Under the pieces are notes generated by a model. That model searched no databases. It saw nothing but the letters and a program-made list of their open reading frames with translations, and was not told the origin of the DNA. This document shows, piece after piece, positions 1-64,000 of a DNA stretch of 64,000 bases. A program made the position numbers and the translations under genes. The number at the start of each line of letters is the position of its first letter. Within the stretch, counting starts at the first letter, position 1. The DNA lies in contig NZ_VIWU01000001.1 of assembly GCF_007994075.1 (NCBI RefSeq), positions 3,038,001 to 3,102,000 of the forward strand, in the 5' to 3' direction. Origin of the DNA: Pseudonocardia hierapolitana (GTDB lineage: Bacteria; Actinomycetota; Actinomycetes; Mycobacteriales; Pseudonocardiaceae).

Positions 1-2
1 GG

Positions 3-2021
3 CGCGACTTCGGCTCCGACGGGCAGCTCAAGTCGTCGCGCGGCAAGGACGCGCCGCGGGCGCTGGACGAGGCGAGCGCCCGCCGGCTGGCGGAGGCCCT
101 CGAAGGCCGCGACCTCGCCGTCGAGTCGGTCGAGTCGAAGCCCTACACCCGCAAGCCGTACCCGCCGTTCATGACGTCCACGCTGCAGCAGGAGGCCGGC
201 CGCAAGCTGCGGTTCTCGGCCGACCGCACGATGCGCAGCGCGCAGCGGCTCTACGAGAACGGCTACATCACCTACCTGCGCACCGACTCCACCACGCTGT
301 CGGACACGGCCATCCAGGCCGCCCGCACCCAGGCCCGCGAGCTGTACGGCGCCGAATACGTCTCGCCGCAGCCGCGGCAGTACACGCGCAAGGTCAAGAA
401 CGCGCAGGAGGCCCACGAGGCGATCCGGCCGGCGGGCGAGACGTTCCGCACGCCCGGCGAGATCGCGGGCGAGGTCGACGGCGATGATTTCCGGCTCTAC
501 GAGCTGATCTGGCAGCGCACGGTGGCCTCCCAGATGGCCGACGCACGCGGCACCACCGTGAGCGTCCGGATCGCCGGCACGGCCGCCACCGGCGAGGACG
601 TCACGTTCGCCGCGTCCGGTCGCACGATCACGTTCCCCGGCTTCCTCAAGGCCTACGTCGAGACCCTCGACGAAGGCAGCGACGGCCAGGCCGACGACGC
701 CGAGTCCCGGCTGCCCGAGCTCACGCAGGGGCAGCCGCTCACGGCGGCGGAGCTGACGCCGGAGGGGCACACCACGAACCCGCCGGCGCGCTACACCGAG
801 CCGAGCCTGATCAAGGCGCTCGAGGACCTCGGGATCGGCCGCCCGTCGACCTACTCGTCGATCATCAAGACCATCCAGGACCGCGGCTACGTCTGGAAGA
901 AGGGCCAGGCGCTGGTGCCGTCTTGGATCGCGTTCGCCGTGGTCGGCCTGCTCGAGCACCACTTCGGGCGGCTGGTCGACTACGACTTCACCGCCGCGAT
1001 GGAGGACGAGCTCGACGCGATCGCGCAGGGCACCCAGCACCGCACCGACTGGCTGTCGGGCTTCTACTTCGGCGCCGACCAGGGCCGGGAGGGCTCGGTC
1101 GCACGCTCCGGTGGGCTGAAGAAGCTCGTGGGCGTCAACCTCGAGGAGATCGACGCCCGCGAGATCAACTCCGTGCCGGTGTTCGACGACGTCGTGGTGC
1201 GCGTGGGCCGCTACGGGCCGTACCTGGAGCGCGTGCGCGACGGGCAGTCGCAGCGGGCCAACCTGCCCGACGACCTGCCGCCCGACGAGCTCACCCCCGA
1301 GGTGGCCGAGCAGCTGTTCTCGGTGCCGCAGGAGGGCCGCTCGCTCGGCGTCGACCCGGTCACCGGACACGAGATCGTGGCCAAGGAGGGCCGCTACGGG
1401 CCCTACGTCACGGAGATCCTCCCTGACACCGAGGCGACGGCCGAGACCAACGGCAACGGCAAGAAGAAGGCCGCCGCGAAGCCCAAGCCCCGCACGAGCT
1501 CGCTGTTCAAGTCGATGACCACCGAGTCCGTCACGCTCGATGACGCGCTGCGGCTGCTCTCGCTGCCCCGGCTCGTGGGCACCGACCCGGAGAGCGGTGA
1601 GGAGATCACCGCCCAGAACGGCCGCTACGGGCCGTACCTGAAGAAGGGCACCGATTCGCGCTCGCTCGCAGGCGAGGAGCAGCTCTTCACGGTCACGCTC
1701 GACGAGGCGCTGGAGCTGTACAAGCAGCCCAAGCAGCGGGGCAGGCGCACCGCCGCGGCCACCCCGCCGCTGCGCGAGCTCGGCAAGGACTCGGCCACCG
1801 GGAAGCCGATGGTGATCAAGGACGGGCGGTTCGGCCCGTACGTCACCGACGGCGAGACCAACGCGTCCCTGCGCAAGGGCGACGACGTCGAGAAGATCAC
1901 CGACGAGCGCGCGAGCGAGCTGCTGGCCGAGCGGCGCGCGAAGGCCGGCACGACGACGAAGAAGGCCCCCGCACGCAGGAAGGCGGCGCCGCGGAAGGCC
2001 AAGGCCGAGACGACCGGCTGA
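3..2021 (+). CDS. topA: DNA topoisomerase I, C-terminal part (5' truncated by window edge)
   Basis: Type IA topoisomerase that relaxes negatively supercoiled DNA through a 5'-phosphotyrosine intermediate. The frame is open from base 3 and has no stop before 2019-2021, so the gene starts upstream of the window; the ATG at 171 is internal. The active-site region is visible as GYITYLRTDSTTLS, where the Tyr after the IT pair is the family nucleophile. After the catalytic core come several repeats built on GRYGPYL or GRFGPYV, as in actinobacterial TopA C-terminal domains, and the protein ends in a Lys/Ala-rich basic tail. The tail type is known from mycobacterial TopA, where it promotes strand passage. 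A hairpin follows at 2045-2069. Confidence 0.96.
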   Translation, partial: RDFGSDGQLKSSRGKDAPRALDEASARRLAEALEGRDLAVESVESKPYTRKPYPPFMTSTLQQEAGRKLRFSADRTMRSAQRLYENGYITYLRTDSTTLSDTAIQAARTQARELYGAEYVSPQPRQYTRKVKNAQEAHEAIRPAGETFRTPGEIAGEVDGDDFRLYELIWQRTVASQMADARGTTVSVRIAGTAATGEDVTFAASGRTITFPGFLKAYVETLDEGSDGQADDAESRLPELTQGQPLTAAELTPEGHTTNPPARYTEPSLIKALEDLGIGRPSTYSSIIKTIQDRGYVWKKGQALVPSWIAFAVVGLLEHHFGRLVDYDFTAAMEDELDAIAQGTQHRTDWLSGFYFGADQGREGSVARSGGLKKLVGVNLEEIDAREINSVPVFDDVVVRVGRYGPYLERVRDGQSQRANLPDDLPPDELTPEVAEQLFSVPQEGRSLGVDPVTGHEIVAKEGRYGPYVTEILPDTEATAETNGNGKKKAAAKPKPRTSSLFKSMTTESVTLDDALRLLSLPRLVGTDPESGEEITAQNGRYGPYLKKGTDSRSLAGEEQLFTVTLDEALELYKQPKQRGRRTAAATPPLRELGKDSATGKPMVIKDGRFGPYVTDGETNASLRKGDDVEKITDERASELLAERRAKAGTTTKKAPARRKAAPRKAKAETTG

Positions 2022-2044
2022 CCGCGAGTCCGGCATCCCGACCC

Positions 2045-2069
2045 GGCGAGTCCGGCATCCGGACTCGCC
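2045..2069. terminator. Convergent terminator hairpin between topA and the YqeY gene
   Basis: An 11-bp perfect stem (2045-2055 with 2059-2069) with a 3-nt loop lies between two convergent genes. There is no U-tract, which is usual in high-GC actinobacteria. It can serve both strands. Confidence 0.6.
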
Positions 2070-2073
2070 GCGG

Positions 2074-2544
2074 TCAGGCGGTGAGCAGGCCCTTGACCGC
2101 CGCTGCGAGGCGCTTGCCGTCGGCGCGCCCCGCGGCGGCCGCCGACGCGTGCTTCATCACCTGGCCCATCTGCCGCGGCCCCGGCCGCTCGCCGAGCTCG
2201 GCCGCGGCCTGTTCGACGGCCGCGCGTGCGATCCCGGCCAGCTCCTCGTCGGAGAGCTGCGCGGGCAGGTAGCGGGCCAGTACCTCGCCCTCGGCGCGCT
2301 CCTGGGCGGCGAGTTCGTCTCGGCCCGCTCCGGCGAACGCCTCGGCCGACTCGGCACGCTTCTTGGCCTCCTTGCGGATGATCGCGAGCACCTCGGCGTC
2401 GTCGAGCTCCCGCGCCGCATCCCCGGCCACCTCGGCGTTGCCGATGGCCGTCAGCGTCATCCGGAGGGTGGCCTTGACCAGCTCGTCCTTGGACTTCATC
2501 GCCGCGGTCAGATCGGACCGCAGCTGCTCCTTGAGAGTGCTCAC
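2074..2544 (-). CDS. GatB/YqeY domain-containing protein
   Basis: 156-residue YqeY-family protein, related to the C-terminal tRNA-binding tail domain of GatB amidotransferase. Visible family features are the N-terminal LKEQLRSDLTAAMK helix, the RYLPAQLSDEEL segment and the GPRQMGQVMKH segment near the C-terminus. The GTG at 2544 gives the usual length (about 150 residues); the longer open frame upstream runs antisense through the next gene and is spurious. It is convergent with topA and divergent from the metallophosphoesterase. YqeY proteins are thought to act on tRNA or translation quality, but the role in actinobacteria is not established. Confidence 0.9.
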   Translation of the reverse strand: MSTLKEQLRSDLTAAMKSKDELVKATLRMTLTAIGNAEVAGDAARELDDAEVLAIIRKEAKKRAESAEAFAGAGRDELAAQERAEGEVLARYLPAQLSDEELAGIARAAVEQAAAELGERPGPRQMGQVMKHASAAAAGRADGKRLAAAVKGLLTA

Positions 2545-2589
2545 GGGAGCGCACGCTAATGCACTCCCCACCCGTCGTACCCTGCAGTC

Positions 2590-3528
2590 GTGAACAGCTG
2601 GGCTCGGCTCGCGCTCGGCGCGACCACCACCGGTGCGGCCACCCTCGCCTACGCGGCCGGCATCGAGCGCCGCCGGTGGACCCTCCGGGAGAACACGCTC
2701 CCGGTGCTGGCCTCGGGCGCGCGGCCGCTGCGCGTGCTGCACGTCTCGGACCTGCACCTCACACCCCGCCAGTTCAGCAAGCAGCGCTGGGTCGCCCGGC
2801 TGGCCGAGCTGGAACCCGATCTCGTCGTCAACACCGGCGACAACCTCGCCCATCCACGTGCCGTGCCCGCCGCCATGGCCGCGCTCGGCCCGCTGCTCGA
2901 CCTGCCCGGCCTCTTCGTGTTCGGCAGCAACGACTACTTCGGACCGAGACCCAAGAACCCGGCCCGCTACCTGGTGAAGAGCTCCCGTCGCAGCCACGGG
3001 GAGCCGCTGCCGTGGCGCGACCTGCGGGCCGCGCTCCTGGAGCGGGGCTGGCACGACGCCACCCACGCCCGCATCGACCTCACCGTCGCCGGGATCGAGG
3101 TCGCCGCGGCCGGTGTGGACGACCCGCATCTGGGCCTCGACCGCTACGACCGCGTCGCAGGCCGCCGCGAGAGCGCAGGCCTGCGCCTGGGCCTCACCCA
3201 CTCCCCCGAGCCACGGGTCCTCGACCGGTTCGCCGCCGACGGCTACGACCTCGTGCTCGCCGGCCACACGCACGGCGGCCAGCTGCGCGTTCCCGGCATC
3301 GGTGCGCTCGTCACGAACTGCGGCCTCGACCGCTCCCGCGCCCGCGGCGCGTCCCGCTGGGGCGCCCACACGTGGCTGCACGTCTCGGCCGGGCTGGGCA
3401 CGTCCCCCTTCGCCCCGGTGCGCTTCGCCTGCCCGCCGGAGGCCACCCTGCTCACCCTCGTTCCCCGGTTGTCGCTCGCATCCGCGGCTCGGGCCACCCC
3501 TGCGTCGGCGCCTGTGGACGTCGGCTAG
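2590..3528 (+). CDS. Metallophosphoesterase (calcineurin-like)
   Basis: 312-residue calcineurin-fold phosphoesterase. The metal-binding motifs appear in order: HVSDLHL (D-x-H), VNTGDN (GD), GSNDYF (GNxD-like), THSPEP (H) and AGHTHGGQ (GHxH). The first 22 residues are hydrophobic and could be a signal anchor, which is common in this YkuE-like branch. The GTG start at 2590 lies 45 bp from the divergent YqeY gene. Substrate unknown; related proteins act on phospholipid or nucleotide phosphodiesters. It sits directly upstream of tRNA-Pro, outside the island region. Confidence 0.9.
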   Translation: MNSWARLALGATTTGAATLAYAAGIERRRWTLRENTLPVLASGARPLRVLHVSDLHLTPRQFSKQRWVARLAELEPDLVVNTGDNLAHPRAVPAAMAALGPLLDLPGLFVFGSNDYFGPRPKNPARYLVKSSRRSHGEPLPWRDLRAALLERGWHDATHARIDLTVAGIEVAAAGVDDPHLGLDRYDRVAGRRESAGLRLGLTHSPEPRVLDRFAADGYDLVLAGHTHGGQLRVPGIGALVTNCGLDRSRARGASRWGAHTWLHVSAGLGTSPFAPVRFACPPEATLLTLVPRLSLASAARATPASAPVDVG

Positions 3529-3552
3529 ACTCATCGACGGCCCTCGGGCCAT

Positions 3553-3634
<82 letters not shown>

Positions 3635-3641
3635 CACCGGG

Positions 3642-3677
3642 TCAGGGCCGGTTCTCCATCGGGAGGACCGGCCCTGA
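3642..3677. terminator. Hairpin after tRNA-Pro / att copy A
   Basis: An 11-bp outer stem (3642-3652 with 3667-3677) with an inner CTCC/GGAG stem. It likely terminates tRNA-Pro transcription. Comparable hairpins follow att copies B and C, and each begins with or near GGTCAG. Confidence 0.6.
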
Positions 3678-3727
3678 TTCTGTTCTCCCGGTCGATCTGG
3701 GAGAAATCGGGGAGAAGATCTTGCCTA

Positions 3728-4015
3728 GGCAGGGCGGCGCTCGGTCCGCGCGTGAAGCTCATCGAGCACATCGGCTAGACATCGGTCCCGGGACTCGCCG
3801 CGAAGAACGTCGTCGACGTCGTCGTCGGTATCGATGACCCGGACGACGAAGCCTCCTACCGGCCAGCACTCGCCAACCTGGGCTACGACCTTCGCGTTCG
3901 CGAGCCCCAGCACCGGTGCTTTCGCGCGGGCGACCCCGACGAACCCGTCAACCTGCACTGCTACCCGCCCGACCACCCGGAGACCCGCAAGTACAGCTGG
4001 CAGTGGACCGCATAA
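3728..4015 (+). pseudogene. GrpB family (UPF0157) remnant, internal stop
   Basis: The frame from about 3728 to the TAA at 4013 reads as the middle of a GrpB-family protein (nucleotidyltransferase-like fold, function unknown). Recognisable pieces are AALGPRVKLIEHIG, TSVPGLAAKNVVDV, YRPALANLGYDLRVREP and HCYPPDHPE. The conserved Ser of the EHIGST motif is replaced by a TAG stop at 3776-3778. The N-terminus is missing at the island border and the C-terminus is short. It is a truncated, dead gene and part of the gene-fragment cluster next to tRNA-Pro. Confidence 0.8.
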
Positions 4016-4021
4016 CGCCAT

Positions 4022-4300
4022 TCACCGGCGGGCGTAGTGGGCGACGATCACGCCCTTGGTGGTCGTGACGCTCCCGGTGAGCTCGAAGTCGGTCAGCCGA
4101 GCGGCCCGTCGGACAGCCGCGTGCCACTTCCCAGGGCCAGCGGGTGGATCAGCAGCGTGTAGTCGTCGATCAGGCCGGCGGCGTGCAGGCTTCGGACCAG
4201 CGACACGCTGCCGTTGATCGACAGATCGTTGCCCGGCCGCGCCTTCAGCTCCGCCACCGTGTCGACGGCCTCGCCCCGCAGCAGGATCGACTTATGCCAC
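4022..4300 (-). pseudogene. DHFR/RibD C-terminal family reductase remnant, frameshifted
   Basis: On the minus strand the segment WHKSILLRG...DLSINGSVSLVRSL...LLIHPLALGSGTRL is the C-terminal half of a dihydrofolate-reductase-like family protein. The frame then stops at 4093. The family ending (ARLTDFELTGSVTTTKG) continues in another frame to a TGA at 4022, so a frameshift lies close to 4100. The N-terminal NADPH-binding half is absent, and at about 4300 the sequence switches to an MFS fragment on the other strand. Confidence 0.75.
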
Positions 4301-4302
4301 GC

Positions 4303-4796
4303 GTCCGCGTCGGCTACTCGCTGACCCAGGCGACCCTCGCCGCGGGCACCGTCGGCGCCTTCCAGGTCCTCGGACGGCTGGCCTGCACAACGTTGCAGCC
4401 CCGGTTCCCCGCGCAGCGCACGGCGGTCCTGCTGTTCGTCGCGCAGGCGGCCGCCCTTCCCGCCCCGCTGCTCGCCACCGGCCACGGGCCGGCAGCCACT
4501 GTCGCCGTCATCACGCTGGTCGTGTTCTTCGGCTCGGGTACGGGCTGCCCGACCTGCTGCGCGGCACCCTGCTCGTCGGCTACTACGGACCGAGCCATTA
4601 CCCCCGCATCAACGGGATAGTCGCGATCTTCGTGGTCGCCGCGCGTGCCGCCGGCCCCCTGCTCGCCGGCCTCGGCGTCGCCGCCTTCGGCGGCCACTCC
4701 GCCACCCTGGTCGGCGCGGCGGTCCTGACAGCGGTCGCCGCCTGTGCCCTGCATCGCGCTCACCGCGCGTTCACCACTGAATCGGGCGCCGGCTGA
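4303..4796 (+). pseudogene. MFS transporter remnant, frameshifted
   Basis: Hydrophobic frame from about 4303 (VGYSLTQATLAAGTVGAFQVLGR, a membrane segment and loop) runs to VVFFGSG near 4539. It resumes one frame over as GLPDLLRGTLLVGYYG...RINGIVAIFVVAARAAGPLLAG, ending at TGA 4794-4796. Together these make the last four to five membrane helices of a major facilitator transporter. The N-terminal part is missing and one frameshift is present. Confidence 0.72.
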
Positions 4797-4816
4797 ACCG
4801 GACGACCGGCGTCCGG

Positions 4817-5036
4817 TCAGGGTTGCGTTGTCGGGATCGGGAGTTCGGCCGCCACCGTCGTGCCCTCGTCCGGGTCGGTCCGGACCGAGAGCCGGCCATC
4901 CAGCACCCTCGACGAAGACCATGGAGGCGTCGATGTGCTCGGTCGATTTGGTCAGGGCCTCGGACACGAGGTAGTAGGCGGCGACCTCGATCGGCTCCGG
5001 CAGCCGTCCGCCGACCTGAACGCCCGGACCCGGCAC
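4817..5036 (-). pseudogene. Sensor histidine kinase C-terminal remnant
   Basis: The minus strand encodes GRLPEPIEVAAYYLVSEALT, which matches the N-box region of a HATPase_c domain in HisKA_3 (NarL-partner) kinases; the N-box Asn appears changed. After a frameshift comes LDGRLSVRTDPDEGTTVAAELP, the family's C-terminal end, and a TGA at 4817-4819. The ATP-binding G boxes between them are deleted. It is a small fragment of a signalling kinase and cannot be functional. Confidence 0.65.
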
Positions 5037-5070
5037 CGCTCCGGGGATCAGGAAGAGCGGCCGAATCTGA

Positions 5071-5691
5071 TCAGAGCTTGTCCACCGCCTGCTTCACCAG
5101 CACACCGACCCGGTCCTTGTCAGCGGTCGCGGGACCGCTCACCGCCACCATCACCGGTGTCCCGCCGACGACCTTCACGGCCGAGAACGTCGCGACCTCG
5201 TCCTCGGTGTAGTAGACGGCACCCTCACCGATTCCACCGACCCGTTCGGCGCCGGCCTTCTTATCCAGAATCGCCTTGATCATCTGATCAGGGGTGACCT
5301 TGTTGCCCTCGTAGACCGAGGCGACCAGCGCGGCCGCGTCTTCCCCGCCTACTGCGTAGGAACAGACGAAGGCCTGACCGCCATTGGCGAGTTTCTGCGG
5401 CGCTGCCTCCGTTCCGGTGGCCCCGGAGATCGAGAACGCCTCATCGACTTCGCTGGTCTCGACGAACGGACAGGCCCCCGTGATCTCGGCGGCCGTCCGC
5501 AGGCCGGCCGGGCTCGACTGGCCGCCCGCGCTCGGAGTGGGCTGCGCGGTCGCCGGTGCGACCGCGCTGGCGGATCCGGCGGAACTGCTCCCCGAACATG
5601 CTGACATCAACGGCAATGCAGCTGCCACGACCGTCAGCGCGGCCCAGCGGACGGAAGTCCTGACACTTTTCGACACGAAGGTATTCACCAC
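5071..5691 (-). CDS. Putative lipoprotein, unknown function
   Basis: About 206 residues, starting at one of two adjacent GTG codons (5691 or 5688). A hydrophobic signal (WAALTVVAAALPLMSAC) ends in a lipobox-like MSAC, so it is probably a lipidated exported protein. A Ser/Ala/Pro-rich linker follows, then a compact domain with two cysteines (GACPFV and FVCSYAV) that could pair. It resembles actinobacterial DUF3558-type lipoproteins in layout (CPF and C-x-Y motifs), an inference from pattern only. It is the only intact-looking gene between the fragments and the IS pair; no clear ribosome site was seen. Confidence 0.7.
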   Translation of the reverse strand: MVNTFVSKSVRTSVRWAALTVVAAALPLMSACSGSSSAGSASAVAPATAQPTPSAGGQSSPAGLRTAAEITGACPFVETSEVDEAFSISGATGTEAAPQKLANGGQAFVCSYAVGGEDAAALVASVYEGNKVTPDQMIKAILDKKAGAERVGGIGEGAVYYTEDEVATFSAVKVVGGTPVMVAVSGPATADKDRVGVLVKQAVDKL

Positions 5692-5860
5692 TATCGGTTG
5701 CTCGGAAGGATGATCGACGCAAGCTACTCCACGCGATCCACTCTCCAATCGATCACCCTTTTGGCCGCCTTTAAAGGTGCGGACGGCGGAATTATTGATG
5801 GTGCAGATGTCAGGAGTGTGACGAGTCCGTCGGGTGCCGGACGGGCGGCCTCCGGCCTAG

Positions 5861-6434
5861 TACTCCAGCCGTAGATCGTTACGCGCGTCCCTGAGCGGTC
5901 TTCTGACGCTGGTAGTGGCTTGTTCGAGCGTGGTATTGGTGGCGTCGTCGCCATCGTGACCACGCCAGCGGGCAAGCGAGGGTGCGGGTGGGTTCGACGA
6001 GGAACGTGACGAGGAGTCGCCGGATCTCGTTGCAGGTCAGCGCGATCAGCCCGGCCTGTGCGGGCTGGTCGGCGTGGGCGTGTGCGGCGATGACGGCGAG
6101 CAACGCGTGGGCGAGCATCGCGAGCAGGGTCCACCGGCGCCAGGAAGTCCATCGGCGGACCTGGTGTTGGTCGAGGCCGGCCAGGCCCTTCGCGGTCTGG
6201 AAGGACTCCTCGACGGTCCAGCGGCGGCCCGCGACCCGGACCAGCTCGCGCAGCGGCACCGGATCGGGGCTGTAGCAGCGGTAGTACGCGCACTCGCCGG
6301 TGTCGCGGCGGCGCCGCACCAGCAGCCACGAGCACGCCGACTCCGGTGACTGCGCTGGCGGGGTCAGCGTGATCAACGCCCGCGCTACGTCTGGGACCGC
6401 CACGCCGCCGAGATGACGAACTATGGCTGGAGTA
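5861..6434. mobile_element. IS701-like element, internally deleted
   Basis: A 574-bp element with 10-bp perfect terminal repeats TACTCCAGCC/GGCTGGAGTA, flanked on both sides by CTAG (5857-5860 and 6435-6438). CTAG fits the 4-bp YTAR target duplication known for the IS701 family. Only the C-terminal part of the transposase is left inside, so the copy is non-autonomous. Confidence 0.75.
5879..6403 (-). pseudogene. IS701-family transposase, C-terminal fragment
   Basis: Up to 174 codons retaining AYYRCYSPDPVPL, RVAGRRWTVEESFQTAKGLAGLDQHQVRRW and the hydrophobic helix after it. These are the region of the last catalytic Glu (VEESF) and the C-terminus of IS701 transposases. The first two catalytic Asp residues and the N-terminal domain are missing. 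A separate N-terminal IS701 fragment lies at 8722-8905 but is not part of this element, whose two ends are intact. Confidence 0.8.
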
Positions 6435-6438
6435 CTAG

Positions 6439-7473
6439 GAGCTGTTTAAGAAGTGTCGCTGGCCAGGGGGCGTAGCCAGATGTCGATGGCGGCGACCTGG
6501 ACGGTTGCGGCGTAGCACAGCAAGAGTTTGTCGTAGCGGGTAGCGACCGCACAGTAGTGTTTGAGCAGGTTGATGCCGCATTCGACGGCGTGCCGGTCGC
6601 GGTAAGCTTCCGGATCGAACACCGGTGGGCGCCCGCCGCGTGAGCCGCGCTTGGTCCGGTTCGCGGCCTGGTCGGCCTTGACCGGGATGGTCCCGGGATG
6701 CGGCGGCAGCGCAGGTAGGCGCGGTTCGCGCGCGAGGAGTAGGCATTGTCGGCCAGCACCCGATCCGGGCGGGTGCGCGGGCGCCCGGGCCCGAGGCGGG
6801 GCACCCGGATCTGCTCGAGCACCGGCACGAACTGTGGACTGTCACCGCGCTGGCCGGCGGTGAACACCAGCGCGAGGGGTTTGCGGCCCTGCTCACACGC
6901 GAGGTCGATCTTGGTGGTGAGGCCGCCTCGGGAACGGCCCAGCCCGTGATCGGCCGGTTCCGGGCCGGGCGGCTCGACCTGCTGATCAGGGTGGTGGCGG
7001 GCGCCGGCGGCGTGCTGGTGGGCCCGGTTGATCGTGGCGTCCACCGACACCTGCCAGGTGATCAGCCCGGCGGCGTCGGCGAAGCCCTGCAGGGTGATCT
7101 GGATCCGGGTCCAGATCCCGTCGAGCTGCCAGCGGCGGAACAGCCCGTAGATCGACTGCCAGTGGCCGTAGCGCTCGGGAACGTCGCGCCAGGGCGCGCC
7201 GTCCCGGACCCGCCAGCGGATGCCGTCCAGCAGTTGGCGGCGGCTCCACTTCGGTGGCCGACCAGGGCGTTTCCCCTTCGGCAGCAGCGGCGCCACGATC
7301 CGCCACTGCCGGTCGGTCAGGTCTTTGCATGCTCCGATCGATAGGCTGGCCAACGAGGTCTCCGGACAGATGATGATCTTCTTCGTCGTTGATCCACCTA
7401 CCGGAGACCTCACTCATCTCCAGGCACCGACACACCCCGCGCCGAGCCAGCGCGACGACTTCCTAAACAGCTC
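6439..7473. mobile_element. IS5-family (IS427-type) insertion sequence
   Basis: About 1035 bp with terminal inverted repeats GAGCTGTTTAAGAAGT and GAGCTGTTTAGGAAGT (15 of 16 match). It is flanked by CTAG at 6435-6438 and 7474-7477, so it inserted into the CTAG abutting the IS701-like copy. Confidence 0.82.
6446..7413 (-). pseudogene. IS5-family transposase, frameshifted
   Basis: DDE transposase of the IS427 subgroup. The N-terminal part DLTDRQWRIVAPLLPKGKRPGRP is the DUF4096-type DNA-binding segment. The first catalytic Asp is in VSVDATINRAHQH and the second in VLADNAYSSRANR. Just after AYLRCR, near 6705, the family sequence jumps one frame (TIPVKADQAANRTKRGSRGG, RHAVECGINLLKHY, IDIWLRPLA) and ends at TAA 6446-6448. 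The catalytic Glu (VECGIN) is therefore outside the open frame. The break is too late to be the usual programmed frameshift of IS427-type elements, so the copy is probably inactive. The start is uncertain; GTG 7413 is one option. Confidence 0.78.
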
Positions 7474-7654
7474 CTAGCTAGCGAGGGGTATCGGCGTCGG
7501 CAGCTCCAGGAACTACGGTGAGCACGATTCGTACCCTCCCGACCGGCGTAGGCGCGCCGATCTTGCTTGATCGCCTCAAGATCGCCGGAAGGGTACGCCC
7601 CCGGTAATCCAGAGATTCCAATCATTGCTCCCGGAAGGTCATAGGTTCTCAGTC

Positions 7655-8635
7655 ATGGACAGAGACGATGCGACCCACCAAGATGAGCCGACCGGCAGCG
7701 ACTGGAGAGAGAGCAGATTCTTCCAACGTCGGCCCTCCACGGATGCTCTCGCCTGGGCTGCGGCGTCTATAGGTGAGGGCAGTCGCATCGTCGGGCATCG
7801 CCGATTGACCGGTGGCGTCAACTCTGCCGTCCATCGCTTGACGGTTGAGCGACACGACACACGAACCACTGTGGTATTGCGGCAGTACCCGCCGGGCAAG
7901 GCGGCGCTTCGGGCCGCCATGGAGAAGGAAATCGTCAACTTAAACGTGGTGGCAGGAAGCGGGCTTCCGGTGCCGAGGATTCTGGCGGCTGATGTTGCCG
8001 GCGTTGCCACGAAGGGTGCGCCCTCTCTGCTGATGACACGGTTACCTGGCCGCATTCACCTGAATCCGGCGGAGCACGGGTCGTGGATAGCGAGGATCGC
8101 AGAGTTCGCCGCCCTACTGCATTCCGTCGACCTTCCAGCGCCGACTTTTCGGCCTTGGACTGACTCGTGGATCGCACCTCTTGGTCGTTTTCGGGTGCCA
8201 GACGGCGCGCAGCGGCCTGAAGTGTGGAAGGCAGCCTTCAATGTCATGGAAGCACCACCACCTAAGGATGGTGACGTCTTCCTGCACTGCGACTACCTAC
8301 CTGTCAATCTGCTTTGGTCGCGCGGCAAGATCACGGGACTCACCGACTGGAATGGAATTCACCGAGGATCTCGTGCCATCGACGTCGGACAGTGTCGGCG
8401 ATACCTGACTTCACTTTATTCGCCTAATTGGGCCGAGCGGCTCCGGTTGCTGTACGAATCAATCGCGGGCGCAACTCTCGACCCGTGGTGGGACTTGTAC
8501 ACCCTGCTTCACCATGATGACAAGGGACCCAAGTTGATTCGCCGCCAGGTTGCAGGGCGCCGCCCAGTCGATGTGTCTGGCATGACGGCTCGTGTCGAGG
8601 TCGCCGTAGAGAAGGCGCTGCAGCGCCTCGGTTAA
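7655..8635 (+). CDS. Aminoglycoside phosphotransferase (APH) family protein
   Basis: 326 residues from the ATG at 7655 (an upstream TTG at 7625 is also in frame). The kinase-like fold is marked by the N-terminal RLTGGVNSAVHRL, the Brenner-type catalytic loop FLHCDYLPVNLLW (H-x-D-x3-x-N) and GLTDWN as the metal-binding Asp. Such proteins phosphorylate antibiotics or small metabolites; the substrate cannot be read from the sequence. Base use looks less GC-rich than in the flanking chromosomal genes, which fits acquisition with the island. It is the main intact cargo gene of the tRNA-Pro region. Confidence 0.85.
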   Translation: MDRDDATHQDEPTGSDWRESRFFQRRPSTDALAWAAASIGEGSRIVGHRRLTGGVNSAVHRLTVERHDTRTTVVLRQYPPGKAALRAAMEKEIVNLNVVAGSGLPVPRILAADVAGVATKGAPSLLMTRLPGRIHLNPAEHGSWIARIAEFAALLHSVDLPAPTFRPWTDSWIAPLGRFRVPDGAQRPEVWKAAFNVMEAPPPKDGDVFLHCDYLPVNLLWSRGKITGLTDWNGIHRGSRAIDVGQCRRYLTSLYSPNWAERLRLLYESIAGATLDPWWDLYTLLHHDDKGPKLIRRQVAGRRPVDVSGMTARVEVAVEKALQRLG

Positions 8636-8721
8636 TACTGCAATGGCGGTCCGTGGGCCATGAGGGTCGGTGGACGCGGTGGCGGTAGTGGTTGGCGCAG
8701 ACATGGTGTTGTCGTCGGCGG

Positions 8722-8905
8722 CGCCAAGTCGACCCCGATGCACATCGCGGCCTCCGAGTAGGTGCTGCATCCCGTGCGGATCGCTGTCCCCGGCGTGCTC
8801 GGCGATCGTCCAGCAGTTCTTGCGCGGCAGGTCGGCCAGCGGCCCGAGCACGAACTTCCGGGCCCGACGGCGCGTCTCGACCCGGGTGAACCCCAGCCAT
8901 CCGAT
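8722..8905 (-). pseudogene. IS701-family transposase, N-terminal fragment
   Basis: Minus-strand frame reads GFTRVETRRRARKFVLGPLADLPRKN, then CWTIAEHAGDSDPHGMQHLL. This is the characteristic N-terminal block of IS701-family transposases (RFxRxExRRR and DLPRKNCWTIAExAG). Homology ends abruptly at about 8722 and nothing of the catalytic domain follows, so this is a stub from another lost element. Confidence 0.75.
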
Positions 8906-9417
8906 CGAGCAGCCCTTATCGGTCTAGGCCGCCACCGGCCGGGTTCTACGCTGTGGCCCACGGCCACCGCTTGGTCATCTGATGTCGACACAACGGACGA
9001 TCATCAAGCGGTGGCCGCCCAACATCCGGGACCGCCACGCCGCAAGATACACCGGCGCATCTGTCCCCAGCTGTGATGGTGCGGGCCATCCGTGGTCACT
9101 CGGATGGTCACGAAACCTCGGGACACGCTCGGACATGTGAGGCAGGGCGGCAACCGGATCGAACTCCGTGAGCTGGCCGAGCGGAGTGGACGCCAGGAGC
9201 GGTCCAGGCACGTCATGAAGGGGTGCTCGTGCCGGCCGCTGCGCTCAGCCTGCGCCATGTCGAGCAGCGTCGGCGACCCCGTTCTCCGGGCTGGTGCAGC
9301 TTGGGAGAACCTGGGAGACGATCTTGCCGCGGAGCGGCTGCGGCGCCTCCGCAGAGCACCAACGCACTGACCAGGCTATTGAGCCGCCATCGCAGGTTAG
9401 GCCTAGAACCTGACCTT
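8906..9417. other. Non-coding or decayed island DNA upstream of att copy B
   Basis: No gene was recognised. The one notable feature is the segment 9302-9328, which resembles 3698-3725 near att copy A (TGGGAGAA, GGGAGA and GATCTTGCC in the same order and orientation). Confidence 0.5.
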
Positions 9418-9461
<44 letters not shown>

Positions 9462-9469
9462 GCAGGTCA

Positions 9470-9502
9470 GAGGCCCTGCCGGAGACAATCCGGTGGGGCC
9501 TC
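9470..9502. terminator. Hairpin after att copy B
   Basis: GAGGCCC (9470-9476) pairs with GGGCCTC (9496-9502), with further inner pairing. It lies between att copy B and the recombinase stub, so it probably terminated that gene. Confidence 0.5.
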
Positions 9503-9529
9503 CGTCATTGGTACAGCTGCGAAGTACAG

Positions 9530-9672
9530 CTACCGGGGCCCATCGAGGCTGTCGCCCAGGCGCTTGAGCGCGTCGCGCGTCGCTGACGACGAGGCGAGCG
9601 TGTAGATCTCCATGGTGAGGTCGAGGTCGGCGTGGCGCAGGATCTGCATCGCCACTCGCGGGTGTACGTCAA
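9530..9672 (-). pseudogene. Tyrosine recombinase (integrase) C-terminal stub
   Basis: Minus-strand frame reads DVHPRVAMQILRHADLDLTM, then EIYTLASSS...ALKRLGDSL and a TAG at 9530-9532. This is the last part of a phage-type integrase: the box around the second catalytic His (ILRHAD) and the nucleophile Tyr (EIY). Everything before the VHPR motif is missing. The C-terminal end faces att copy B 68 bp away, the standard layout for integrases of tRNA-targeting elements. Residual sequence encodes LYFAAV directly after the stop. Confidence 0.82.
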
Positions 9673-10470
9673 GCCGTCCCCTGCCGGGGACGGGCCGGCC
9701 TGCGTCCGGACGGCACGCGCGTCCGCTACCTTGCCGCTCCGCTCACGGGCGGCCGCGCGCCTATGGGCCGCCGGCCATCGCCGGCAAGGGGAAGATGGGC
9801 GACGTCGAGTAGTGATCATCCCCGCTGGCCGCAGATCGTCTTATGATCGCGTGGATGGGGGCGAGTGGCCGCTATGGGTGAGGCTCACGTCGTCGGCCGC
9901 CGTACAGCAGCGAGGTAGCGAAGTACAGCAACGCCAGCTGTCGAGGGGACGGACCAGCTCGGCGACCACCAGAGGATAGGGCGGGATATAGGCCGCCGTG
10001 CTCATCAACAACGATTAGAGTGTGACCGTTGAGCTTGAGGTCGCCCACCCGTCAAAAGCGACTGCAAGGGAATTCCATTACTCGGCATGCAGATTGCCGC
10101 CGGATTGGCGATACTAGCCCTGACGGGCGCGACAAGTTTGGCTGGGCCATGGAAGCCGCTGCCGACCCGCCGAGGTTCATTTGCGCTAAGCCCAGCGTTC
10201 ATTTGCGCAAAGCCATGGGGGTCATTTGCGCTAAGCCAAAGGGTTCATTTGCAGTAAGCCCACGGAGTCAAAAGTCCTCGTCGCTCCTTGTCATCAAACA
10301 GCCACAGTGCGCAATATACGCAGGTACCGGGCCGCAAAAGCGGTATCTCCGACTCGGATGTGGATATCCGACCGCGCGGCAAAAAATTGACCATGGCGGA
10401 AGGGGTTACGACCTTGGAGGTCGAGCGGGATACTCCCCTGGCCTCGCCTCGACACGTGGAGGAGATCGTA
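9673..10470. other. Island DNA without recognisable genes; holds direct repeats
   Basis: No convincing coding region on either strand. Two features stand out: a second copy of the GTACAGC...GAAGTACAGC motif (9902-9938) and four 18-bp direct repeats at 10175-10260, listed separately. Confidence 0.5.
10175..10260 (+). repeat. Four iteron-like 18-bp direct repeats, 22-23 bp apart
   Basis: Copies start at 10175, 10197, 10220 and 10243. The consensus is GTTCATTTGCGCTAAGCC; copies differ by at most two bases. The 22-23 bp period, about two helical turns, places every copy on the same DNA face. They lie about 210 bp upstream of the small gene at 10471 and could be a protein-binding array. Confidence 0.85.
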
Positions 10471-10761
10471 ATGCACCTCGGAGTCATACATGAGATCCGC
10501 GACCCCGCAGGGTGGGACCGCGTGATGGGCAGTAAGGAACTCTACGGCCACCCCGACCTTCCGCCCGGCTTCGCGATTCTCGCGAGCGTCACGCAAGACG
10601 ACGCCGCCCGGGGGGTGTGTTTCTGGGAAGCGCCGAGCGCCGCCGAGCTCCAGCGCCTGCTGGAGGGGGCGTTCGGTGACGCAGTCGTGCACGACGTCTT
10701 CGTCGCGGACCCGGGCCGGTCGGTGAACCTGCCGGCACCGCAGACGACGGCACCGGCCTGA
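10471..10761 (+). CDS. Small hypothetical protein
   Basis: 96 residues. The ATG at 10471 has a strong ribosome site (GGAGGAG, 8 nt upstream), which decides this start over the longer open frame from 10288. The sequence (MHLGVIHEIRDPAGWDRVMG, then FAILASVTQDDAARGVCFWEAP) looks like a small alpha/beta barrel of the dimeric type, with an Ala/Glu-rich helix SAAELQRLLEG. No signal peptide or membrane segment is seen. I do not recognise the family with certainty. It is one of two intact-looking cargo genes after the IS pair. Confidence 0.65.
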   Translation: MHLGVIHEIRDPAGWDRVMGSKELYGHPDLPPGFAILASVTQDDAARGVCFWEAPSAAELQRLLEGAFGDAVVHDVFVADPGRSVNLPAPQTTAPA

Positions 10762-11132
10762 GCCTCGGCGAAAGGCCAGGCAGTCACACGGCAGTCCAGC
10801 AGGGCCCGGGGTGAGACGTTGGGCCGGCCACGAAGACACGGTCGAATGAACGGAGTACAACCGCTGCGAAAAGATCTTTTTCCTGACTCTTGGCCCGCCG
10901 GGCCGGGGCTGCCGATCCCCCGCCCGGTGGCCTCCTCGTCGCGACAGGACGCGTCCCTGGCCTACTGAAGCGCTGGGCTCGTTCCACGGACGGCCGGTGG
11001 TTCGGCGGCACGAGGTCAAAGGGTGCGCGTACAGCAGTGAAGTACAGCAACGCCAGCCGCCGAAGGAGCTCGGCCGGCCATCAACATGCCGCCTGACCCT
11101 GTACGAAGCCTCCCGAAGCTTGATCGCCACGA
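10762..11132. other. Decayed DNA left of att copy C
   Basis: No gene was recognised. It contains a third copy of the GTACAGC...GAAGTACAGC motif (11029-11057). Read on the minus strand this gives ALLYFTAV, like the tail next to the 9530 integrase stub. Confidence 0.5.
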
Positions 11133-11175
11133 GTTCGGGACGAAGAGGTCGCAGGTTCAATCCTGTCACCCCGAC
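11133..11175 (+). repeat. Attachment-site core copy C
   Basis: 43 of 44 bp of the tRNA-Pro 3' segment, lacking one A in the T-loop (GTTCAAT instead of GTTCAAAT). It is the last copy visible in the window. Confidence 0.88.
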
Positions 11176-11185
11176 ACAGCGAAAC

Positions 11186-11223
11186 CCCTGGTCAGGTACT
11201 CAAGGATTAGTACCTGACCAGGG
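11186..11223. terminator. Strong hairpin after att copy C
   Basis: A 15-bp perfect stem (11186-11200 with 11209-11223) with an 8-nt loop, followed by CTTTC. It lies between att copy C and a recombinase stub and resembles an intrinsic terminator. Confidence 0.75.
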
Positions 11224-11263
11224 CTTTCGGCGTTCCTGCGTGCTGCGAGGCAGCAAAAGGGCA

Positions 11264-11584
11264 TCAGGCGGGGACAGGAGCACCGGCCGCGCCGTCGTCC
11301 GGATCCTCGTCGTTGAGGGCGCGCAGGATGCGAGTGGAGTCGTCGGTCCGGCGGGTGTAGAGGTCCGGCGTGGTCGACGCGCGCTCGTGTCGTGCACGGC
11401 CGGTGGCGATCGACAGGTTGTTCGGGTTGGTCAGCGCGAGCAGGGCGCAGTGCGCGGGCCACGAGCTGCCCTCGCCGTCGAGCACCCCACGCAGCCACGG
11501 CATGCGGCCGGCCCCCAGCGCCGCCACGTGGTAGCAGGGTTCGCTGCCGTCGATGCAGATCACGACGACCGGCGCGCCCGGCAT
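11264..11584 (-). pseudogene. Chimera: phosphonoacetate-hydrolase N-terminus joined to integrase C-terminus
   Basis: The open frame is made of two unrelated parts. Residues 1 to about 63 match the N-terminal metal-binding region of alkaline-phosphatase-superfamily phosphonoacetate hydrolases (VVICIDGSEP, GAGRMPWL, LTNPNNLSIATGR). From about residue 64 (position near 11395) it becomes ARHERASTTPDLYTRRTDD, the C-terminal block of a tyrosine recombinase with its Tyr nucleophile, ending with ILRALNDEDPD. Neither part can be active. The recombinase part points toward att copy C, 89 bp away. The hydrolase homology continues upstream in frame (DPTSFVVDGRTYV), so its true start lay beyond 11584. Confidence 0.78.
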
Positions 11585-11740
11585 GACGTAGGTCCGGCCG
11601 TCGACGACGAACGATGTCGGGTCCCCAGTGGCGCTCCTCCCGAGGTCGGATGCGCCACAACCGTCCGCCGAGCGGTGCCGCCGGGGAACCCGGCTTCCGC
11701 CTACGGCGGCGATCGCCCGCCCACGGGAACGGCCTTCGGG

Positions 11741-12493
11741 TCAGGCGTTGTAGCCGCCGTGGGCGTCCAGCACCGCGCCCGTGACGTACGAGGCGGCAGG
11801 GCTCGCCAGGAAGGCGATCGCAGCGGCGATCTCCCGCGGATGACCCATGCGCTGCAGCGACAGCGAGCTGAGCAGAACCTTGAGGGTCTCGGGGTCGGGC
11901 GGTTCCATCCCGCTCTCCATCAGCCCGGCTTCCACCACGTTGGCCGTGATGCCCCGGGATCCGAGGTCGCGAGCGACGCCCATCGTGTACCGCTCGATCC
12001 CGGACTTGGTCGCCGAGTAGTCGGCGACGCCGGGGACGCCCACCCGGGAGCCCAGTCCCGAGCTCACCGTGATGATGCGGCCGTCCGCGCGCAGCACCCG
12101 GGAGGCGGCCCGGATGATCGCGATCACGCCGAGGTAGTTCGTGGCGTGCATGCGGTCCAGCGCGGCGGTGTCGGCGTCCGGGTCGTCCACCGTGCGCCCC
12201 GCCACACCGATCGCCGCGTTGTTGACGAGGATGTCCAGGCCGCCGAAGTACGCGACCACCTCGTCGATCAGCGCCGGCGCCCCGCTCGTGTCCGCCTGGT
12301 CGGACCGGAAGGCCGCGACCTTCGCGCCCGTGCCGCGCACCTCGTCGACGACGGCCTGCGCCTGCTTCTCCGAGCTGACGTAGGTGAACCCCACGTCGGC
12401 GCCCTGCTCGGCCAGGAGCCTGACGGTGGCGGCTCCCAGTCCGCGGGACCCTCCGGTGACCAGGGCGACCTTGCCGTTGAGCGGTTCGTTCAT
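11741..12493 (-). CDS. SDR family oxidoreductase
   Basis: 250-residue classical short-chain dehydrogenase. It shows the cofactor motif TGGSRGLG near the N-terminus, the NNAA motif, catalytic Ser in VSSG and the Y-S-A-T-K active site. It ends with the usual DAHGGYNA C-terminus. The ATG at 12493 is chosen over the ORF's first start (12502) because AGGTGGG lies about 7 nt upstream. It diverges from an Rrf2 regulator across an intergenic region with two clear palindromes, so it is probably that regulator's target. The substrate is not predictable. Confidence 0.92.
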   Translation of the reverse strand: MNEPLNGKVALVTGGSRGLGAATVRLLAEQGADVGFTYVSSEKQAQAVVDEVRGTGAKVAAFRSDQADTSGAPALIDEVVAYFGGLDILVNNAAIGVAGRTVDDPDADTAALDRMHATNYLGVIAIIRAASRVLRADGRIITVSSGLGSRVGVPGVADYSATKSGIERYTMGVARDLGSRGITANVVEAGLMESGMEPPDPETLKVLLSSLSLQRMGHPREIAAAIAFLASPAASYVTGAVLDAHGGYNA

Positions 12494-12526
12494 TCTTCCC
12501 ACCTCGCTGTTCGATCATTCAGTAGT

Positions 12527-12602
12527 CGTAACGCTAGTTGTTACGATTGGCGGTCGCAACTGTTGCTGTTACGACAGGCCGGTCGTAACATGGCGCGTTA
12601 CG
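12527..12602. promoter_or_regulatory. Operators for the Rrf2-type regulator
   Basis: Two inverted repeats of one motif lie between the divergent SDR and Rrf2 genes: CGTAAC-N7-GTTACG (12527-12545) and GTTACGAC-N6-GTCGTAAC (12568-12589). A further half site, GTTACG, lies at 12597-12602. They fit autoregulation and control of the SDR gene. Confidence 0.75.
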
Positions 12603-12618
12603 GCCGAGGGAGGGGTTC

Positions 12619-13053
12619 GTGAGCGCCAACAGCAGGTTGACCATCGCCGCTCACGCGCTGGCCTGGATCGGCCTCTACCAGCGCCAGGGCCATGAGGTGG
12701 CCACGTCCGAGCAGATCGCGACCAGCGCGAACACCAACCCCGTGGTGATCAGGCGGCTGCTCGGCGAGCTGCGCAAGGCGGGGGTCGTGGAGTCCCGGCG
12801 GGGCGTGGGCGCCGGTTGGTCGCTGGCGCGCGAGCTTGAGTCGATCACTCTGCTCGACGTGTACGACGCGGTGGAGCCCGGTCCGCTGTTCGCGATGCAC
12901 CGCGCCACCCCGGACCAGGGGTGCGTGGTGGGCTACGGCATCCGGCCGGCGATGCAGGGCATCTACGGGGGCATCGAGGGGACGCTGAGAGCGGAGTTGG
13001 CCCGCGTCACGATGGAGGACGTGCTCCGGGACGTCCTCGCGGTACCGCGCTAG
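12619..13053 (+). CDS. Rrf2 family transcriptional regulator
   Basis: 144 residues. N-terminal winged helix-turn-helix typical of Rrf2 (ALAWIGLYQRQ, TSEQIATSANTNPVVIRRLLGELRKAGVVESRRG), then a short dimerisation helix. The Fe-S type has three Cys in the central loop, but only one Cys is visible here (DQGCVVG), so this is more like the YwnA/CymR subgroup without a cluster. GTG start with GGGAGGGG upstream. It diverges from the SDR gene and probably represses it through the palindromes at 12527-12602. Confidence 0.88.
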   Translation: MSANSRLTIAAHALAWIGLYQRQGHEVATSEQIATSANTNPVVIRRLLGELRKAGVVESRRGVGAGWSLARELESITLLDVYDAVEPGPLFAMHRATPDQGCVVGYGIRPAMQGIYGGIEGTLRAELARVTMEDVLRDVLAVPR

Positions 13054-13346
13054 GCAGCAGGAAGGCATCACGAGCCCTGGCACACCCCGTCCGGACTCAG
13101 CACCGCCCAGCACGCCGAGCAGCCAGGAGAGCCCTCGCCGACCCTGCGGAGCACCGTGGATCCGCGTTCGACACGGTCGTCGCCCACATCACCGGCGCAG
13201 GAACCGGCACCGCGTGACCGCAGATGCCCCTCGCCGGGCGCCAGCACTGTGTGCCACGCCGGCCAGGCCTTTCACATGAGCGATGAATCTCCTCGGCCAA
13301 GGACGACTCACCTGTCGGAGGCTGCGACCCGAGCGGAGGAGAAGAC

Positions 13347-13970
13347 GTGGCAGATGTCTGGACACTGGTGCATGCGGAGCGGGCGGCCCTGATCGACGAC
13401 CTCGAGCGGCTCGACGAGCACCAGTGGGGGCTGCCCTCGCTGTGCCCGGACTGGACCGTGCACGACGTCGTGGCCCATCTGGTGGACACCGCTCGGACGA
13501 CGCGCCTCGGTTTCCTGGTCGGGATGGCGCGGGCGAGGTTCGACTTCGACCGTCAGAACGCCCGCGGGGTGGAGCGCGAGCGCCGGGCATCGCCGCGCGA
13601 GACGCTGGAGGAGCTCCGGCGAGTGGCGTCCCGCACGTCGGGTCCGCCTGCGCCCCTCGACACGCGGCTCGTCGAGGAGGTCGTCCACGGCGAGGACATC
13701 CGCCGGCCGCTGGGGCTCACGCGCTCGTACCCGCTCGAGACCGTCGTCCGGGCACTCCGCCTCCAGGCTCGCACCCCGGCGTCCTTCGGTGGCGCCAAGG
13801 AGATCGTGGCGCGGGTCCGGCTGACCGCAGCAGACACGGATGTGTCGATCGGTGAGGGCCCGGACGTGACCGGTAGCGCGCTGTCCCTGCTCCTGGCCGT
13901 CTCCGGGCGACGGGTGGCGCTGGGCGACCTCGACGGGCCGGGGGTCGGCATGCTGGCACCCGCGGTGTGA
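13347..13970 (+). CDS. Maleylpyruvate isomerase / DinB-like mycothiol-dependent family protein
   Basis: 207 residues. The N-terminal helix bundle shows ERAALIDDLERLDEHQWGLPSLCPDWTVHDVVAHLVDT, the family signature with the metal-binding His of VAHL. A second metal-ligand region is VEEVVHGEDIRRPLG (HxxDxR). The C-terminal third is a small beta-rich domain. Members use mycothiol or act as DinB-fold enzymes on small molecules. GTG start at 13347 follows GGAGGAG. The 293-bp stretch upstream (13054-13346) shows no gene. Confidence 0.88.
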   Translation: MADVWTLVHAERAALIDDLERLDEHQWGLPSLCPDWTVHDVVAHLVDTARTTRLGFLVGMARARFDFDRQNARGVERERRASPRETLEELRRVASRTSGPPAPLDTRLVEEVVHGEDIRRPLGLTRSYPLETVVRALRLQARTPASFGGAKEIVARVRLTAADTDVSIGEGPDVTGSALSLLLAVSGRRVALGDLDGPGVGMLAPAV

Positions 13971-14029
13971 TCCGCGCCGGCGCCTCCCGGAGCGGTCGTC
14001 GACAGGCCGGAGCGCGGGCGCGAGCCGGA

Positions 14030-14407
14030 TCAGTGACGACCGCGGCCGTCCTGGCGCCGGATCTCATCGAGGGTGCGCAGCGCCTCCGCGGCCGCGTGCC
14101 GCGTCGCCGGCCGGACCGCCGGTGGAGGGGCCTGCGAAACCCGGAGAAGCGCGGCCCGGGCGTCGTCCGTGCCGATGCTGACGAGCACGTCGACGAGATC
14201 AGCGGGTTCCGGGCCTGCCATGATCGCGTCGGTCACGACCGGGACGGAGCGATCACCGGCCTTGACCAGCAGCATGCCGGCGAGCGTCCGCTCGGTCTCA
14301 CCACCGGTCGTCACCGCGGCCACGAGTGCGTCACCGGCTGCCGAGACCCCGGTGAGTCGCCATGCCGCACCTACGGCCAGGAGCTTGGCGGATGCTGCGG
14401 CGCCCAC
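14030..14407 (-). CDS. HEAT-repeat-like hypothetical protein
   Basis: 125 residues, almost all alpha-helical by composition, built of Ala/Leu-rich helix pairs (GDALVAAVTTG, VLVSIGTDDARAALLRVS, ATRHAAAEALRTL) as in HEAT/PBS-lyase repeats. GTG start at 14407, 28 bp after the end of the upstream alpha/beta hydrolase gene, so the two are probably co-transcribed. The hydrolase itself carries a similar helical-repeat N-terminus, suggesting that the two proteins work together or arose by splitting. No enzymatic motif was found. Confidence 0.7.
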   Translation of the reverse strand: MGAAASAKLLAVGAAWRLTGVSAAGDALVAAVTTGGETERTLAGMLLVKAGDRSVPVVTDAIMAGPEPADLVDVLVSIGTDDARAALLRVSQAPPPAVRPATRHAAAEALRTLDEIRRQDGRGRH

Positions 14408-14435
14408 GCCGGAAGCCTATTCACCTGGGACCGGC

Positions 14436-15545
14436 TCACAGCACGTCCGGAAGGTCGTTCCGCTCCCAGTAGTCGGGTTCGTGCGTGTCGCTGTGTTCGA
14501 AGAAGCCGTTGACGTGCGAGACCACCTTGCCGGCATGCTCTGGCGGCGGGGTGAACGTCTGTCCCCCCAGATCCGCGAGGATCACGAGATCGAACCGCAC
14601 CCGGATGTCGATGATCCGTTGCACGTTCGCGAAGTCGGGGAACCACTGGTCGTGCACCGACCAGCTCAACAGGACGAGGCGGTCGAGCTGCAGTCCGCGC
14701 CGCGTGGCGAGGTTCGCCACGGTCCCACCGTGGCTGTGCGCGAAGACGTCGGGCCGCTGGAGGTTCTGGTCGGTCACCCAGTCGACCATCTGCTGGGCGG
14801 CGAGCTGGCGGGCCGGGTCCGAGTACGCGCCGCTCCACTGGAAGCTCGGGTCGTGCAGCTTCAGGGGCGGGACGAGCCCGTTGAGGTAGTTGTAGAAGTC
14901 ACCGTTGGGCTGCCACCACCGGGCCCGTGAGGCGAACGTCCCGTGCGTGAGCACGGCGGTGTGCGACAGCCGGTCGGTGCCTGTCATGGGGGACGGAGGG
15001 CCGACGAGCCGGCTGAGGACCGTGTGTTGCGGGTCGACCCGGGCGAGCCCGATCCGGCCGATCTCCTTGGTCAGCCGGTCGCCCCGGGTGGCGCCGTCCA
15101 CGAGCTGCGCCACCACGTCGTCGCGGGGTCCGGTGGTGTCGATGGCCGCCACCGCGGCGGCGGTTCGCACCAGGCGGCTCTCGCTGTGCAGGTTCGCCTC
15201 GACGAGCGCCGCCGCGGCGATCGGCTCGGGCCGGTCGAGCAGCCGGGTCATGAGATCGGCGGTCGTGGACGGCGGGACCCGCAGGCTCCGGTCGGTCAGA
15301 TGCGCGGAGAGCTCGATCCCGAGCGGCTCCGCCGCCTCCGCCACGGGGATGGGATCCCGGCGGCCCAGCGACGCGAGATCCGACGGGAGTCCGACCTCCG
15401 CCGGAGCGTCCACCCGCTCCGGTTCCCCGCGGGCCGCCGCGCCCACCGACAGCACGATGGCCGCCTGGCTCAGCTGTGCGTCGCGACTCCGTTCCGTGAA
15501 CGCGCGCGGACCGGGGACCGGCCTTCGGGCGGGTCGCTGCGCCAT
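14436..15545 (-). CDS. Alpha/beta hydrolase with helical-repeat N-terminal domain
   Basis: 369 residues. The ATG at 15545 has GGAGG 6 nt upstream, which separates this gene from the TetR frame that runs into it. Residues 1 to about 190 are helical (DLMTRLLDRPEPIAAAALVEANLHSESRLVRTAAAVAAID), like HEAT repeats. The second half is a lipase-like hydrolase: VLTHGTFAS (oxyanion region), VFAHSHGGTVAN (nucleophile Ser in HSHGG) and a late His (SHVNGFFEHS). It lies in a likely operon with the small HEAT-like gene and behind a broken TetR gene. The substrate is unknown. Confidence 0.82.
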   Translation of the reverse strand: MAQRPARRPVPGPRAFTERSRDAQLSQAAIVLSVGAAARGEPERVDAPAEVGLPSDLASLGRRDPIPVAEAAEPLGIELSAHLTDRSLRVPPSTTADLMTRLLDRPEPIAAAALVEANLHSESRLVRTAAAVAAIDTTGPRDDVVAQLVDGATRGDRLTKEIGRIGLARVDPQHTVLSRLVGPPSPMTGTDRLSHTAVLTHGTFASRARWWQPNGDFYNYLNGLVPPLKLHDPSFQWSGAYSDPARQLAAQQMVDWVTDQNLQRPDVFAHSHGGTVANLATRRGLQLDRLVLLSWSVHDQWFPDFANVQRIIDIRVRFDLVILADLGGQTFTPPPEHAGKVVSHVNGFFEHSDTHEPDYWERNDLPDVL

Positions 15546-15627
15546 GGGGACCTCCGTGTCGATGCCGATCCTCGCAAGGTGGGAGAGGTTGCGGCCGAGG
15601 CCGTTGATACAACGGGGCCTCCAGCGC

Positions 15628-16295
15628 TCACCAATCCCTGAGCAGGCCGGCGGCGAGCGTCTCGGCGAGCCAGTCGCGGTACTCGGCCGGTGTCCATCCC
15701 GGGCGGTGACGAGGCTGTCGTAGTTGGCCTGGGCGCAGACCGTCCAGATGATGTCCGCCGCGCGATCGACCGTCAGCCCAGGCCGCAGCGCGCTTCGCTC
15801 GGCGAGGAGAGCGGCGAAGCGGCGAAGCCCGTTCAGGCGTTGGACGGCGAGCCGGTCGCGCAGCTCGACGAGGGACCCGGCCGCGTCCAAGACCCGGAGC
15901 AGCGGGCCCACCCGGCCCCAGACCCCGGGTTGGGTGGCGGCGTACGCCTGGAGCTGGCGTCGCGGGTCGGTCTCCTCGATCACCCGGCGGATCGCGGGGC
16001 GCTCCTCGACCGGTACGTCGGCGCGTTCCACGCCGCCCGCCAGTGCCGCCTGCACCGCCTCCGCGAGGAGCCCGGCCTTGCCGCTCGCGGACCGGTACGC
16101 GCTCTCGACGGCGACTCCCGCCTCGGCGGCGATCTGCAGGATGGTCGCGCCCGCGTACCCGCGCTCCAGGAACACCCCCGTCGCAGCCTCGATGATCTTC
16201 GCCCGGGTCTCGGCTGCCCGGTGCCGCCTGCGGGGTGCGTCGTAGCGCCGTCCGGCCCTTGCACTCTCGCAAATCGGCGAGATTGCTACTGGCAC
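15628..16295 (-). pseudogene. TetR family regulator, frameshifted near the C-terminus
   Basis: N-terminal helix-turn-helix is clear: AAETRAKIIEAATGVFLERG, then YAGATILQIAAEAGVAVESAYRSASGKAGLLAEAV. The ligand-binding domain follows to ANYDSLVTARDG. At about 15707 one base is missing in a CCCGGG context, and the family end WTPAEYRDWLAETLAAGLLRDW continues in the next frame to TGA 15628-15630. A deletion or a sequencing error are both possible. Without it the open frame runs on into the hydrolase gene. The start is uncertain; the GTG at 16295 would place a palindrome inside the gene. Confidence 0.75.
16265..16282. promoter_or_regulatory. Palindrome at the TetR gene start
   Basis: TCTCGC-N6-GCGAGA, a perfect 6+6 inverted repeat of TetR-operator size at the 5' end of the TetR gene. 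If it is the operator, the true start is downstream of 16265. Confidence 0.5.
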
Positions 16296-16308
16296 GAATA
16301 CGAGGCCG

Positions 16309-16527
16309 TGCCCGGGAGGGGACCACGGCCGAGGTCGACATCAAGGCCGTTGCCCGCCGGGTACTGGAAGAGGTCTTCCCCGGAGCTTCGCCTACGAGCA
16401 GATCCACATCGTCCGGATCGTGGACGGCAAGGGCACCGAACACTGGGCCGTCCGCGACGACGCTTCCCTCATGCGCCGGCTGACGAGCGGTCAGCTGGCC
16501 GGAGCCGAAGCACCAGCACCGAGATGA
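16309..16527 (+). pseudogene. SnoaL-like / ester cyclase family remnant
   Basis: A plus-strand frame begins with EVDIKAVARRVLEEVFP and shifts frame near 16385. It continues as FAYEQIHIVRIVDGKGTEHWAVRDDASLMRRLTSG to a TGA at 16525-16527. The YEQIH...VEHWAVRDDASLMRQL pattern is the C-terminal part of SnoaL-type cyclases. It is truncated and frameshifted, and its tail overlaps the end of the MFS gene on the other strand. Confidence 0.6.
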
Positions 16528-17998
16528 GCACCATCAACACGGCGCTGACGATCGCCGTCAGGCGGAACCCCGACGTGAACGCGGCACGGGCGGCCTCGAG
16601 CAACGGCCCGGCGAGCGACTCGGGCAACGCCTGGGCCGCCGCCGCGGCGGTGCCGAGGTTGTCGCGGGCGGCGTCGGCCGCGCCGTGGGGCACATCGGCG
16701 GGCACTCCCGTCGCCATCGCGTTGCGGTAGACCGCGGTGACGACGCTGCCGAGCACCGCCACGCCGAACGCGCCGCCGATCTGCGGTGCCGTGGCGGAGA
16801 TCGAGGCGGCCGCGCCTGCGCGCTCGACGGGCGCCGACCCGACGACCATGTCCGTGGCCAGCGCCATCATCGGGCCGAGACCCGCGGAGACGACGATCGC
16901 GCCCAGCACGAGGCGCACGAGGTCGTCCGCAGGGCCGACCGTGGCCAGCACGACGTACCCGATCGCGGAGACGATCAGCCCGACGCCGATCACAACGGGC
17001 GCCGGTACGCGCCGCGCGATCCGCGGGGCGAGCAGCGAGCCTGCGATCACGCCCGCCGCCGACGGCGCCGTCCACAGACCTGCCGTCAACGGGGAGAGCC
17101 CCGCCACGAGCTGCAGGTACTGGGCGATCGCGTAGTTCGAGCCCCACAGCACGAAGATCCCGAACGCCAACGTGGCGGCCGCGGTGCTGAACGCGCGGTC
17201 GGCGAACAGCCGGAGGTCGATCAGGGGATCGGACAGGCGGCGCTGGCGCCGCACGAACAGCACGCCCATCGCGACGCCCAGGGCGACCGCCACGACCGGC
17301 ACCGCGGAGAGCCCGTCCGCGGCGATCTGCTTCAGCCCGTACACGACGGGCAGCACCGCGAGCAGTGCCAGCGCCGCGCCGGCGAGATCGAGCCGGCCGG
17401 GCCGGAGATCGCGGTGCTCGGGGAGCAGCAGCGGACCTGCCACCAGCAGCACCGCCATCACCGGCGTGGCCAGCAGGAACGCCGACCCCCACCAGAAGTG
17501 CTCGAGCAGCCAGCCACCCACCAGCGGTCCGATCGCGGTGCCGCCCGAGACGCTGGCGATGATCACGCCGATCGCGACGGCCCGCTGGTGGGAGTCGCGG
17601 AACATCGCTGCGGTGAGCGACAGCGTCGACGGCATGAGCGTCGCGCCCGCCACCCCCATCAGGGCCCGCGCGACGATCAGCAGCTCGGGGTTCGGCGCGT
17701 ACGCGGCGAACGCGGAGGCGAGGCCGTACCCGACCGAGCCGACGAGCAGGACCTTGCGCCGCCCGATCCGGTCGCCCAGTGCGCCGACCGGGATGAGGAC
17801 GGCGGCGAGCAGGAACGCGTAGACGTCGACGATCCAGAGCAGTTGCGTGCTGCTGGCCGCCAGGTCGGCGGCGATGGCGGGTAGCGCCAGGTGGGTGACG
17901 GTGAGTTCGAGGGATGCGAGCAGGGCCGGGAGGGCGAGCACGGCGAGGCCGATCCACTCCCGCACCCCGGCCCGCGTCGCGGCGGTTTCGGTCACCAC
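16469..17998 (-). CDS. MFS drug transporter, DHA2 (14-helix) type
   Basis: 509 residues with about 14 hydrophobic segments. Motif A is GALGDRIGRRKVLLVG after helix 2, motif B is RALMGVAGATLMPSTLS and motif C is SGGTAIGPLVGGWLLE, the signature of proton-driven drug exporters. It diverges from soxR across a SoxR box at 18011-18028, so expression is probably induced by redox-active compounds. In Streptomyces, SoxR controls exporters rather than superoxide defence, which fits this pairing. GTG start at 17998. Confidence 0.92.
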   Translation of the reverse strand: MVTETAATRAGVREWIGLAVLALPALLASLELTVTHLALPAIAADLAASSTQLLWIVDVYAFLLAAVLIPVGALGDRIGRRKVLLVGSVGYGLASAFAAYAPNPELLIVARALMGVAGATLMPSTLSLTAAMFRDSHQRAVAIGVIIASVSGGTAIGPLVGGWLLEHFWWGSAFLLATPVMAVLLVAGPLLLPEHRDLRPGRLDLAGAALALLAVLPVVYGLKQIAADGLSAVPVVAVALGVAMGVLFVRRQRRLSDPLIDLRLFADRAFSTAAATLAFGIFVLWGSNYAIAQYLQLVAGLSPLTAGLWTAPSAAGVIAGSLLAPRIARRVPAPVVIGVGLIVSAIGYVVLATVGPADDLVRLVLGAIVVSAGLGPMMALATDMVVGSAPVERAGAAASISATAPQIGGAFGVAVLGSVVTAVYRNAMATGVPADVPHGAADAARDNLGTAAAAAQALPESLAGPLLEAARAAFTSGFRLTAIVSAVLMVLISVLVLRLRPADRSSAGA

Positions 17999-18010
17999 CC
18001 CAGCCTGAAA

Positions 18011-18028
18011 CCTCAGGCATAGTTGAGG
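18011..18028. promoter_or_regulatory. SoxR operator
   Basis: CCTCA-G-GCATAG-TTGAGG: an imperfect 18-bp inverted repeat matching the SoxR half site CCTCAA/TTGAGG. It sits between the MFS exporter and soxR. Confidence 0.8.
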
Positions 18029-18049
18029 TCAAGGGGCTAATCTCGATCT

Positions 18050-18541
18050 GTGACCCGCACCCCGCCCGCAGAGCTCACCGTCGGTCAGGTCGCCGCGCGC
18101 TCGGGCGTCGCCGTGAGCGCCCTGCACTTCTACGAGGAGAAGGGGCTCATCTCGAGCCGCCGCACCAGCGGCAACCAGCGCCGCTATCCCCGCGAGACGC
18201 TGCGGCGCGTCGCCGCGATCCGGGTGGCCCAGCGCGTGGGCATCCCGCTGCGGATGGTCAAGGAAGCGTTCGCCACGCTCCCGGACGGGCGCACACCGGA
18301 CCGGGAGGACTGGGCCCGCCTGTCCGCCGCGTGGTGCGACGAGCTCGACACGCGCATCGAGCAGCTCACCCGCCTGCGCAACAGCCTCGCCGACTGCATC
18401 GGCTGCGGCTGCCTCTCCCTGGACCGGTGCCTGCTGCGCAACCGCGACGACCGGCTGGGTGAGCAGGGCAGCGGCCCACGCCGGCTGTTCACACGGGCCG
18501 TCCGAGAGGAGGAGGACCGGGCCAACCTGCGCATCCACTGA
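18050..18541 (+). CDS. soxR: Redox-sensitive transcriptional activator SoxR
   Basis: 163-residue MerR-family regulator. N-terminal winged helix [26 protein letters not shown], dimerisation helix in the middle, and the [2Fe-2S] cluster motif [12 protein letters not shown] (C-x2-C-x-C-x5-C). The cluster senses redox-cycling compounds. GTG start at 18050. It diverges from a DHA2 exporter with a SoxR box between them, so exporter control is the likely role. Confidence 0.95.
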
Positions 18542-18608
18542 GAGCGCGGTGCGGCGAGGTTGCTACCGTCGAATCCGACCGGCAGATTCCCGCGCGGAGG
18601 AACGGCAC

Positions 18609-18734
18609 ATGGAAACGCCCTACGACTGGATCCTGGACTACTGGACCGTCACGATCTTCCTCCCCGCCGTCCTGCTGCTCATCGTGGCTCTGGCGGTCGT
18701 CACCCGGATCATGGACAAGAAGTCGGAGAAGTAG
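18609..18734 (+). CDS. Small single-pass membrane protein (41 aa)
   Basis: ATG at 18609 with GGAGGAA upstream. The protein has an acidic/aromatic N-terminus, one membrane helix (IFLPAVLLLIVALAVVT) and a basic tail ending KKSEK. Its last 26 bp overlap the 3' end of the convergent MFS gene. I do not recognise a named family; function unknown. Confidence 0.7.
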   Translation: METPYDWILDYWTVTIFLPAVLLLIVALAVVTRIMDKKSEK

Positions 18735-19899
18735 CCCGACCCACCGCCGCACGGGCCACGCTCGCGAGCGCGGCGATCGTGAGCGCGACGGCGACGAGGG
18801 CCGCGCTCACCCACAGCGGCGAACCCGGCCCGAGGCCGGCACCGATCGTGAGTCCCCCGATCCACGGGCCGACCGCAGCGCCGATGTTCAACGACGCCGT
18901 CGCGTAGCTCCCCGCGAGGTTCGGTGCGTCCGACGCCGCGTACAGCACGCGGGCGATCAACGTGCTCCCCACCGCGAACGCGAGCGTCCCCAGCAGCGGA
19001 ACGAGGACGATCGCCGCGACGGCGGTGGTCGTGAGCGCGAACGCGGCCCATCCGACCGCGAGCACCGCGCCGCCGCCCACGAGAACCGGTCCTGGCCGGG
19101 TGTCGGACCAGCGGGCGGCGAGCCGGACGCCGAGGAACGATCCGCCGCCGAACAGGGCGAGCATCGCAGGAACCCATTCGGCGCCGATCCGGCTGACGTC
19201 GGTGAGCACCGGCGCGAGGAAGGTGAACGAGCAGAACGTCGCGCCGTTGACGAGCGCGCCGAGCAGCAGAACGACCAGCAGCCGCGGACGCCGGAGCACC
19301 CGGAGCTCGCCGAGTGCGCTCGGCGGGGCCGCCCCGGAACGGTCCCCCGGCACCGAGGTGAGCACCGCGACGAGGGCGGGGACGCAGAGCAGGGCGACGG
19401 CCCAGAACGCCGAACGCCACCCCCACAGGCTGCCGAGCAACGCCCCACCGGGGACGCCTGCCACGCAGGCGATCGTGGTGCCGGCGAGCAGCACCGCCAG
19501 CGCGCGCCCCTTGGCGTCGGGCGCCACGATGCTCGTCACCGTGGCCAGCCCGACAGCGAGGAACCCGGCGTTCGCCAATGCGCCGATCACACGGGTCGCG
19601 ACCAGCACCTCGAAGCTGCCTGTCACGGCCGCGACGACGTGGGCGAGCACGAACGCGGCGAGGAAGGCGACGAGCGCGAGCCTGCGGGGCCAGCGCAGGG
19701 CCAACAACGCCATGACCGGCGCGCCGACCGCCATCCCGACCGCGAACGCGGAGGTCAGCAGGCCGGCGGCGGGTATCGAGACGGACAGCTCCGATGCGAT
19801 GTCCGGCACGAGGCCGGCCACCATGAACTCGGACGTTCCCTGGGCGAAGACGGCCGTCCCGAGCAGGGGGACGACGGACGGCAAGGGATGTTTCTGCAC
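18709..19899 (-). CDS. MFS transporter of the Cmx/CmlA-type chloramphenicol efflux group
   Basis: 396 residues, 12 hydrophobic segments. The N-terminus LGTAVFAQGTSEFMVAGLVPDIA matches the family signature of AraJ/Cmx-like exporters, and the gate motif GxxGGALLG appears in helix 5 (AGVPGGALLGSLWGWR). The GTG at 19899 is preferred because GGAG lies about 8 nt upstream; the longer frame to 20139 lacks family sequence. The substrate is not certain: many members have no tested antibiotic. It overlaps the 41-aa gene at its 3' end. Confidence 0.87.
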   Translation of the reverse strand: MQKHPLPSVVPLLGTAVFAQGTSEFMVAGLVPDIASELSVSIPAAGLLTSAFAVGMAVGAPVMALLALRWPRRLALVAFLAAFVLAHVVAAVTGSFEVLVATRVIGALANAGFLAVGLATVTSIVAPDAKGRALAVLLAGTTIACVAGVPGGALLGSLWGWRSAFWAVALLCVPALVAVLTSVPGDRSGAAPPSALGELRVLRRPRLLVVLLLGALVNGATFCSFTFLAPVLTDVSRIGAEWVPAMLALFGGGSFLGVRLAARWSDTRPGPVLVGGGAVLAVGWAAFALTTTAVAAIVLVPLLGTLAFAVGSTLIARVLYAASDAPNLAGSYATASLNIGAAVGPWIGGLTIGAGLGPGSPLWVSAALVAVALTIAALASVARAAVGRATSPTSCP

Positions 19900-20107
19900 A
19901 GCGCGCTCCGTGGCGATGTCGACGAGGTCGGTGAAGGCCGGACCGGTCGAACGGCGCGGGGTGCAGGAACTGCGAGGTACGAGAAGGGAGCCGTGGCTCA
20001 CCTGACCACCGTGCGACCGGCGGTCAGACTCTGGACGCCTCGGGGCTCGACATGATCGCGATGCTAACGCCCTGCGACCACCGCGCACCAACGGAATACT
20101 CGCCGGG

Positions 20108-20485
20108 ATGGAGCGACCCGCGCTGACGCTGTCCGCCACCGTGCTCGACGCCCCGGATCCGCGCGCCCTCGCGGCGTTCTACCACCACCTCTTCGGCTGG
20201 CCGGTGGTGCAGGACGACCCCACATGGGTCACGCTCCGGCCGCCCGGCGGCGGGCCGGGCCTGTCGTTCCAGCTCGAGGAGTTGTACTCACGACCCACAT
20301 GGCCTGCGGAGCGTGAGGGGCAGCAGATGCAGCTGCACCTGGACATCGAGGTCGAGGACCTCGACGGCGCCGTGGCCCACGCGCTCGACGCGGGCGCCAC
20401 GCTCGTGCAGTTCCAACCGCAGGAGCACGTGCGGGTGCTCCTGGACCCGGCCGGGCACCCGTTCTGCTTCTTCGTGCAGGGCTGA
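20108..20485 (+). CDS. VOC family (glyoxalase-like) protein
   Basis: 125 residues forming the two beta-alpha-beta-beta-beta units of a single vicinal-oxygen-chelate domain. N-terminal unit: LSATVLDAPDPRALAAFYHHLFGW. C-terminal unit: LHLDIEVEDLDGAVAHALDAGA, then VLLDPAGHPFCFF. Proteins of this type include resistance proteins and lyases. The metal ligands are not complete enough to assign an activity. ATG start, convergent with the DUF1707 gene 4 bp away. Confidence 0.88.
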   Translation: MERPALTLSATVLDAPDPRALAAFYHHLFGWPVVQDDPTWVTLRPPGGGPGLSFQLEELYSRPTWPAEREGQQMQLHLDIEVEDLDGAVAHALDAGATLVQFQPQEHVRVLLDPAGHPFCFFVQG

Positions 20486-20489
20486 TGAA

Positions 20490-20930
20490 TCAGCTCTCGC
20501 GCCGCGGGCGGCCGATCCCCGCGACGTAGAGCACCGCCAGCGCGATGCCGGGCGGCACCGCCACCCAGACCCACCACGGGTGGAGGAAATGACCGGCGGT
20601 CAGCCCGATCAGACCCCACACCACGAAGTTCACGGCGGCGAGGCTGCTCCAGACGATCGTGAGCACCCGCATCGTGACGCCGCCGCCGGTGTCGGAGAAC
20701 ACCCGGCGGCGCCCCGGCTCGGGCGGGGGCGTCGGGAGATCGGCGGTGACGAGGGCGAGCTCGCCCCGCGTGCGGGCGGACCAGACGGACTTGACCCGGT
20801 CGTCGAACTCGCCGAGGTCCAGCTGCCCGATGTCATGGGCCCGCCGGAGCCGCTCCTGGACCGCGCTCCGCTCCGCGTCCGAGATGCGCATGTCGTCGGG
20901 TCGCACCGGCTCGGTCACGGGGCGAATCAT
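20490..20930 (-). CDS. DUF1707 membrane protein
   Basis: 146 residues. The N-terminal DUF1707 (SHOCT-like) domain reads RISDAERSAVQERLRRAHDIGQLDLGEFDDRVKSVWSARTRGELALVTADLP. A basic linker and two membrane helices (LTIVWSSLAAVNFVVWGLIGL and WVWVAVPPGIALAVLYV) follow, the 2TM layout common to actinobacteria. ATG 20930 or GTG 20918 may be the start. Function unknown; it is divergent from a metal exporter across a palindrome. Confidence 0.82.
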   Translation of the reverse strand: MIRPVTEPVRPDDMRISDAERSAVQERLRRAHDIGQLDLGEFDDRVKSVWSARTRGELALVTADLPTPPPEPGRRRVFSDTGGGVTMRVLTIVWSSLAAVNFVVWGLIGLTAGHFLHPWWVWVAVPPGIALAVLYVAGIGRPRRES

Positions 20931-20968
20931 GGCAGAGGCCCTCACCCGATCGAGCGTCACATTGCACC

Positions 20969-20986
20969 TATGCGTACTTCCGCATA
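20969..20986. promoter_or_regulatory. Perfect palindrome upstream of the metal exporter
   Basis: TATGCG-TACTTC-CGCATA, an 18-bp inverted repeat directly upstream of the CDF gene and between divergent genes. ArsR/SmtB-type metal sensors use AT-rich repeats of this size. No sensor gene is adjacent. Confidence 0.6.
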
Positions 20987-20997
20987 TGTTCGCGGGC

Positions 20998-21918
20998 ATG
21001 GGCGCGGGCCACGGACACGGGATCGACGCGGCGGGCACGAGCGCGTCAGGGCGCCACGTGCGGCGCCTCGCGATCTCGCTGGGCGTCCTCCTCGCCTCCC
21101 TCGTGCTGCAGGTCGTCGTCGGTCTCATGACCTCGTCGCTGGCCCTGCTCTCCGACGCGGGGCACAACTTCACCGACGTGCTCGGGATGGGCATGGCGCT
21201 CGCCGCGATCGCGGCCGCCCGGGCGTCACGCAGCGACGACCGGCGCACGTTCGGCCTCTACCGGGCCGAGGTCCTCGCCGCGCTGGCCAACGCCGTGCTG
21301 CTGTTCGGGGTGGCCGGCTGGGTGCTCCTGGAGGCCGTCCAGCGCTTCGCCGACCCGCCCGAGGTGCCGGGCCTGCCCATCGTGCTCACGGCGGTGGTGG
21401 GCCTCGCCGCGAACCTCTTCGTGTTCGCCCTGCTGCGGCGGGGCGCGAAGGAGAGCATCAACATCCGCGGCGCCTACCTGGAGGTCATCGCCGACACCCT
21501 CGGCTCCCTCGGCGTGCTCCTCGCCGGCGTGGTCACCCTGGTGTTCGGCTGGCGCCACGCCGACCCGATCGTCGCGATCGGCATCGGGCTGTTCATCCTG
21601 CCCCGGACGTGGTCCCTCGGCCGGCAGGCCGTCCGCATCCTCGTGCAGGCCGCTCCGGCGCACGTGGACGTCGCGGCCGTGCGCGCCGAGCTGGCCGCGC
21701 TGGAGGGCGTGCAGGACGTCCACGACGTCCACGTCTGGACGCTCACCTCCGGCATGGAGGTGGGCTCGGCACACCTCACGATCGGGGCCGCCTGCGATCC
21801 GGCCGAGGTCCTCACGTCCGCCCAGCGGCTGCTCACCGAACGCCACGCGCTCGCGCACTTCACGGTGCAGGTCGAGCCACCCGGCTGCCGCACCGGGTGT
21901 GCCGAGCTCAGCTGGTAG
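20998..21918 (+). CDS. Cation diffusion facilitator (CzcD-like metal exporter)
   Basis: 306 residues from ATG 20998; an in-frame ATG at 20986 overlaps the palindrome. The His/Gly-rich N-terminus (GAGHGHG) is typical. Six membrane segments follow. The metal site of helix 2 is LLSDAGHNFTDV (D-x2-H-x3-D). Helix 5 carries YLEVIADTLGS, with Glu where many members have His. The cytoplasmic C-terminal ferredoxin-like domain contains VHDVHVWTL. It exports zinc or related divalent cations in exchange for protons. Confidence 0.92.
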   Translation: MGAGHGHGIDAAGTSASGRHVRRLAISLGVLLASLVLQVVVGLMTSSLALLSDAGHNFTDVLGMGMALAAIAAARASRSDDRRTFGLYRAEVLAALANAVLLFGVAGWVLLEAVQRFADPPEVPGLPIVLTAVVGLAANLFVFALLRRGAKESINIRGAYLEVIADTLGSLGVLLAGVVTLVFGWRHADPIVAIGIGLFILPRTWSLGRQAVRILVQAAPAHVDVAAVRAELAALEGVQDVHDVHVWTLTSGMEVGSAHLTIGAACDPAEVLTSAQRLLTERHALAHFTVQVEPPGCRTGCAELSW

Positions 21919-21925
21919 CTGAGGC

Positions 21926-23770
21926 ATGATCCCAGGGGTGACCGAGCACCCCGTCGCCCCCGTTCCCGACCGGCTCTTCGACGACGAGCGCGAGGAGCGC
22001 TGGCGCGCCCGGTTCACCGCGCCGCGGATGTCCCGGCCGGCATGGGCCCGGGACGCGCCGGACCGCTGCGTCTACACCTCGAACGCCAGCGGCACCACAG
22101 AGGTGTACGTCTGGGACCGCGTCACCGACCAGCACCGGCGGGTCACCGACCGGCGCAGCGGCACCCACATCGCCACCCTCCCGCCGGACGGCGCGACGGT
22201 CTGGTGGTTCGCCGACACCGACGGCGACGAGTTCGGGCACTGGGTGCGCGAACCGTTCGCCGGGCGGCACGTGGACGACCTGCCCGAGCCGGCGCTCCCC
22301 GCCGTCGAGGACGGCTACCCGGCCGGGTTGGAGATCGGACGGTCCGTCGTGGCCGCGGGCACCTCGACCGACGACGGCACCAAGATCTGGCTGCGCCGCG
22401 GCAACGGCCCCGCGGAGGTCGTCTACCAGCACGCGGAGGACGCGGGCGTCGGCGCGCTGTCGGAGGACGAGACGCTGCTCGCCATCAGCCACTCCGAACA
22501 CGGGGACTCGCGGCACCCCGCGGTGCGGGTGGTGCGCGTGTCGGACGGCGGGCTCGTCGCCGAGAAGTCGGACGGACCGGGGTTGGGCCTGACTCCGCTG
22601 GCGTTCGCCCCGGTCCGCGGGGACGGCCGCCTCCTGCTGCTGCACGAGCGCCACGGCCGCGAGGAGCTGCTGCTGTGGGACGTGCTCGCCGGCACCGAAC
22701 GCGAGATATCGCTCGACCTGCCGGGCGAGGTCTACGCCGACTTCCACCCCGACGGGCGCAGGCTGCTCGTCTGGCACACGGCCGCCGCCCGCACCCGGCT
22801 GCACCGCTACGACCTCGACACCGACGAGCTGACCGAGCTCCCGGTGGCCCCCGGGTGCGTGGGCTCCGCCGAGGTCCGCCCGGACGGCACGGTCGAGTAC
22901 ACGTGCTCGTCGGCCGCCGAGCCGCCGACCGTGCGGGCCCTGCACCCCGACGGCACGGACCGCGTGCTCGTCGCGCCGCCCGGGCGACGCGCCCCGGGCT
23001 CGGTGCCGGTGGAGGACCTGTGGGTGGAGGGGCCGGGCGGGCGGGTGCACGCCCTCGTCGCCCGCCCCGCAGGCGTCGACGGCCCGGCGCCGGCCGTCTT
23101 CGCCCTGCACGGCGGGCCGCACGCCGCCGACGAGGACCGGTTCAGCGCGGGCCGGGCCGCGTGGGTGGACGCCGGGTTCGTCGTGGTCGAGGTCAACTAC
23201 CGCGGTTCCACCGGCTACGGCTCCGGCTGGCGGGATGCCATCGAGGGCCGGCCGGGGCTGACGGAGCTGGAGGACGTCGCCGCCGTGCACGACCGCTGCG
23301 TGGCCGACGGCCTGGTGGACCCGCGCCGCTGCGTGGTGGACGGCTGGTCGTGGGGTGGCTATCTCGCGCTGCTGGCCGTCGGCACCCAGCCGGACCGCTG
23401 GGCGGCCGCCGTCGCCGGGGTGCCGGTGGCCGACTACCTCGCCGCCTACGCCGACGAGATGGAGCAGCTGCGCGCCTTCGACCGCGCGCTCTTCGGAGGC
23501 TCGCCCGCCGAGCTGCCGCAGGTGTACCGGGAGGCATCGCCGATCACCTACGTCGACCGCGTGCGCGTGCCGGTGCTCGTGCTGGCCGGCGAGAACGACC
23601 CGCGCTGCCCGATCCGGCAGGTGGACAACTACCTGGATGCCCTTGCCGCCCGCGGCGACGTGCGGTACGAGGTGAGCCGCTTCGACGCAGGCCACGGCTC
23701 CCTGGTGGTGGAGGAGACGCTCCGCCACGTGGCGACCGAGATCGGCTTCGCGCGGAGGGCGGTCGGCTGA
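21926..23770 (+). CDS. S9 family (prolyl oligopeptidase-like) serine peptidase
   Basis: 614 residues: N-terminal beta-propeller of repeats such as DRVTDQHRRVTDRRSGTH and VRVSDGGLVAEKSDGPG, then a C-terminal alpha/beta hydrolase domain. The catalytic triad is visible: Ser in VVDGWSWGGYLALL, Asp in LAGENDPRCPI and His in FDAGHGSL. The oxyanion region is ALHGGPHAADE. It resembles acylaminoacyl-peptidase (S9C) enzymes that trim short peptides in the cytoplasm; no signal peptide is seen. The start is ATG 21926 or GTG 21938. A strong hairpin follows the stop. Confidence 0.92.
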   Translation: MIPGVTEHPVAPVPDRLFDDEREERWRARFTAPRMSRPAWARDAPDRCVYTSNASGTTEVYVWDRVTDQHRRVTDRRSGTHIATLPPDGATVWWFADTDGDEFGHWVREPFAGRHVDDLPEPALPAVEDGYPAGLEIGRSVVAAGTSTDDGTKIWLRRGNGPAEVVYQHAEDAGVGALSEDETLLAISHSEHGDSRHPAVRVVRVSDGGLVAEKSDGPGLGLTPLAFAPVRGDGRLLLLHERHGREELLLWDVLAGTEREISLDLPGEVYADFHPDGRRLLVWHTAAARTRLHRYDLDTDELTELPVAPGCVGSAEVRPDGTVEYTCSSAAEPPTVRALHPDGTDRVLVAPPGRRAPGSVPVEDLWVEGPGGRVHALVARPAGVDGPAPAVFALHGGPHAADEDRFSAGRAAWVDAGFVVVEVNYRGSTGYGSGWRDAIEGRPGLTELEDVAAVHDRCVADGLVDPRRCVVDGWSWGGYLALLAVGTQPDRWAAAVAGVPVADYLAAYADEMEQLRAFDRALFGGSPAELPQVYREASPITYVDRVRVPVLVLAGENDPRCPIRQVDNYLDALAARGDVRYEVSRFDAGHGSLVVEETLRHVATEIGFARRAVG

Positions 23771-23777
23771 GCGTCAG

Positions 23778-23820
23778 CAGAGCCACTTTCCCGACGTGTG
23801 CCGTCAGGAAAGTGGCTCTG
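23778..23820. terminator. Bidirectional terminator hairpin
   Basis: A 14-bp perfect stem, CAGAGCCACTTTCC (23778-23791) with its complement (23807-23820), between two convergent genes. Confidence 0.85.
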
Positions 23821-23837
23821 CCGGCATCCGGGCCCGG

Positions 23838-24260
23838 TCAGACCGTCGCCTTCAGCTGGACCTCGACGTTGCCGCGGGTCGCCTTCGAGTAGGGGCAGAC
23901 CTCGTGCGCGGCGGCCACCAGCTCGTCGGCCTGCGCCTGGTCCAGGCCGGGCAGGTGGGCGGTGAGGGTGGCGCTGATCGCGAAGCTCGTGGCGTCCTTG
24001 CCCAGGTCGACGGCCGCATCGACGGTGGCGTCGTCGCCGATCGGCACGCCCTTGTTCCTGGCCACGAGGCGGAGCGCGCCGTGGAAGCAGGAGGCGTAGG
24101 CCGCGGCGAACAGCTGCTCGGGGTTGGTGGCGCCGCCCGGGCCGCCCAGCGCGGGCGGCAGCTTGAGCTCGACGTCGAGCACGCCGTCCGAGGTACGGAC
24201 CCTTCCGTCGCGACCGCCGCCCGACGAGGTCGCCTCGGCTGTGTAGACCGGTTCCGCCAT
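23838..24260 (-). CDS. ohr: Organic hydroperoxide resistance protein (Ohr/OsmC family)
   Basis: 140 residues. Family start MAEPVYTAEATSSGGGRDGRVRTSDG is clear; the two redox cysteines are in AYASCFHGAL and EVCPYSKATRGN. Ohr reduces organic hydroperoxides with dithiol cofactors, using a Cys pair and a conserved Arg/Glu. The ATG at 24260 is preceded by AAAGGTG. A perfect 18-bp palindrome lies 25 bp upstream and probably binds an OhrR-type MarR repressor. No ohrR gene is next to it. Confidence 0.95.
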   Translation of the reverse strand: MAEPVYTAEATSSGGGRDGRVRTSDGVLDVELKLPPALGGPGGATNPEQLFAAAYASCFHGALRLVARNKGVPIGDDATVDAAVDLGKDATSFAISATLTAHLPGLDQAQADELVAAAHEVCPYSKATRGNVEVQLKATV

Positions 24261-24284
24261 CGCTCGTTCACCTTTCGCCGCAGA

Positions 24285-24302
24285 TATGTTGTGCACAACA
24301 TA
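24285..24302. promoter_or_regulatory. Perfect palindrome, likely OhrR/MarR operator for ohr
   Basis: TATGTTGTGCACAACATA reads the same on both strands (18 bp) and sits 25 bp upstream of the ohr start. MarR-family OhrR proteins bind inverted repeats of this size. Confidence 0.75.
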
Positions 24303-24371
24303 ACTCGGCCGCCGCGGGCCTGTCACGCACCGGTAGCGGATCGGAAACAAGGCGGGGGGACGCTGGCCGTC

Positions 24372-25418
24372 ATGGCACTGTGGCGAATGCACGTCGAGCT
24401 GGAGGACCGGCCCGGTCGACTCGGCGGGTTGGCCACGGCGGTCGGCGAGGCCGGGTGCAACATCCTCTCCCTCCACGTCGTCGGCGAGCCGACCGACGAC
24501 GGCGCGGTCACCGACGAGCTGCTCGTCCACGTGCCCGCGGACGTCGAGCCCACGGCGCTGGTCGACGCGGTCGGGGCCGCAGGCATCCCGTGCACGCTGC
24601 TGGTGCGCGCCGACGCCACGGAGCTGTCCGATGCCGCCACCACCGCGCTCGCCCTCGCACGGATGGTGGTGGCCGACCCGGGCAGCGCAGCGAGCGCCGT
24701 GGCCACGATGTTGCGGGCCCGCCTGATCGACCCGGCCGCGCCGCCGACGGGGCACGTCCACACGCTGCGCGGCGGCACCCAGCAGATCCACGTCGGACGC
24801 CCGTGGCCGTTCACGGCCACCGAGCTCTCCCGAGCCGCCGCCCTGCTGGAGCTCGCCACGCAGCTCGAGATGCGCGCCCCGGTCCGCACGCTGGGCGCTG
24901 ATCGCGCCCTGCAGCTGCGCGACGGGTCGGAGGTGCGGCTGCGCGGCGCCGAGCCGGCTGACGGCCCGCTGGTGGCCGCGCTGCACGCGCGCTGCTCCCC
25001 GGCGTCGCGCCGCTCCCGCTTCCTCAACCCGGCCCCGCGGCTGCAGCCCGACGAGCTGGCCGCGCTGCTCGGCCCGTCCACCTCTCCCACCGCGCTCCAC
25101 TCCGTCCTGGCCGTCACCGCGGACGGCGGCAGCGCCGTCGGCATCGCGAACCTGGACGCGGAGCCGGACGCCTCCGGATCGGCGAGGGCCGCCGTGCTGG
25201 TGGAGGACGCGTGGCAGGGCCGCGGGCTCGGCACCGCGCTGCTGCGCCGCATCGTGGAGACGGCCGCGGAGCGCGGGCTCGCCGAGCTCGTCGGTTGTGC
25301 CCGCCCGGACGACGTCGGCATCACCCGGCTGCTGCGCCGCGCGGGGCTGCGCCCGGCGGCCGAGATCCTCGGCACCGAGGTGCGGCTGCGCGCCGCGCTG
25401 CCGACCCCGGTCGGCTGA
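24372..25418 (+). CDS. ACT domain-GNAT acetyltransferase fusion
   Basis: 348 residues. Residues 1-75 form an ACT domain (WRMHVELEDRPGRLGGLATAVGEAGCNILSLHVVG), which binds amino acids. A linker leads to a C-terminal GNAT domain, with the acetyl-CoA loop WQGRGLGTALLRRIVETAAERG and the late LRRAGLRPAAEI segment. This architecture is known for amino-acid-regulated protein lysine acetyltransferases of actinomycetes (AAPatA-type). The ATG at 24372 is chosen because the ACT domain starts there; the longer frame upstream overlaps the ohr gene antisense. Confidence 0.85.
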   Translation: MALWRMHVELEDRPGRLGGLATAVGEAGCNILSLHVVGEPTDDGAVTDELLVHVPADVEPTALVDAVGAAGIPCTLLVRADATELSDAATTALALARMVVADPGSAASAVATMLRARLIDPAAPPTGHVHTLRGGTQQIHVGRPWPFTATELSRAAALLELATQLEMRAPVRTLGADRALQLRDGSEVRLRGAEPADGPLVAALHARCSPASRRSRFLNPAPRLQPDELAALLGPSTSPTALHSVLAVTADGGSAVGIANLDAEPDASGSARAAVLVEDAWQGRGLGTALLRRIVETAAERGLAELVGCARPDDVGITRLLRRAGLRPAAEILGTEVRLRAALPTPVG

Positions 25419-25472
25419 GAGCAGACGACGGCCCCGGGACCGGATCGGTCCCGGGGCCGCAGTAGCCGAGGA

Positions 25473-26558
<1,086 letters not shown>

Positions 26559-26610
26559 GCTGTGCTCCTTCCACCGGCAGGAACGTGCCGGACGATCCGA
26601 GTGAGAGGGA

Positions 26611-26748
26611 GTAAAGCGCTTGCAGCCTGCCATGGCAGCGGGCACGAGGAGAAGAGCAAACACGAAGAGTGAGTGATCGGGTACGTACAGTCGGAGTTAC
26701 GGCATCGTTACCGCGCCCTGTTGCTCGCGTCCTGCGTAAACGCTTTCA
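26611..26748. promoter_or_regulatory. Two LacI-type operators between the divergent sugar transport genes
   Basis: GTAAAGCGCTTGCA (26611-26624) and GTAAACGCTTTCAT (26735-26748) both match the LacI/GalR pattern TGxAARCGYTTxxA on one strand. They flank the two divergent starts and are probably bound by the LacI regulator at 30276. Confidence 0.7.
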
Positions 26749-26810
26749 TTGCCCGGATCTCAGGGAGCGGGCGACCGGCCCGCTCCATCCCCATCGACGC
26801 GGAGGGTGCG

Positions 26811-28217
26811 ATGCCAGCCCCGAAATCCGGATCGATCCTGCGGAGACCGTCGCGCGGTACGGCCGCGATCAGCGCCGCGCTGGGCCTCAGCCTCGTGCTC
26901 GCCGGATGCGGCGGCAGCAACGTCGCGGGTGGTGGCGGGAACCCCGCCGCCTCGAGCCAGGACTGCGCGGCGTTCGCCCAGTACGGCGACTTGTCCGGCA
27001 CCCGGGTCACGATCTACACCTCGATCGTCGCGCCCGAGGACCAGCCGCACATCGACTCGTACCGGCCGTTCGAGGAGTGCACCGGCACGCAGATCGTCTA
27101 CGAGGGCTCGAAGGAGTTCGAGGCCCAGCTGCCGGTGCGCGTCCAGGCGGGTTCGCCGCCGGACATCGCCTACGTCCCGCAGCCCGGTCTGCTGAAGACG
27201 CTCGTCACCCAGAACCCCGGCGCGGTGAAGCCCGCCCCGCAGGCCGTCGTGGCGAACGTCGACCAGTACTACTCGGAGACCTTCAAGGCGGCGGGCAGCG
27301 TCGACGGCACCCTGTACGGCGCCCCGCTCGGCTCGAACGTGAAGTCCTACGTCTGGTACTCGCCGCAGGCGTTCGCGGAGAAGGGCTACACCGTCCCCAC
27401 CACCTGGGACGAGCTGGTGGCGCTCTCGAACCGCATCGCCGCCGATGGCGGCAAGCCGTGGTGTGCCGGCATCGCCTCCGGTGACGCCACCGGCTGGCCG
27501 CTCACCGACTGGCTCGAGGACGTGATGCTGCGCGAGAACGGCCCCGAGGTCTACGACCAGTGGGTCTCGCACGCCATCCCGTTCAACGACCCGCGCGTGG
27601 CGGCCGCCCTCGACCGCGTCGGCTCGATCCTGAAGAACCCCGACTACGTCAACGGTGGCCTCGGCGACGTCGCCTCGATCGCCACGACGACCTTCCAGGA
27701 CGGCGGCCTGCCGATCCTCGACGGGACCTGCTACCTGCACCGCCAGGCCAACTTCTACGCGGCGAACTTCCCCGAGGGCACCGACATCTCGGAGAACGGG
27801 CAGGCCTTCGCGTTCGAGCTGCCGCCGATCGAGGCATCGCAGCCGCAGACGATCCTCGTGGGCTCGGAGTTCGTCGCCGCGTTCTCCGACCGTCCGGAGG
27901 TGCAGGCGTTCCAGGCGTACCTGTCCTCGCCGGAGTGGGCCAACATGAAGGCGAAGGCCGGCAGCGACCTGGGCCAGAGCGGCTGGATCAGCGCCAACAC
28001 CGGGCTGGACCCGAACAACCTGTCCAACCCGATCGACCGGCTCTCGGCCGAGATCCTGCAGGACCAGTCCAACACGTTCCGGTTCGACGGCTCCGACCTC
28101 ATGCCTGCGGCCGTGGGTTCCGCGTCGTTCTGGCGGGGCATGACCGACTGGATCACCGGTCAGAGCACCTCGGACACGCTGACCTACGTCGAGCAGTCCT
28201 GGCCCGCCTCCTCCTAG
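26811..28217 (+). CDS. Extracellular sugar-binding lipoprotein of an ABC importer
   Basis: 468 residues. Signal peptide with lipobox LVLAGC, so the mature protein is anchored outside the membrane. The body is a SBP_bac_1 fold (TRVTIYTSIVAPEDQPHID, QAGSPPDIAYVPQPG, APLGSNVKSYVWYSPQAF, WDELVALSNRI). It is closest in layout to alpha-glucoside-binding AglE proteins, an inference from the gene set that follows. ATG 26811 with GGAGGGT upstream. A stem-loop after the stop may keep this gene's mRNA more abundant than the permeases'. Confidence 0.93.
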   Translation: MPAPKSGSILRRPSRGTAAISAALGLSLVLAGCGGSNVAGGGGNPAASSQDCAAFAQYGDLSGTRVTIYTSIVAPEDQPHIDSYRPFEECTGTQIVYEGSKEFEAQLPVRVQAGSPPDIAYVPQPGLLKTLVTQNPGAVKPAPQAVVANVDQYYSETFKAAGSVDGTLYGAPLGSNVKSYVWYSPQAFAEKGYTVPTTWDELVALSNRIAADGGKPWCAGIASGDATGWPLTDWLEDVMLRENGPEVYDQWVSHAIPFNDPRVAAALDRVGSILKNPDYVNGGLGDVASIATTTFQDGGLPILDGTCYLHRQANFYAANFPEGTDISENGQAFAFELPPIEASQPQTILVGSEFVAAFSDRPEVQAFQAYLSSPEWANMKAKAGSDLGQSGWISANTGLDPNNLSNPIDRLSAEILQDQSNTFRFDGSDLMPAAVGSASFWRGMTDWITGQSTSDTLTYVEQSWPASS

Positions 28218-28239
28218 CGGGGCATCAGAGGTACCCCTG

Positions 28240-28272
28240 CGCCGGGACGGGCGCGATCCGTCCGTCCCGGCG
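28240..28272 (+). promoter_or_regulatory. Intercistronic stem-loop between binding protein and permease genes
   Basis: An 11-bp stem (28240-28250 with 28262-28272) with an 11-nt loop, inside the operon. Such structures downstream of binding-protein genes are known to stabilise upstream mRNA or attenuate downstream expression. Confidence 0.55.
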
Positions 28273-28331
28273 CCTCCCTCGGCGCGCTCGGCGCCGGCCC
28301 GCGACGCGTCCCCCTTCGGAGGTGAGCCGGC

Positions 28332-29300
28332 TTGACCCTGCTCGACAAACTGCTTCAACTGCTCGTCGCGGTGGTCGTCTTCGCCGCCGTGATGGGCGTG
28401 GTCCTGCTCGTCGCCGACCGCGCACGGGGGCGCCGCACCGACCTGGTGTCCGGCATCGCGTTCACGGCCCCCGCCTTCCTGCTCCTGCTCGTCGGGCTGC
28501 TCTACCCGGCGGCCCGCACGGCGGTGCAGTCCTTCCTCGACGCCAGGAGCGCGGGCTTCGTCGGCCTGGCCAACTACGTCCAGATCTTCACCCAGCCCGA
28601 CCTCGTCGTCGTGCTGCGCAACACGCTGCTGTGGGTCGTGATCACCCCGATCCTCGCCACCGCCATCGGCCTGGTCTACGCCGTGCTCGTGGACCGCACC
28701 CGGTTCGAGGCGTTCGCGAAGGCGCTGATCTTCCTGCCGATGGCGATCTCGTTCGTCGGCGCGGCGATCATCTGGAAGTTCGTGTACGAGTACCGGCCCA
28801 ACCAGCAGAACATCCAGCAGATCGGGCTGCTCAACCAGTTCCTGGTCTGGCTCGGCTTCGAGCCGGTGAACTTCATACTCGCGGAGCCCTGGAACAACCT
28901 GCTGCTGATCGTGGTGATGATCTGGATCCAGGCCGGCTTCGCGATGACCGTGCTCTCGGCCGCGATCAAGGCCATCCCGAGCGACATCATCGAGGCCGCC
29001 CGGCTCGACGGGGTCGGCGGCATGCGGCTCTTCTTCTACATCACGCTCCCGAGCATCCGGCCCGCCGTGGTCGTCGTGATCACCGCGATCAGCATCGCCG
29101 TGCTGAAGGTCTTCGACATCGTCCGCACGATGACCGGCGGCCAGTTCGACACGAGCGTCGTCGCGAACGAGTTCTACGTGCAGAGCTTCCGGCTCTCCAA
29201 CCTGGGCATGGGATCCGCGCTCGCCATGATCCTTTTCGTCCTCGTGGTGCCGATCGTCATCTACAACGTGCGGCAGATGCGGAAGGTGGACGGGCGATGA
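28332..29300 (+). CDS. Sugar ABC transporter permease, MalF type
   Basis: 322 residues beginning with TTG 28332 (GGAGG about 9 nt upstream). It has an extra N-terminal membrane helix and then the binding-protein-dependent permease core. The EAA loop is EAARLDGVGGMRLFFYITLPSIRP, the contact site for the ATPase. With its partner at 29335 it forms the membrane channel of the sugar importer. The gene ends in ATGA, overlapping a 13-codon reading frame. Confidence 0.93.
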   Translation: MTLLDKLLQLLVAVVVFAAVMGVVLLVADRARGRRTDLVSGIAFTAPAFLLLLVGLLYPAARTAVQSFLDARSAGFVGLANYVQIFTQPDLVVVLRNTLLWVVITPILATAIGLVYAVLVDRTRFEAFAKALIFLPMAISFVGAAIIWKFVYEYRPNQQNIQQIGLLNQFLVWLGFEPVNFILAEPWNNLLLIVVMIWIQAGFAMTVLSAAIKAIPSDIIEAARLDGVGGMRLFFYITLPSIRPAVVVVITAISIAVLKVFDIVRTMTGGQFDTSVVANEFYVQSFRLSNLGMGSALAMILFVLVVPIVIYNVRQMRKVDGR

Positions 29301-29338
29301 CCGCCGACGTAGGTCTTCCCGCGGAGGCGGAATCATGA
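29297..29338 (+). CDS. 13-codon mini-ORF between the two permease genes
   Basis: ATG 29297 overlaps the stop of the first permease (ATGA) and the frame ends in TGA 29336-29338, overlapping the ATG of the second permease (ATGA). The peptide would be MTADVGLPAEAES. It may only transfer ribosomes between the permease genes (translational coupling) and may have no function as a peptide. Confidence 0.3.
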   Translation: MTADVGLPAEAES

Positions 29339-30255
29339 CAGTCCTCGACACCAAGGACGGCGCGTCCCCCGGGCCCGACATCCTCGCCGCGGCGACCTCC
29401 CGCTCAGCGGCGGCGCGGAAGGGACTGACCTCGCCGTGGGCGTCGCTCGCCGCGCTCGTGATCGCCGTGCTCTGGACGATCCCGACCTTCGGGCTGTTCC
29501 TGTCGTCCTTCCGCCCCGAGCGCGACGTCCAGCGCACCGGGTGGTGGACGTTCTTCGCGAACCCCGCCATCACGTTCGACAACTACGCCGAGGTGCTGTT
29601 CGGCGGCAACCAGCCGCTCATCGACTTCTTCGCCAACTCGATCCTGATCACGATCCCCGCGGTCGCGATCCCGATCATCCTGGCCACGATGGCCGCGTAC
29701 GGGTTCGCGTGGACGAAGTTCCCCATGCGCGACACGCTGTTCGTGGCGATCTTCGCCCTGCAGATCGTGCCGCTGCAGGTGGCGCTGCTCCCGCTGCTGG
29801 AGATCTTCGTCGGTACCGGGCTGAACGGAACGTTCTGGACGGTCTGGATCGCGCACTCCACGTTCGCGCTGCCGCTCGCGATCTTCCTGCTGCACAACTC
29901 GATGCGGGAGATCCCGGCCGAGCTCGTGGAGGCGGCGCGAGTGGATGGCGCGGGCCACGTCCGGATCTTCACCACGATCATGGTGCCGCTGATGAAGCCG
30001 GCCATCGCCGCGTTCGCGGTGTTCCAGTTCCTGTGGGTCTGGAACGACCTGCTCGTCGCGCTCGTCTTCGCAGGCGGCACGCTCGACGTCGCCCCGCTGA
30101 CCGTCCGCCTCGCCAACCTCGCGGGCGAGCGGGGTTCCAACTGGTACCTCCTCGCGCCCGGGGCGTTCGTCGCGATCATCGTTCCGCTGATCGTCTTCCT
30201 CTCGTTGCAGCGCTACTTCGTCCGCGGCCTGCTGGCCGGCAGCGTCAAGGGCTGA
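29335..30255 (+). CDS. Sugar ABC transporter permease, MalG type
   Basis: 306 residues, six membrane segments after a short cytoplasmic N-terminus. The EAA loop is EAARVDGAGHVRIFTTIMVPLMKP. The family C-terminus LQRYFVRGLLAGSVKG is intact. ATG 29335 has GGAGGCGG upstream. It completes the importer with the lipoprotein, the other permease and the divergent ATPase. Confidence 0.95.
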   Translation: MTVLDTKDGASPGPDILAAATSRSAAARKGLTSPWASLAALVIAVLWTIPTFGLFLSSFRPERDVQRTGWWTFFANPAITFDNYAEVLFGGNQPLIDFFANSILITIPAVAIPIILATMAAYGFAWTKFPMRDTLFVAIFALQIVPLQVALLPLLEIFVGTGLNGTFWTVWIAHSTFALPLAIFLLHNSMREIPAELVEAARVDGAGHVRIFTTIMVPLMKPAIAAFAVFQFLWVWNDLLVALVFAGGTLDVAPLTVRLANLAGERGSNWYLLAPGAFVAIIVPLIVFLSLQRYFVRGLLAGSVKG

Positions 30256-30275
30256 TCGGAGCGCCGGGGCCCGTC

Positions 30276-31277
30276 GTGAGCACGATCAAGGACGTCGCGG
30301 AGGCAGCGGGGGTCTCCATCGCGACGGTCTCGCGCGCGCTGCACGGGTTGCCCCGGGTTTCCGAGGCCACCCGGCAACGCGTGCTCGCCGCCGCCGCCGA
30401 GCTGCGGTACGTGGCGTCCCCCAGCGCGGCGAGCCTCGCGAGCGGCCAGACGAACGCCATCGGGGTGGTCGCGCCGTTCGTCAACCGCTGGTACTTCGCC
30501 GCGATCGTGCACAGCGCGGAGGAGCGGCTCCGCAAGGCCGGCTACGACCTGCTGCTCTACAGCCTGGGCACCGACACCCACGAGCGTCGCCGCGCGTTCT
30601 CGGGGACGCTGCTGCGCAAGCGCGTGGACGGGGTGCTCGTGCTCGGCCTGCATCCCACCGCCGAGGAGGTCGCGGCGCTCTCCGCGGTCGGCGGGCCGGT
30701 GGCGATCGTGGGCGCGGACGTGCCGGGCTGGGCGAGCGTCCGCATCGACGACGAGGCCGCCGCCCGCTGCGCCGTGCGGCACCTGCTCGATCTCGGCCAC
30801 CGGCGCATCGGGTTCATCGGCGGCGCCGACGAGCTGCACACGGCGATGCCCGCCGACCGGCGCGTCGGGTACCGGGCCGAGCTCGCCGCCGCAGGCCTTC
30901 CCGCGCTCCCCGAGCTCGAAGCCGTCGGCGGGTTCACGGTCTCCGGAGGGCATCTCGCGGCCAAGCGCCTGCTCGGGCTGCCGGAGCCACCGACGGCGCT
31001 GTTCGCCGCCTCCGACGAGATGGCGATGGGTGCCGTGCAGGCGGCGCGCCGCAGCGGGCTCCGCGTGCCGGAGGACGTGTCGGTGATCGGCATCGACGAC
31101 CACGAGATGGCGGAGCTGATGGACCTGACGACCGTGGCGCAGCCGGTGGTCGCGCAGGGGGAGCTGGCCGCGGAGATGATCCTCACCGCGCTCACCGACG
31201 GGGAGCAACCCCTGCCCGCGATCACCGTGCCGACCGAGCTCATGGTGCGGGGCACCACGAGCTCTCCTCGCGGCTAG
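30276..31277 (+). CDS. LacI family transcriptional regulator
   Basis: 333 residues. N-terminal helix-turn-helix TIKDVAEAAGVSIATVSRALHG, hinge LRYVASPSAASLASGQT, then a periplasmic-binding-protein-like sugar domain (IGVVAPFVNRWYFAAIVHSAEE, RIGFIGG, ALFAASDEMAMGA). GTG start 21 bp after the last permease, so it is co-transcribed with the importer. It very likely represses the operon and the divergent ATPase through the operators at 26611 and 26735, released by the imported sugar. Confidence 0.94.
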   Translation: MSTIKDVAEAAGVSIATVSRALHGLPRVSEATRQRVLAAAAELRYVASPSAASLASGQTNAIGVVAPFVNRWYFAAIVHSAEERLRKAGYDLLLYSLGTDTHERRRAFSGTLLRKRVDGVLVLGLHPTAEEVAALSAVGGPVAIVGADVPGWASVRIDDEAAARCAVRHLLDLGHRRIGFIGGADELHTAMPADRRVGYRAELAAAGLPALPELEAVGGFTVSGGHLAAKRLLGLPEPPTALFAASDEMAMGAVQAARRSGLRVPEDVSVIGIDDHEMAELMDLTTVAQPVVAQGELAAEMILTALTDGEQPLPAITVPTELMVRGTTSSPRG

Positions 31278-31290
31278 CTCCCCCGGGCGG

Positions 31291-32190
31291 CTAGTTCCCC
31301 CCGGGCAAGCCGGGGACGGCGGGGCCGGTGTCGGCCTGCGACGGGTCGGGCTCCTGGGCCGTCACCGGTACCCCGAAGTCGAAGTACTCGATGCTGACCG
31401 ACGACGTGGTCCTCCGGTTCCGCAACATCTCCTGGAGCTGCGGGTTGTCACCGAACATCTGGCTCATCTCCGGCGACGCGGCGAGGTCCGCGCCGTTCGA
31501 CTCGATGCTGACCTCCAGCCGTCGCACTCGCCCGTCCGAGTCCACGAACACCTGGCCGGGCATCGGGCCAGCGGCCTGCAGCGCCGCCTGGACCAGCCCG
31601 CCGTCGACGACGACACCGCTCGCGCCGGCGAGCCGCGGGGGGTCGATGGTGATCGCGTACTGACGCACCTGCGCACCGCGCACCTGGGTGGTTGCGACCT
31701 CGCGGACGTCGTCGGAGACCCCGCGCAGCAGATCGAGCTGCTGGCTCGGGTCGTGCTGACCGATCGGGGTGTTCACCAGCTGGGAGAAGTCGAACTTCTG
31801 CCACCTGGTCGCCCCGACGTCGCGCTGGTACAGCACGTTGTTGCGGAACACCGTCTCCTGCGGGGGCACGGGGAACTGCGCGTCCTTGGTGGTCATCCGG
31901 CCCTCGCCGATCTGGCGGGCGTAGTCGTAGGTGCCGGTGCCGCTCGCCGTCCACGACGAGTCACCCATCGGGCTTCCGGTGGTGGAATAGGTCATCTCGA
32001 CCGCGTAGCGGGACGAACCCGCGGCCCGGGTGACGTCCGGCGCCTCGCGGGCGACCTCCGCCGCCGGCTTCGCCGCGAGCGGGCCGCTCCCCGCGGGGCC
32101 GCCCCCGCCGCCGCACGCCGTGAGGAGCGCGATCCCGGCGACGCAGCCCGCGAGAACCGCCCTGTTCCTCCGCACGATGGTGATCGTCAT
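31291..32190 (-). CDS. LppX/LprG-like lipoprotein
   Basis: 299 residues. Signal peptide and lipobox LLTACG. The mature part (AGSSRYAVEMTYSTTGSPMGDSSW, GTYDYARQIGEGRM, DLLRGVSDDVREVATTQVRG) has the layout of a LolA-like half-barrel with a hydrophobic cavity, as in mycobacterial lipid-carrying lipoproteins; this is a pattern match only. It ends in a Pro/Gly-rich tail. It diverges from the trypsin-STAND gene with 162 bp between the starts. Confidence 0.75.
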   Translation of the reverse strand: MTITIVRRNRAVLAGCVAGIALLTACGGGGGPAGSGPLAAKPAAEVAREAPDVTRAAGSSRYAVEMTYSTTGSPMGDSSWTASGTGTYDYARQIGEGRMTTKDAQFPVPPQETVFRNNVLYQRDVGATRWQKFDFSQLVNTPIGQHDPSQQLDLLRGVSDDVREVATTQVRGAQVRQYAITIDPPRLAGASGVVVDGGLVQAALQAAGPMPGQVFVDSDGRVRRLEVSIESNGADLAASPEMSQMFGDNPQLQEMLRNRRTTSSVSIEYFDFGVPVTAQEPDPSQADTGPAVPGLPGGN

Positions 32191-32294
32191 CGTCCCCTCC
32201 TCGTCGAGTCGATCCGGCCGGACCGCCCCCCACCCGTCGTCGGCCCGGCCGGCACTGGGATGGACCCGCCGGGAGCAGCGGCCGTTGCCCCCGA

Positions 32295-32308
32295 GTGACG
32301 TGGATCAC
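32295..32308. promoter_or_regulatory. CRP/FNR-type inverted repeat
   Basis: GTGA-CGTGGA-TCAC, a perfect GTGA-N6-TCAC core as bound by actinobacterial CRP (TGTGA-N6-TCACA). It lies 45 bp upstream of the GTG of the trypsin-STAND gene, with a possible -10 box TACACT at 32322-32327. Confidence 0.45.
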
Positions 32309-32352
32309 TTTGATCAGCGGCTACACTCCCGGCCGGCACGATCGGGGGGTCA

Positions 32353-35300
32353 GTGACCACGACACAGCGAGACCAGGCGGTACCCGCGCGCGTCATCGTG
32401 CGTGTGCTCGACCCCGCCGGTGAGCCGGTCGGCGCGGGCTTCGTGATCGGCGAGGACCTGGTGGCCACGTGCGCCCACGTCGCGGCGGCGGCCGTGCGCG
32501 CCGACCCGTACGACGCCCAGCCTCCCTCGCAGCGGATCGCGCTCGACCTCCCCCTGCTGATCGAATCCGACGCGGACGTCCCCGCGCGGGTGTCGGCGGA
32601 GGTCGCGCGGTGGATCCCGATCGCCCCGGAAGGCACCGGCGACATCGCCGTGCTGCGCGTGCGGGACCCGCTGCCCGAGGGCGCGCGGATGCCGCCGCTG
32701 CGCCGGGTCGATCAGCTGTGGGACCACACCTTCCGGGTGCTGGGCTTCCCCGCCGGGATGGCCGACGGCGTGTGGGCCACCGGCCGGTTCCGCGGCCGGC
32801 AGGGCACGCGGTGGTTCCAGATGCAGGCCACCGCAGGCGAGCAGCCGATCGTTCCGGGCTTCAGCGGCTCGCCGGTGTGGGACGAGGAGTCGGGTGCCGT
32901 CGTCGGGATGACGGTCGCCACCGACGTCGCCGGCACGTCCACCGCCTACCTGATCCCGATCGACCTCGTGCTCGGCGTGGACCCGGAGCTCCTACCCTGC
33001 CCGTACCGCGGCCTGGAGCCGTTCGGGGAGGAGCACGCGAGCTTCTTCTTCGGCCGCGACGCCGACATCGGGCGGCTCGTCGACGCCGTCGAGCGCCAAC
33101 CGCTGGTGGCGGTCGCGGGCCCGTCCGGTGCAGGCAAGTCGTCGCTGGTGCGGGCCGGTCTGCTCCCGCGGCTGCGCGCCGATGGGGTGCAGGTCGCCGA
33201 GCTGCGGCCGATGCCGGGGCGCCCGGTCGCCGAGCTGGTCGCCGACGTGGCCGCGCTCGTCCCCGCAGGCCAGGACGGGCGCGTGGTGCTCGTCCTCGAC
33301 CAGTTCGAGGAGCTCGCCGCCACCGATCCCGACGCCGCCACGGAGCTGCTCGAGCGGATCGGCGAGCTGGTCGGAGGCGGACGCGCGCGGGCGGTGCTCA
33401 CCCTGCGCTCCGCCACGCTGGACGACATCCGGGTCCCCGAGCTCGCGAACCTCCTCGGCTCCGGCACGGTGCTGCTCCCCCCGATGGACCGTCGGCAGCT
33501 CCGGGCGGCGATCGTGGCGCCGGCCGAACGGGCACCCGGCCTGTCGTTCGAGCCCGGCCTCGTCGACCGCATCCTCGACGACGCCGCGGCGGAGCCCGGT
33601 CAGCTGCCGCTCGTGGAGTCGCTGCTCACCGAGCTGTGGGCGCGCAGGGACGGCGGGTACCTCACGCTCCGCGCGTACGAGGAGGCGGGCGGCGTGGCCG
33701 GGGTGGTCGCCACGCACGCCGAGTCCGTCGTCGCAGGCTTCGACCCTGCGGACGGGGATCGCCTGCGGCGGCTGTTCACGGCGCTGGCCGGGCCGGACCG
33801 GGACGGCCGCTTCGTCCGCAGGCCGTTGCGCTGGGGCGACGTGCCCGCCGACCTGCGCCCGCTGGTGCTGCGGCTCGCCGCAGGCCGGCTGGTGGTCGTG
33901 GAGCGGGCGGCCGACGGGCAGGAGACCATCCAGCTCGCCCACCAGGCCCTGATCGCGCACTGGCCACGGCTGCGCGACTGGCTCACCGAGGACCGCGACT
34001 TCATCGCCTGGCGCGACCAGGTCGGCCAGCAGCGCGAACGCTGGGAAGAGAGCGGGCACGACGACGGCGCGCTGCTGCGCGGCGCGGCACTCGCGACCGC
34101 GCTCGACCGGTTGCCGGCCCGGACGGCGGACGTACCGGCGCCCGATGTCGAGTTCGTGCAGCGCAGCCGGGCACGGCAGCGTCGCGAGGTGCGGCGGTGG
34201 CGGATCGTCACCGCGGTGCTGGGGGTGATCACGCTCGCCGCCGGTGCCCTCGCGGTCGTCGCGGTCGACCGCGGCAACGCGCTCGGCGAGCAGCTCGACC
34301 GGGCGAACGCCGAGCTGCTGGCCCAGACGTCGCTGTCGCGGGCACCGACGGACCCGGTCACGAGCACACAGCTGGCGCTCGCGGCGTGGCGGCTCGACCC
34401 GGGGAACGCGGCGGCCCGCACGGCCCTCCTGCGGCAGTACGTCGCGATGCGCTCCGTCGACGGTGTCATCCCCGCTGTGACCACCGAGTCGATCATCGGG
34501 TTCGGGCTGTCGGCGGACGGGCGGGTGATGGTCGTCCCCGAGAACGAGGGGCTGGTGGTCCTCACCGGGCTCCCGGACGGCCCCGTGCAGCGCCACACCC
34601 TCCCCGGCGCCCCGCCCGGACTCCTGCGTGCCTCCGTCGACCCGACCGGGCGCTACGTCGCGACGATGGACCGGACCGGGGTCGTGCGCATGTGGGACGT
34701 CGCCGGGGGCGGCGGTCCGCGGTTCGAGTCGGCGCCCCCACCCGGCACTCCGGACAGCCGTGTGTTCGGGTTCGCCGGCGACCGCCTGCTCTGGCTCGAG
34801 CCGGTGCGCGGTGGCGCCGACCTACGCATCTGGGATGTCGCTGCGGCAGCGCCGGTGGCACACGGGCTCGGGACGATCATGGAGCCCGACGTCGTCGGGA
34901 TCGTGTTGACACCCGACTTCACCCGGGCCGTGATCCGACTGGGCGACATCGAGCAGCCGGACGTCATGCGCCTCACGGTGCGGTCGCTCGCCGACGGTGC
35001 GACGCTCGGCACGCTGCCGGAGCACAGCGCGCTCCTCGCGGGCGCGGCGTCCGCCGTCCTCTGCCAGTCGCCGGCCACCGGTGCGGGCTCGGCCGCGAAC
35101 AGAGCCACCGCCGTCGTCACGGGTCCGGATCTGGCCACGCCGCAACGGCGGATCCCCGTCGACTCGTACACGTGCGCCGGCTTCCGCCGCACGGTCACGC
35201 TGGACGGCCGGCACCGCGCCGAGCGGCTCGGCGGGCCGTTGGACGTCGACTTCGTGCGCATCCGCGACCTGAGCGACGGCAGCGCATACGACGTGACCCT

Positions 35301-36486
35301 GCCACCGGACCCCATCGCCACGACGTTCGGCGGCGGCCGCGTACCAGCCGAGAAGATGCTGGTGCTGCCGGGACCGGACGGAACCCGAACGGTCCTCGCA
35401 CCGCACGGAACCTCTCTCCTGCGGCTCACCGCCCTCCCGAACCCCTACGTCGCGGCGGGTGAGCAACCCTGGCTGGGCATGAGCGACGACGGGCGCACGA
35501 TCGTCGCCACCGAGGGTCACCGGGACTACACGACGTTCGACCGCGCGGGGGGTGGACCGATCGGGCGGCTCGACGTGGCGGCGCTCGGCGGCGAGCCGAC
35601 GCTCGCTCCGACGGTGGACCACCGGCTCGCCCTGCGCACCCGTGCAGAGGACGGCTGGTCGATCGCCGAGTACGCGCTGCCCTCGCTGGAGCGGGTGCTG
35701 CGCGTGGAGTTGCCTTCGCGCACCAGCGGACCGGCATCGAGGGCGGACACCGACACGCTCCCCGACCGGATCTACTCGCTCGCGGACGGCCTGCTGACCG
35801 GGTGGGACAGGGCGACGGGTGCCCCGCTGGGGCCGCCGGTGGACCTCGCCACCACGCCGCAGCGCAGGCAATGGTTCATCGACACCTCATCCGTGCTCGA
35901 GGCCCGTCCCGGCCATCCCGGCGAGGTGGCCGTGCTGGGGCCGGACAACACGATCGAGCTGTGGGACGTCGGACGGGGCATCCAGCTCACCACCCTCCCG
36001 CAGGTCGCCGGCCGGCAGTCCTACGCGTTCGCGTTCGACGACAGCGGGTCCCGCCTCGCGAGCGCGACGAGCCATGGGGTGCTGGACGTCTGGGATCTCG
36101 ACCGCCGCGAACTGGTCGCCCCTTCCGTCCCGACCGAGGGCACGCAGGACCCCGTCGGGTTCACCGCCGATGGCATGGTGGTGACCTCCTCCCCGGGGGG
36201 TGAAAGCGGGGTACTCACGTTCTGGGACCCGGCATCCGGCCGGGCGAGCGGCTCGGTGCGGCTCACGCTCGGGGAGGACAACGAGGCCGAGGTCGTCGAC
36301 GGCACGCGGCTGGAGGTCGCGGGCGGCGACGGCTACACCGCGAAGTCGAGCGGGGCGTTGCCGATCGCGATGGCGCTCACGGCGCAGCAGTGGGCCGACG
36401 AGCTGTGCCACGTGTCCCGCCACCAGTTCACCGATGTGGAACGGGCCGCGTTGCCGTCCGGGAGCACCATCGACCCGCCCTGCTGA
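32353..36486 (+). CDS. Trypsin-like protease / nSTAND NTPase / beta-propeller multidomain protein
   Basis: 1377 residues, GTG start with a G-rich ribosome site. Residues 1-205 form a trypsin-like domain with all three catalytic residues: His42 (TCAHVA), Asp97 (GTGDIAVLRV) and Ser171 (GFSGSPVW). Residues 215-240 (CPYRGLEPFGEEHASFFFGRD) are the nSTAND1 signature. Walker A is GPSGAGKSS (256-264) and Walker B VVLVLDQFEEL (311-321). A helical region and a single membrane helix near 617-637 follow. The rest, about residues 690-1377, is repeats with VRMWDVAG, LRIWDV, IELWDVG and LDVWDLD, a WD40-type propeller. Such proteins are predicted signal-gated proteases in defence or stress response. No partner gene is obvious. 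Confidence 0.9.
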   Translation: MTTTQRDQAVPARVIVRVLDPAGEPVGAGFVIGEDLVATCAHVAAAAVRADPYDAQPPSQRIALDLPLLIESDADVPARVSAEVARWIPIAPEGTGDIAVLRVRDPLPEGARMPPLRRVDQLWDHTFRVLGFPAGMADGVWATGRFRGRQGTRWFQMQATAGEQPIVPGFSGSPVWDEESGAVVGMTVATDVAGTSTAYLIPIDLVLGVDPELLPCPYRGLEPFGEEHASFFFGRDADIGRLVDAVERQPLVAVAGPSGAGKSSLVRAGLLPRLRADGVQVAELRPMPGRPVAELVADVAALVPAGQDGRVVLVLDQFEELAATDPDAATELLERIGELVGGGRARAVLTLRSATLDDIRVPELANLLGSGTVLLPPMDRRQLRAAIVAPAERAPGLSFEPGLVDRILDDAAAEPGQLPLVESLLTELWARRDGGYLTLRAYEEAGGVAGVVATHAESVVAGFDPADGDRLRRLFTALAGPDRDGRFVRRPLRWGDVPADLRPLVLRLAAGRLVVVERAADGQETIQLAHQALIAHWPRLRDWLTEDRDFIAWRDQVGQQRERWEESGHDDGALLRGAALATALDRLPARTADVPAPDVEFVQRSRARQRREVRRWRIVTAVLGVITLAAGALAVVAVDRGNALGEQLDRANAELLAQTSLSRAPTDPVTSTQLALAAWRLDPGNAAARTALLRQYVAMRSVDGVIPAVTTESIIGFGLSADGRVMVVPENEGLVVLTGLPDGPVQRHTLPGAPPGLLRASVDPTGRYVATMDRTGVVRMWDVAGGGGPRFESAPPPGTPDSRVFGFAGDRLLWLEPVRGGADLRIWDVAAAAPVAHGLGTIMEPDVVGIVLTPDFTRAVIRLGDIEQPDVMRLTVRSLADGATLGTLPEHSALLAGAASAVLCQSPATGAGSAANRATAVVTGPDLATPQRRIPVDSYTCAGFRRTVTLDGRHRAERLGGPLDVDFVRIRDLSDGSAYDVTLPPDPIATTFGGGRVPAEKMLVLPGPDGTRTVLAPHGTSLLRLTALPNPYVAAGEQPWLGMSDDGRTIVATEGHRDYTTFDRAGGGPIGRLDVAALGGEPTLAPTVDHRLALRTRAEDGWSIAEYALPSLERVLRVELPSRTSGPASRADTDTLPDRIYSLADGLLTGWDRATGAPLGPPVDLATTPQRRQWFIDTSSVLEARPGHPGEVAVLGPDNTIELWDVGRGIQLTTLPQVAGRQSYAFAFDDSGSRLASATSHGVLDVWDLDRRELVAPSVPTEGTQDPVGFTADGMVVTSSPGGESGVLTFWDPASGRASGSVRLTLGEDNEAEVVDGTRLEVAGGDGYTAKSSGALPIAMALTAQQWADELCHVSRHQFTDVERAALPSGSTIDPPC

Positions 36487-36534
36487 GCGGGAATCCGGTC
36501 GTGTTCCGTCGGTGCCCCGGAGCACGATGGACGC

Positions 36535-37755
36535 GTGGACGTCGACGCCGCGCCCGCCCGGGGGCTCACCGCCTACCGCGCGGTCCTCGCCCTTCCCGGC
36601 GTCGGCGCCGTCACCGCCGTCTCCTTCCTGGCCCGCCTGCCCGCTTCCGCGGCGGCCATCACGCTCACGCTGCACGTGGTGCTCACCCAGGATCGGGGCT
36701 ATGCGGCCGCGGGCATGGTCGGGGCCGCGGCCACCGTCGGCATGGCGGTCGGGGCGCCGCTGCTCGGCCGGCTCGTCGACCGCCGCGGACTGCGCACGAT
36801 GCTCGGCCTGACGCTGTCCGCGCAGGCCGTGTTCTGGAGCGTCGCGCCGTTCCTCGCGTACCCGGCGCTGCTGGTGAGCGCCCTGATCGGTGGGCTGCTG
36901 GGCGTGCCGGTCTACTCGGTCACCCGGCAGTCGCTCGCCGTGCTGGTGCCACCGGAGCGCCGGAGGACCGCATTCGCGCTCGACTCGATGTCGGTCGAGG
37001 TCTCCTACATCATCGGACCGGCGATCGGTGCGCTGCTGGCGCTGCAGGTGTCGTCCGCCTCCGCGATGTGGGTGGTCGGGGCCGGGTGGCTGGTCGCGGG
37101 CGGTGCGCTCATGCTGCTGAACCCGCCCACCCACGCGGCGGGCACCTCGCGCACCGGGCCACCGCTGCCCGTCCGGCAGTGGCTCGACCTGCGCCTGCTC
37201 GGAGCCCTGCTGGCCACCACCGCGGCGGTGATCGTCGTCTTCGGCACCGAGCTGTCGATGATCGCCGGTCTCGAGCTCGGCGGGCAGGCAGGCTGGATCC
37301 CGCTCGTCAACGCGGTGTGGTGCGTGGCATCGCTCATCGGCGGGTTCGTGTACGGCGGGGCCCGGCGTTCCCTCCCCCTCCCGCTGCTCGTCGGTTGTCT
37401 CGGGGCCGCCGCGTTGCCGGTCGCGTTGGCCGGTCCGTGGTGGTCCTACGCACTGCTGCTCGTACCCGTCGGGCTGCTGATCGCGCCCTCGATGGCCGCC
37501 AGCGCCGAGACCGTCAGCACGCTGGCGCCCGAGCATGCGCGCGGGCTGGTCACCGGGCTCCACGGCTCCGCCATCACCATCGGCGCCACCGTCGCAACCC
37601 CCCTCGCCGGCCTTCTCGTCGACGTCGCCTCACCCGCCGTCGCGGTCCTCACCGTCGGGGCCGCCGGGCTGGGCGCAGCGGTGCTGGTCGGGATGCTCGT
37701 CCGCCCACGGCGGGAGGCACCCGTCACACCCTCAGCCGGTTCTCAACCGATCTAG
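36535..37755 (+). CDS. MFS transporter (12 helices)
   Basis: 406 residues, about 12 hydrophobic segments. Motif A is GRLVDRRGLRTMLG. The second half begins near RQWLDLRLLGALLATTAAV. It is like sugar-efflux/multidrug exporters of the YcaD/SET type in general shape; the substrate cannot be told. GTG start at 36535, 49 bp after the STAND gene in the same direction, and it is followed 15 bp later by the EEP gene, so the three may be co-transcribed. Confidence 0.88.
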   Translation: MDVDAAPARGLTAYRAVLALPGVGAVTAVSFLARLPASAAAITLTLHVVLTQDRGYAAAGMVGAAATVGMAVGAPLLGRLVDRRGLRTMLGLTLSAQAVFWSVAPFLAYPALLVSALIGGLLGVPVYSVTRQSLAVLVPPERRRTAFALDSMSVEVSYIIGPAIGALLALQVSSASAMWVVGAGWLVAGGALMLLNPPTHAAGTSRTGPPLPVRQWLDLRLLGALLATTAAVIVVFGTELSMIAGLELGGQAGWIPLVNAVWCVASLIGGFVYGGARRSLPLPLLVGCLGAAALPVALAGPWWSYALLLVPVGLLIAPSMAASAETVSTLAPEHARGLVTGLHGSAITIGATVATPLAGLLVDVASPAVAVLTVGAAGLGAAVLVGMLVRPRREAPVTPSAGSQPI

Positions 37756-37770
37756 GGAACACTCGGGTCG

Positions 37771-38814
37771 ATGACCGCATCGCCGGATCGGCTCGCCTCC
37801 GCCAACCCGCCGATCCCACGCGCGCGGGATGTCCGGCGCGGTCGCGGCACGGTCCGATACGTGGTCGCGGTCGTGTTCACGCTGATCGTCGCGGTGGCGA
37901 CGCTCCCGGACCTGCTGTTCGGGCTCGACCGCCGCAGCCCGTTCGTGCAGCTCGTGTCGCTGCGGCCGTGGATCCTCGGCGGGGTACTCGCCCTGCTCGT
38001 GCTGCTGCTCCTGGTGATGGTGTTCGAGCGCCGGGTGTGGCCGTTCGCCGCCGGTGTGCTGGCCGTGCTCCTGGTCGGCGGGGGGATGGTGCTGCCCCGC
38101 GTGCTGCCCGACGCCGACACCGTGCGCGGAGCCCCCTTCCGGGTGCTGGCGTTCAACACGTTCGAGGGCGAGGCCGACGCCGACCAGCTCGCCGCCCTGA
38201 TCGAGGAGCAGCAGCCGGACGCGGTCGCGATCAGCGAGTCCGGCAACAACTTCGCCGACAAGCTCACCCCTCTGGTCGAGCCACTGGGCTACCGGGTGCA
38301 CGTGTCCACCGACGACGGCGCCGACGACGACGTCGAGGAGGTCACCGCCGTCGTGTCGGACCAGCTCGGTGAGGTCGACGTCCGGGTCGGCGACGAGACC
38401 TCCGCCTTCCCCTACATCGAGGTGAGCGGTGGCGCGCTCGACACGCTCCGCTTCGTGGCGTTCCACGCGGTGGCCCCGGTGCCCGGCTCCGTGCCGGACT
38501 GGAACGAGGACCTGGCCCTGCTCTCCCGGTGGTGCGCCGGACCCACGCCTGCGGTGATCGCAGGCGACTTCAACGCCACCCTGGACCACTCCGCGCTGCG
38601 GGACGGCACCTCCGGGTGCGGGAACGCAGCAGCCCAGCGCGGCGCCGGGCTGATCCCGACCTGGGGGCCGAGCCCGAACCTGCGCCGCTTCGGTCCGCAG
38701 ATCGACCACGTGTTCGCCACGGACGGCATCACCGCCGAGACGTTCGACGTGCGCGACATCCCGGGCAGCGACCACCGCGCGATCATGACGACCTTGCGCC
38801 TCACGAACCAGTGA
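37771..38814 (+). CDS. Membrane-anchored endonuclease/exonuclease/phosphatase (EEP) family protein
   Basis: 347 residues. Three membrane helices at the N-terminus (VVAVVFTLIVAVATL, WILGGVLALLVLLLLVMVF, FAAGVLAVLLVGGGMVL). A DNase-I-like domain follows with LAFNTFEG (metal Asn/Glu region), IAGDFNATLDH (GDFN) and QIDHVFATDG plus PGSDHRAIM (the catalytic DH pair). The active site is extracytoplasmic by topology. Related proteins cleave phosphodiesters, including extracellular DNA or lipids; the substrate is unknown. The stop codon lies inside a 17-bp-stem terminator. Confidence 0.9.
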   Translation: MTASPDRLASANPPIPRARDVRRGRGTVRYVVAVVFTLIVAVATLPDLLFGLDRRSPFVQLVSLRPWILGGVLALLVLLLLVMVFERRVWPFAAGVLAVLLVGGGMVLPRVLPDADTVRGAPFRVLAFNTFEGEADADQLAALIEEQQPDAVAISESGNNFADKLTPLVEPLGYRVHVSTDDGADDDVEEVTAVVSDQLGEVDVRVGDETSAFPYIEVSGGALDTLRFVAFHAVAPVPGSVPDWNEDLALLSRWCAGPTPAVIAGDFNATLDHSALRDGTSGCGNAAAQRGAGLIPTWGPSPNLRRFGPQIDHVFATDGITAETFDVRDIPGSDHRAIMTTLRLTNQ

Positions 38815-38849
38815 GCGGTGACGAGCGTCGATCGCTCGTCACCGCTCAC
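38811..38849. terminator. Perfect 17-bp hairpin terminator overlapping the EEP stop codon
   Basis: GTGAGCGGTGACGAGCG (38811-38827) pairs fully with 38833-38849 around a 5-nt loop. It separates the EEP gene from the convergent asd gene and can act on both strands. Confidence 0.88.
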
Positions 38850-38856
38850 GAGGTGG

Positions 38857-39980
38857 TCAGAGGCTGATCGCCACCGTCTCCGCGATCTCGTAGGTGTTCA
38901 GGGCGGCGCCCTTGCGCAGGTTGTCGCCGCAGACGAACAGCTCGAGCGTGTTCGGGAAGTCCAGCGCCTGCCGGATCCGGCCGACCCAGGTGGGGTCGGC
39001 GCCCACCGCGTCGGCCGGGGTGGGCCACTGGCCCGCGGCGGGGTCGTCGCGCAGCACGATCGAGGGCTGCTCGGCGAGCACCTTGCGGGCCGCCTCGACC
39101 GACACCTCACGCGAGAACGTGGCGTGCACCGCGAGCGAGTGGGTGGTGACGACCGGGACACGCACACACGTGGCGGAGACCTTGAGGTCCGGGATGCCGA
39201 GGATCTTGCGCGCCTCGTTGCGAACCTTGAGCTCCTCCGACGACCACCCGTCGTCCTTGAGCGAACCCGCCCACGGCACGACGTTCAGCGCGAGCGGCGC
39301 CGGGAACGGCGAGTCGGCCGGGTCGAGGCCTGCGGCCGCCAGCGCGGCCGCGACGTCCCCGCCGCGCACGCCGACCGGCTTGTCGGCCAGGGCCGCGAGC
39401 TCGGCGTAGAGCCGGTCGATGCCTCCCTGGCCCGCACCGGACGCTGCCTGGTACGAGGCCACGACCAGAGCCTCCAGGCCGAACTCGCGGTGCAGCGCGC
39501 CCATCGCGGCCATCATCGACAGCGTGGTGCAGTTGGGGTTGGAGATGATCCCCTTCGGCCGCTCCGCCGCCTTTTCGGCGTTGACCTCGGGCACCACGAG
39601 CGGCACGTCGGGGTCCATCCGGAAGGCGCCGGAGTTGTCCACGGCCACCGCGCCACGCTCGGCGGCGATCGGCGCCCACTGCGCGCTGACCTCGTCGGGC
39701 ACGTCGAAGAGCGCGACGTCCACGCCGTCGAACACCTCGGGCGCGAGCGCCTGCACGGTGACGTCCTGCCCGCGCACGCGCAGCACCTTCCCGGCCGACC
39801 GGGGCGACGCCACGAGCCGGATCTCCGACCACGGCACGTTCTCGCGCGCGTCGATGATCTCGATCATCGTGGTGCCGACCGCGCCGGTGGCCCCGACGAG
39901 CGCGAGCACCGGGCCCCGCTCGTGGCGCCCGTGCTCGTGGCGGCCGTGCTGCTCATGGGCGAATTCGTCGGTCATTCCCG

Positions 39981-39984
<4 letters not shown>
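38857..39984 (-). CDS. asd: Aspartate-semialdehyde dehydrogenase
   Basis: 375 residues from the GTG at 39984 (or 372 from ATG 39975). It reduces aspartyl phosphate to aspartate semialdehyde, for Lys, Thr, Met and diaminopimelate synthesis. NADPH motif [12 protein letters not shown]; active-site Cys in [14 protein letters not shown]; catalytic His in [11 protein letters not shown]. The GTG overlaps the lysC stop by 4 bp (GTGA), so the pair is translationally coupled. Unusual: the first 25 residues form a His/Arg/Glu-rich extension ([15 protein letters not shown]) not needed for the fold. Confidence 0.96.
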
Positions 39985-41246
<1,262 letters not shown>

Positions 41247-41407
41247 CGCCGACCTCCTGTCCTGGCCGCGCGGCTGTCCCGACGCGGCCTTGGGGGCTCA
41301 TCACCGCAGGTGCGCGCACGCAGGGGACGTGCGCTCCGGGTGCTGGTCGGGAGCCCACCCTACCGGCCGGGGCTCGCGGCGCCGACCGGAATGGGGTACG
41401 CCACAGC

Positions 41408-42109
41408 TCACGGGCGGCGGAAGACCCACCATGGCGAACGGCCCAGCACCCCGGGCAGCCGCCGCGCCCGCCGCCGCGCGGGATCCGGTTCGGCGAGCCG
41501 GGCGATCAGGTCCGGCGGCACCCACTCCCGTTCCCAGCTCCGCGGCACGAGCCGTCGGTAGCCCGGCCCGAACCAGGCCCACCGGGGTGGGCGCGGCGGC
41601 AGGCCGAGCCACTCGCCGAGCGGCGCGAGGAAGGGCTGTTCGTCCGGGTCGGGCCGGTCGACGACGAGCGTGCGGCCGGTCCACAGCAGGTCGCGCCGCA
41701 CCGACGCAGAGGCGAAGACGGTGCCGAACGCCTCCGCCGCCGCCTCGAACAGCGCGCGGACGGCAGGGTCCGCGGTGGCGGCGTCCAACCGGACGTCGAG
41801 CTGGTGCGTGGCCATGGGGCCGATCCGCACGGGCCGCCGCGGCGTGCCGAGACTCGCGTGGAGGCAGGGCGGCTCGCCCGCCATGAAGAGCAGCGTGTCC
41901 GCATCGGCGTACGCCCGCACGAAGGCCGTGTCGCCGTCGCGGTCCAGCCGACCGCGCAGCGGTTCGGTGGCGCCGAACCGCCGGGGCACGGCCTGCGGGA
42001 GGTGCCGGCGGCAGAGCGCGAGCCAGCGCTCGGGCACGTCGGCCGGCTCGCGGCGGCTGTCGACGTACCACTGCAGACGCAGGACGTCGACGCGCTCCTC
42101 ACGAGCCAC
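41408..42109 (-). CDS. Conserved hypothetical protein
   Basis: 233 residues from GTG 42109. Soluble, Arg/Pro/Trp-rich, no signal peptide or membrane segment. Visible blocks: LQWYVDSRREPADVPERWLALC, RRFGATEPLRGRLDRDGDTAFVRAYADADTLLFMAG and PRSWEREWVPPDLIARL. I do not recognise the family; the RRFG-x-EP and W-x-x-RRLVPRSW patterns suggest a conserved actinobacterial orphan. It diverges from the helicase-associated gene (81 bp between starts) and follows the lysC-asd operon direction. Confidence 0.65.
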   Translation of the reverse strand: MAREERVDVLRLQWYVDSRREPADVPERWLALCRRHLPQAVPRRFGATEPLRGRLDRDGDTAFVRAYADADTLLFMAGEPPCLHASLGTPRRPVRIGPMATHQLDVRLDAATADPAVRALFEAAAEAFGTVFASASVRRDLLWTGRTLVVDRPDPDEQPFLAPLGEWLGLPPRPPRWAWFGPGYRRLVPRSWEREWVPPDLIARLAEPDPARRRARRLPGVLGRSPWWVFRRP

Positions 42110-42190
42110 GGCCCGCAGCCTAGGAGGGCCCTGTCCAGGGCGCTCCTGGAGAGGGTGGATCTGTCGGCGCACCGGCCTACCCTGCTGCTC

Positions 42191-44404
42191 ATGAGCGGGT
42201 CGGCCGGGCTGGCAGCGTGGCTCGCCACGCTGAGCACAGCGGAGCTGGAGGCGATCCTGCGCGCCCGGCCCGACGTGCTGCGCCACCCCGCGCCCACGGA
42301 TCTGGCCGTGCTGGCCGACCGGCTGGCGGCTCGGGCCTCGGTCAACCGGGCGCTGCCGGAGCTCTCCAAGCCCGCGCTGCAGGTCGCCGAGGCCCTGCTC
42401 GCCCTCGGCGGCTCGGCGTCGCGCGAGGAGTTGTACGCCCTGCTCCGGGCCACCGATGCCCCCGATGCGGTGGACGCCGCGGTCGCCGAGCTCACCTCGA
42501 TGGCGCTCGCGTGGTCGCTGAAGGGACGGGTGCGTCAGGTCGGCGGCTGGGGAGCGATCTCCCCGGATCCGCTCGGGCTGGGCCGCTCGGGCCGCAAGCT
42601 CTACGGCAGGCTCACGGCCGAGCAGCTCGATCGCATCGGCGCCCACCACGGCGTCCACGGGTTGGGGCGGGCCGGGATCGACACCGTCGTCGCCGTCCTC
42701 TCCGACCCGGGCGCGGTGCCGGACCGGCTGTCCAGGGCCGGTCCCCGGGTCGCGGAGGCGGTACGGCAATTGGCCTGGCACGGGCCCCGGCGGTCGGGTG
42801 TGCAGTTCCCCGAGCCCGGCGAGCCCGTCGAGCCACACGACGTGGCCCGCCAGCTCGCGCTGCAGGGGTGGGCGGTACCCACCGAGTGGGGCATCGCCGA
42901 GATGCCGCGGGAGGTCGCGCTCGCCGTGCGGGGGCCGGAGTACCACGCACCGTTCGACGCCCATCCGCCGTGCCCGGCCACCGCGCCCGTCGATCCCGGG
43001 CAGCTGCGCGCGGCCGGTGGGCACGCGGCGGTCGCGGCGCTGGATTCGGTCCGGTCGCTGGTCACGCTGCTGGACCACAGCCCGCTCACCACCGTGCAGG
43101 GTGGCGGCATCGGGGTCCGTGAGCTGCGGCGGGCGGCGAAGGAGCTCGGTTCCGACCTCACGGTCGTCCGGCTCGGGTTGGAGATCGCCGCCGCGGCAGG
43201 GCTCGTCGCGCTCGCTCGCGAAGGCCCGGCACGCACCAGCCTGCGGCGCGGGCACCAGTCGCCCGTCGGCGTCGCGCTTCCCACCGAGGTCGTCGACGAG
43301 TGGCTGGCGGCCGAGCCCGCCGACGCCTACGCCCGCCTCCTGCTCGCGTGGTGGCGGCTGCCGATGGTCCCCAGCCTGCGCGTCGACGAGTCGGGCCGAC
43401 CCGCGCCCGCCCTCGTGCGGGCCTACGGCCACCCGGAACACCTGCGGATGCGTTCCGGCGCCCTCGCCGCGCTGGCCACGCTCGGGGGGTGGGCCCGAAG
43501 GGCAGGGGGGCGGGAAGGACACGGCCCGGGCCGGGGCCTCGTCGACCTCGACGCCGTGCACGAGCTACTGGCCCACCGGGCCCCGTTGGACCGCGGCCTC
43601 CCCGATGACGCAGCCAAGCTGCGCGCCACCCTCGCCGAGGCCGAGCTGCTCGGCCTGATCGCCACCGGCGCGCTCACCCCACTCGGCCACGAGCTGCTCG
43701 CCGCCGTCCGCACCGACGAGCCGCACGCCGCGCTGCGCCGCGCCCTCGCGGGCGTCCTGCCGGCGCCCACCGGCACCGCCACGTTCCTGCCCGACCTCAC
43801 CGCGCTCGTCACCGGCATCGCGGCAGCCCCGCTCACACGGCTGCTCGACGCCGTCGCCGATGCCGAGCGCCGCGACATCACCTCCGTCTGGAGGTTCACG
43901 GCCGCGAGCGTGCGGCGGGCGCTGGACGCAGGCCACACCGCCGACGGGCTGCTCGCGGCGCTCGCCAGCGCCGCCGACCACCCGCTCCCCCAGCCGCTGG
44001 AGTACCTCGTCCGCGACGTCGCCCGCCGGCACGGTCAGGTCCAGGTGTGCGCCGTCGCGACGTGCGTGCGGGTAGCCGACCCCGCACTGGGCGCCGAGCT
44101 CGCGGCACAGCGCGGGCTCGCCCCGCTGCGGCTGCGCCCGCTCACCGACACGGTCCTGGTCAGCGATCGCCCGGCCGCCGAGGTCATGGGAGCACTGCGC
44201 TCGGCCGGCTACTCGCCGGTGGAGCAGGACGCGTCGGGCACCGCGGTGATCACCCGCGCTCCGGTCCGCCGGGCGCCCGCACCCGCGGAACAGCAGTGGA
44301 CGGGCAATCCGATCGACGTGGCCGCGCTCGCGGCCCCGGCTCACGGGCGCTGCGTAGGGACGGTCAGGGGATGCGTCGCACCAGGCGCACGACCACCGTC
44401 GTGA
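42191..44404 (+). CDS. Helicase-associated (XPB/Ssl2-like) domain protein without a helicase core
   Basis: 737 residues, mostly helical. N-terminal ASLNRALPEL-type segment and winged-helix-like blocks (ALQVAEALLALGGSASREELYALLR), and a C-terminal block (LPQPLEYLVRDVARRHGQVQVCAVATCVRVADPALGAEL, LRSAGYSPVEQD). This is the actinobacterial family annotated as helicase C-terminal/helicase-associated, Rv0862c-like, normally next to the XPB-like helicase gene. No Walker motifs are present and no helicase gene follows here. Its last 41 bp overlap the convergent small membrane gene. Confidence 0.78.
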   Translation: MSGSAGLAAWLATLSTAELEAILRARPDVLRHPAPTDLAVLADRLAARASVNRALPELSKPALQVAEALLALGGSASREELYALLRATDAPDAVDAAVAELTSMALAWSLKGRVRQVGGWGAISPDPLGLGRSGRKLYGRLTAEQLDRIGAHHGVHGLGRAGIDTVVAVLSDPGAVPDRLSRAGPRVAEAVRQLAWHGPRRSGVQFPEPGEPVEPHDVARQLALQGWAVPTEWGIAEMPREVALAVRGPEYHAPFDAHPPCPATAPVDPGQLRAAGGHAAVAALDSVRSLVTLLDHSPLTTVQGGGIGVRELRRAAKELGSDLTVVRLGLEIAAAAGLVALAREGPARTSLRRGHQSPVGVALPTEVVDEWLAAEPADAYARLLLAWWRLPMVPSLRVDESGRPAPALVRAYGHPEHLRMRSGALAALATLGGWARRAGGREGHGPGRGLVDLDAVHELLAHRAPLDRGLPDDAAKLRATLAEAELLGLIATGALTPLGHELLAAVRTDEPHAALRRALAGVLPAPTGTATFLPDLTALVTGIAAAPLTRLLDAVADAERRDITSVWRFTAASVRRALDAGHTADGLLAALASAADHPLPQPLEYLVRDVARRHGQVQVCAVATCVRVADPALGAELAAQRGLAPLRLRPLTDTVLVSDRPAAEVMGALRSAGYSPVEQDASGTAVITRAPVRRAPAPAEQQWTGNPIDVAALAAPAHGRCVGTVRGCVAPGARPPS

Positions 44405-44666
44405 TCACGAACCAGATGAGGGCGGCGGTGCCGTAGTTCAGCACCACCCCGAGGCGCGGGTCCTGGGGCAGGAACAGGTCGCTCAGGCCGAGGTTGAACG
44501 TGTCGGCGGCGTCCCGGATCAGCTGCGTCAGCCCGTTCTCCGGGTTGGCGCCGAGCAGCGTGAGCACGATGTGCACCACGAGGACGGTGACGATCAGCAT
44601 GCCGACGATCCGCAGCACGTTGCCGAGGGCGTCGATACCCCGCCGTGCCGTGCTCCCCACTGCCAC
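44364..44666 (-). CDS. Small two-helix membrane protein
   Basis: 100 residues. GTG 44666 is chosen because GGAGG lies 6 nt upstream and the protein then starts VAVGSTARRGIDALGNVLRIVG. Two membrane segments (GMLIVTVLVVHIVLTLLG and LNYGTAALIWFVITTVVVRLV) flank a loop with PENGLTQLIRDAADTFNLGLSDLFLPQ. This layout is widespread in actinobacteria; function unknown. Its 3' end overlaps the convergent gene. Confidence 0.8.
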   Translation of the reverse strand: MAVGSTARRGIDALGNVLRIVGMLIVTVLVVHIVLTLLGANPENGLTQLIRDAADTFNLGLSDLFLPQDPRLGVVLNYGTAALIWFVITTVVVRLVRRIP

Positions 44667-44730
44667 TGGAGACCTCCCCGGGCTCGTTGTACGCCATGCT
44701 CCCACGGGGCCCACCGGCATGCGCTACTGA

Positions 44731-46743
<2,013 letters not shown>

Positions 46744-46910
46744 TCATCCGCCACACCCGCGCTGCCCACAGGTGGCCGCGGGAACCACTCCTTCCCGAGG
46801 GGCGATCCCTCTCGGCAGAGGATTCGCGACCCTGCGGTGGGTGCCCGACCCGCCGATCGCGGGGTGGCAGCGGCCCGGCGTGATCGATCCCCCACGCCGG
46901 CCCAGCACCG

Positions 46911-46970
46911 ACCCGTGAGTGGTTACGAGTGCTCCAGAACCTGTACCAGTACCCGTAACCACTCACGGGT
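46911..46970. terminator. Bidirectional terminator after leuA
   Basis: ACCCGTGAGTGGTTACG (46911-46927) pairs perfectly with 46954-46970 (17 bp), around a 26-nt loop. It lies between convergent leuA and the oligopeptide operon and is followed by TTCTTCGTTCT. Confidence 0.85.
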
Positions 46971-46978
46971 TCTTCGTT

Positions 46979-48112
46979 CTAGCGTCCCAGGATCTCCGTG
47001 ACGGAGCCGGGGTGCTCGGGCACAGCGCCGGGCCCGAGCACGTCATCGGCCACCGCGGCCGGTTCCACGCGGTGGGGTTGCAGCGCCCCGCTGCGGATCT
47101 CCTCGGCCCAGTGGCAGGCCACGCGGTGCCCGTCCGGTCCGCCGGGGATCACCCGGAGCTCGGGCCGTTCGGAGTCGCAGCGGGTGGGCTGGCGCCACGG
47201 GCAGCGGGTGTGGAACCGGCAGCCCTGTGGCGGGGCGGCAGGGGACGGCAGGTCGCCGGTGAGCAGGATGCGCTCGCGCTGGTCCTCCAGCTCGGGGTCG
47301 GGCACCGGGATCGCCGACAGCAGCGCCTTCGTGTAGGGGTGCTGCGGGTCGTCGTAGAGCGCCTGCGACGGGGCCTCCTCGACGATCCCACCCAGGTACA
47401 TGACGCCGATCCGGTCGCTGACGTGCCGGACCACCGCGAGGTCGTGGGCGATCACGAGGTAGGTCAGCCCGAGGTCGGCCTGCAGCCTGCCGAGCAGGTT
47501 CAGCACCTGGGCCTGCACGGACACGTCGAGCGCAGAGACCGGCTCGTCGGCCACGATCAGGTCGGGTTCCACCGACAGGGCGCGGGCGATCCCGAGTCGC
47601 TGGCGCTGCCCGCCGGAGAACTCGTGCGGGTAGCGGCGCAGGGCGCTCGCCGGCAGCCCGACGGCGCCGACGAGCTCCCGCAGCCGGTCGGAGTCGGCCT
47701 CCGGACCGCGGGACAGCCCGTGGGCCTTGATCCCTTCGAGCAGCATCGACTCCACCGACTGGCGGGGGTCCAGGCTGGACATCGGGTCCTGGAACACCAT
47801 CTGGAAGCGTCGGCGCATGGTGCGCAGCCGCTCACCTGCGAGCTGCGCGACGTCGACCCCGTCGAACTCCACCGTGCCGGCCGTCGGGTCGACGAGGCGC
47901 AGGATCGCCCTCCCGAGGGTCGACTTGCCGCAGCCGGACTCGCCGACGAGCCCGTACGTCTCGCCGCGGCGGACCTGCAGCGAGACCCCGTCCACGGCGT
48001 ACACGTAGCCGACGGTGCGGTCGAGCACCAGACCACGCTTGATCGGGAAGTGCACGGCGAGGTCGCGCACGTCCAGCAGGAGGTCGTTCGATGGTTCCGC
48101 CATGTCGCTCAC
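46979..48112 (-). CDS. Oligopeptide ABC transporter ATP-binding protein (OppF/DppF type)
   Basis: 377 residues. Walker [10 protein letters not shown], signature FSGGQRQR, Walker B LIVADEP, H-loop IAHD. C-terminal oligo_HPY domain with cysteine motif [15 protein letters not shown], typical of peptide-transporter ATPases that bind an Fe-S-like site. GTG 48112 overlaps the stop of the upstream ATPase by 4 bp. Last gene of a five-gene operon importing peptides or similar solutes. Confidence 0.95.
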
Positions 48113-49137
48113 TCCGCGCTCGCAGGCACCGGGTTGTGGCAACGCAGCAGCCGCCCGCCGGAGGTCTCGCCCAGCGGCGTGACCTCCATGCACCGCTCCA
48201 GCGACCGGGGGCAGCGCGGCGCGAACGCGCAGGCGTGCTCCCACGGCACGTTGTCGACCACCGAGCCCCGGATCGCCGTGAGCTCCTCGCCCTTCTGGCT
48301 GTCCAGCCGCGGGATCGACCGCAGCAGGCCGTGGGTGTACGGGTGCCGCGGCGTGCTGAAGAGGCGGTGCCGCTGGGCCCGCTCCACGATCCGGCCCGCG
48401 TACAGCACGTTGACCGTCTCGCACAGCCCCGCAACGACGCCCAGGTCATGGGTGATCATGACGAGTGCGGCGCCGGTCTCCCGCACCAGCTCGCGCAGCA
48501 GCTCGAGGATCTGCGCCTGGATGGTGACGTCCAGCGCGGTGGTGGGCTCGTCCGCGATGAGCAGCCGCGGGCTGCACGCCAGCGCGATCGCGATCAGCGC
48601 TCGCTGCCGCATGCCGCCCGAGAGCTGGTGCGGGTAGGAGTCGAGCCGACGCCGCGGGTCGGGGATCCCCACCCGGTCCAGCAGCTCCGCGGCGGCCTTG
48701 CGCGCCGCCTCCTTGCGCATCCCGCGGTGGCGCCGCAGCACCTCGGTGACCTGCAGCCCCACCGGGACCACCGGGTTCAGCGACGTGAGCGGGTCCTGGA
48801 AGACCATCGACATGTCCCGGCCACGGCGCTCGCGCATCTGCGAGTCGGACAGCGTCAGCAGGTCGGTGCCGTCCATCAGGACGCTGCCGCTCACGCGCAC
48901 CCCGCGTTCCGGGAGCAGCCGCATGATCGCCATCGAGGTCACCGACTTGCCGCAGCCGGACTCCCCGACCAGGCCGACCACCTGCCCGGGCGCGACGTCG
49001 AAGCTGACCCCGTCGACGGCCACCGTCTCGGGCTCGCCCTTGCGCTGGAACGTGACGCGCAGGTCACGGACCGAGAGCAGCGGCTCGGCCGTCAGCCCGC
49101 TGCTGCGCGTGTCGTCTGCGCGGTGCGCGGCCGTCAT
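48109..49137 (-). CDS. Oligopeptide ABC transporter ATP-binding protein (OppD/DppD type)
   Basis: 342 residues. Walker [12 protein letters not shown], signature LSGGMRQR (the OppD form), Walker B LLIADEP, H-loop ITHD. Cys-rich end [16 protein letters not shown]. Its ATG overlaps the upstream permease stop as ATGA, and its own stop overlaps the next GTG. It pairs with the 46979 ATPase as a heterodimer. Confidence 0.95.
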
Positions 49138-50057
49138 CGGCGCCCCTTCGGGTCGATGGCCTCGCGCAGCGACTCGCCGAGCAGCGTGAAACCCAGCGCG
49201 ACGACGATGATCGCGAGCGCAGGGTAGAACGCCAGTGCGGGCCGGACGTCGAGGTAGGTCTGGGCCTGGGCGAGCATGAGCCCCCATTCGGCGCGGCCGG
49301 GATCGGCGTCGCCGAGACCGAGGAACGACAGCGCTGCCGCATCGAGGATCGCGGTCGCGAGCGTGAGCGTGGCCTGCACGATCACCGGACCGATCGCGTT
49401 CGGGAGCATGTGCCGCATCACGACGGCGGGCCGCTTGACGCCCAGTGCGGTCGCCGCGACGACGTGGTCGCTGTGGCGCTGGGCGAGCATCGACCCCCGG
49501 AGCAGCCGCGCGAAGATCGGCACGCTCACGATCGAGACCGCGATGATCACCGTGGTCTGCGACGGGCTCGCCGCCAGCGCCGCCACCGAGATCGCGAGCA
49601 GCAGGCTCGGGATCGCCAGCAGCACGTCGGTGATCCGCATGAGCAGCGTGTCCACCCAGCCACCGAACGCGCCGGCCACCGTGCCGATCACGATGCCGAA
49701 CACCAGCCCGATGAGCGTGGCGAACACGCCGACGAGCAGCGTCTGCTGGGAGGCGAGGATCATCCGGGAGAAGAAGTCCCGTCCGAGCTGATCGCTGCCC
49801 AGCGGGAAACCCTCCTGCGGCCCGGGGATCGCGCCGGGGCGCAGGTTCTCCTGCAGCTCGGGGAAGGCCGCGGTGGCATCGTGCGGGGCCAGGAGCGGCG
49901 CGAAGGCGGCCACCGCCACGAAGAGCCCGATGATGATCGCGCCGACGATCGCGGCCGGCTCGCGGCGCAGTCGCCGGAACGCCTCGGCGCCGAGGCTGCG
50001 CCCGCCCGCGATGTCGTCGATGCGGCTTCGGCGCCGTTCGAGCCACGTGGTCGTCAT
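49134..50057 (-). CDS. Oligopeptide ABC transporter permease (DppC type)
   Basis: 307 residues with six membrane helices. N-terminal LRREPAAIVGAIIIGLFV is the OppC N-domain, and the EAA-like loop is VAATALGVKRPAVVMRHMLPNAIGP. The extracytoplasmic loop contains PLGSDQLGRDFFSR, the family mark for DppC/OppC. ATG 50057 overlaps the dppB-type stop (ATGA). Confidence 0.95.
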   Translation of the reverse strand: MTTTWLERRRSRIDDIAGGRSLGAEAFRRLRREPAAIVGAIIIGLFVAVAAFAPLLAPHDATAAFPELQENLRPGAIPGPQEGFPLGSDQLGRDFFSRMILASQQTLLVGVFATLIGLVFGIVIGTVAGAFGGWVDTLLMRITDVLLAIPSLLLAISVAALAASPSQTTVIIAVSIVSVPIFARLLRGSMLAQRHSDHVVAATALGVKRPAVVMRHMLPNAIGPVIVQATLTLATAILDAAALSFLGLGDADPGRAEWGLMLAQAQTYLDVRPALAFYPALAIIVVALGFTLLGESLREAIDPKGRR

Positions 50058-51058
50058 GACAACCGAACCCGGGGGTCGATGATCGCGTAGGAGAGGTCGA
50101 CGAGCAGGTTGACCAGCACGTAGATCAGGGCGCCGAGCAGCAGCACCGCCTGCAGCCGCGGGTAGTCCCGCAAGGTGATCGCGTCGGCGAGCAGCGTGCC
50201 GATGCCACCCCACACGAAGACCCGCTCGGTGAGCACGGCCCCGGCGAGCAGCAGTCCGACCTGCAGCCCGATCGTCGTGGACACCGGCAGCAGCGCGTTG
50301 CGCATCACGTGCCGGCCGCGGATCGTGCCCGGCGCGAGGCCCTTCGAGTTCGCTGTCCGGACGAAGTCGGATCCGAGCACGTCGAGCACGGAGGCGCGGG
50401 TGATCCGCACGATCACCGCGAGCGGGATCGTCGCGAGCGTGATCGCCGGCAGCACCAGGTGACGCAGCGCGTCGAGGCTCGCGTCGAACTCACGGGTGAG
50501 GAACCCGTCGAGCACCGCGAAGCCGGTGACGTTGGTGGCGTCGACCGCCACCGACTGCCGGCCCGAAGGCGGGAACCAGCCGAGGTCGACGGCGAAGACG
50601 TCCTTCAGCACGTACCCGAGGAAGAACACCGGCACGGCCACACCGACGAGCGTGGCGATCACCGTGGCGACGTCCAGCGGACGGCCGCGGTAGCGCGCCG
50701 CGACGTACCCGAGCGGGATGCCGAACCCGACCGCGATCACGAGGGCGGCGACGGACAGCTCGATCGTGGCCGGCAGAGCGCGGCCGATCTCGTCCATGAC
50801 CGGCTGCCCGGTGATGGACGACGTGCCGAAGTCGCCGGTGGCCACGCGACCGAGGAACCGGAAGTACTGCACCCAGATCGGCTGGTCGAGCCCCATCACC
50901 CGGTTGAGCTCCGCGATCCGCTCGGGAGTCGCCCGGTCGCCCAGCAGCGCCGACGCCGGTCCCCCCGGAAGCGACCGCAGCCATGCGAAGACCACGATCG
51001 ACAGCAGCAGGAGCGTCGGGATCACCTGCAGCAGGCGCCGCACCACGAAGCGCAGCAT
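50054..51058 (-). CDS. Oligopeptide ABC transporter permease (DppB type)
   Basis: 334 residues. Start MLRFVVRRLLQVIPTLLLLSIVVF is the DppB signature. The cytoplasmic loop FVRTANSKGLAPGTIRGRHVMRNALLP contacts the ATPase. The second of two adjacent ATGs (51058) has the better spacing from GGAGGGGG. A stem-loop lies in the 72-bp gap to the binding-protein gene. Confidence 0.95.
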   Translation of the reverse strand: MLRFVVRRLLQVIPTLLLLSIVVFAWLRSLPGGPASALLGDRATPERIAELNRVMGLDQPIWVQYFRFLGRVATGDFGTSSITGQPVMDEIGRALPATIELSVAALVIAVGFGIPLGYVAARYRGRPLDVATVIATLVGVAVPVFFLGYVLKDVFAVDLGWFPPSGRQSVAVDATNVTGFAVLDGFLTREFDASLDALRHLVLPAITLATIPLAVIVRITRASVLDVLGSDFVRTANSKGLAPGTIRGRHVMRNALLPVSTTIGLQVGLLLAGAVLTERVFVWGGIGTLLADAITLRDYPRLQAVLLLGALIYVLVNLLVDLSYAIIDPRVRLS

Positions 51059-51088
51059 CATCCCCCCTCCGTCGAACCAGGACGCCGA

Positions 51089-51120
51089 GAGTGGCACCGC
51101 CCAGCAGGGCGGTGCCACTC
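51089..51120 (-). promoter_or_regulatory. Intercistronic stem-loop after the peptide-binding protein gene
   Basis: Perfect 14-bp stem (51089-51102 with 51107-51120) with a 4-nt loop, inside the operon. The likely effect is more binding protein than permease, as in the sugar operon at 28240. Confidence 0.6.
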
Positions 51121-51130
51121 GGAGCTCCTC

Positions 51131-52810
51131 TCAGTCGACGCTGACCGTGAGGAACCGCTCATCGGTGAGGGGCGAGGGGATGAGACCGTTCACGCCCTGC
51201 CTCACCACGATCCCGGGGGGCGAGCTGGACAGCGGCACACCCGGCAGCTGCTCCATGATGATCCGGTTGGCGTCCCGGTACGCGGCGGCGTGCGCCTCCT
51301 CGCCCACGGTGGCGTCCGCCTTGGCGATGCTGTCGACGATCGCCGCGTCCTTGGGGAGGGTGAGCCCGAACTCGGGGCCCGGCGAGCCGAAGAAGCCCTC
51401 GATGAAGTTGCCTGCGTCGTTGTAGTCACCGGTCCAGCCGAGCAGGTGCAGGTCCTGCACGCCGTTGACCTGGACGTCGTCGAGGTACCCGCCGTTCCAC
51501 GGCCGCGCCACCGGGTTCACGGTGATCCCGACCTGCCGCAGGTTCTCCGCGAGCGCCGTGAAGATGTTGGTCGGGTTGGGCATGTAGGGCCGGCTGACCT
51601 CGGTCGGGTAGTAGAAGTTGAGCGTCAGGTTCGACTGCCCCGCCTCGGCGAGCAGTGCCCGCGCCCGCTCCGGGTCGTAGGGGATCGGTGCGATGTCCGG
51701 GTTGTAGCCGCTGACCGTGTCCGGGATGAACTGGGTGGCCACGACCGCGCCCTCGGGCAGCTGGTTGCGCACCATCGACTCGCGGTCGAGCGCATGCGCG
51801 ATCGCCTGGCGCACCCGGACGTCCTGCAAAGCCGGGTTCTTCTGGTTGATCCCGAGGTAGAGGATGTTGAACACCGGCCGGACGAGGACCTGGAACCCCG
51901 CCTGCTCCAGCGACGGCCAGTCGGCCGCGGACGGGTAGTCGAAGCCGTCGATCGTGCCGGCCTGCAGCTCCTGCTTGCGGGCGTTCTCGTCCGGGATCAC
52001 GCGGAAGATGAGCCGCTCGAGCTTGGCCGGCTCGCCCCAGTACTGGTCGTTGCGGGCCAGCGTGATGGTCTGGTTCGTCCGGTCGTAGCTCTCGAAGCGG
52101 AACGGGCCGGTGCCCGTGGGGTGCTCCATCGCGTACGAGCTGTAGGCGAACGACTCACCGCTCTGCGTGACCTCGTCCCCGTTGTACTGCTGGAGCGCGG
52201 CCGGGCTGGAAATCGACAGGGAGGTGAGCCCGAACGCCGCCGGGAACGCGCCCTTGGCCCTGTTCAGCTTGACGACCGCGGTGGTCGGGTTCGGCGCCTG
52301 GCAGGAGTTGTAGACGGGGTCGGTGGTGTCGTCGGTGAGGTTGTTCGCGTACCCGCCGAACAGCTCGTAGTAGTAGATCGCCTGGCTCTGCGCCGCCGCC
52401 GAGGGGAGGTTGAACCAGCGGTTGAAGTTGAAGCAGACGGCCTCGGCGTTGAAGTCCGTTCCGTCGTGGAACTTGACCCCCTCCCGGAGGGTGAACGTCC
52501 ACTCGGTGCCGTCCGGGCTGGGGGACCACTCGGTCGCGAGCCCGGGCGTGAGCTCGGAGGTGCCCTGCTTGTACGTGATCAGCGTGTCGTAGATCTGCCG
52601 CGAGACCCGGAACGTCTCCCCGTCCTGGGCGAACAGCGGGTCGAAGCTGCGCGGGGCACCGGCAGCGCCGAACACCATCGTCCCACCGGTGGCACCGGCT
52701 CCGCCTTGCTCATCGCCGGAGTCGCGCTGGGACTCGGCGCACGCGGCGAGGGTGATGGCGAGCGCACCGGCCACGCACGCGGCCGAGATTCGTCTGGCGG
52801 CTGATCTCAT
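51131..52810 (-). CDS. Oligopeptide/nickel-type ABC substrate-binding lipoprotein (SBP_bac_5)
   Basis: 559 residues. Signal peptide with lipobox ITLAACAES. SBP_bac_5 signatures: TMVFGAAGAPRSFDPLFAQDG, LATEWSPSPDGTEWTFTLREGVKFHDGTDFNAEAVCFN and RQAIAHALDRESMV. First gene of the operon; ATG 52810. It captures peptides or other amides outside the membrane. No regulator is adjacent. Confidence 0.95.
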   Translation of the reverse strand: MRSAARRISAACVAGALAITLAACAESQRDSGDEQGGAGATGGTMVFGAAGAPRSFDPLFAQDGETFRVSRQIYDTLITYKQGTSELTPGLATEWSPSPDGTEWTFTLREGVKFHDGTDFNAEAVCFNFNRWFNLPSAAAQSQAIYYYELFGGYANNLTDDTTDPVYNSCQAPNPTTAVVKLNRAKGAFPAAFGLTSLSISSPAALQQYNGDEVTQSGESFAYSSYAMEHPTGTGPFRFESYDRTNQTITLARNDQYWGEPAKLERLIFRVIPDENARKQELQAGTIDGFDYPSAADWPSLEQAGFQVLVRPVFNILYLGINQKNPALQDVRVRQAIAHALDRESMVRNQLPEGAVVATQFIPDTVSGYNPDIAPIPYDPERARALLAEAGQSNLTLNFYYPTEVSRPYMPNPTNIFTALAENLRQVGITVNPVARPWNGGYLDDVQVNGVQDLHLLGWTGDYNDAGNFIEGFFGSPGPEFGLTLPKDAAIVDSIAKADATVGEEAHAAAYRDANRIIMEQLPGVPLSSSPPGIVVRQGVNGLIPSPLTDERFLTVSVD

Positions 52811-53133
52811 CCGGGCAACACCTCTTCGTAGGAGACCCGCTGGAAACTAGTGCGGCCGTGACACTTGCCGGTAGCTCATCGAGTCACGGTTCCGCTACGG
52901 CCTCTAACGATCAGGTGACGCCGGCCGGGTCGGAATGTCGTACGCGGCGGGCATCCTTCGGCCCGTGGGCGTCCCTCCACAGCGAACGCAGGCTGGTGCA
53001 GTCGGGTGATTGTCCCGGGACCGCTCCTCTTGCAATTGCAGGAGGACCTTGCGTCCGGCAATCTAAGTGTCCGGCCGACCTCACCTCCGACGCCGAGGGG
53101 GCCCGGCCGGGTCATCCCGAGAGGAGGCCGACC
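52811..53133. other. Intergenic region with a TGCAATTGCA palindrome
   Basis: No gene was recognised. It is the upstream region of the peptide transporter (minus) and of the small genes at 53134/53331 (plus). The palindrome lies at 53031-53040. Confidence 0.5.
53031..53040. promoter_or_regulatory. Palindrome TGCAATTGCA, copy 1
   Basis: Perfect 10-bp palindrome upstream of the small ORFs at 53134/53331. The same 10 bp recur at 54782-54791 upstream of an XRE regulator, so it may be that regulator's binding site. Confidence 0.5.
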
Positions 53134-53334
53134 GTGACGAACACTCCGGTACCCACCTCCGCCGCTCTGCACTCATCGCGGAGCTCCTGCAATCCAGGAA
53201 CCGCCCCCCGTCCCGGGGCCCCAAGCGTCCGGCAGACCGCCGGCGAGAGCAGCACACGGGAAAGGAGCCCACTGATGTCACTGGGGAAGCACACCGCTGC
53301 CAGCTCGACCGACCGGAAGGGATCGTCGCCATGA
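53134..53334 (+). CDS. Small hypothetical protein (66 aa), coupled to next gene
   Basis: GTG 53134 has a good ribosome site (AGGAGG, 6-7 nt). The product is Ser/Thr/Pro-rich and apparently disordered (TNTPVPTSAALHSSRSSCNP...). Its stop overlaps the next ATG as ATGA. It could be a real small protein or an upstream ORF that controls the 69-aa gene by coupling. A second in-frame ATG (MSLGKH) also has a ribosome site. Confidence 0.4.
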   Translation: MTNTPVPTSAALHSSRSSCNPGTAPRPGAPSVRQTAGESSTRERSPLMSLGKHTAASSTDRKGSSP

Positions 53335-53540
53335 TCACTCTGATCGTCGCAGGCATCGGTCTTCTCGCCCTGGTCGCGATCGTGGTCGGCATCGTGGAGG
53401 CCACACAGGCACCCACCTGGCGGCAGATCGCGGCGGAGCGGCGCGCACGCTGGGAGGCCAAGCAGCCTCAGCCGCACGGCCTCGACCCGCACGCCGGCTC
53501 CCAGCCCTACGACCACGACGAGTCGTGGGACGACGACTAG
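53331..53540 (+). CDS. Small membrane protein of an XRE/DUF397 module (69 aa)
   Basis: One N-terminal membrane helix (ITLIVAGIGLLALVAIVVGIV), then APTWRQIAAERRARWEAKQ, then an acidic His/Asp-rich tail ending DHDESWDDD. The W-x-x-I-A-x-x-R block after the helix recurs in the 76-aa protein at 56267, which also neighbours an XRE gene. ATG 53331. Convergent with a DUF397 gene. Function unknown. Confidence 0.7.
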   Translation: MITLIVAGIGLLALVAIVVGIVEATQAPTWRQIAAERRARWEAKQPQPHGLDPHAGSQPYDHDESWDDD

Positions 53541-53658
53541 GCAGCGCGATCCCGGGGAGTGATCGCGCGGCCGCCGGGGCCGCCCCGAGTCGGGCGGCGG
53601 CCCCGGCCCATACGCCCGCGCAACGGCCGGGCCGGGTCGTCGTCGCCCAGGCTCGCGC

Positions 53659-53856
53659 CTAGAGCGCGTCGAACGCGCCGCGCTTGATCTCGGCCACGAA
53701 AGCCGCCCACTCCTGCGAGCTGAACGTCAGCTCGCGGCTGCGGTCCTTGGTGTCGCGCACCGCCACGACACCCTCCTGCAGCACCCCCACCTCCACGCAG
53801 TCGCCGCCGGAGCAGAAGCTGCTGATCCTGTACTCGGCCGCCGTGTGCTGGGTCAT
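53659..53856 (-). CDS. DUF397 domain protein
   Basis: 65 residues. Core DUF397 motif: YRISSFCSGGDCVEVGVLQEGVVAVRDTK, then LTFSSQEWAAFVAEIKRGAFD. Its ATG overlaps the stop of the upstream XRE gene as ATGA, so the two are translationally coupled. DUF397 proteins are partners of XRE/DUF5753 regulators in actinomycetes, with proposed antitoxin- or effector-like roles. A paralogue pair follows at 54846/55155. Confidence 0.92.
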   Translation of the reverse strand: MTQHTAAEYRISSFCSGGDCVEVGVLQEGVVAVRDTKDRSRELTFSSQEWAAFVAEIKRGAFDAL

Positions 53857-54752
53857 CTCGGTCTTCCTCCGGGGGGAGCGTGCTGGAGCTCGTATCGATG
53901 GACGATCTCCCGCGAAGCGTCCGGGTCCAGCGCCCGGTCCGCCACGTCCGCGAGGACGTCTTTATACAGGTCCACATCGGACTGGTTTTCGTAGGTATCC
54001 CCCGCGGGGCCCTCGATGAACACGACATCTCCCCCGACCGTGTCGGGGAACTCGAGGATCTGGAACGGACCCGCGTGCGCCCGGTGCAGCCCGACCGAGA
54101 ACGGAAGCACCCGAACAGTGACGTTCGGCAACTCCGAGCGCTCACGCAGATAGCGCAACTGGGTCGCCATCACCCGTGGCGATCCCACCACGCGGCTCAG
54201 CACGGACTCGTCCAGCACCACCTCGAGCTCCAGCGGCGGCGTCCGTTTGGTGAGCGCCTCCTGGCGGCGCAGGCGCAGCTCGACGAGCCGGTCCACCTCG
54301 CCGCCGGTACGTTCCGACAGCAGCGCCTCCAGCACCGCACGGGTGTACTCGGGCGCCTGGAGCAGACCGTGCACCCAGGCGACCTCGAAGGACCGCACCC
54401 GCACCGCCTCGGTCTCCAGCGCCGTGTAGCGAGCCGGCGCGTTCATGACGAACCGCTCGGCCTGCACGCCGTCGGTGTAGCGCTCCCACCAGCCCTGTTC
54501 GCGGCTCTCGTGCACCAACTGGGCGAGCCGCTCCCTGCGCTCCTCGTCGGTGACGTCGTACAGCTCCATCAAGGCGACGACATCGGGCATGCGGGGAATA
54601 CCCTTACCGTTCTCCAGACGGCTGATCTTCGACGCGGAGCAGTCCAGCTCGCGGGCGACCTCGACCAGCTGCAGCTCGGCCCGGCGACGGAGCTGGCGCA
54701 GCTCGGCCCCCAACCGCCGTCGCGGGCCCGCAGGTCCTTGCGCAGTGGGCAT
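53853..54752 (-). CDS. XRE family regulator with DUF5753 domain
   Basis: 299 residues from ATG 54752. This start places the TGCAATTGCA palindrome (54782) about 30 bp upstream rather than inside the gene. N-terminal HTH_31: LGAELRQLRRRAELQLVEVARELDCSASKISRLENGKGIPR. The rest is DUF5753 (YTALETEAVRVRSFEVAWVHGLLQAPEYTRAVLEA, DESVLSRVVGSPRVMATQLRYL, VRVLPFSVGLHRAHAGPFQILEFP). It is coupled to a DUF397 gene. Such proteins regulate development and antibiotic genes in streptomycetes (WhiJ/AbaA-type). Confidence 0.93.
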   Translation of the reverse strand: MPTAQGPAGPRRRLGAELRQLRRRAELQLVEVARELDCSASKISRLENGKGIPRMPDVVALMELYDVTDEERRERLAQLVHESREQGWWERYTDGVQAERFVMNAPARYTALETEAVRVRSFEVAWVHGLLQAPEYTRAVLEALLSERTGGEVDRLVELRLRRQEALTKRTPPLELEVVLDESVLSRVVGSPRVMATQLRYLRERSELPNVTVRVLPFSVGLHRAHAGPFQILEFPDTVGGDVVFIEGPAGDTYENQSDVDLYKDVLADVADRALDPDASREIVHRYELQHAPPGGRPR

Positions 54753-54781
54753 CAGGTCCGCCACTCGTCGAAATCCAGGCG

Positions 54782-54791
54782 TGCAATTGCA
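54782..54791. promoter_or_regulatory. Palindrome TGCAATTGCA, copy 2
   Basis: Within the 12-bp palindrome GTGCAATTGCAC (54781-54792), just upstream of the XRE gene. Identical 10-bp core at 53031. Confidence 0.55.
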
Positions 54792-54845
54792 CCAGCCTCG
54801 ACCGAGGATAGCGAACGCCACGACCGACCCGATGAGGGCTCGCCG

Positions 54846-55049
54846 TCAGACGCCGTCGAAGCCCCCGTCCTTCACCGTCCGGAGGAACTGGGCCCACTCA
54901 CCCGCCGTGACCAGCCACAGCGGCTCGTCGGGGGCGAGGGTGCTGCGCAGGGCGATCCGGCCGTCAGGGAGACGGGCGGCCTCGATGCAGTCGCCCACGC
55001 TGCAGAACTCCCGCCCCACGAACTCGAGTTCGCGACCCGCATCACTCAA
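54846..55049 (-). CDS. DUF397 domain protein (second pair)
   Basis: 67 residues from TTG 55049, chosen because GGAGGGG lies about 9 nt upstream. The core is FVGREFCSVGDCIEAARLPDGRIALRSTLAPDEPLW, then VTAGEWAQFLRTVKDGGFDGV. It lies 105 bp after the end of the second XRE gene. It is clearly paralogous to the DUF397 at 53659 (C-S-x-G-D-C-x-E and GEWxxFLxxxKxGxFD). Confidence 0.88.
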   Translation of the reverse strand: MSDAGRELEFVGREFCSVGDCIEAARLPDGRIALRSTLAPDEPLWLVTAGEWAQFLRTVKDGGFDGV

Positions 55050-55154
55050 CGGTCCACCCCTCCGTCGCACGATCGCGTGATCGTACAAGGGCAGAGCGTG
55101 ATCCACTGTCTCGCCGACCTGCGAGACCGAGGGCGAGGACGTGGCGGCCGCGGC

Positions 55155-56018
55155 CTACTCGTCGTACGTGTCGGCGACCTCCCGCAGGAAGTTCAACAGC
55201 TCGCGACCCTCGAGGGCCTGCTTCCAGGCGGCGTCGAGGCGGTCGGAGTGGGCCCGCACGATGTCGGCCTTCTCCTGCAGCCCGCCCCCGTCCTGGCCCT
55301 CGAAGAAGATGACATCGCTCTCGCCCTGGTCGAACGAGAGGATCTGGAACCCGCCGCCGAGCAACCCGTGCAACCCGATGGAGAACGGGAGCACGCGCAC
55401 CTCGATCGACGACGAACCCTCCTCGATGATCCGGCACAGGTGTTCGATCTGCTCGCGCATCACGCCCGGCCCCTGCGCGGGACGGCGCAGCACGGACTCG
55501 TCGATCAGCGCCGCGACACGCAGCGGGTCCGGCTCGCGCCGGAGGACGCTCTTGCGCTCCAGCCGCATCCGGATCATCGTCTCCAGCGCCTCGCCCGACA
55601 CCGTGGGCTGAGACGCCGTGATGATGGCCCGGGCATAGCGCTCGGTCTGCAGCAGGCCTGGCACGGCGCCCGATGAGAACTGACGGAGCATGGACGCGCC
55701 GGCCTCGAGACCGATGAAGCGGTGCAGGGCCGAACCCGGGGCGAGCAGGTCGCCGTACGAGTCGTACCACGCTGCCTGTTTGCCCTCACCGGCCAGCTGC
55801 ACGAGCTCTTCGCGCGCGCCGGGGGCCGAGTAGAGACGCAGGAGCGTGTCGATCTCCGGACGCCGGGGGGTGGACAGCCCGGTCTCGATGCGGCTGATCT
55901 TGGATACCGAACAGTCGAGCTCCTCCGCTGCCCGACTGACCGCCACCCCCGCCGCCTCCCGCAGGCGCCGGAGCTCGGTGCCGAGGGTGCGACGGGACAG
56001 GACAGGGCTGGTAGCCAT
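55155..56018 (-). CDS. XRE family regulator with DUF5753 domain (second pair)
   Basis: 287 residues from ATG 56018 (AAGGGG upstream). HTH_31: LGTELRRLREAAGVAVSRAAEELDCSVSKISRIETGLSTPRR. DUF5753: SMLRQFSSGAVPGLLQTERYARAII, DESVLRRPAQGPGVMREQIEHL, VRVLPFSIGLHGLLGGGFQILSFDQGESDVIFFEGQ. It is a paralogue of the 53853 gene. It diverges from the 76-aa membrane protein gene at 56267. Confidence 0.93.
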   Translation of the reverse strand: MATSPVLSRRTLGTELRRLREAAGVAVSRAAEELDCSVSKISRIETGLSTPRRPEIDTLLRLYSAPGAREELVQLAGEGKQAAWYDSYGDLLAPGSALHRFIGLEAGASMLRQFSSGAVPGLLQTERYARAIITASQPTVSGEALETMIRMRLERKSVLRREPDPLRVAALIDESVLRRPAQGPGVMREQIEHLCRIIEEGSSSIEVRVLPFSIGLHGLLGGGFQILSFDQGESDVIFFEGQDGGGLQEKADIVRAHSDRLDAAWKQALEGRELLNFLREVADTYDE

Positions 56019-56266
56019 GCCGGAACCCCTTCGGGTCAGACCTGAGCCGGGGACGTCCGGTGCGCGGACGCCGAGCGCGTACCCGGCGGCTGACCGCCAG
56101 GTGTGCGTGACGAATGAGAGTACTCCTGCCGTCACGCGATGGCCATCACTGTCGTGCAGAACACCGCACTCCTTGTGCACATCCTATGAGCAATCCCGCT
56201 GTGCACTTGCATGGCAGGCGCCCGCGCCTCACACTCGGAACCGGGTCACCGCCCGAGGAGGCACCG

Positions 56267-56497
56267 ATGACCGGGATCGCATTCGTCGCCGTCGGAGGAG
56301 TCATAGCGCTGGTCCTGCTGGCCGTCCTGATCGGCAACGCGGACGCGCGAGCGCAGCGGGAGGCGTGGAACCGCATCGCCCGCCATCGCCGGGAGCTCGG
56401 CGAGTGGGAGCGCGAGCTGATCCGCGCCGCCGAGTCGGAGGGGTGCCCGGCCTGCCGGCTGCTCCGGGAGCGCGGCAAGCTGCACGACCCGATGTAG
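56267..56497 (+). CDS. Small membrane protein of an XRE/DUF397 module (76 aa)
   Basis: ATG 56267 with GAGGAGG upstream. N-terminal membrane helix (GIAFVAVGGVIALVLLAVLIG), then AWNRIARHRRELGEWERELIRAAE, a helical basic/acidic region, and a C-x-x-C pair (GCPACRLLRERG). Shares the helix plus W-x-x-I-A-x-x-R pattern with the 69-aa protein at 53331. Divergent from the XRE gene. Function unknown. Confidence 0.72.
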   Translation: MTGIAFVAVGGVIALVLLAVLIGNADARAQREAWNRIARHRRELGEWERELIRAAESEGCPACRLLRERGKLHDPM

Positions 56498-56506
56498 CCG
56501 GGCGGC

Positions 56507-57127
56507 TCAGCTCAGAGCGCGCCGTCCGGACAGGGCGCGGCCGAGGGTCAGCTCGTCGGCGAACTCGAGGTCGCCACCCATCGGGAGCCCGGACGCGAGC
56601 CGCGTGACGGTGAGGCCGGGGAAATCGCGCAGCAGCCGGACGAGGTAGGTCGCGGTGGCCTCACCCTCGGTGTTCGGGTCGGTCGCGATGATCACCTCGG
56701 CGATCTCGGTCTCGTCGGCCGCCGGTCCGGTGCCGCCGAGCCGGGCGAGCAGCTCCCGGATCCGCAGCGCGTCGGGACCGACCCCGGCCAGCGGATCCAG
56801 CGCGCCGCCGAGCACGTGGTAGCGCCCCTTGAACTCGCGCGTGCGCTCCACCGCCAGCACGTCCTTCGGCTCCTCGACGACGCACACCAGGGTGGGGTCG
56901 CGGCGCGCGTCTGCGCAGTAGCGGCACCGCTCCCGCTCGGACACGTTGCCGCACACGTCGCAGAAGCGGACGCCTTCCTTGACCTTCTGCAGCACGTCCT
57001 GGAGCCGCGCCACGTCGGCCGGATCGGCGGCGAGCAGGTGGAATGCGATCCGCTGCGCGCTCTTCGGCCCCACGCCCGGCAGCCGGCCGAGCTCGTCGAT
57101 CAGGTCCTGGACCGGCCCTTCGAACAC
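56507..57127 (-). CDS. recR: Recombination mediator protein RecR
   Basis: 206 residues. Helix-hairpin-helix [19 protein letters not shown], zinc finger [16 protein letters not shown], then a Toprim domain ([51 protein letters not shown]). It loads RecA on gapped DNA with RecO and RecF. GTG 57127, 12 bp after ybaB, so both are one operon. Confidence 0.98.
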
Positions 57128-57139
57128 GACAGGACAGCG

Positions 57140-57487
57140 CTAGGCGCCGAGGCCGGGCAGGCCGAGACCACCGGTGGCGTCGCCGAGACCACCCGCGAGT
57201 GGTCCCATCTTCTCGGCCTGCAGCTCCTGGGCCGCCCGCGCAGCGTCCTCGAGCGCGCCGACGATGAGGTCCTGCAGCGTCTCGACGTCCTCCGGATCGA
57301 CGACCTTCGGGTCGATCCGCACCGCCCGCACCTCACCCGCCCCGGTGGTGGTGACCTGCACGAGGCCGTTGCCGGCCTGGCCGACCACCTCCGCGGACGC
57401 CAGCTCGGCCTGCGCGGCCATCAGTTGCTGCTGCATCTTCTGCGCCTGCTGCAGGATCATCTGCATGTCGGGCTGACCCGGTTGCAC
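57140..57487 (-). CDS. YbaB/EbfC family nucleoid-associated protein
   Basis: 115 residues from GTG 57487 (GGAG upstream). Core helix [23 protein letters not shown], then [44 protein letters not shown]. It binds DNA as a dimer. The gene is conserved between dnaX and recR in most bacteria; here an amidase gene on the other strand and a repeat array separate it from dnaX. Confidence 0.95.
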
Positions 57488-57582
57488 CAGCGATCTCCTC
57501 GCACATCGCGCCTGCGCCGGCACGGCCGGCTCCGTAGCCAGGCTATGCCATCCGCGATCCGGGAGGGTGGCAGGCTGGCGCC

Positions 57583-58356
57583 GTGCGCACCCCGCGATGG
57601 GTCGTGCTCGTCGCCGCGACGGTCCTGACCACCGTCGCGTGCTCCGGCGCGGCCGCCGAGCCACCGAAACGGGCCCCGGCGGCACCGCCGTCAGAGGCGG
57701 CGGCGCCGCCCGTGGTGGTGCTCGACCCGGGCCACAACGGCCGCAACGGTTCCGAGCCGGCCGCGACGCGCCGCCTCGTGCCCGACGGTCGCGGCGGCGA
57801 GAAGGCGTGCAACACCACCGGCACGTCCACCGACGCCGGCTACCCGGAACACGCCTTCGCCTTCGACGTCGCCGAGCGGGTGGCGACGAGGCTGGAGGCG
57901 GCCGGCGTCCGCGTCGTGCTGACCCGACCGGACGACGACGGCGTGGGCCCGTGTGTGGACGAGCGCGGCCGCGCCGGTGAGGCGGCAGGCGCCGCGGCCG
58001 TGGTGTCGATCCACGCCGACGGGGCCGCCCCCACCTCGTCGGGGTTCCACGTGGCCTACTCCGATCCACCGTTGAACCCGGCGCAGGCCGGACCCGCGCT
58101 GGAGCTCGCCACCGCCCTGCGTGACGCGCTGCGGGCGGGCGGCTTCCCCGACTCGGACTACATCGGCCGGGACGGGCTCTCCCCGCGGGCCGATCTCGCC
58201 GGACTGAACCACGCCACCCGCCCGACGGCCCTCGTGGAATGCGCGAACATGCGCAACCCGGACGAGGCCGCGGTGGTGTCCTCCCCGGATGGCCGCGAGC
58301 GCTACGCCGCCGCCATCAGCGACGGCGTGCTGGCCTTCCTCGGCGTGCAGGAATGA
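57583..58356 (+). CDS. N-acetylmuramoyl-L-alanine amidase (Amidase_3, Rv3717-like)
   Basis: 257 residues. Lipoprotein-like signal (VLTTVACSG). The zinc amidase fold shows VVLDPGHNG (first His), [25 protein letters not shown] (second His) and [14 protein letters not shown], the catalytic Glu region. Two cysteines in KACNTTG and VGPCVDERG suggest a disulfide, as in mycobacterial Rv3717. It cleaves the amide between MurNAc and L-Ala in peptidoglycan. GTG 57583. Confidence 0.92.
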
Positions 58357-58360
58357 CGCA

Positions 58361-58670
58361 TGATCGCCCGACCGGTGCAACGGCGGCCGGATTTGGCCGG
58401 TTCTGCGCCGGAGCGGCGATCACCGGGCGGGCCCGGCCTGCGCCGGCGATGGGGCGGGCTGCCCTGCCCCGCCACTGATCGCCAGACCGGTGCGCTGGCG
58501 GCCAGATGTGGCCGCCTCCGCGCCAAGGTGACGATCACGGGGCTGCTGATCACCGGTTCGGCGCGGTGGCGGCCGTATACGGCCGTGGGCGCACCAGGCT
58601 GGTGATCGAGGTGCGCCACCGGTCCGGTGCAGCGGCGGCCGCGAACGTGCCCACCTGATGATCACCGACG
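58361..58670. repeat. Array of palindromic repeat units (three full, one partial)
   Basis: Units at 58361-58424, 58476-58538 and 58547-58607, plus a partial unit to about 58670. Each unit is an imperfect palindrome of about 62 bp, running TGATC.CC to GG.GATCA, with inner arms GGTGCG/CGCGCC and GGCGGCC/GGCCGCC. It fills the gap between the amidase and dnaX genes (convergent ends). This looks like a REP-type family; no coding sense was found. Confidence 0.8.
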
Positions 58671-58676
58671 TGGCGG

Positions 58677-60797
58677 CTACGGCCGTTCGATGGCGCGCGC
58701 CCCGAGCTGCGTGGTGAGCAGCTCGATCGCGGCTTCCTCCGGGTCGCGGCGCTCCGCGTCGCTCACCGGGACGGCGGCCTCGGCGAGCATCGCCTCTTCG
58801 TCGTCCTCCGGGGGGACGTCCTCGTCGGGTGGCTCGGGGGGCAGCGGCACGCCGTCGTCGGAGGCGGACGACCGGCGAACCGGAGGCGGCCGCTGAGGCC
58901 GCGTCTGCGGCGGCGTCTGTTGCGGGCGCGACGGCGGTTCGGAGCGCCGCGGAGCACTGGCCCGGCCACCGGCCGGCGGGGCGGCCGGGGCGGCCGGGGC
59001 GTCGCCGGACTCGCACCGCACCTGCCAGCGCACCCCGAGCACCGCGTGCAACGCGGCGGAGACGATGTCGGCGTTGCGCGGCTCGGAGAGGCGGCGCGCG
59101 AGGGAGGGGGCACCGATGCCGAGCACGAGGGTGTCGCTCTGCACGGCCCGCACGGTGGCGTTGACCAGCATCGCCTCGATGCTGCGGCTCTGCGCGCGCG
59201 CTGCGGCGAGCACCTCGGACCAGACGCGCCGGACGGCGGCGGCATCGAGCGCGGCGCCGTGAGCGGCAGCGGCGGGTTCCGCGGGTTCCGGGGCCGCCGC
59301 GGGCGGCGGGGGCGGCGGGGGCGCGGCCGGTTCGGGCGGAGCGGGCCGGACGGCGGCAGGCTGGGGCGCCCGCTGGGGTGCCGGCTGGGGCGAAGGCTCC
59401 TGCGGGCGGCTCGGCGCCGGGGACACGGGCGCGGCCGGTGCGGGGCGCTCGGCGCGCCGGGCGGCAGGCGCCTCGGGTGGTGGGGCCTGCTCCTCGGGCC
59501 GGGGAGCGGGCGGGACGGCCGCCGCACCCGCCGGCTCACCACCGGTGCCGGTCGCCGGGGCCACGCTCGGCCTGCGGAAGGTGCGCCGCCCCTCCCCGGC
59601 CGCCGCCGGGTCCTCCTGCCCGGGCGGTGCGGAGGCGATGGCGCTGCGCCGCTCCAACCGTTCGATCCGCTCGAGGAGCCCGGACTCGGCCCCGGTGGCC
59701 GCGGGCAGCAGCATGCGCGCGCAGAGGAGCTCCAGCAACAGCCGAGGAGCGGTGGCGCCGCGCATCTCGGTGAGCCCGGTGTGGACGATCTCGCCGTACC
59801 GGGTGAGCGTGGCCGCGCCGATCTTGCCGGCCTGCTCGGCCATGCGTGCGATCTCGTCGTCGGCGGCCTCGACCAACCCGCGCTCGGCGGCCTCCGGCAC
59901 CGACTGGAGCAGCACGATGTCGCGCAGCCGCTGCAGCAGGTCGGCGGCGAACCGGCGGGGGTCGTGGCCCGCCTCCACGAGCCGGTCGACGGTCTCGAAC
60001 ACCGCGGCGCGGTCGGCTGCGGCGAGGGCGTCGACCATGTCGTCGATCAGGGCGACGTCGGTGACACCGAGCAGCGCGACCGCCCGCTCGTACGTGACGC
60101 CCTCCGGCCCGGCGCCTGCGAGCAGCTGGTCGAGGACGGAGAGGGTGTCGCGCGCCGACCCGCCGCCCGCCCGCAGCACGAGCGGGTAGACGGGGGGCGC
60201 AACGATCGCGCCCTCCTCCGCACAGATCCGCTCCAGCAGCTTGCGCAGCGTGCCGGGCGGGATGAGGCGGAACGGGTAGTGGTGGGTGCGCGAGCGGATG
60301 GTGGGGAGCACCTTGTCCGGCTCGGTGGTGGCGAACACGAAGACGAGGTGCTCCGGCGGCTCCTCCACGATCTTCAGCAGGGCGTTGAAGCCCTGCGTGG
60401 TGATCATGTGGGCCTCGTCGACGATGAACACCCGGTACCGCGACTCGGCGGGGGCGAAGAACGCGCGGTCGCGCAGCTCGCGGGTGTCGTCGACACCGCC
60501 GTGCGATGCCGCGTCGAGCTCGGTGACGTCGATGTTGCCCGGGCCGCCCGGCGCGAGCGACACGCAGGAGGCGCAGACACCGCACGGGTCGGGGGTGGGG
60601 CCCTGCTCGCAGTTGAGGGAGCGGGCCAGGATGCGGGCCGAGGACGTCTTGCCGCAGCCCCGCGGCCCGGAGAACAGGTACGCGTGGTTGATGCGGCCCG
60701 AGGCGAGCGCGGTGCTCAGCGGCTCGGTGACGTGCTCCTGCCCGACCACCTCGGCGAACTTCGCCGGGCGGTACTTGCGGTACAGAGCCAGCGCCAC
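58677..60797 (-). CDS. dnaX: DNA polymerase III subunits gamma and tau
   Basis: 706 residues from GTG 60797 (family start ALYRKYRPAKFAEVVGQEHV). Clamp-loader ATPase: Walker A GPRGCGKTSSAR, zinc module CEQGPTPDPCGVCASC, Walker B VFIVDEAHM, sensor 1 FATTEPDKV. The tau part has a long Pro/Ala-rich linker of about 160 residues, then a C-terminal domain. The linker is where most shadow frames arise. The region upstream holds a tandem-repeat tract and then the SRP RNA gene on the same strand. Confidence 0.97.
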   Translation of the reverse strand: MALALYRKYRPAKFAEVVGQEHVTEPLSTALASGRINHAYLFSGPRGCGKTSSARILARSLNCEQGPTPDPCGVCASCVSLAPGGPGNIDVTELDAASHGGVDDTRELRDRAFFAPAESRYRVFIVDEAHMITTQGFNALLKIVEEPPEHLVFVFATTEPDKVLPTIRSRTHHYPFRLIPPGTLRKLLERICAEEGAIVAPPVYPLVLRAGGGSARDTLSVLDQLLAGAGPEGVTYERAVALLGVTDVALIDDMVDALAAADRAAVFETVDRLVEAGHDPRRFAADLLQRLRDIVLLQSVPEAAERGLVEAADDEIARMAEQAGKIGAATLTRYGEIVHTGLTEMRGATAPRLLLELLCARMLLPAATGAESGLLERIERLERRSAIASAPPGQEDPAAAGEGRRTFRRPSVAPATGTGGEPAGAAAVPPAPRPEEQAPPPEAPAARRAERPAPAAPVSPAPSRPQEPSPQPAPQRAPQPAAVRPAPPEPAAPPPPPPPAAAPEPAEPAAAAHGAALDAAAVRRVWSEVLAAARAQSRSIEAMLVNATVRAVQSDTLVLGIGAPSLARRLSEPRNADIVSAALHAVLGVRWQVRCESGDAPAAPAAPPAGGRASAPRRSEPPSRPQQTPPQTRPQRPPPVRRSSASDDGVPLPPEPPDEDVPPEDDEEAMLAEAAVPVSDAERRDPEEAAIELLTTQLGARAIERP

Positions 60798-60844
60798 GGC
60801 CGCGAGGCTACCCACCACCACCGACACGCGAACGACGGGGAAGC

Positions 60845-61377
60845 CCTGCACACCCGCACCGAGATGCCGACCCGCCGCCCCGAGACGCCGAGCTCGCCCC
60901 GGGCGCCAGGCCCACCGTGGCCAGACGCCGGACTCACTGCACGCAGACACCCGACTCACCATGCCGAAACGCCGGACCCACCATGCCGAGCGCGGAACTC
61001 ACCCAGCCGAACCGCGAGACCCACCGCGCCGAGACGCCGGACCCGCCGCGCCGAGACGCCGGACCCGCCGCGCGCAGACGCCCGACTCACCGCACGGAGA
61101 CGCCCGACTCACCGCGCTGAAACGCCGGACTCACCATGCCGAACGCCCGACTCACCGCACCGAGACGCCCGACTCACCGCGCTGAAACGCCGGACTCACC
61201 ATGCCGAACGCCCGACTCACCGCACCGAGACGCCCGACTCACCGCGCTGAAACGCCGGACTCACCATGCCGAACGCCCGACTCACCGCACCGAGACGCCC
61301 GACTCACCATGCTGAAACGCGGAACTCGCCCAGCGTGGACGCCAGACTCACCGTGGCGATATACCGACTCACGGGCG
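60845..61377. repeat. Tandem-repeat tract of 21-22-bp units with 65-bp higher-order period
   Basis: About two dozen degenerate copies of GCCGGACTCACC-type units. From 61141 to about 61335 three near-identical 65-bp blocks occur (starts 61141, 61206, 61271), each made of 22+22+21 bp units. The tract lies between dnaX and the SRP RNA gene. The plus-strand frames through it are repeat artefacts. Confidence 0.88.
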
Positions 61378-61418
61378 AGGGCGAGCAACGCAACGGGACC
61401 ACGGCGGGGGGTCCGGGG

Positions 61419-61460
61419 GGCGAAGCCCCTCCGGCAGGGGTCTGGGGGCTTGGCCCCCAG
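61419..61460 (-). terminator. Double hairpin downstream of the SRP RNA
   Basis: Two G/C-rich inverted repeats (GGGGCGAAGCCCC type near 61419-61431, and CTGGGGGC/GCCCCCAG at 61442-61460). They lie just 3' of the SRP RNA on the minus strand and probably terminate it. Confidence 0.55.
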
Positions 61461-61483
61461 GGAACACGATGAGCGAGGCAAGG

Positions 61484-61569
61484 GGACCCCGCGCACCCGC
61501 CAGAGCCCGTTGACCCTTGCTGCCTTCCGGCCCTGGGGGGGTTCACAGGATGGACGCCGCGCGGGGTCC
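61484..61569 (-). ncRNA. ffs: Signal recognition particle RNA (small bacterial 4.5S type)
   Basis: On the minus strand the conserved SRP domain IV appears: GGCCGGAAGGCAGCAAGGGT with the preceding GTGAACCCCCCCAGG and the following complement. The ends GGACCCCGCGC and GCGCGGGGTCC pair to close an 86-nt hairpin. It binds Ffh to target nascent membrane proteins. Its position between dnaX and tRNA-Ser is common in actinobacteria. A few more bases may belong at either end. Confidence 0.9.
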
Positions 61570-61634
61570 GTGGGTGAGTGTAGTGGAGTGGGGGCGTGAG
61601 GGTGGCGGGCGACCCGGCGGCTATGCTTCGACGC

Positions 61635-61719
61635 GGAGGATTCGCCTAGTGGCCTATGGCGCACGCTTGGAAAGCGTGTTGGGTTCACGCCCTCGCGGGT
61701 TCGAATCCCGCATCCTCCG
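61635..61719 (+). tRNA. tRNA-Ser (GGA anticodon)
   Basis: 85 nt with a long variable arm. Acceptor GGAGGAT pairs with ATCCTCC (61712-61718), discriminator G. Anticodon stem CACGC/GCGTG encloses TTGGAAA, giving GGA (Ser, codons TCC/TCT). CCA is not encoded (CCG follows). A decayed integrase lies 80 bp downstream, so this tRNA is an integration site. Confidence 0.96.
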
Positions 61720-61733
61720 CCGCTGTGAGCAGC

Positions 61734-61775
61734 ACGAACGCCCGGTGGTCGCGGTCGCGACCACCGGGCGTTCGT
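61734..61775. terminator. Strong hairpin between tRNA-Ser and the integrase remnant
   Basis: Arms of about 20 bp (61734-61753 with 61756-61775), nearly perfect, rich in GC. It ends both the tRNA and the integrase transcript. TCTCAG is then repeated three times up to about 61802. Confidence 0.8.
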
Positions 61776-61798
61776 CTGTGCGAGTCTCAGTCTCAGTC

Positions 61799-62850
61799 TC
61801 AGTCGGTCCCGACAGCGCCCCAGATGAGCCCGCCGACGAGCCGGGCCACGTCGTCCCGGACCGTGCCGGTGATGTGTTGGTAGCGGGCCGTCATCGCGGT
61901 GGTCGACCAGCCCATCAGTCCCATCACTGCCCGCTCCGGAACGCCGAGGATGAGCAGGACGATCGCCGCGGTGTGCCGGGCGTCGTGAAGCCGCCCGTCC
62001 CTGATCCCCGCCTCGCTCAGCAGCCGCTTCCACTGGTGGTAGTCGGTGCTGGGATCGATCGGCTCCCCAGTGGGTGTGGCGAACGCGTACCCGCCGTCTC
62101 GCCAGAGCTGTGCTGCCGTCGCCCGCTCTGCTTCCTGCTCCTCCCGATGCCGCTTGAGCAGCTCGATGAGCTCGTCAGGCAACCCAATGGCGCGGCGGGG
62201 GCGCGAGACCGCGTCTCGTCGGTCTCGCTCCGGACCTGTCGCCGGTCCGGGCAGTACCCCGGCGACTTTCCACACCTCCCGCCGCACCCGTGCTCGTAGC
62301 GTGGTCGAAGCCGGCCTCGTCGCACCCAGAGGGTGCCGCTGTCGAGGTCTACGTCTGACCACCGAGTCCGAGCACTTCTCCCTGGCGCAGTCCGAGCGCG
62401 AGCGCGATCGCCCACCTCGCGCTGTTCCGGCGACGGTCGGCGGTCCGCAGCAGCGCCTGCACCTCCTCGATCGAGTACGGCTCGATGTCGTGATCTGCGA
62501 GCCGCGGCGCCTTAACCACCTTGGCGGGATTCCGGATGATGCGGCCGCGTCGCTCCGCTTCGCCGAGCGCGGTCCGAATGGTGCGGTGCGCCTGATGCGC
62601 CGTCCCCGGCGAACGGCCGGCCGCGATCATACGAGCGTAGAGCCGCTCCAGGTGCTCCGGCTCGAGGCGGTCGAGGCGATGTGCCCCGACACCCGGAATT
62701 AGATGCGTGTTGATCGCGACGCGATAGCCGGCGAGCATGTTCTCGCGGACGGCGGGTGCAGCGAAGTTCTCCACCCAGTAGGTCAGCCACTCGCCGACCG
62801 TCCACACCCGTCCGGTCCGACGGACCGATCCCGCGTCGCGCTGCTTGCTC
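61799..62850 (-). pseudogene. pSAM2-type tyrosine integrase, two frameshifts
   Basis: Three reading frames join into one integrase. The N-terminal arm and core-binding domain read RTGRVWTVGEWLTYWVENFAAPAVRENMLAGYRVAINTHLIPGVG, followed by the catalytic-domain start IEEVQALLRTADRRRNSARWAIALALGLRQGEVLGL (catalytic Arg). The frame then shifts near 62355 to WSDVDLDSGTLWVRRGRLRPRYEHGCGG, and again near 62230 to IGLPDELIELLKRH, HDARHTAAIVLL (His-x2-Arg) and MTARYQHITG (Tyr). It ends at 61799, 80 bp from tRNA-Ser. The N-terminal tip is replaced by ligase sequence. The enzyme is dead, but the target tRNA is clear. Confidence 0.85.
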
Positions 62851-62854
62851 GGTA

Positions 62855-63631
62855 GCTGTCCGAACCAGCTGTACGAGATGGCCGGTGGCCAGGGGTGGCC
62901 GCGGCGGCCGGGGTCAGCAGGGCGGCGAGTTCGGCGCGCGCCGTGGGAGACAACGGCCTGGTGCGGCCGGCGACCCGTAGCCGGCGCTGCGGATCGGCTC
63001 GGCCGAGGAAGAGGGCCTCGGGGTGGTCGAGCGAGCCGAGGACCCCGCCCACGACGGCTCCGCCCGTCAGCCTGGTGCGGATCTTCAACCAGGGTCGGCC
63101 GCCGCTGGGTCGGTAGGTGTGGGTGAGGCGTTTGACGACCACGCCTTCGACTCCGGCATGGCTGTGGTCGAGCATCCAGGTGCGGGCGACAGCGAGATCG
63201 GTGGTCATGGGCATCAGGACGAGGCCGGTCAGGTCCTCGAGGAGGGCCCGGCGCGCGGCATAGGGCCTCGTGCGCACGTCGGTGCCGGGGAGGGCGAGGA
63301 TGTCGAACACGACGTAGGCGGCCGGCATCGCGACGACCAACTCCTGCGCTCGTGCCTGGCTGGGGTGCAGACGCCGCTGCAGCGCAGCGACGTCGACCCG
63401 TCCCTCGTTCCAGCAGACGAGTTCTCCGTCGAGCACCACGTCGCCGCCGAGCTCGGCGACGGCGTCGACGATCTCCGGGAAGTACCGGGTGAGCGACCGG
63501 CACTGGCGAGACTGCAGAGCAACGGTGCCCAGGCTGCGCAGCGCGATGCAGCGGAAGCCATCGAGCTTGGGTTCCGCTGCCCAGCCGCCGCGGCGGCTGG
63601 TGGGCAGCTGCAGCGCGGGCACGGCGAGCAT
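62855..63631 (-). pseudogene. ATP-dependent DNA ligase (LigC-like), frameshifted and truncated
   Basis: Adenylation domain is largely present: GGWAAEPKLDGFRC (K-x-D-G nucleophile Lys), VVLDGELVCWNEGRVD, YVVFDILALPGTDVRTRPYAARRALLE, GVEGVVVKRL and GRPWLKIR. The OB domain follows (GGAVVGGVLGSL, LRVAGRTRPLS). Near 62905 the frame shifts. The C-terminal GHPWPPAISYSWFGQLPSKQ continues one frame over and is joined at about 62850 to integrase sequence. LigC-type enzymes seal DNA in repair. The N-terminal start is also unclear. Confidence 0.8.
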
Positions 63632-63950
63632 CGGTCGGACCGGGTACTCGATCCGGCGATGCCCGTCAACCCGCTCACCCCGCGGACAATACGCAGGTCA
63701 CAGCGGGTGCGACGCTGGTGGACAGGGCCGTGGCGACGCCCGTGACCGCGCCGCTGCCCTCCGTCCACGCCGCGTCCTGTTGGCCGCCGGGCCCACTCAC
63801 CAATCGGCCGGGCAGGATCTGTACTGCTTCCGGTGCAGGACGCCCGCGCCAACAGGAGCAGCCACCTGGTTCTGTCCACGAGTTTCGACCGCGATTCTCT
63901 GTGGGAACCGACCGCACCCCGCTCGGCCCGGACGCCCGTGTTCGCGAACG
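63632..63950. other. No gene recognised
   Basis: Short overlapping frames on both strands show no family motif. The region may be decayed DNA between the ligase remnant and the next gene. Confidence 0.4.
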
Positions 63951-64000
63951 ATGACCACGCCGGACGACCCGAAGGTGATCGCGACCATCAAGACCCGGCT
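63951..64000 (+). CDS. Possible start of a gene cut by the window end
   Basis: ATG 63951 opens a frame reading MTTPDDPKVIATIKTRL to the edge. Too short to identify and without a clear ribosome site. Confidence 0.25.
   Translation, partial: MTTPDDPKVIATIKTR

Follow-up and report, generated by a model that had tools for sequence, protein, structure and literature searches.

The nSTAND1 NTPases (PF20703) named as conflict-system proteins in the available part of PMC8195603 carry an N-terminal effector, such as a peptidase or TIR domain, and a C-terminal sensor. Avs1 (AVAST type 1), as outlined in the accessible portion of PMC12799240, joins a trypsin-like protease and a STAND protein in one fusion and has an MBL pro-nuclease encoded upstream. 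CARD-NLR systems such as LypABC comprise a separate trypsin-like peptidase and NLR-like protein and mediate regulated cell lysis, according to the sections available of PMC13236601. Multicellular bacteria also possess DGR-diversified STAND proteins, in which retroelements vary C-type-lectin sensors; one of their targets is predicted to be periplasmic, and for that target the NACHT and lectin domains are put on the same side (PMC10907252, as far as its available text goes).

The gene considered here lies in a 64,000-nucleotide stretch of the Pseudonocardia hierapolitana genome (the window), and its product, P0001, shares features with each of these systems. Like the nSTAND1 proteins of PMC8195603, whose conflict-system label recurs in the database names of relatives P0038 and P0102, it is an nSTAND1 NTPase with an N-terminal effector and a C-terminal sensor; to what the available part of that article describes, P0001 adds a membrane helix with a predicted disulfide-bonded propeller outside the cell, and its family adds apparent sensor exchange at the membrane and pairs of active and dead proteins. 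As in Avs1, a trypsin-like protease precedes a STAND NTPase and proteolysis is the predicted output, whereas P0001 differs from the system outlined in PMC12799240 in having a membrane helix and propeller and in having no PF00753 match within 50 kb. It combines a trypsin-like peptidase with an NLR-like ATPase, as does LypABC (PMC13236601, available sections), but in one fused chain rather than as separate protease and NLR proteins, and no CARD family was matched in P0001 in Pfam at E <= 0.1, a search that bacterial CARD-like folds can evade. Finally, it resembles the DGR-diversified sensors in joining a STAND NTPase to a variable sensor, although the sensors of its family are propellers and not the retroelement-diversified C-type lectins reported in the available text of PMC10907252. 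Overall, P0001 is probably a single-pass transmembrane NLR-like receptor that converts a signal outside the cell into proteolysis inside it. A literature search recovered no experimental work on P0001 or its near relatives.

Domain organization and active sites

The gene and its parts are as follows.

32353..36486, + strand: trypsin-like / nSTAND1 / TM / double-propeller gene (1377 aa, P0001)
32431..32910, + strand: HtrA-like serine protease domain, residues 27-186, triad His42/Asp97/Ser171 intact
33001..34065, + strand: nSTAND1 NTPase, residues 217-571, Walker A K262, Walker B D316/E319/E320 (320.3 bits)
34204..34260, + strand: single membrane helix, residues 618-636, within a predicted continuous helix 597-663
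34450..36387, + strand: double WD40-type beta propeller, residues about 700-1345, the divergent sensor part (model pLDDT 90.7)
35062..35175, + strand: propeller cysteines Cys904 and Cys941, the first of two conserved pairs (116-row cysteine counts)
36406..36483, + strand: C-terminal tail cysteines Cys1352 and Cys1377, the second of the two pairs (116-row cysteine counts)

The architecture is of a known kind, because databases already annotate it. The original prediction of a complete triad, an nSTAND1 domain with Walker A and B motifs, one membrane helix and a propeller tail was confirmed by profiles, alignment and structural models, and its view that a STAND protein here has a protease as effector and a propeller as sensor is likewise supported. 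Both the protease and the nSTAND1 domain exceed curated Pfam cut-offs (320.3 bits against 27.1 for PF20703) and are confidently modelled. Conservation was assessed in an alignment of 116 rows including the query, drawn from 120 listed relatives plus the query after leaving out P0002, which is the query itself, and P0006, P0007, P0057 and P0069, which fall outside 1300-1450 aa. The Walker motifs of P0001 are intact, with K262 and D316 present in 116/116 rows and E319 and E320 in 115/116. The predicted peptidase has an HtrA/DegS-type fold and a His/Asp/Ser triad that is kept in 102 of the 116 rows; it is lost in the other 14, and cutting is therefore not needed in every case. The PADLOC library includes Avs models, and its only matches to P0001 were weak ones to mad8/mad3 and those to two RT-Protease_XI models, which cover the protease and reach 25.1 bits at best; no model covers the protein in full.

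The C-terminal part adopts a WD40-type propeller fold in the model, although PF00400 repeats were not matched at E <= 0.1 and only WD40-related families, all under their cut-offs, were recovered. The best 60 of 61 matches in a PDB sequence search were propeller proteins, headed by PkwA (5yzv). Special nearness to Apaf-1 is not claimed, because its Z score ties with those of many WD40 proteins. Over 800 random pairs, mean pairwise identity was 60% for the trypsin domain, 61% for STAND and 58% for the TM segment, against 29-32% for the propeller segments, and in some relatives the transition looks like module exchange directly after the helix: P0016 and P0004 are 74-98% identical in blocks up to residue 650 but 22-46% over 701-1350, where P0016 and P0019 share 51-81%.

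Membrane topology and conserved cysteines

The 20 residues before the helix carry a higher net charge than the 20 residues after it in 116/116 rows (medians +6 and 0), and no signal peptide was seen by eye at the N-terminus of P0001; for these two reasons the N-terminal protease and nSTAND1 domains are read as cytoplasmic. The roughly 730 residues C-terminal of the helix contain four conserved cysteines in two pairs and hardly any others, with no cysteine beyond the four in 111/116 rows. Both C904 and C941 are present in 111 rows, neither in four and a single one in one; the four rows fall in one clade, so that this joint loss probably represents one event. For C1352 and C1377 the corresponding numbers are 113, two and one. 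Odd numbers of cysteines occur in 35/116 rows before the helix and in 3/116 after it (Fisher p 5e-9, for rows that are related by descent), and all four cysteines are kept in 65 of 67 propeller clusters (clusters under 55% identity). In this family the cysteines after the helix are thus even in number, paired and almost unaccompanied by others, as is typical of an exported, disulfide-bonded domain, which would place the propeller on the outside. From charge and cysteine pattern we infer both the disulfides and the side of the membrane, the AlphaFold model having been computed without one.

The same data support the proposal that NTPase and propeller lie on opposite sides of the membrane. The description of this topology as unusual has to be amended, the helix being constant in the P0001 family and shared by the majority of the wider relatives that could be placed, among them some with a TIR or HTH domain. 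The wider nSTAND1 relatives contributed 40 new rows, of which 25 were placed by script and 15 were not placeable; the cysteine pattern is weaker among them, the count after the helix being odd in 6/25 placed rows. A single cysteine after the helix was found at five of the other loci (L022, L024, L035, L036 and L038).

Distribution and genomic context

Members of the family occur in 12 of 62 genomes of the genus, its own included (E <= 1e-60), a sporadic distribution that is at odds with the housekeeping one named beforehand as evidence against the original prediction, and some carrier genomes hold several copies. The genome containing the window has two more full-length paralogues of the gene. 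In a tree from 152 rows, with seven excluded (P0125, P0128, two that lack trypsin and three that are truncated or broken in frame), a separate branch has its genes in tandem pairs, in which an active member is followed by a pseudoprotease that is catalytically dead; G022 carries such active and dead members. A TIR domain occupies the place of the protease in P0128, and an HTH domain replaces it in the wider relatives P0135 (precomputed Pfam PF01381), P0142 and P0160 (by database name).

The surroundings of the gene encode sugar ABC, LacI, lipoprotein, MFS and EEP proteins, the ABC ATPase and LacI being assigned by reading the sequence, and are not recognisable as a defence island. The elements of the immediate locus are these.

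31291..32190, - strand: SCO4651-family lipoprotein gene, neighbour, syntenic backbone
32316..36459, + strand: stretch present in the window, with 31 bp instead in relative G022 (blastn of the empty site against the window)
36535..37755, + strand: MFS transporter gene, neighbour, syntenic backbone
37771..38814, + strand: endonuclease/exonuclease/phosphatase (EEP) family gene, neighbour, syntenic backbone

The flanks of the empty site in G022 match the window at 86% and 81%, so that presence and absence here concern one gene alone. A chosen part of the matches, 25 loci with relatives, was fetched and together with the window gave 26 loci, from which 312 neighbour ORFs were selected by a GC-position rule. 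No recurrent defence partner was seen among them: the larger clusters belonged to the syntenic block or to generic families, ABC and LacI; three further clusters spanned 3 loci each, and one additional cluster was made up of fragments of the P0001-type gene with a broken frame. PADLOC, applied to 10 neighbours of the own-genome paralogues and tandem pairs, gave only generic kinase, PASTA, HTH and ABC resemblances. An Avs1-like MBL pro-nuclease partner was rejected, since no Lactamase_B (PF00753) match lies closer than 50 kb to the P0001 gene or to either full-length paralogue in its genome, a search that a divergent MBL nuclease could escape; the closest such match is 55 kb from the gene end.

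Proposed mechanism and alternative explanations

The HtrA-like protease and nSTAND1 switch would reside in the cytoplasm and the double propeller outside the cell, held by two disulfides. Binding of a signal by the fast-evolving propeller may cluster receptors in the membrane, upon which the STAND modules would exchange nucleotide and assemble, and assembly would activate the protease or concentrate it on a cytoplasmic substrate. The propellers of Apaf-1 hold the NTPase shut through direct contact. A propeller across the membrane cannot do so, and an outside propeller would therefore require a mode of activation different from that of Apaf-1. Clustering by way of the continuous helix would be the likelier trigger, for which we found no direct precedent in signalling by one helix to a STAND module. 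The ligand, the mode of assembly, the substrate and the biological role, any anti-phage role included, are what we infer here, the most likely role being in conflict with competitors or invaders, with the gene acting on its own.

To our knowledge, the NLRs and STAND defence proteins of bacteria described so far, like NLRs elsewhere, detect their signals within the cell. With its propeller outside, P0001 would join external sensing, a STAND switch and a protease in one polypeptide. A further step, which we hold possible while leaning slightly against it, is that the family constitutes true transmembrane bacterial immune receptors, in which an exchangeable, disulfide-bonded outside propeller detects phage particles, competitors or damage to the envelope before entry and a protease driven by the STAND module answers inside, one branch pairing an active receptor with a dead co-receptor in tandem, comparable to paired plant NLRs. 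If true, NLR-like sensing would extend to the outside and one chain would work both as a Toll-like and as a NOD-like receptor does. The sharp split between a conserved inside and a variable outside, along with the active/dead pairs, opens bacterial receptor diversification and co-receptor logic to direct test by simple fusions and mutants. A literature search outside subscription papers and preprints yielded no paper recognised as describing nSTAND1 proteins whose propeller is outside or disulfide-bonded, or STAND proteins paired as active protease and pseudoprotease.

A rather unlikely alternative is a protease of regulation or stress response that is anchored in the membrane, senses an envelope, nutrient or developmental signal with its propeller and cuts a regulator by DegS- or RsgI-like logic, without any role in defence: it would account for the HtrA/DegS-type fold, for the HTH domains that stand in for the protease in wider relatives, and for a locus outside any defence island and devoid of recurrent defence partners in the ORFs surveyed. 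The sporadic spread, multiple copies, diverging sensor with its exchange-like cases, tandem active/dead pairs and TIR domain of P0128 nevertheless fit a conflict receptor better than a conserved regulator. It is improbable that the helix merely anchors a cytoplasmic NLR, with the propeller folding back inside to sense phage parts. WD40 propellers are usually cytosolic, and the STAND defence proteins known to have been tested sense cytosolic ligands, but the single strong helix, whose N-terminal flank is the more positive one in every aligned row, and two cysteine pairs with near exclusion of further cysteines only after that helix, argue for the transmembrane receptor.

That the STAND protein works together with the neighbouring MFS and EEP genes in a multi-gene system, as the original prediction had suggested, is hardly credible. 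The short gaps in the window (48 bp and 15 bp) and the same gene order in G048 and G030 would agree with it. However, among nine EEP loci of other genomes, fetched by identity from the 31 genomes with an EEP match (the own genome and G030, both carriers of the gene, being outside the nine), MFS adjoins EEP in eight and a P0001-type gene was found in 0/9 stretches; this synteny without the gene, together with the empty site in G022, rules the two out as partners. In G049 two relatives sit elsewhere in the block, and 22/25 fetched loci are without an MFS or EEP cluster member, the other three being the same locus as the window.

Membrane Topology and Cysteine Pattern

The trypsin-nSTAND1-TM-propeller architecture of the query protein is already known to databases, with nSTAND1 named in an earlier study (PMC8195603), and its domain parts are intact and conserved in the query family. 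In an alignment of the query with 115 of its best 120 listed relatives, a 19-residue stretch with a mean hydropathy of at least 2.03 occupies the identical position in all 116 rows, and the 20 residues preceding this helix are more positive than the 20 following it in 116/116 (medians +6 and 0). No signal peptide is apparent by eye at the query N terminus. Exactly four cysteines follow the helix in 106 of the 116 rows; C904 and C941 are both kept in 111 (both missing in four, single in one), C1352 and C1377 are both kept in 113 (both missing in two, single in one), and 111 rows have no further post-helix cysteine. The pre-helix part, which is of similar length, carries cysteines beyond the two common ones (C40 and C216) in 51 rows, and odd cysteine counts are found there in 35 rows vs. 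three after the helix. When the propellers are thinned to 67 clusters (<55% identity), all four cysteines are present in 65. As read from sequence, the post-helix pattern resembles that of exported proteins, for which oxidative folding has been described in Actinobacteria (PMC9974433). Because the helix is present in every row, its flanks are asymmetrically charged, a signal peptide is not apparent and the cysteines are of the exported type, there is a strong case that the propeller would lie outside the cell and the protease and STAND domains inside, in agreement with the original prediction that NTPase and propeller are separated by the membrane.

A search with the propeller as query yielded 40 new rows, 25 of which were placed by script. 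The last two cysteines form a C-terminal pair spaced by 23–27 residues in 23 of the 25, and the pre-helix flank is the more positive one, again in 23; exactly two post-helix cysteines are found in 12 and an odd number in six. The pair is present in TIR-bearing P0128 and in HTH-bearing P0135 (assigned by precomputed Pfam) and P0160, and is lacking in P0142 (the latter two HTH by a source's name). A wider class may thus share propellers that lie outside the cell; counter-evidence comes from other nSTAND1 loci, some with zero post-helix cysteines and five with one.

Divergence and Possible Exchange of Domains

Averaged over 800 random pairs, identity is 60% in the trypsin domain, 61% in STAND and 58% in the TM segment, vs. 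52% in the helical part, 29–32% in the propeller segments and 47% in the tail, the step being located directly past the membrane. Relative P0016 is 74–98% identical to P0004 in 50-residue blocks through residue 650, then 22–46% over residues 701–1350, where it is 51–81% identical to P0019; the N-terminal half of P0019 is closest to P0022 (76%). The nearest relative by N-terminal half differs from that by propeller in 55 of 119 rows, ranking below fifth by propeller in 18. In P0016, P0019 and P0008–P0011, propeller modules appear to have been swapped or replaced directly after the membrane helix. Chimeric assembly is a possible explanation for P0016 and P0019, both of which come from short metagenome contigs. 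In P0008–P0011, which stem from four sources, identity to the query drops at this point too (83–85% over residues 213–700, 47% over 640–1377), and fast divergence alone could also account for that drop. In comparisons with P0003/P0004, identity reaches 91% in the N-terminal half and is 33–47% in the propeller. The literature search found no description of an outside, disulfide-bonded, exchangeable sensor in such proteins.

P0128, P0135, P0160, and P0142 combine nSTAND1, helix and propeller with another effector, and from these relatives the effector appears exchangeable too. In genome G045, tandem nSTAND1-TM-propeller genes (L054, 7148–14836) have no trypsin domain and keep the C-terminal cysteine pair.

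Active and Dead Tandem Pairs

The catalytic triad is lost in 14 of the 116 rows, and the Walker A lysine K262 is kept in all. In a quick tree of 145 rows, which carries long-branch warnings and requires four active/dead label changes, 16 dead-triad rows (two being copies of others there) form one group (SH-aLRT 98), adjoined by 21 active rows (SH-aLRT 94) within a 37-row clade (SH-aLRT 100). P0118 lost its triad separately, and P0124 and L074 carry the dead label too but are without a full trypsin domain. The query protein is solitary, on a branch other than that of the pairs.

Tandem loci with an active upstream and a dead downstream gene
L050 (genome G049): tandem pair, seen directly
L058 (genome G022): tandem pair, seen directly
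L060 (genome G012): tandem pair, seen directly
L063 (genome G030): frame-broken pair, same order, judged by Ser motif only

Seven more dead rows come from contigs equal in length to that of an active sister among the listed relatives, which they therefore likely adjoin; no partner was identified for dead rows P0105, P0110, P0120, and P0121. Active and dead identity matrices correlate at 0.93–0.99 (Mantel 0/5000) across ten pairs, of which three were seen and seven are inferred; the two genes of a pair are thus inherited together. Dead members share 44–56% identity with their own partners in the protease and 59–69% in STAND. Protease identity is 0.60 among dead vs. 0.69 among active members while STAND is equal (0.70), which suggests relaxed catalysis and a retained switch in the dead members. 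Both triads are intact in two further two-gene loci, L048 (both genes full length) and L052 (downstream gene truncated). No description of an active/pseudoprotease pair of such proteins was found in the literature search.

Distribution and Genomic Context

Matches at E 1e-60 occur in 12 of 62 genus genomes, counting the query's own, where the architecture occurs in three full-length copies. The order LacI-lipoprotein-MFS-EEP is common to the window, G048, G030, G049, and G022, with the gene between lipoprotein and MFS in the first three. The G030 copy at this locus (L062, 7545–11636) is split over several frames, through either draft assembly or gene decay; divergence is far greater in its propeller than in the N-terminal half. 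G049 instead has two tandem relatives between LacI and lipoprotein, and the G022 block is without the gene, having 31 bp where the window has ~4.1 kb and matching window positions 31964–32315 (86%) and 36460–36780 (81%). The gene was not found within the fetched stretch of any of nine EEP loci from other genomes, among them G022 (one stretch is just 4.5 kb), and MFS adjoins EEP in eight of them. The difference is thus a one-gene insertion or a precise loss, and the neighbors, including the MFS and EEP genes originally suggested as possible partners, are not partners.

The LacI-MFS stretch is variable, since predicted catalase-like genes lie in it ahead of MFS in other genus members (L106, 7861–9816, with a Fur-like gene alongside; L107, 7709–9373; L109, 7306–8784). 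Outside the syntenic block, no recurrent partner family was seen around relatives except generic ABC and LacI genes, besides which three further neighbor clusters recur. A small gene family lies near three relatives (L061, 12366–13127; L072, 5506–6237; L073, 10788–11453), two of which, L061 and L072, form one long-branched group. The query's own genome also encodes, at ~3.52 Mb of contig C1, a 668-aa trypsin-nSTAND1 protein that lacks both a strong membrane helix and a propeller (L068, 6660–8663); it is either a relative of shorter build or a copy that has been truncated.

Putative Mechanism and Role

Ligand binding by the propeller outside the cell would cluster the receptors, and nucleotide exchange followed by assembly would lead to proteolysis inside. 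A tested precedent for trypsin-STAND output is Avs1, whose protease cleaves a pro-nuclease (PMC12799240). No such partner was found near the query gene, and none of the three own-genome copies has a PF00753 match inside 50 kb; the substrate is therefore probably different from that of Avs1 or encoded far away. Regulation is a serious rival to defence as the role of these proteins, but their patchy distribution, their presence in several copies, the divergence of the sensor and the tandem pairs make defence the more likely of the two.
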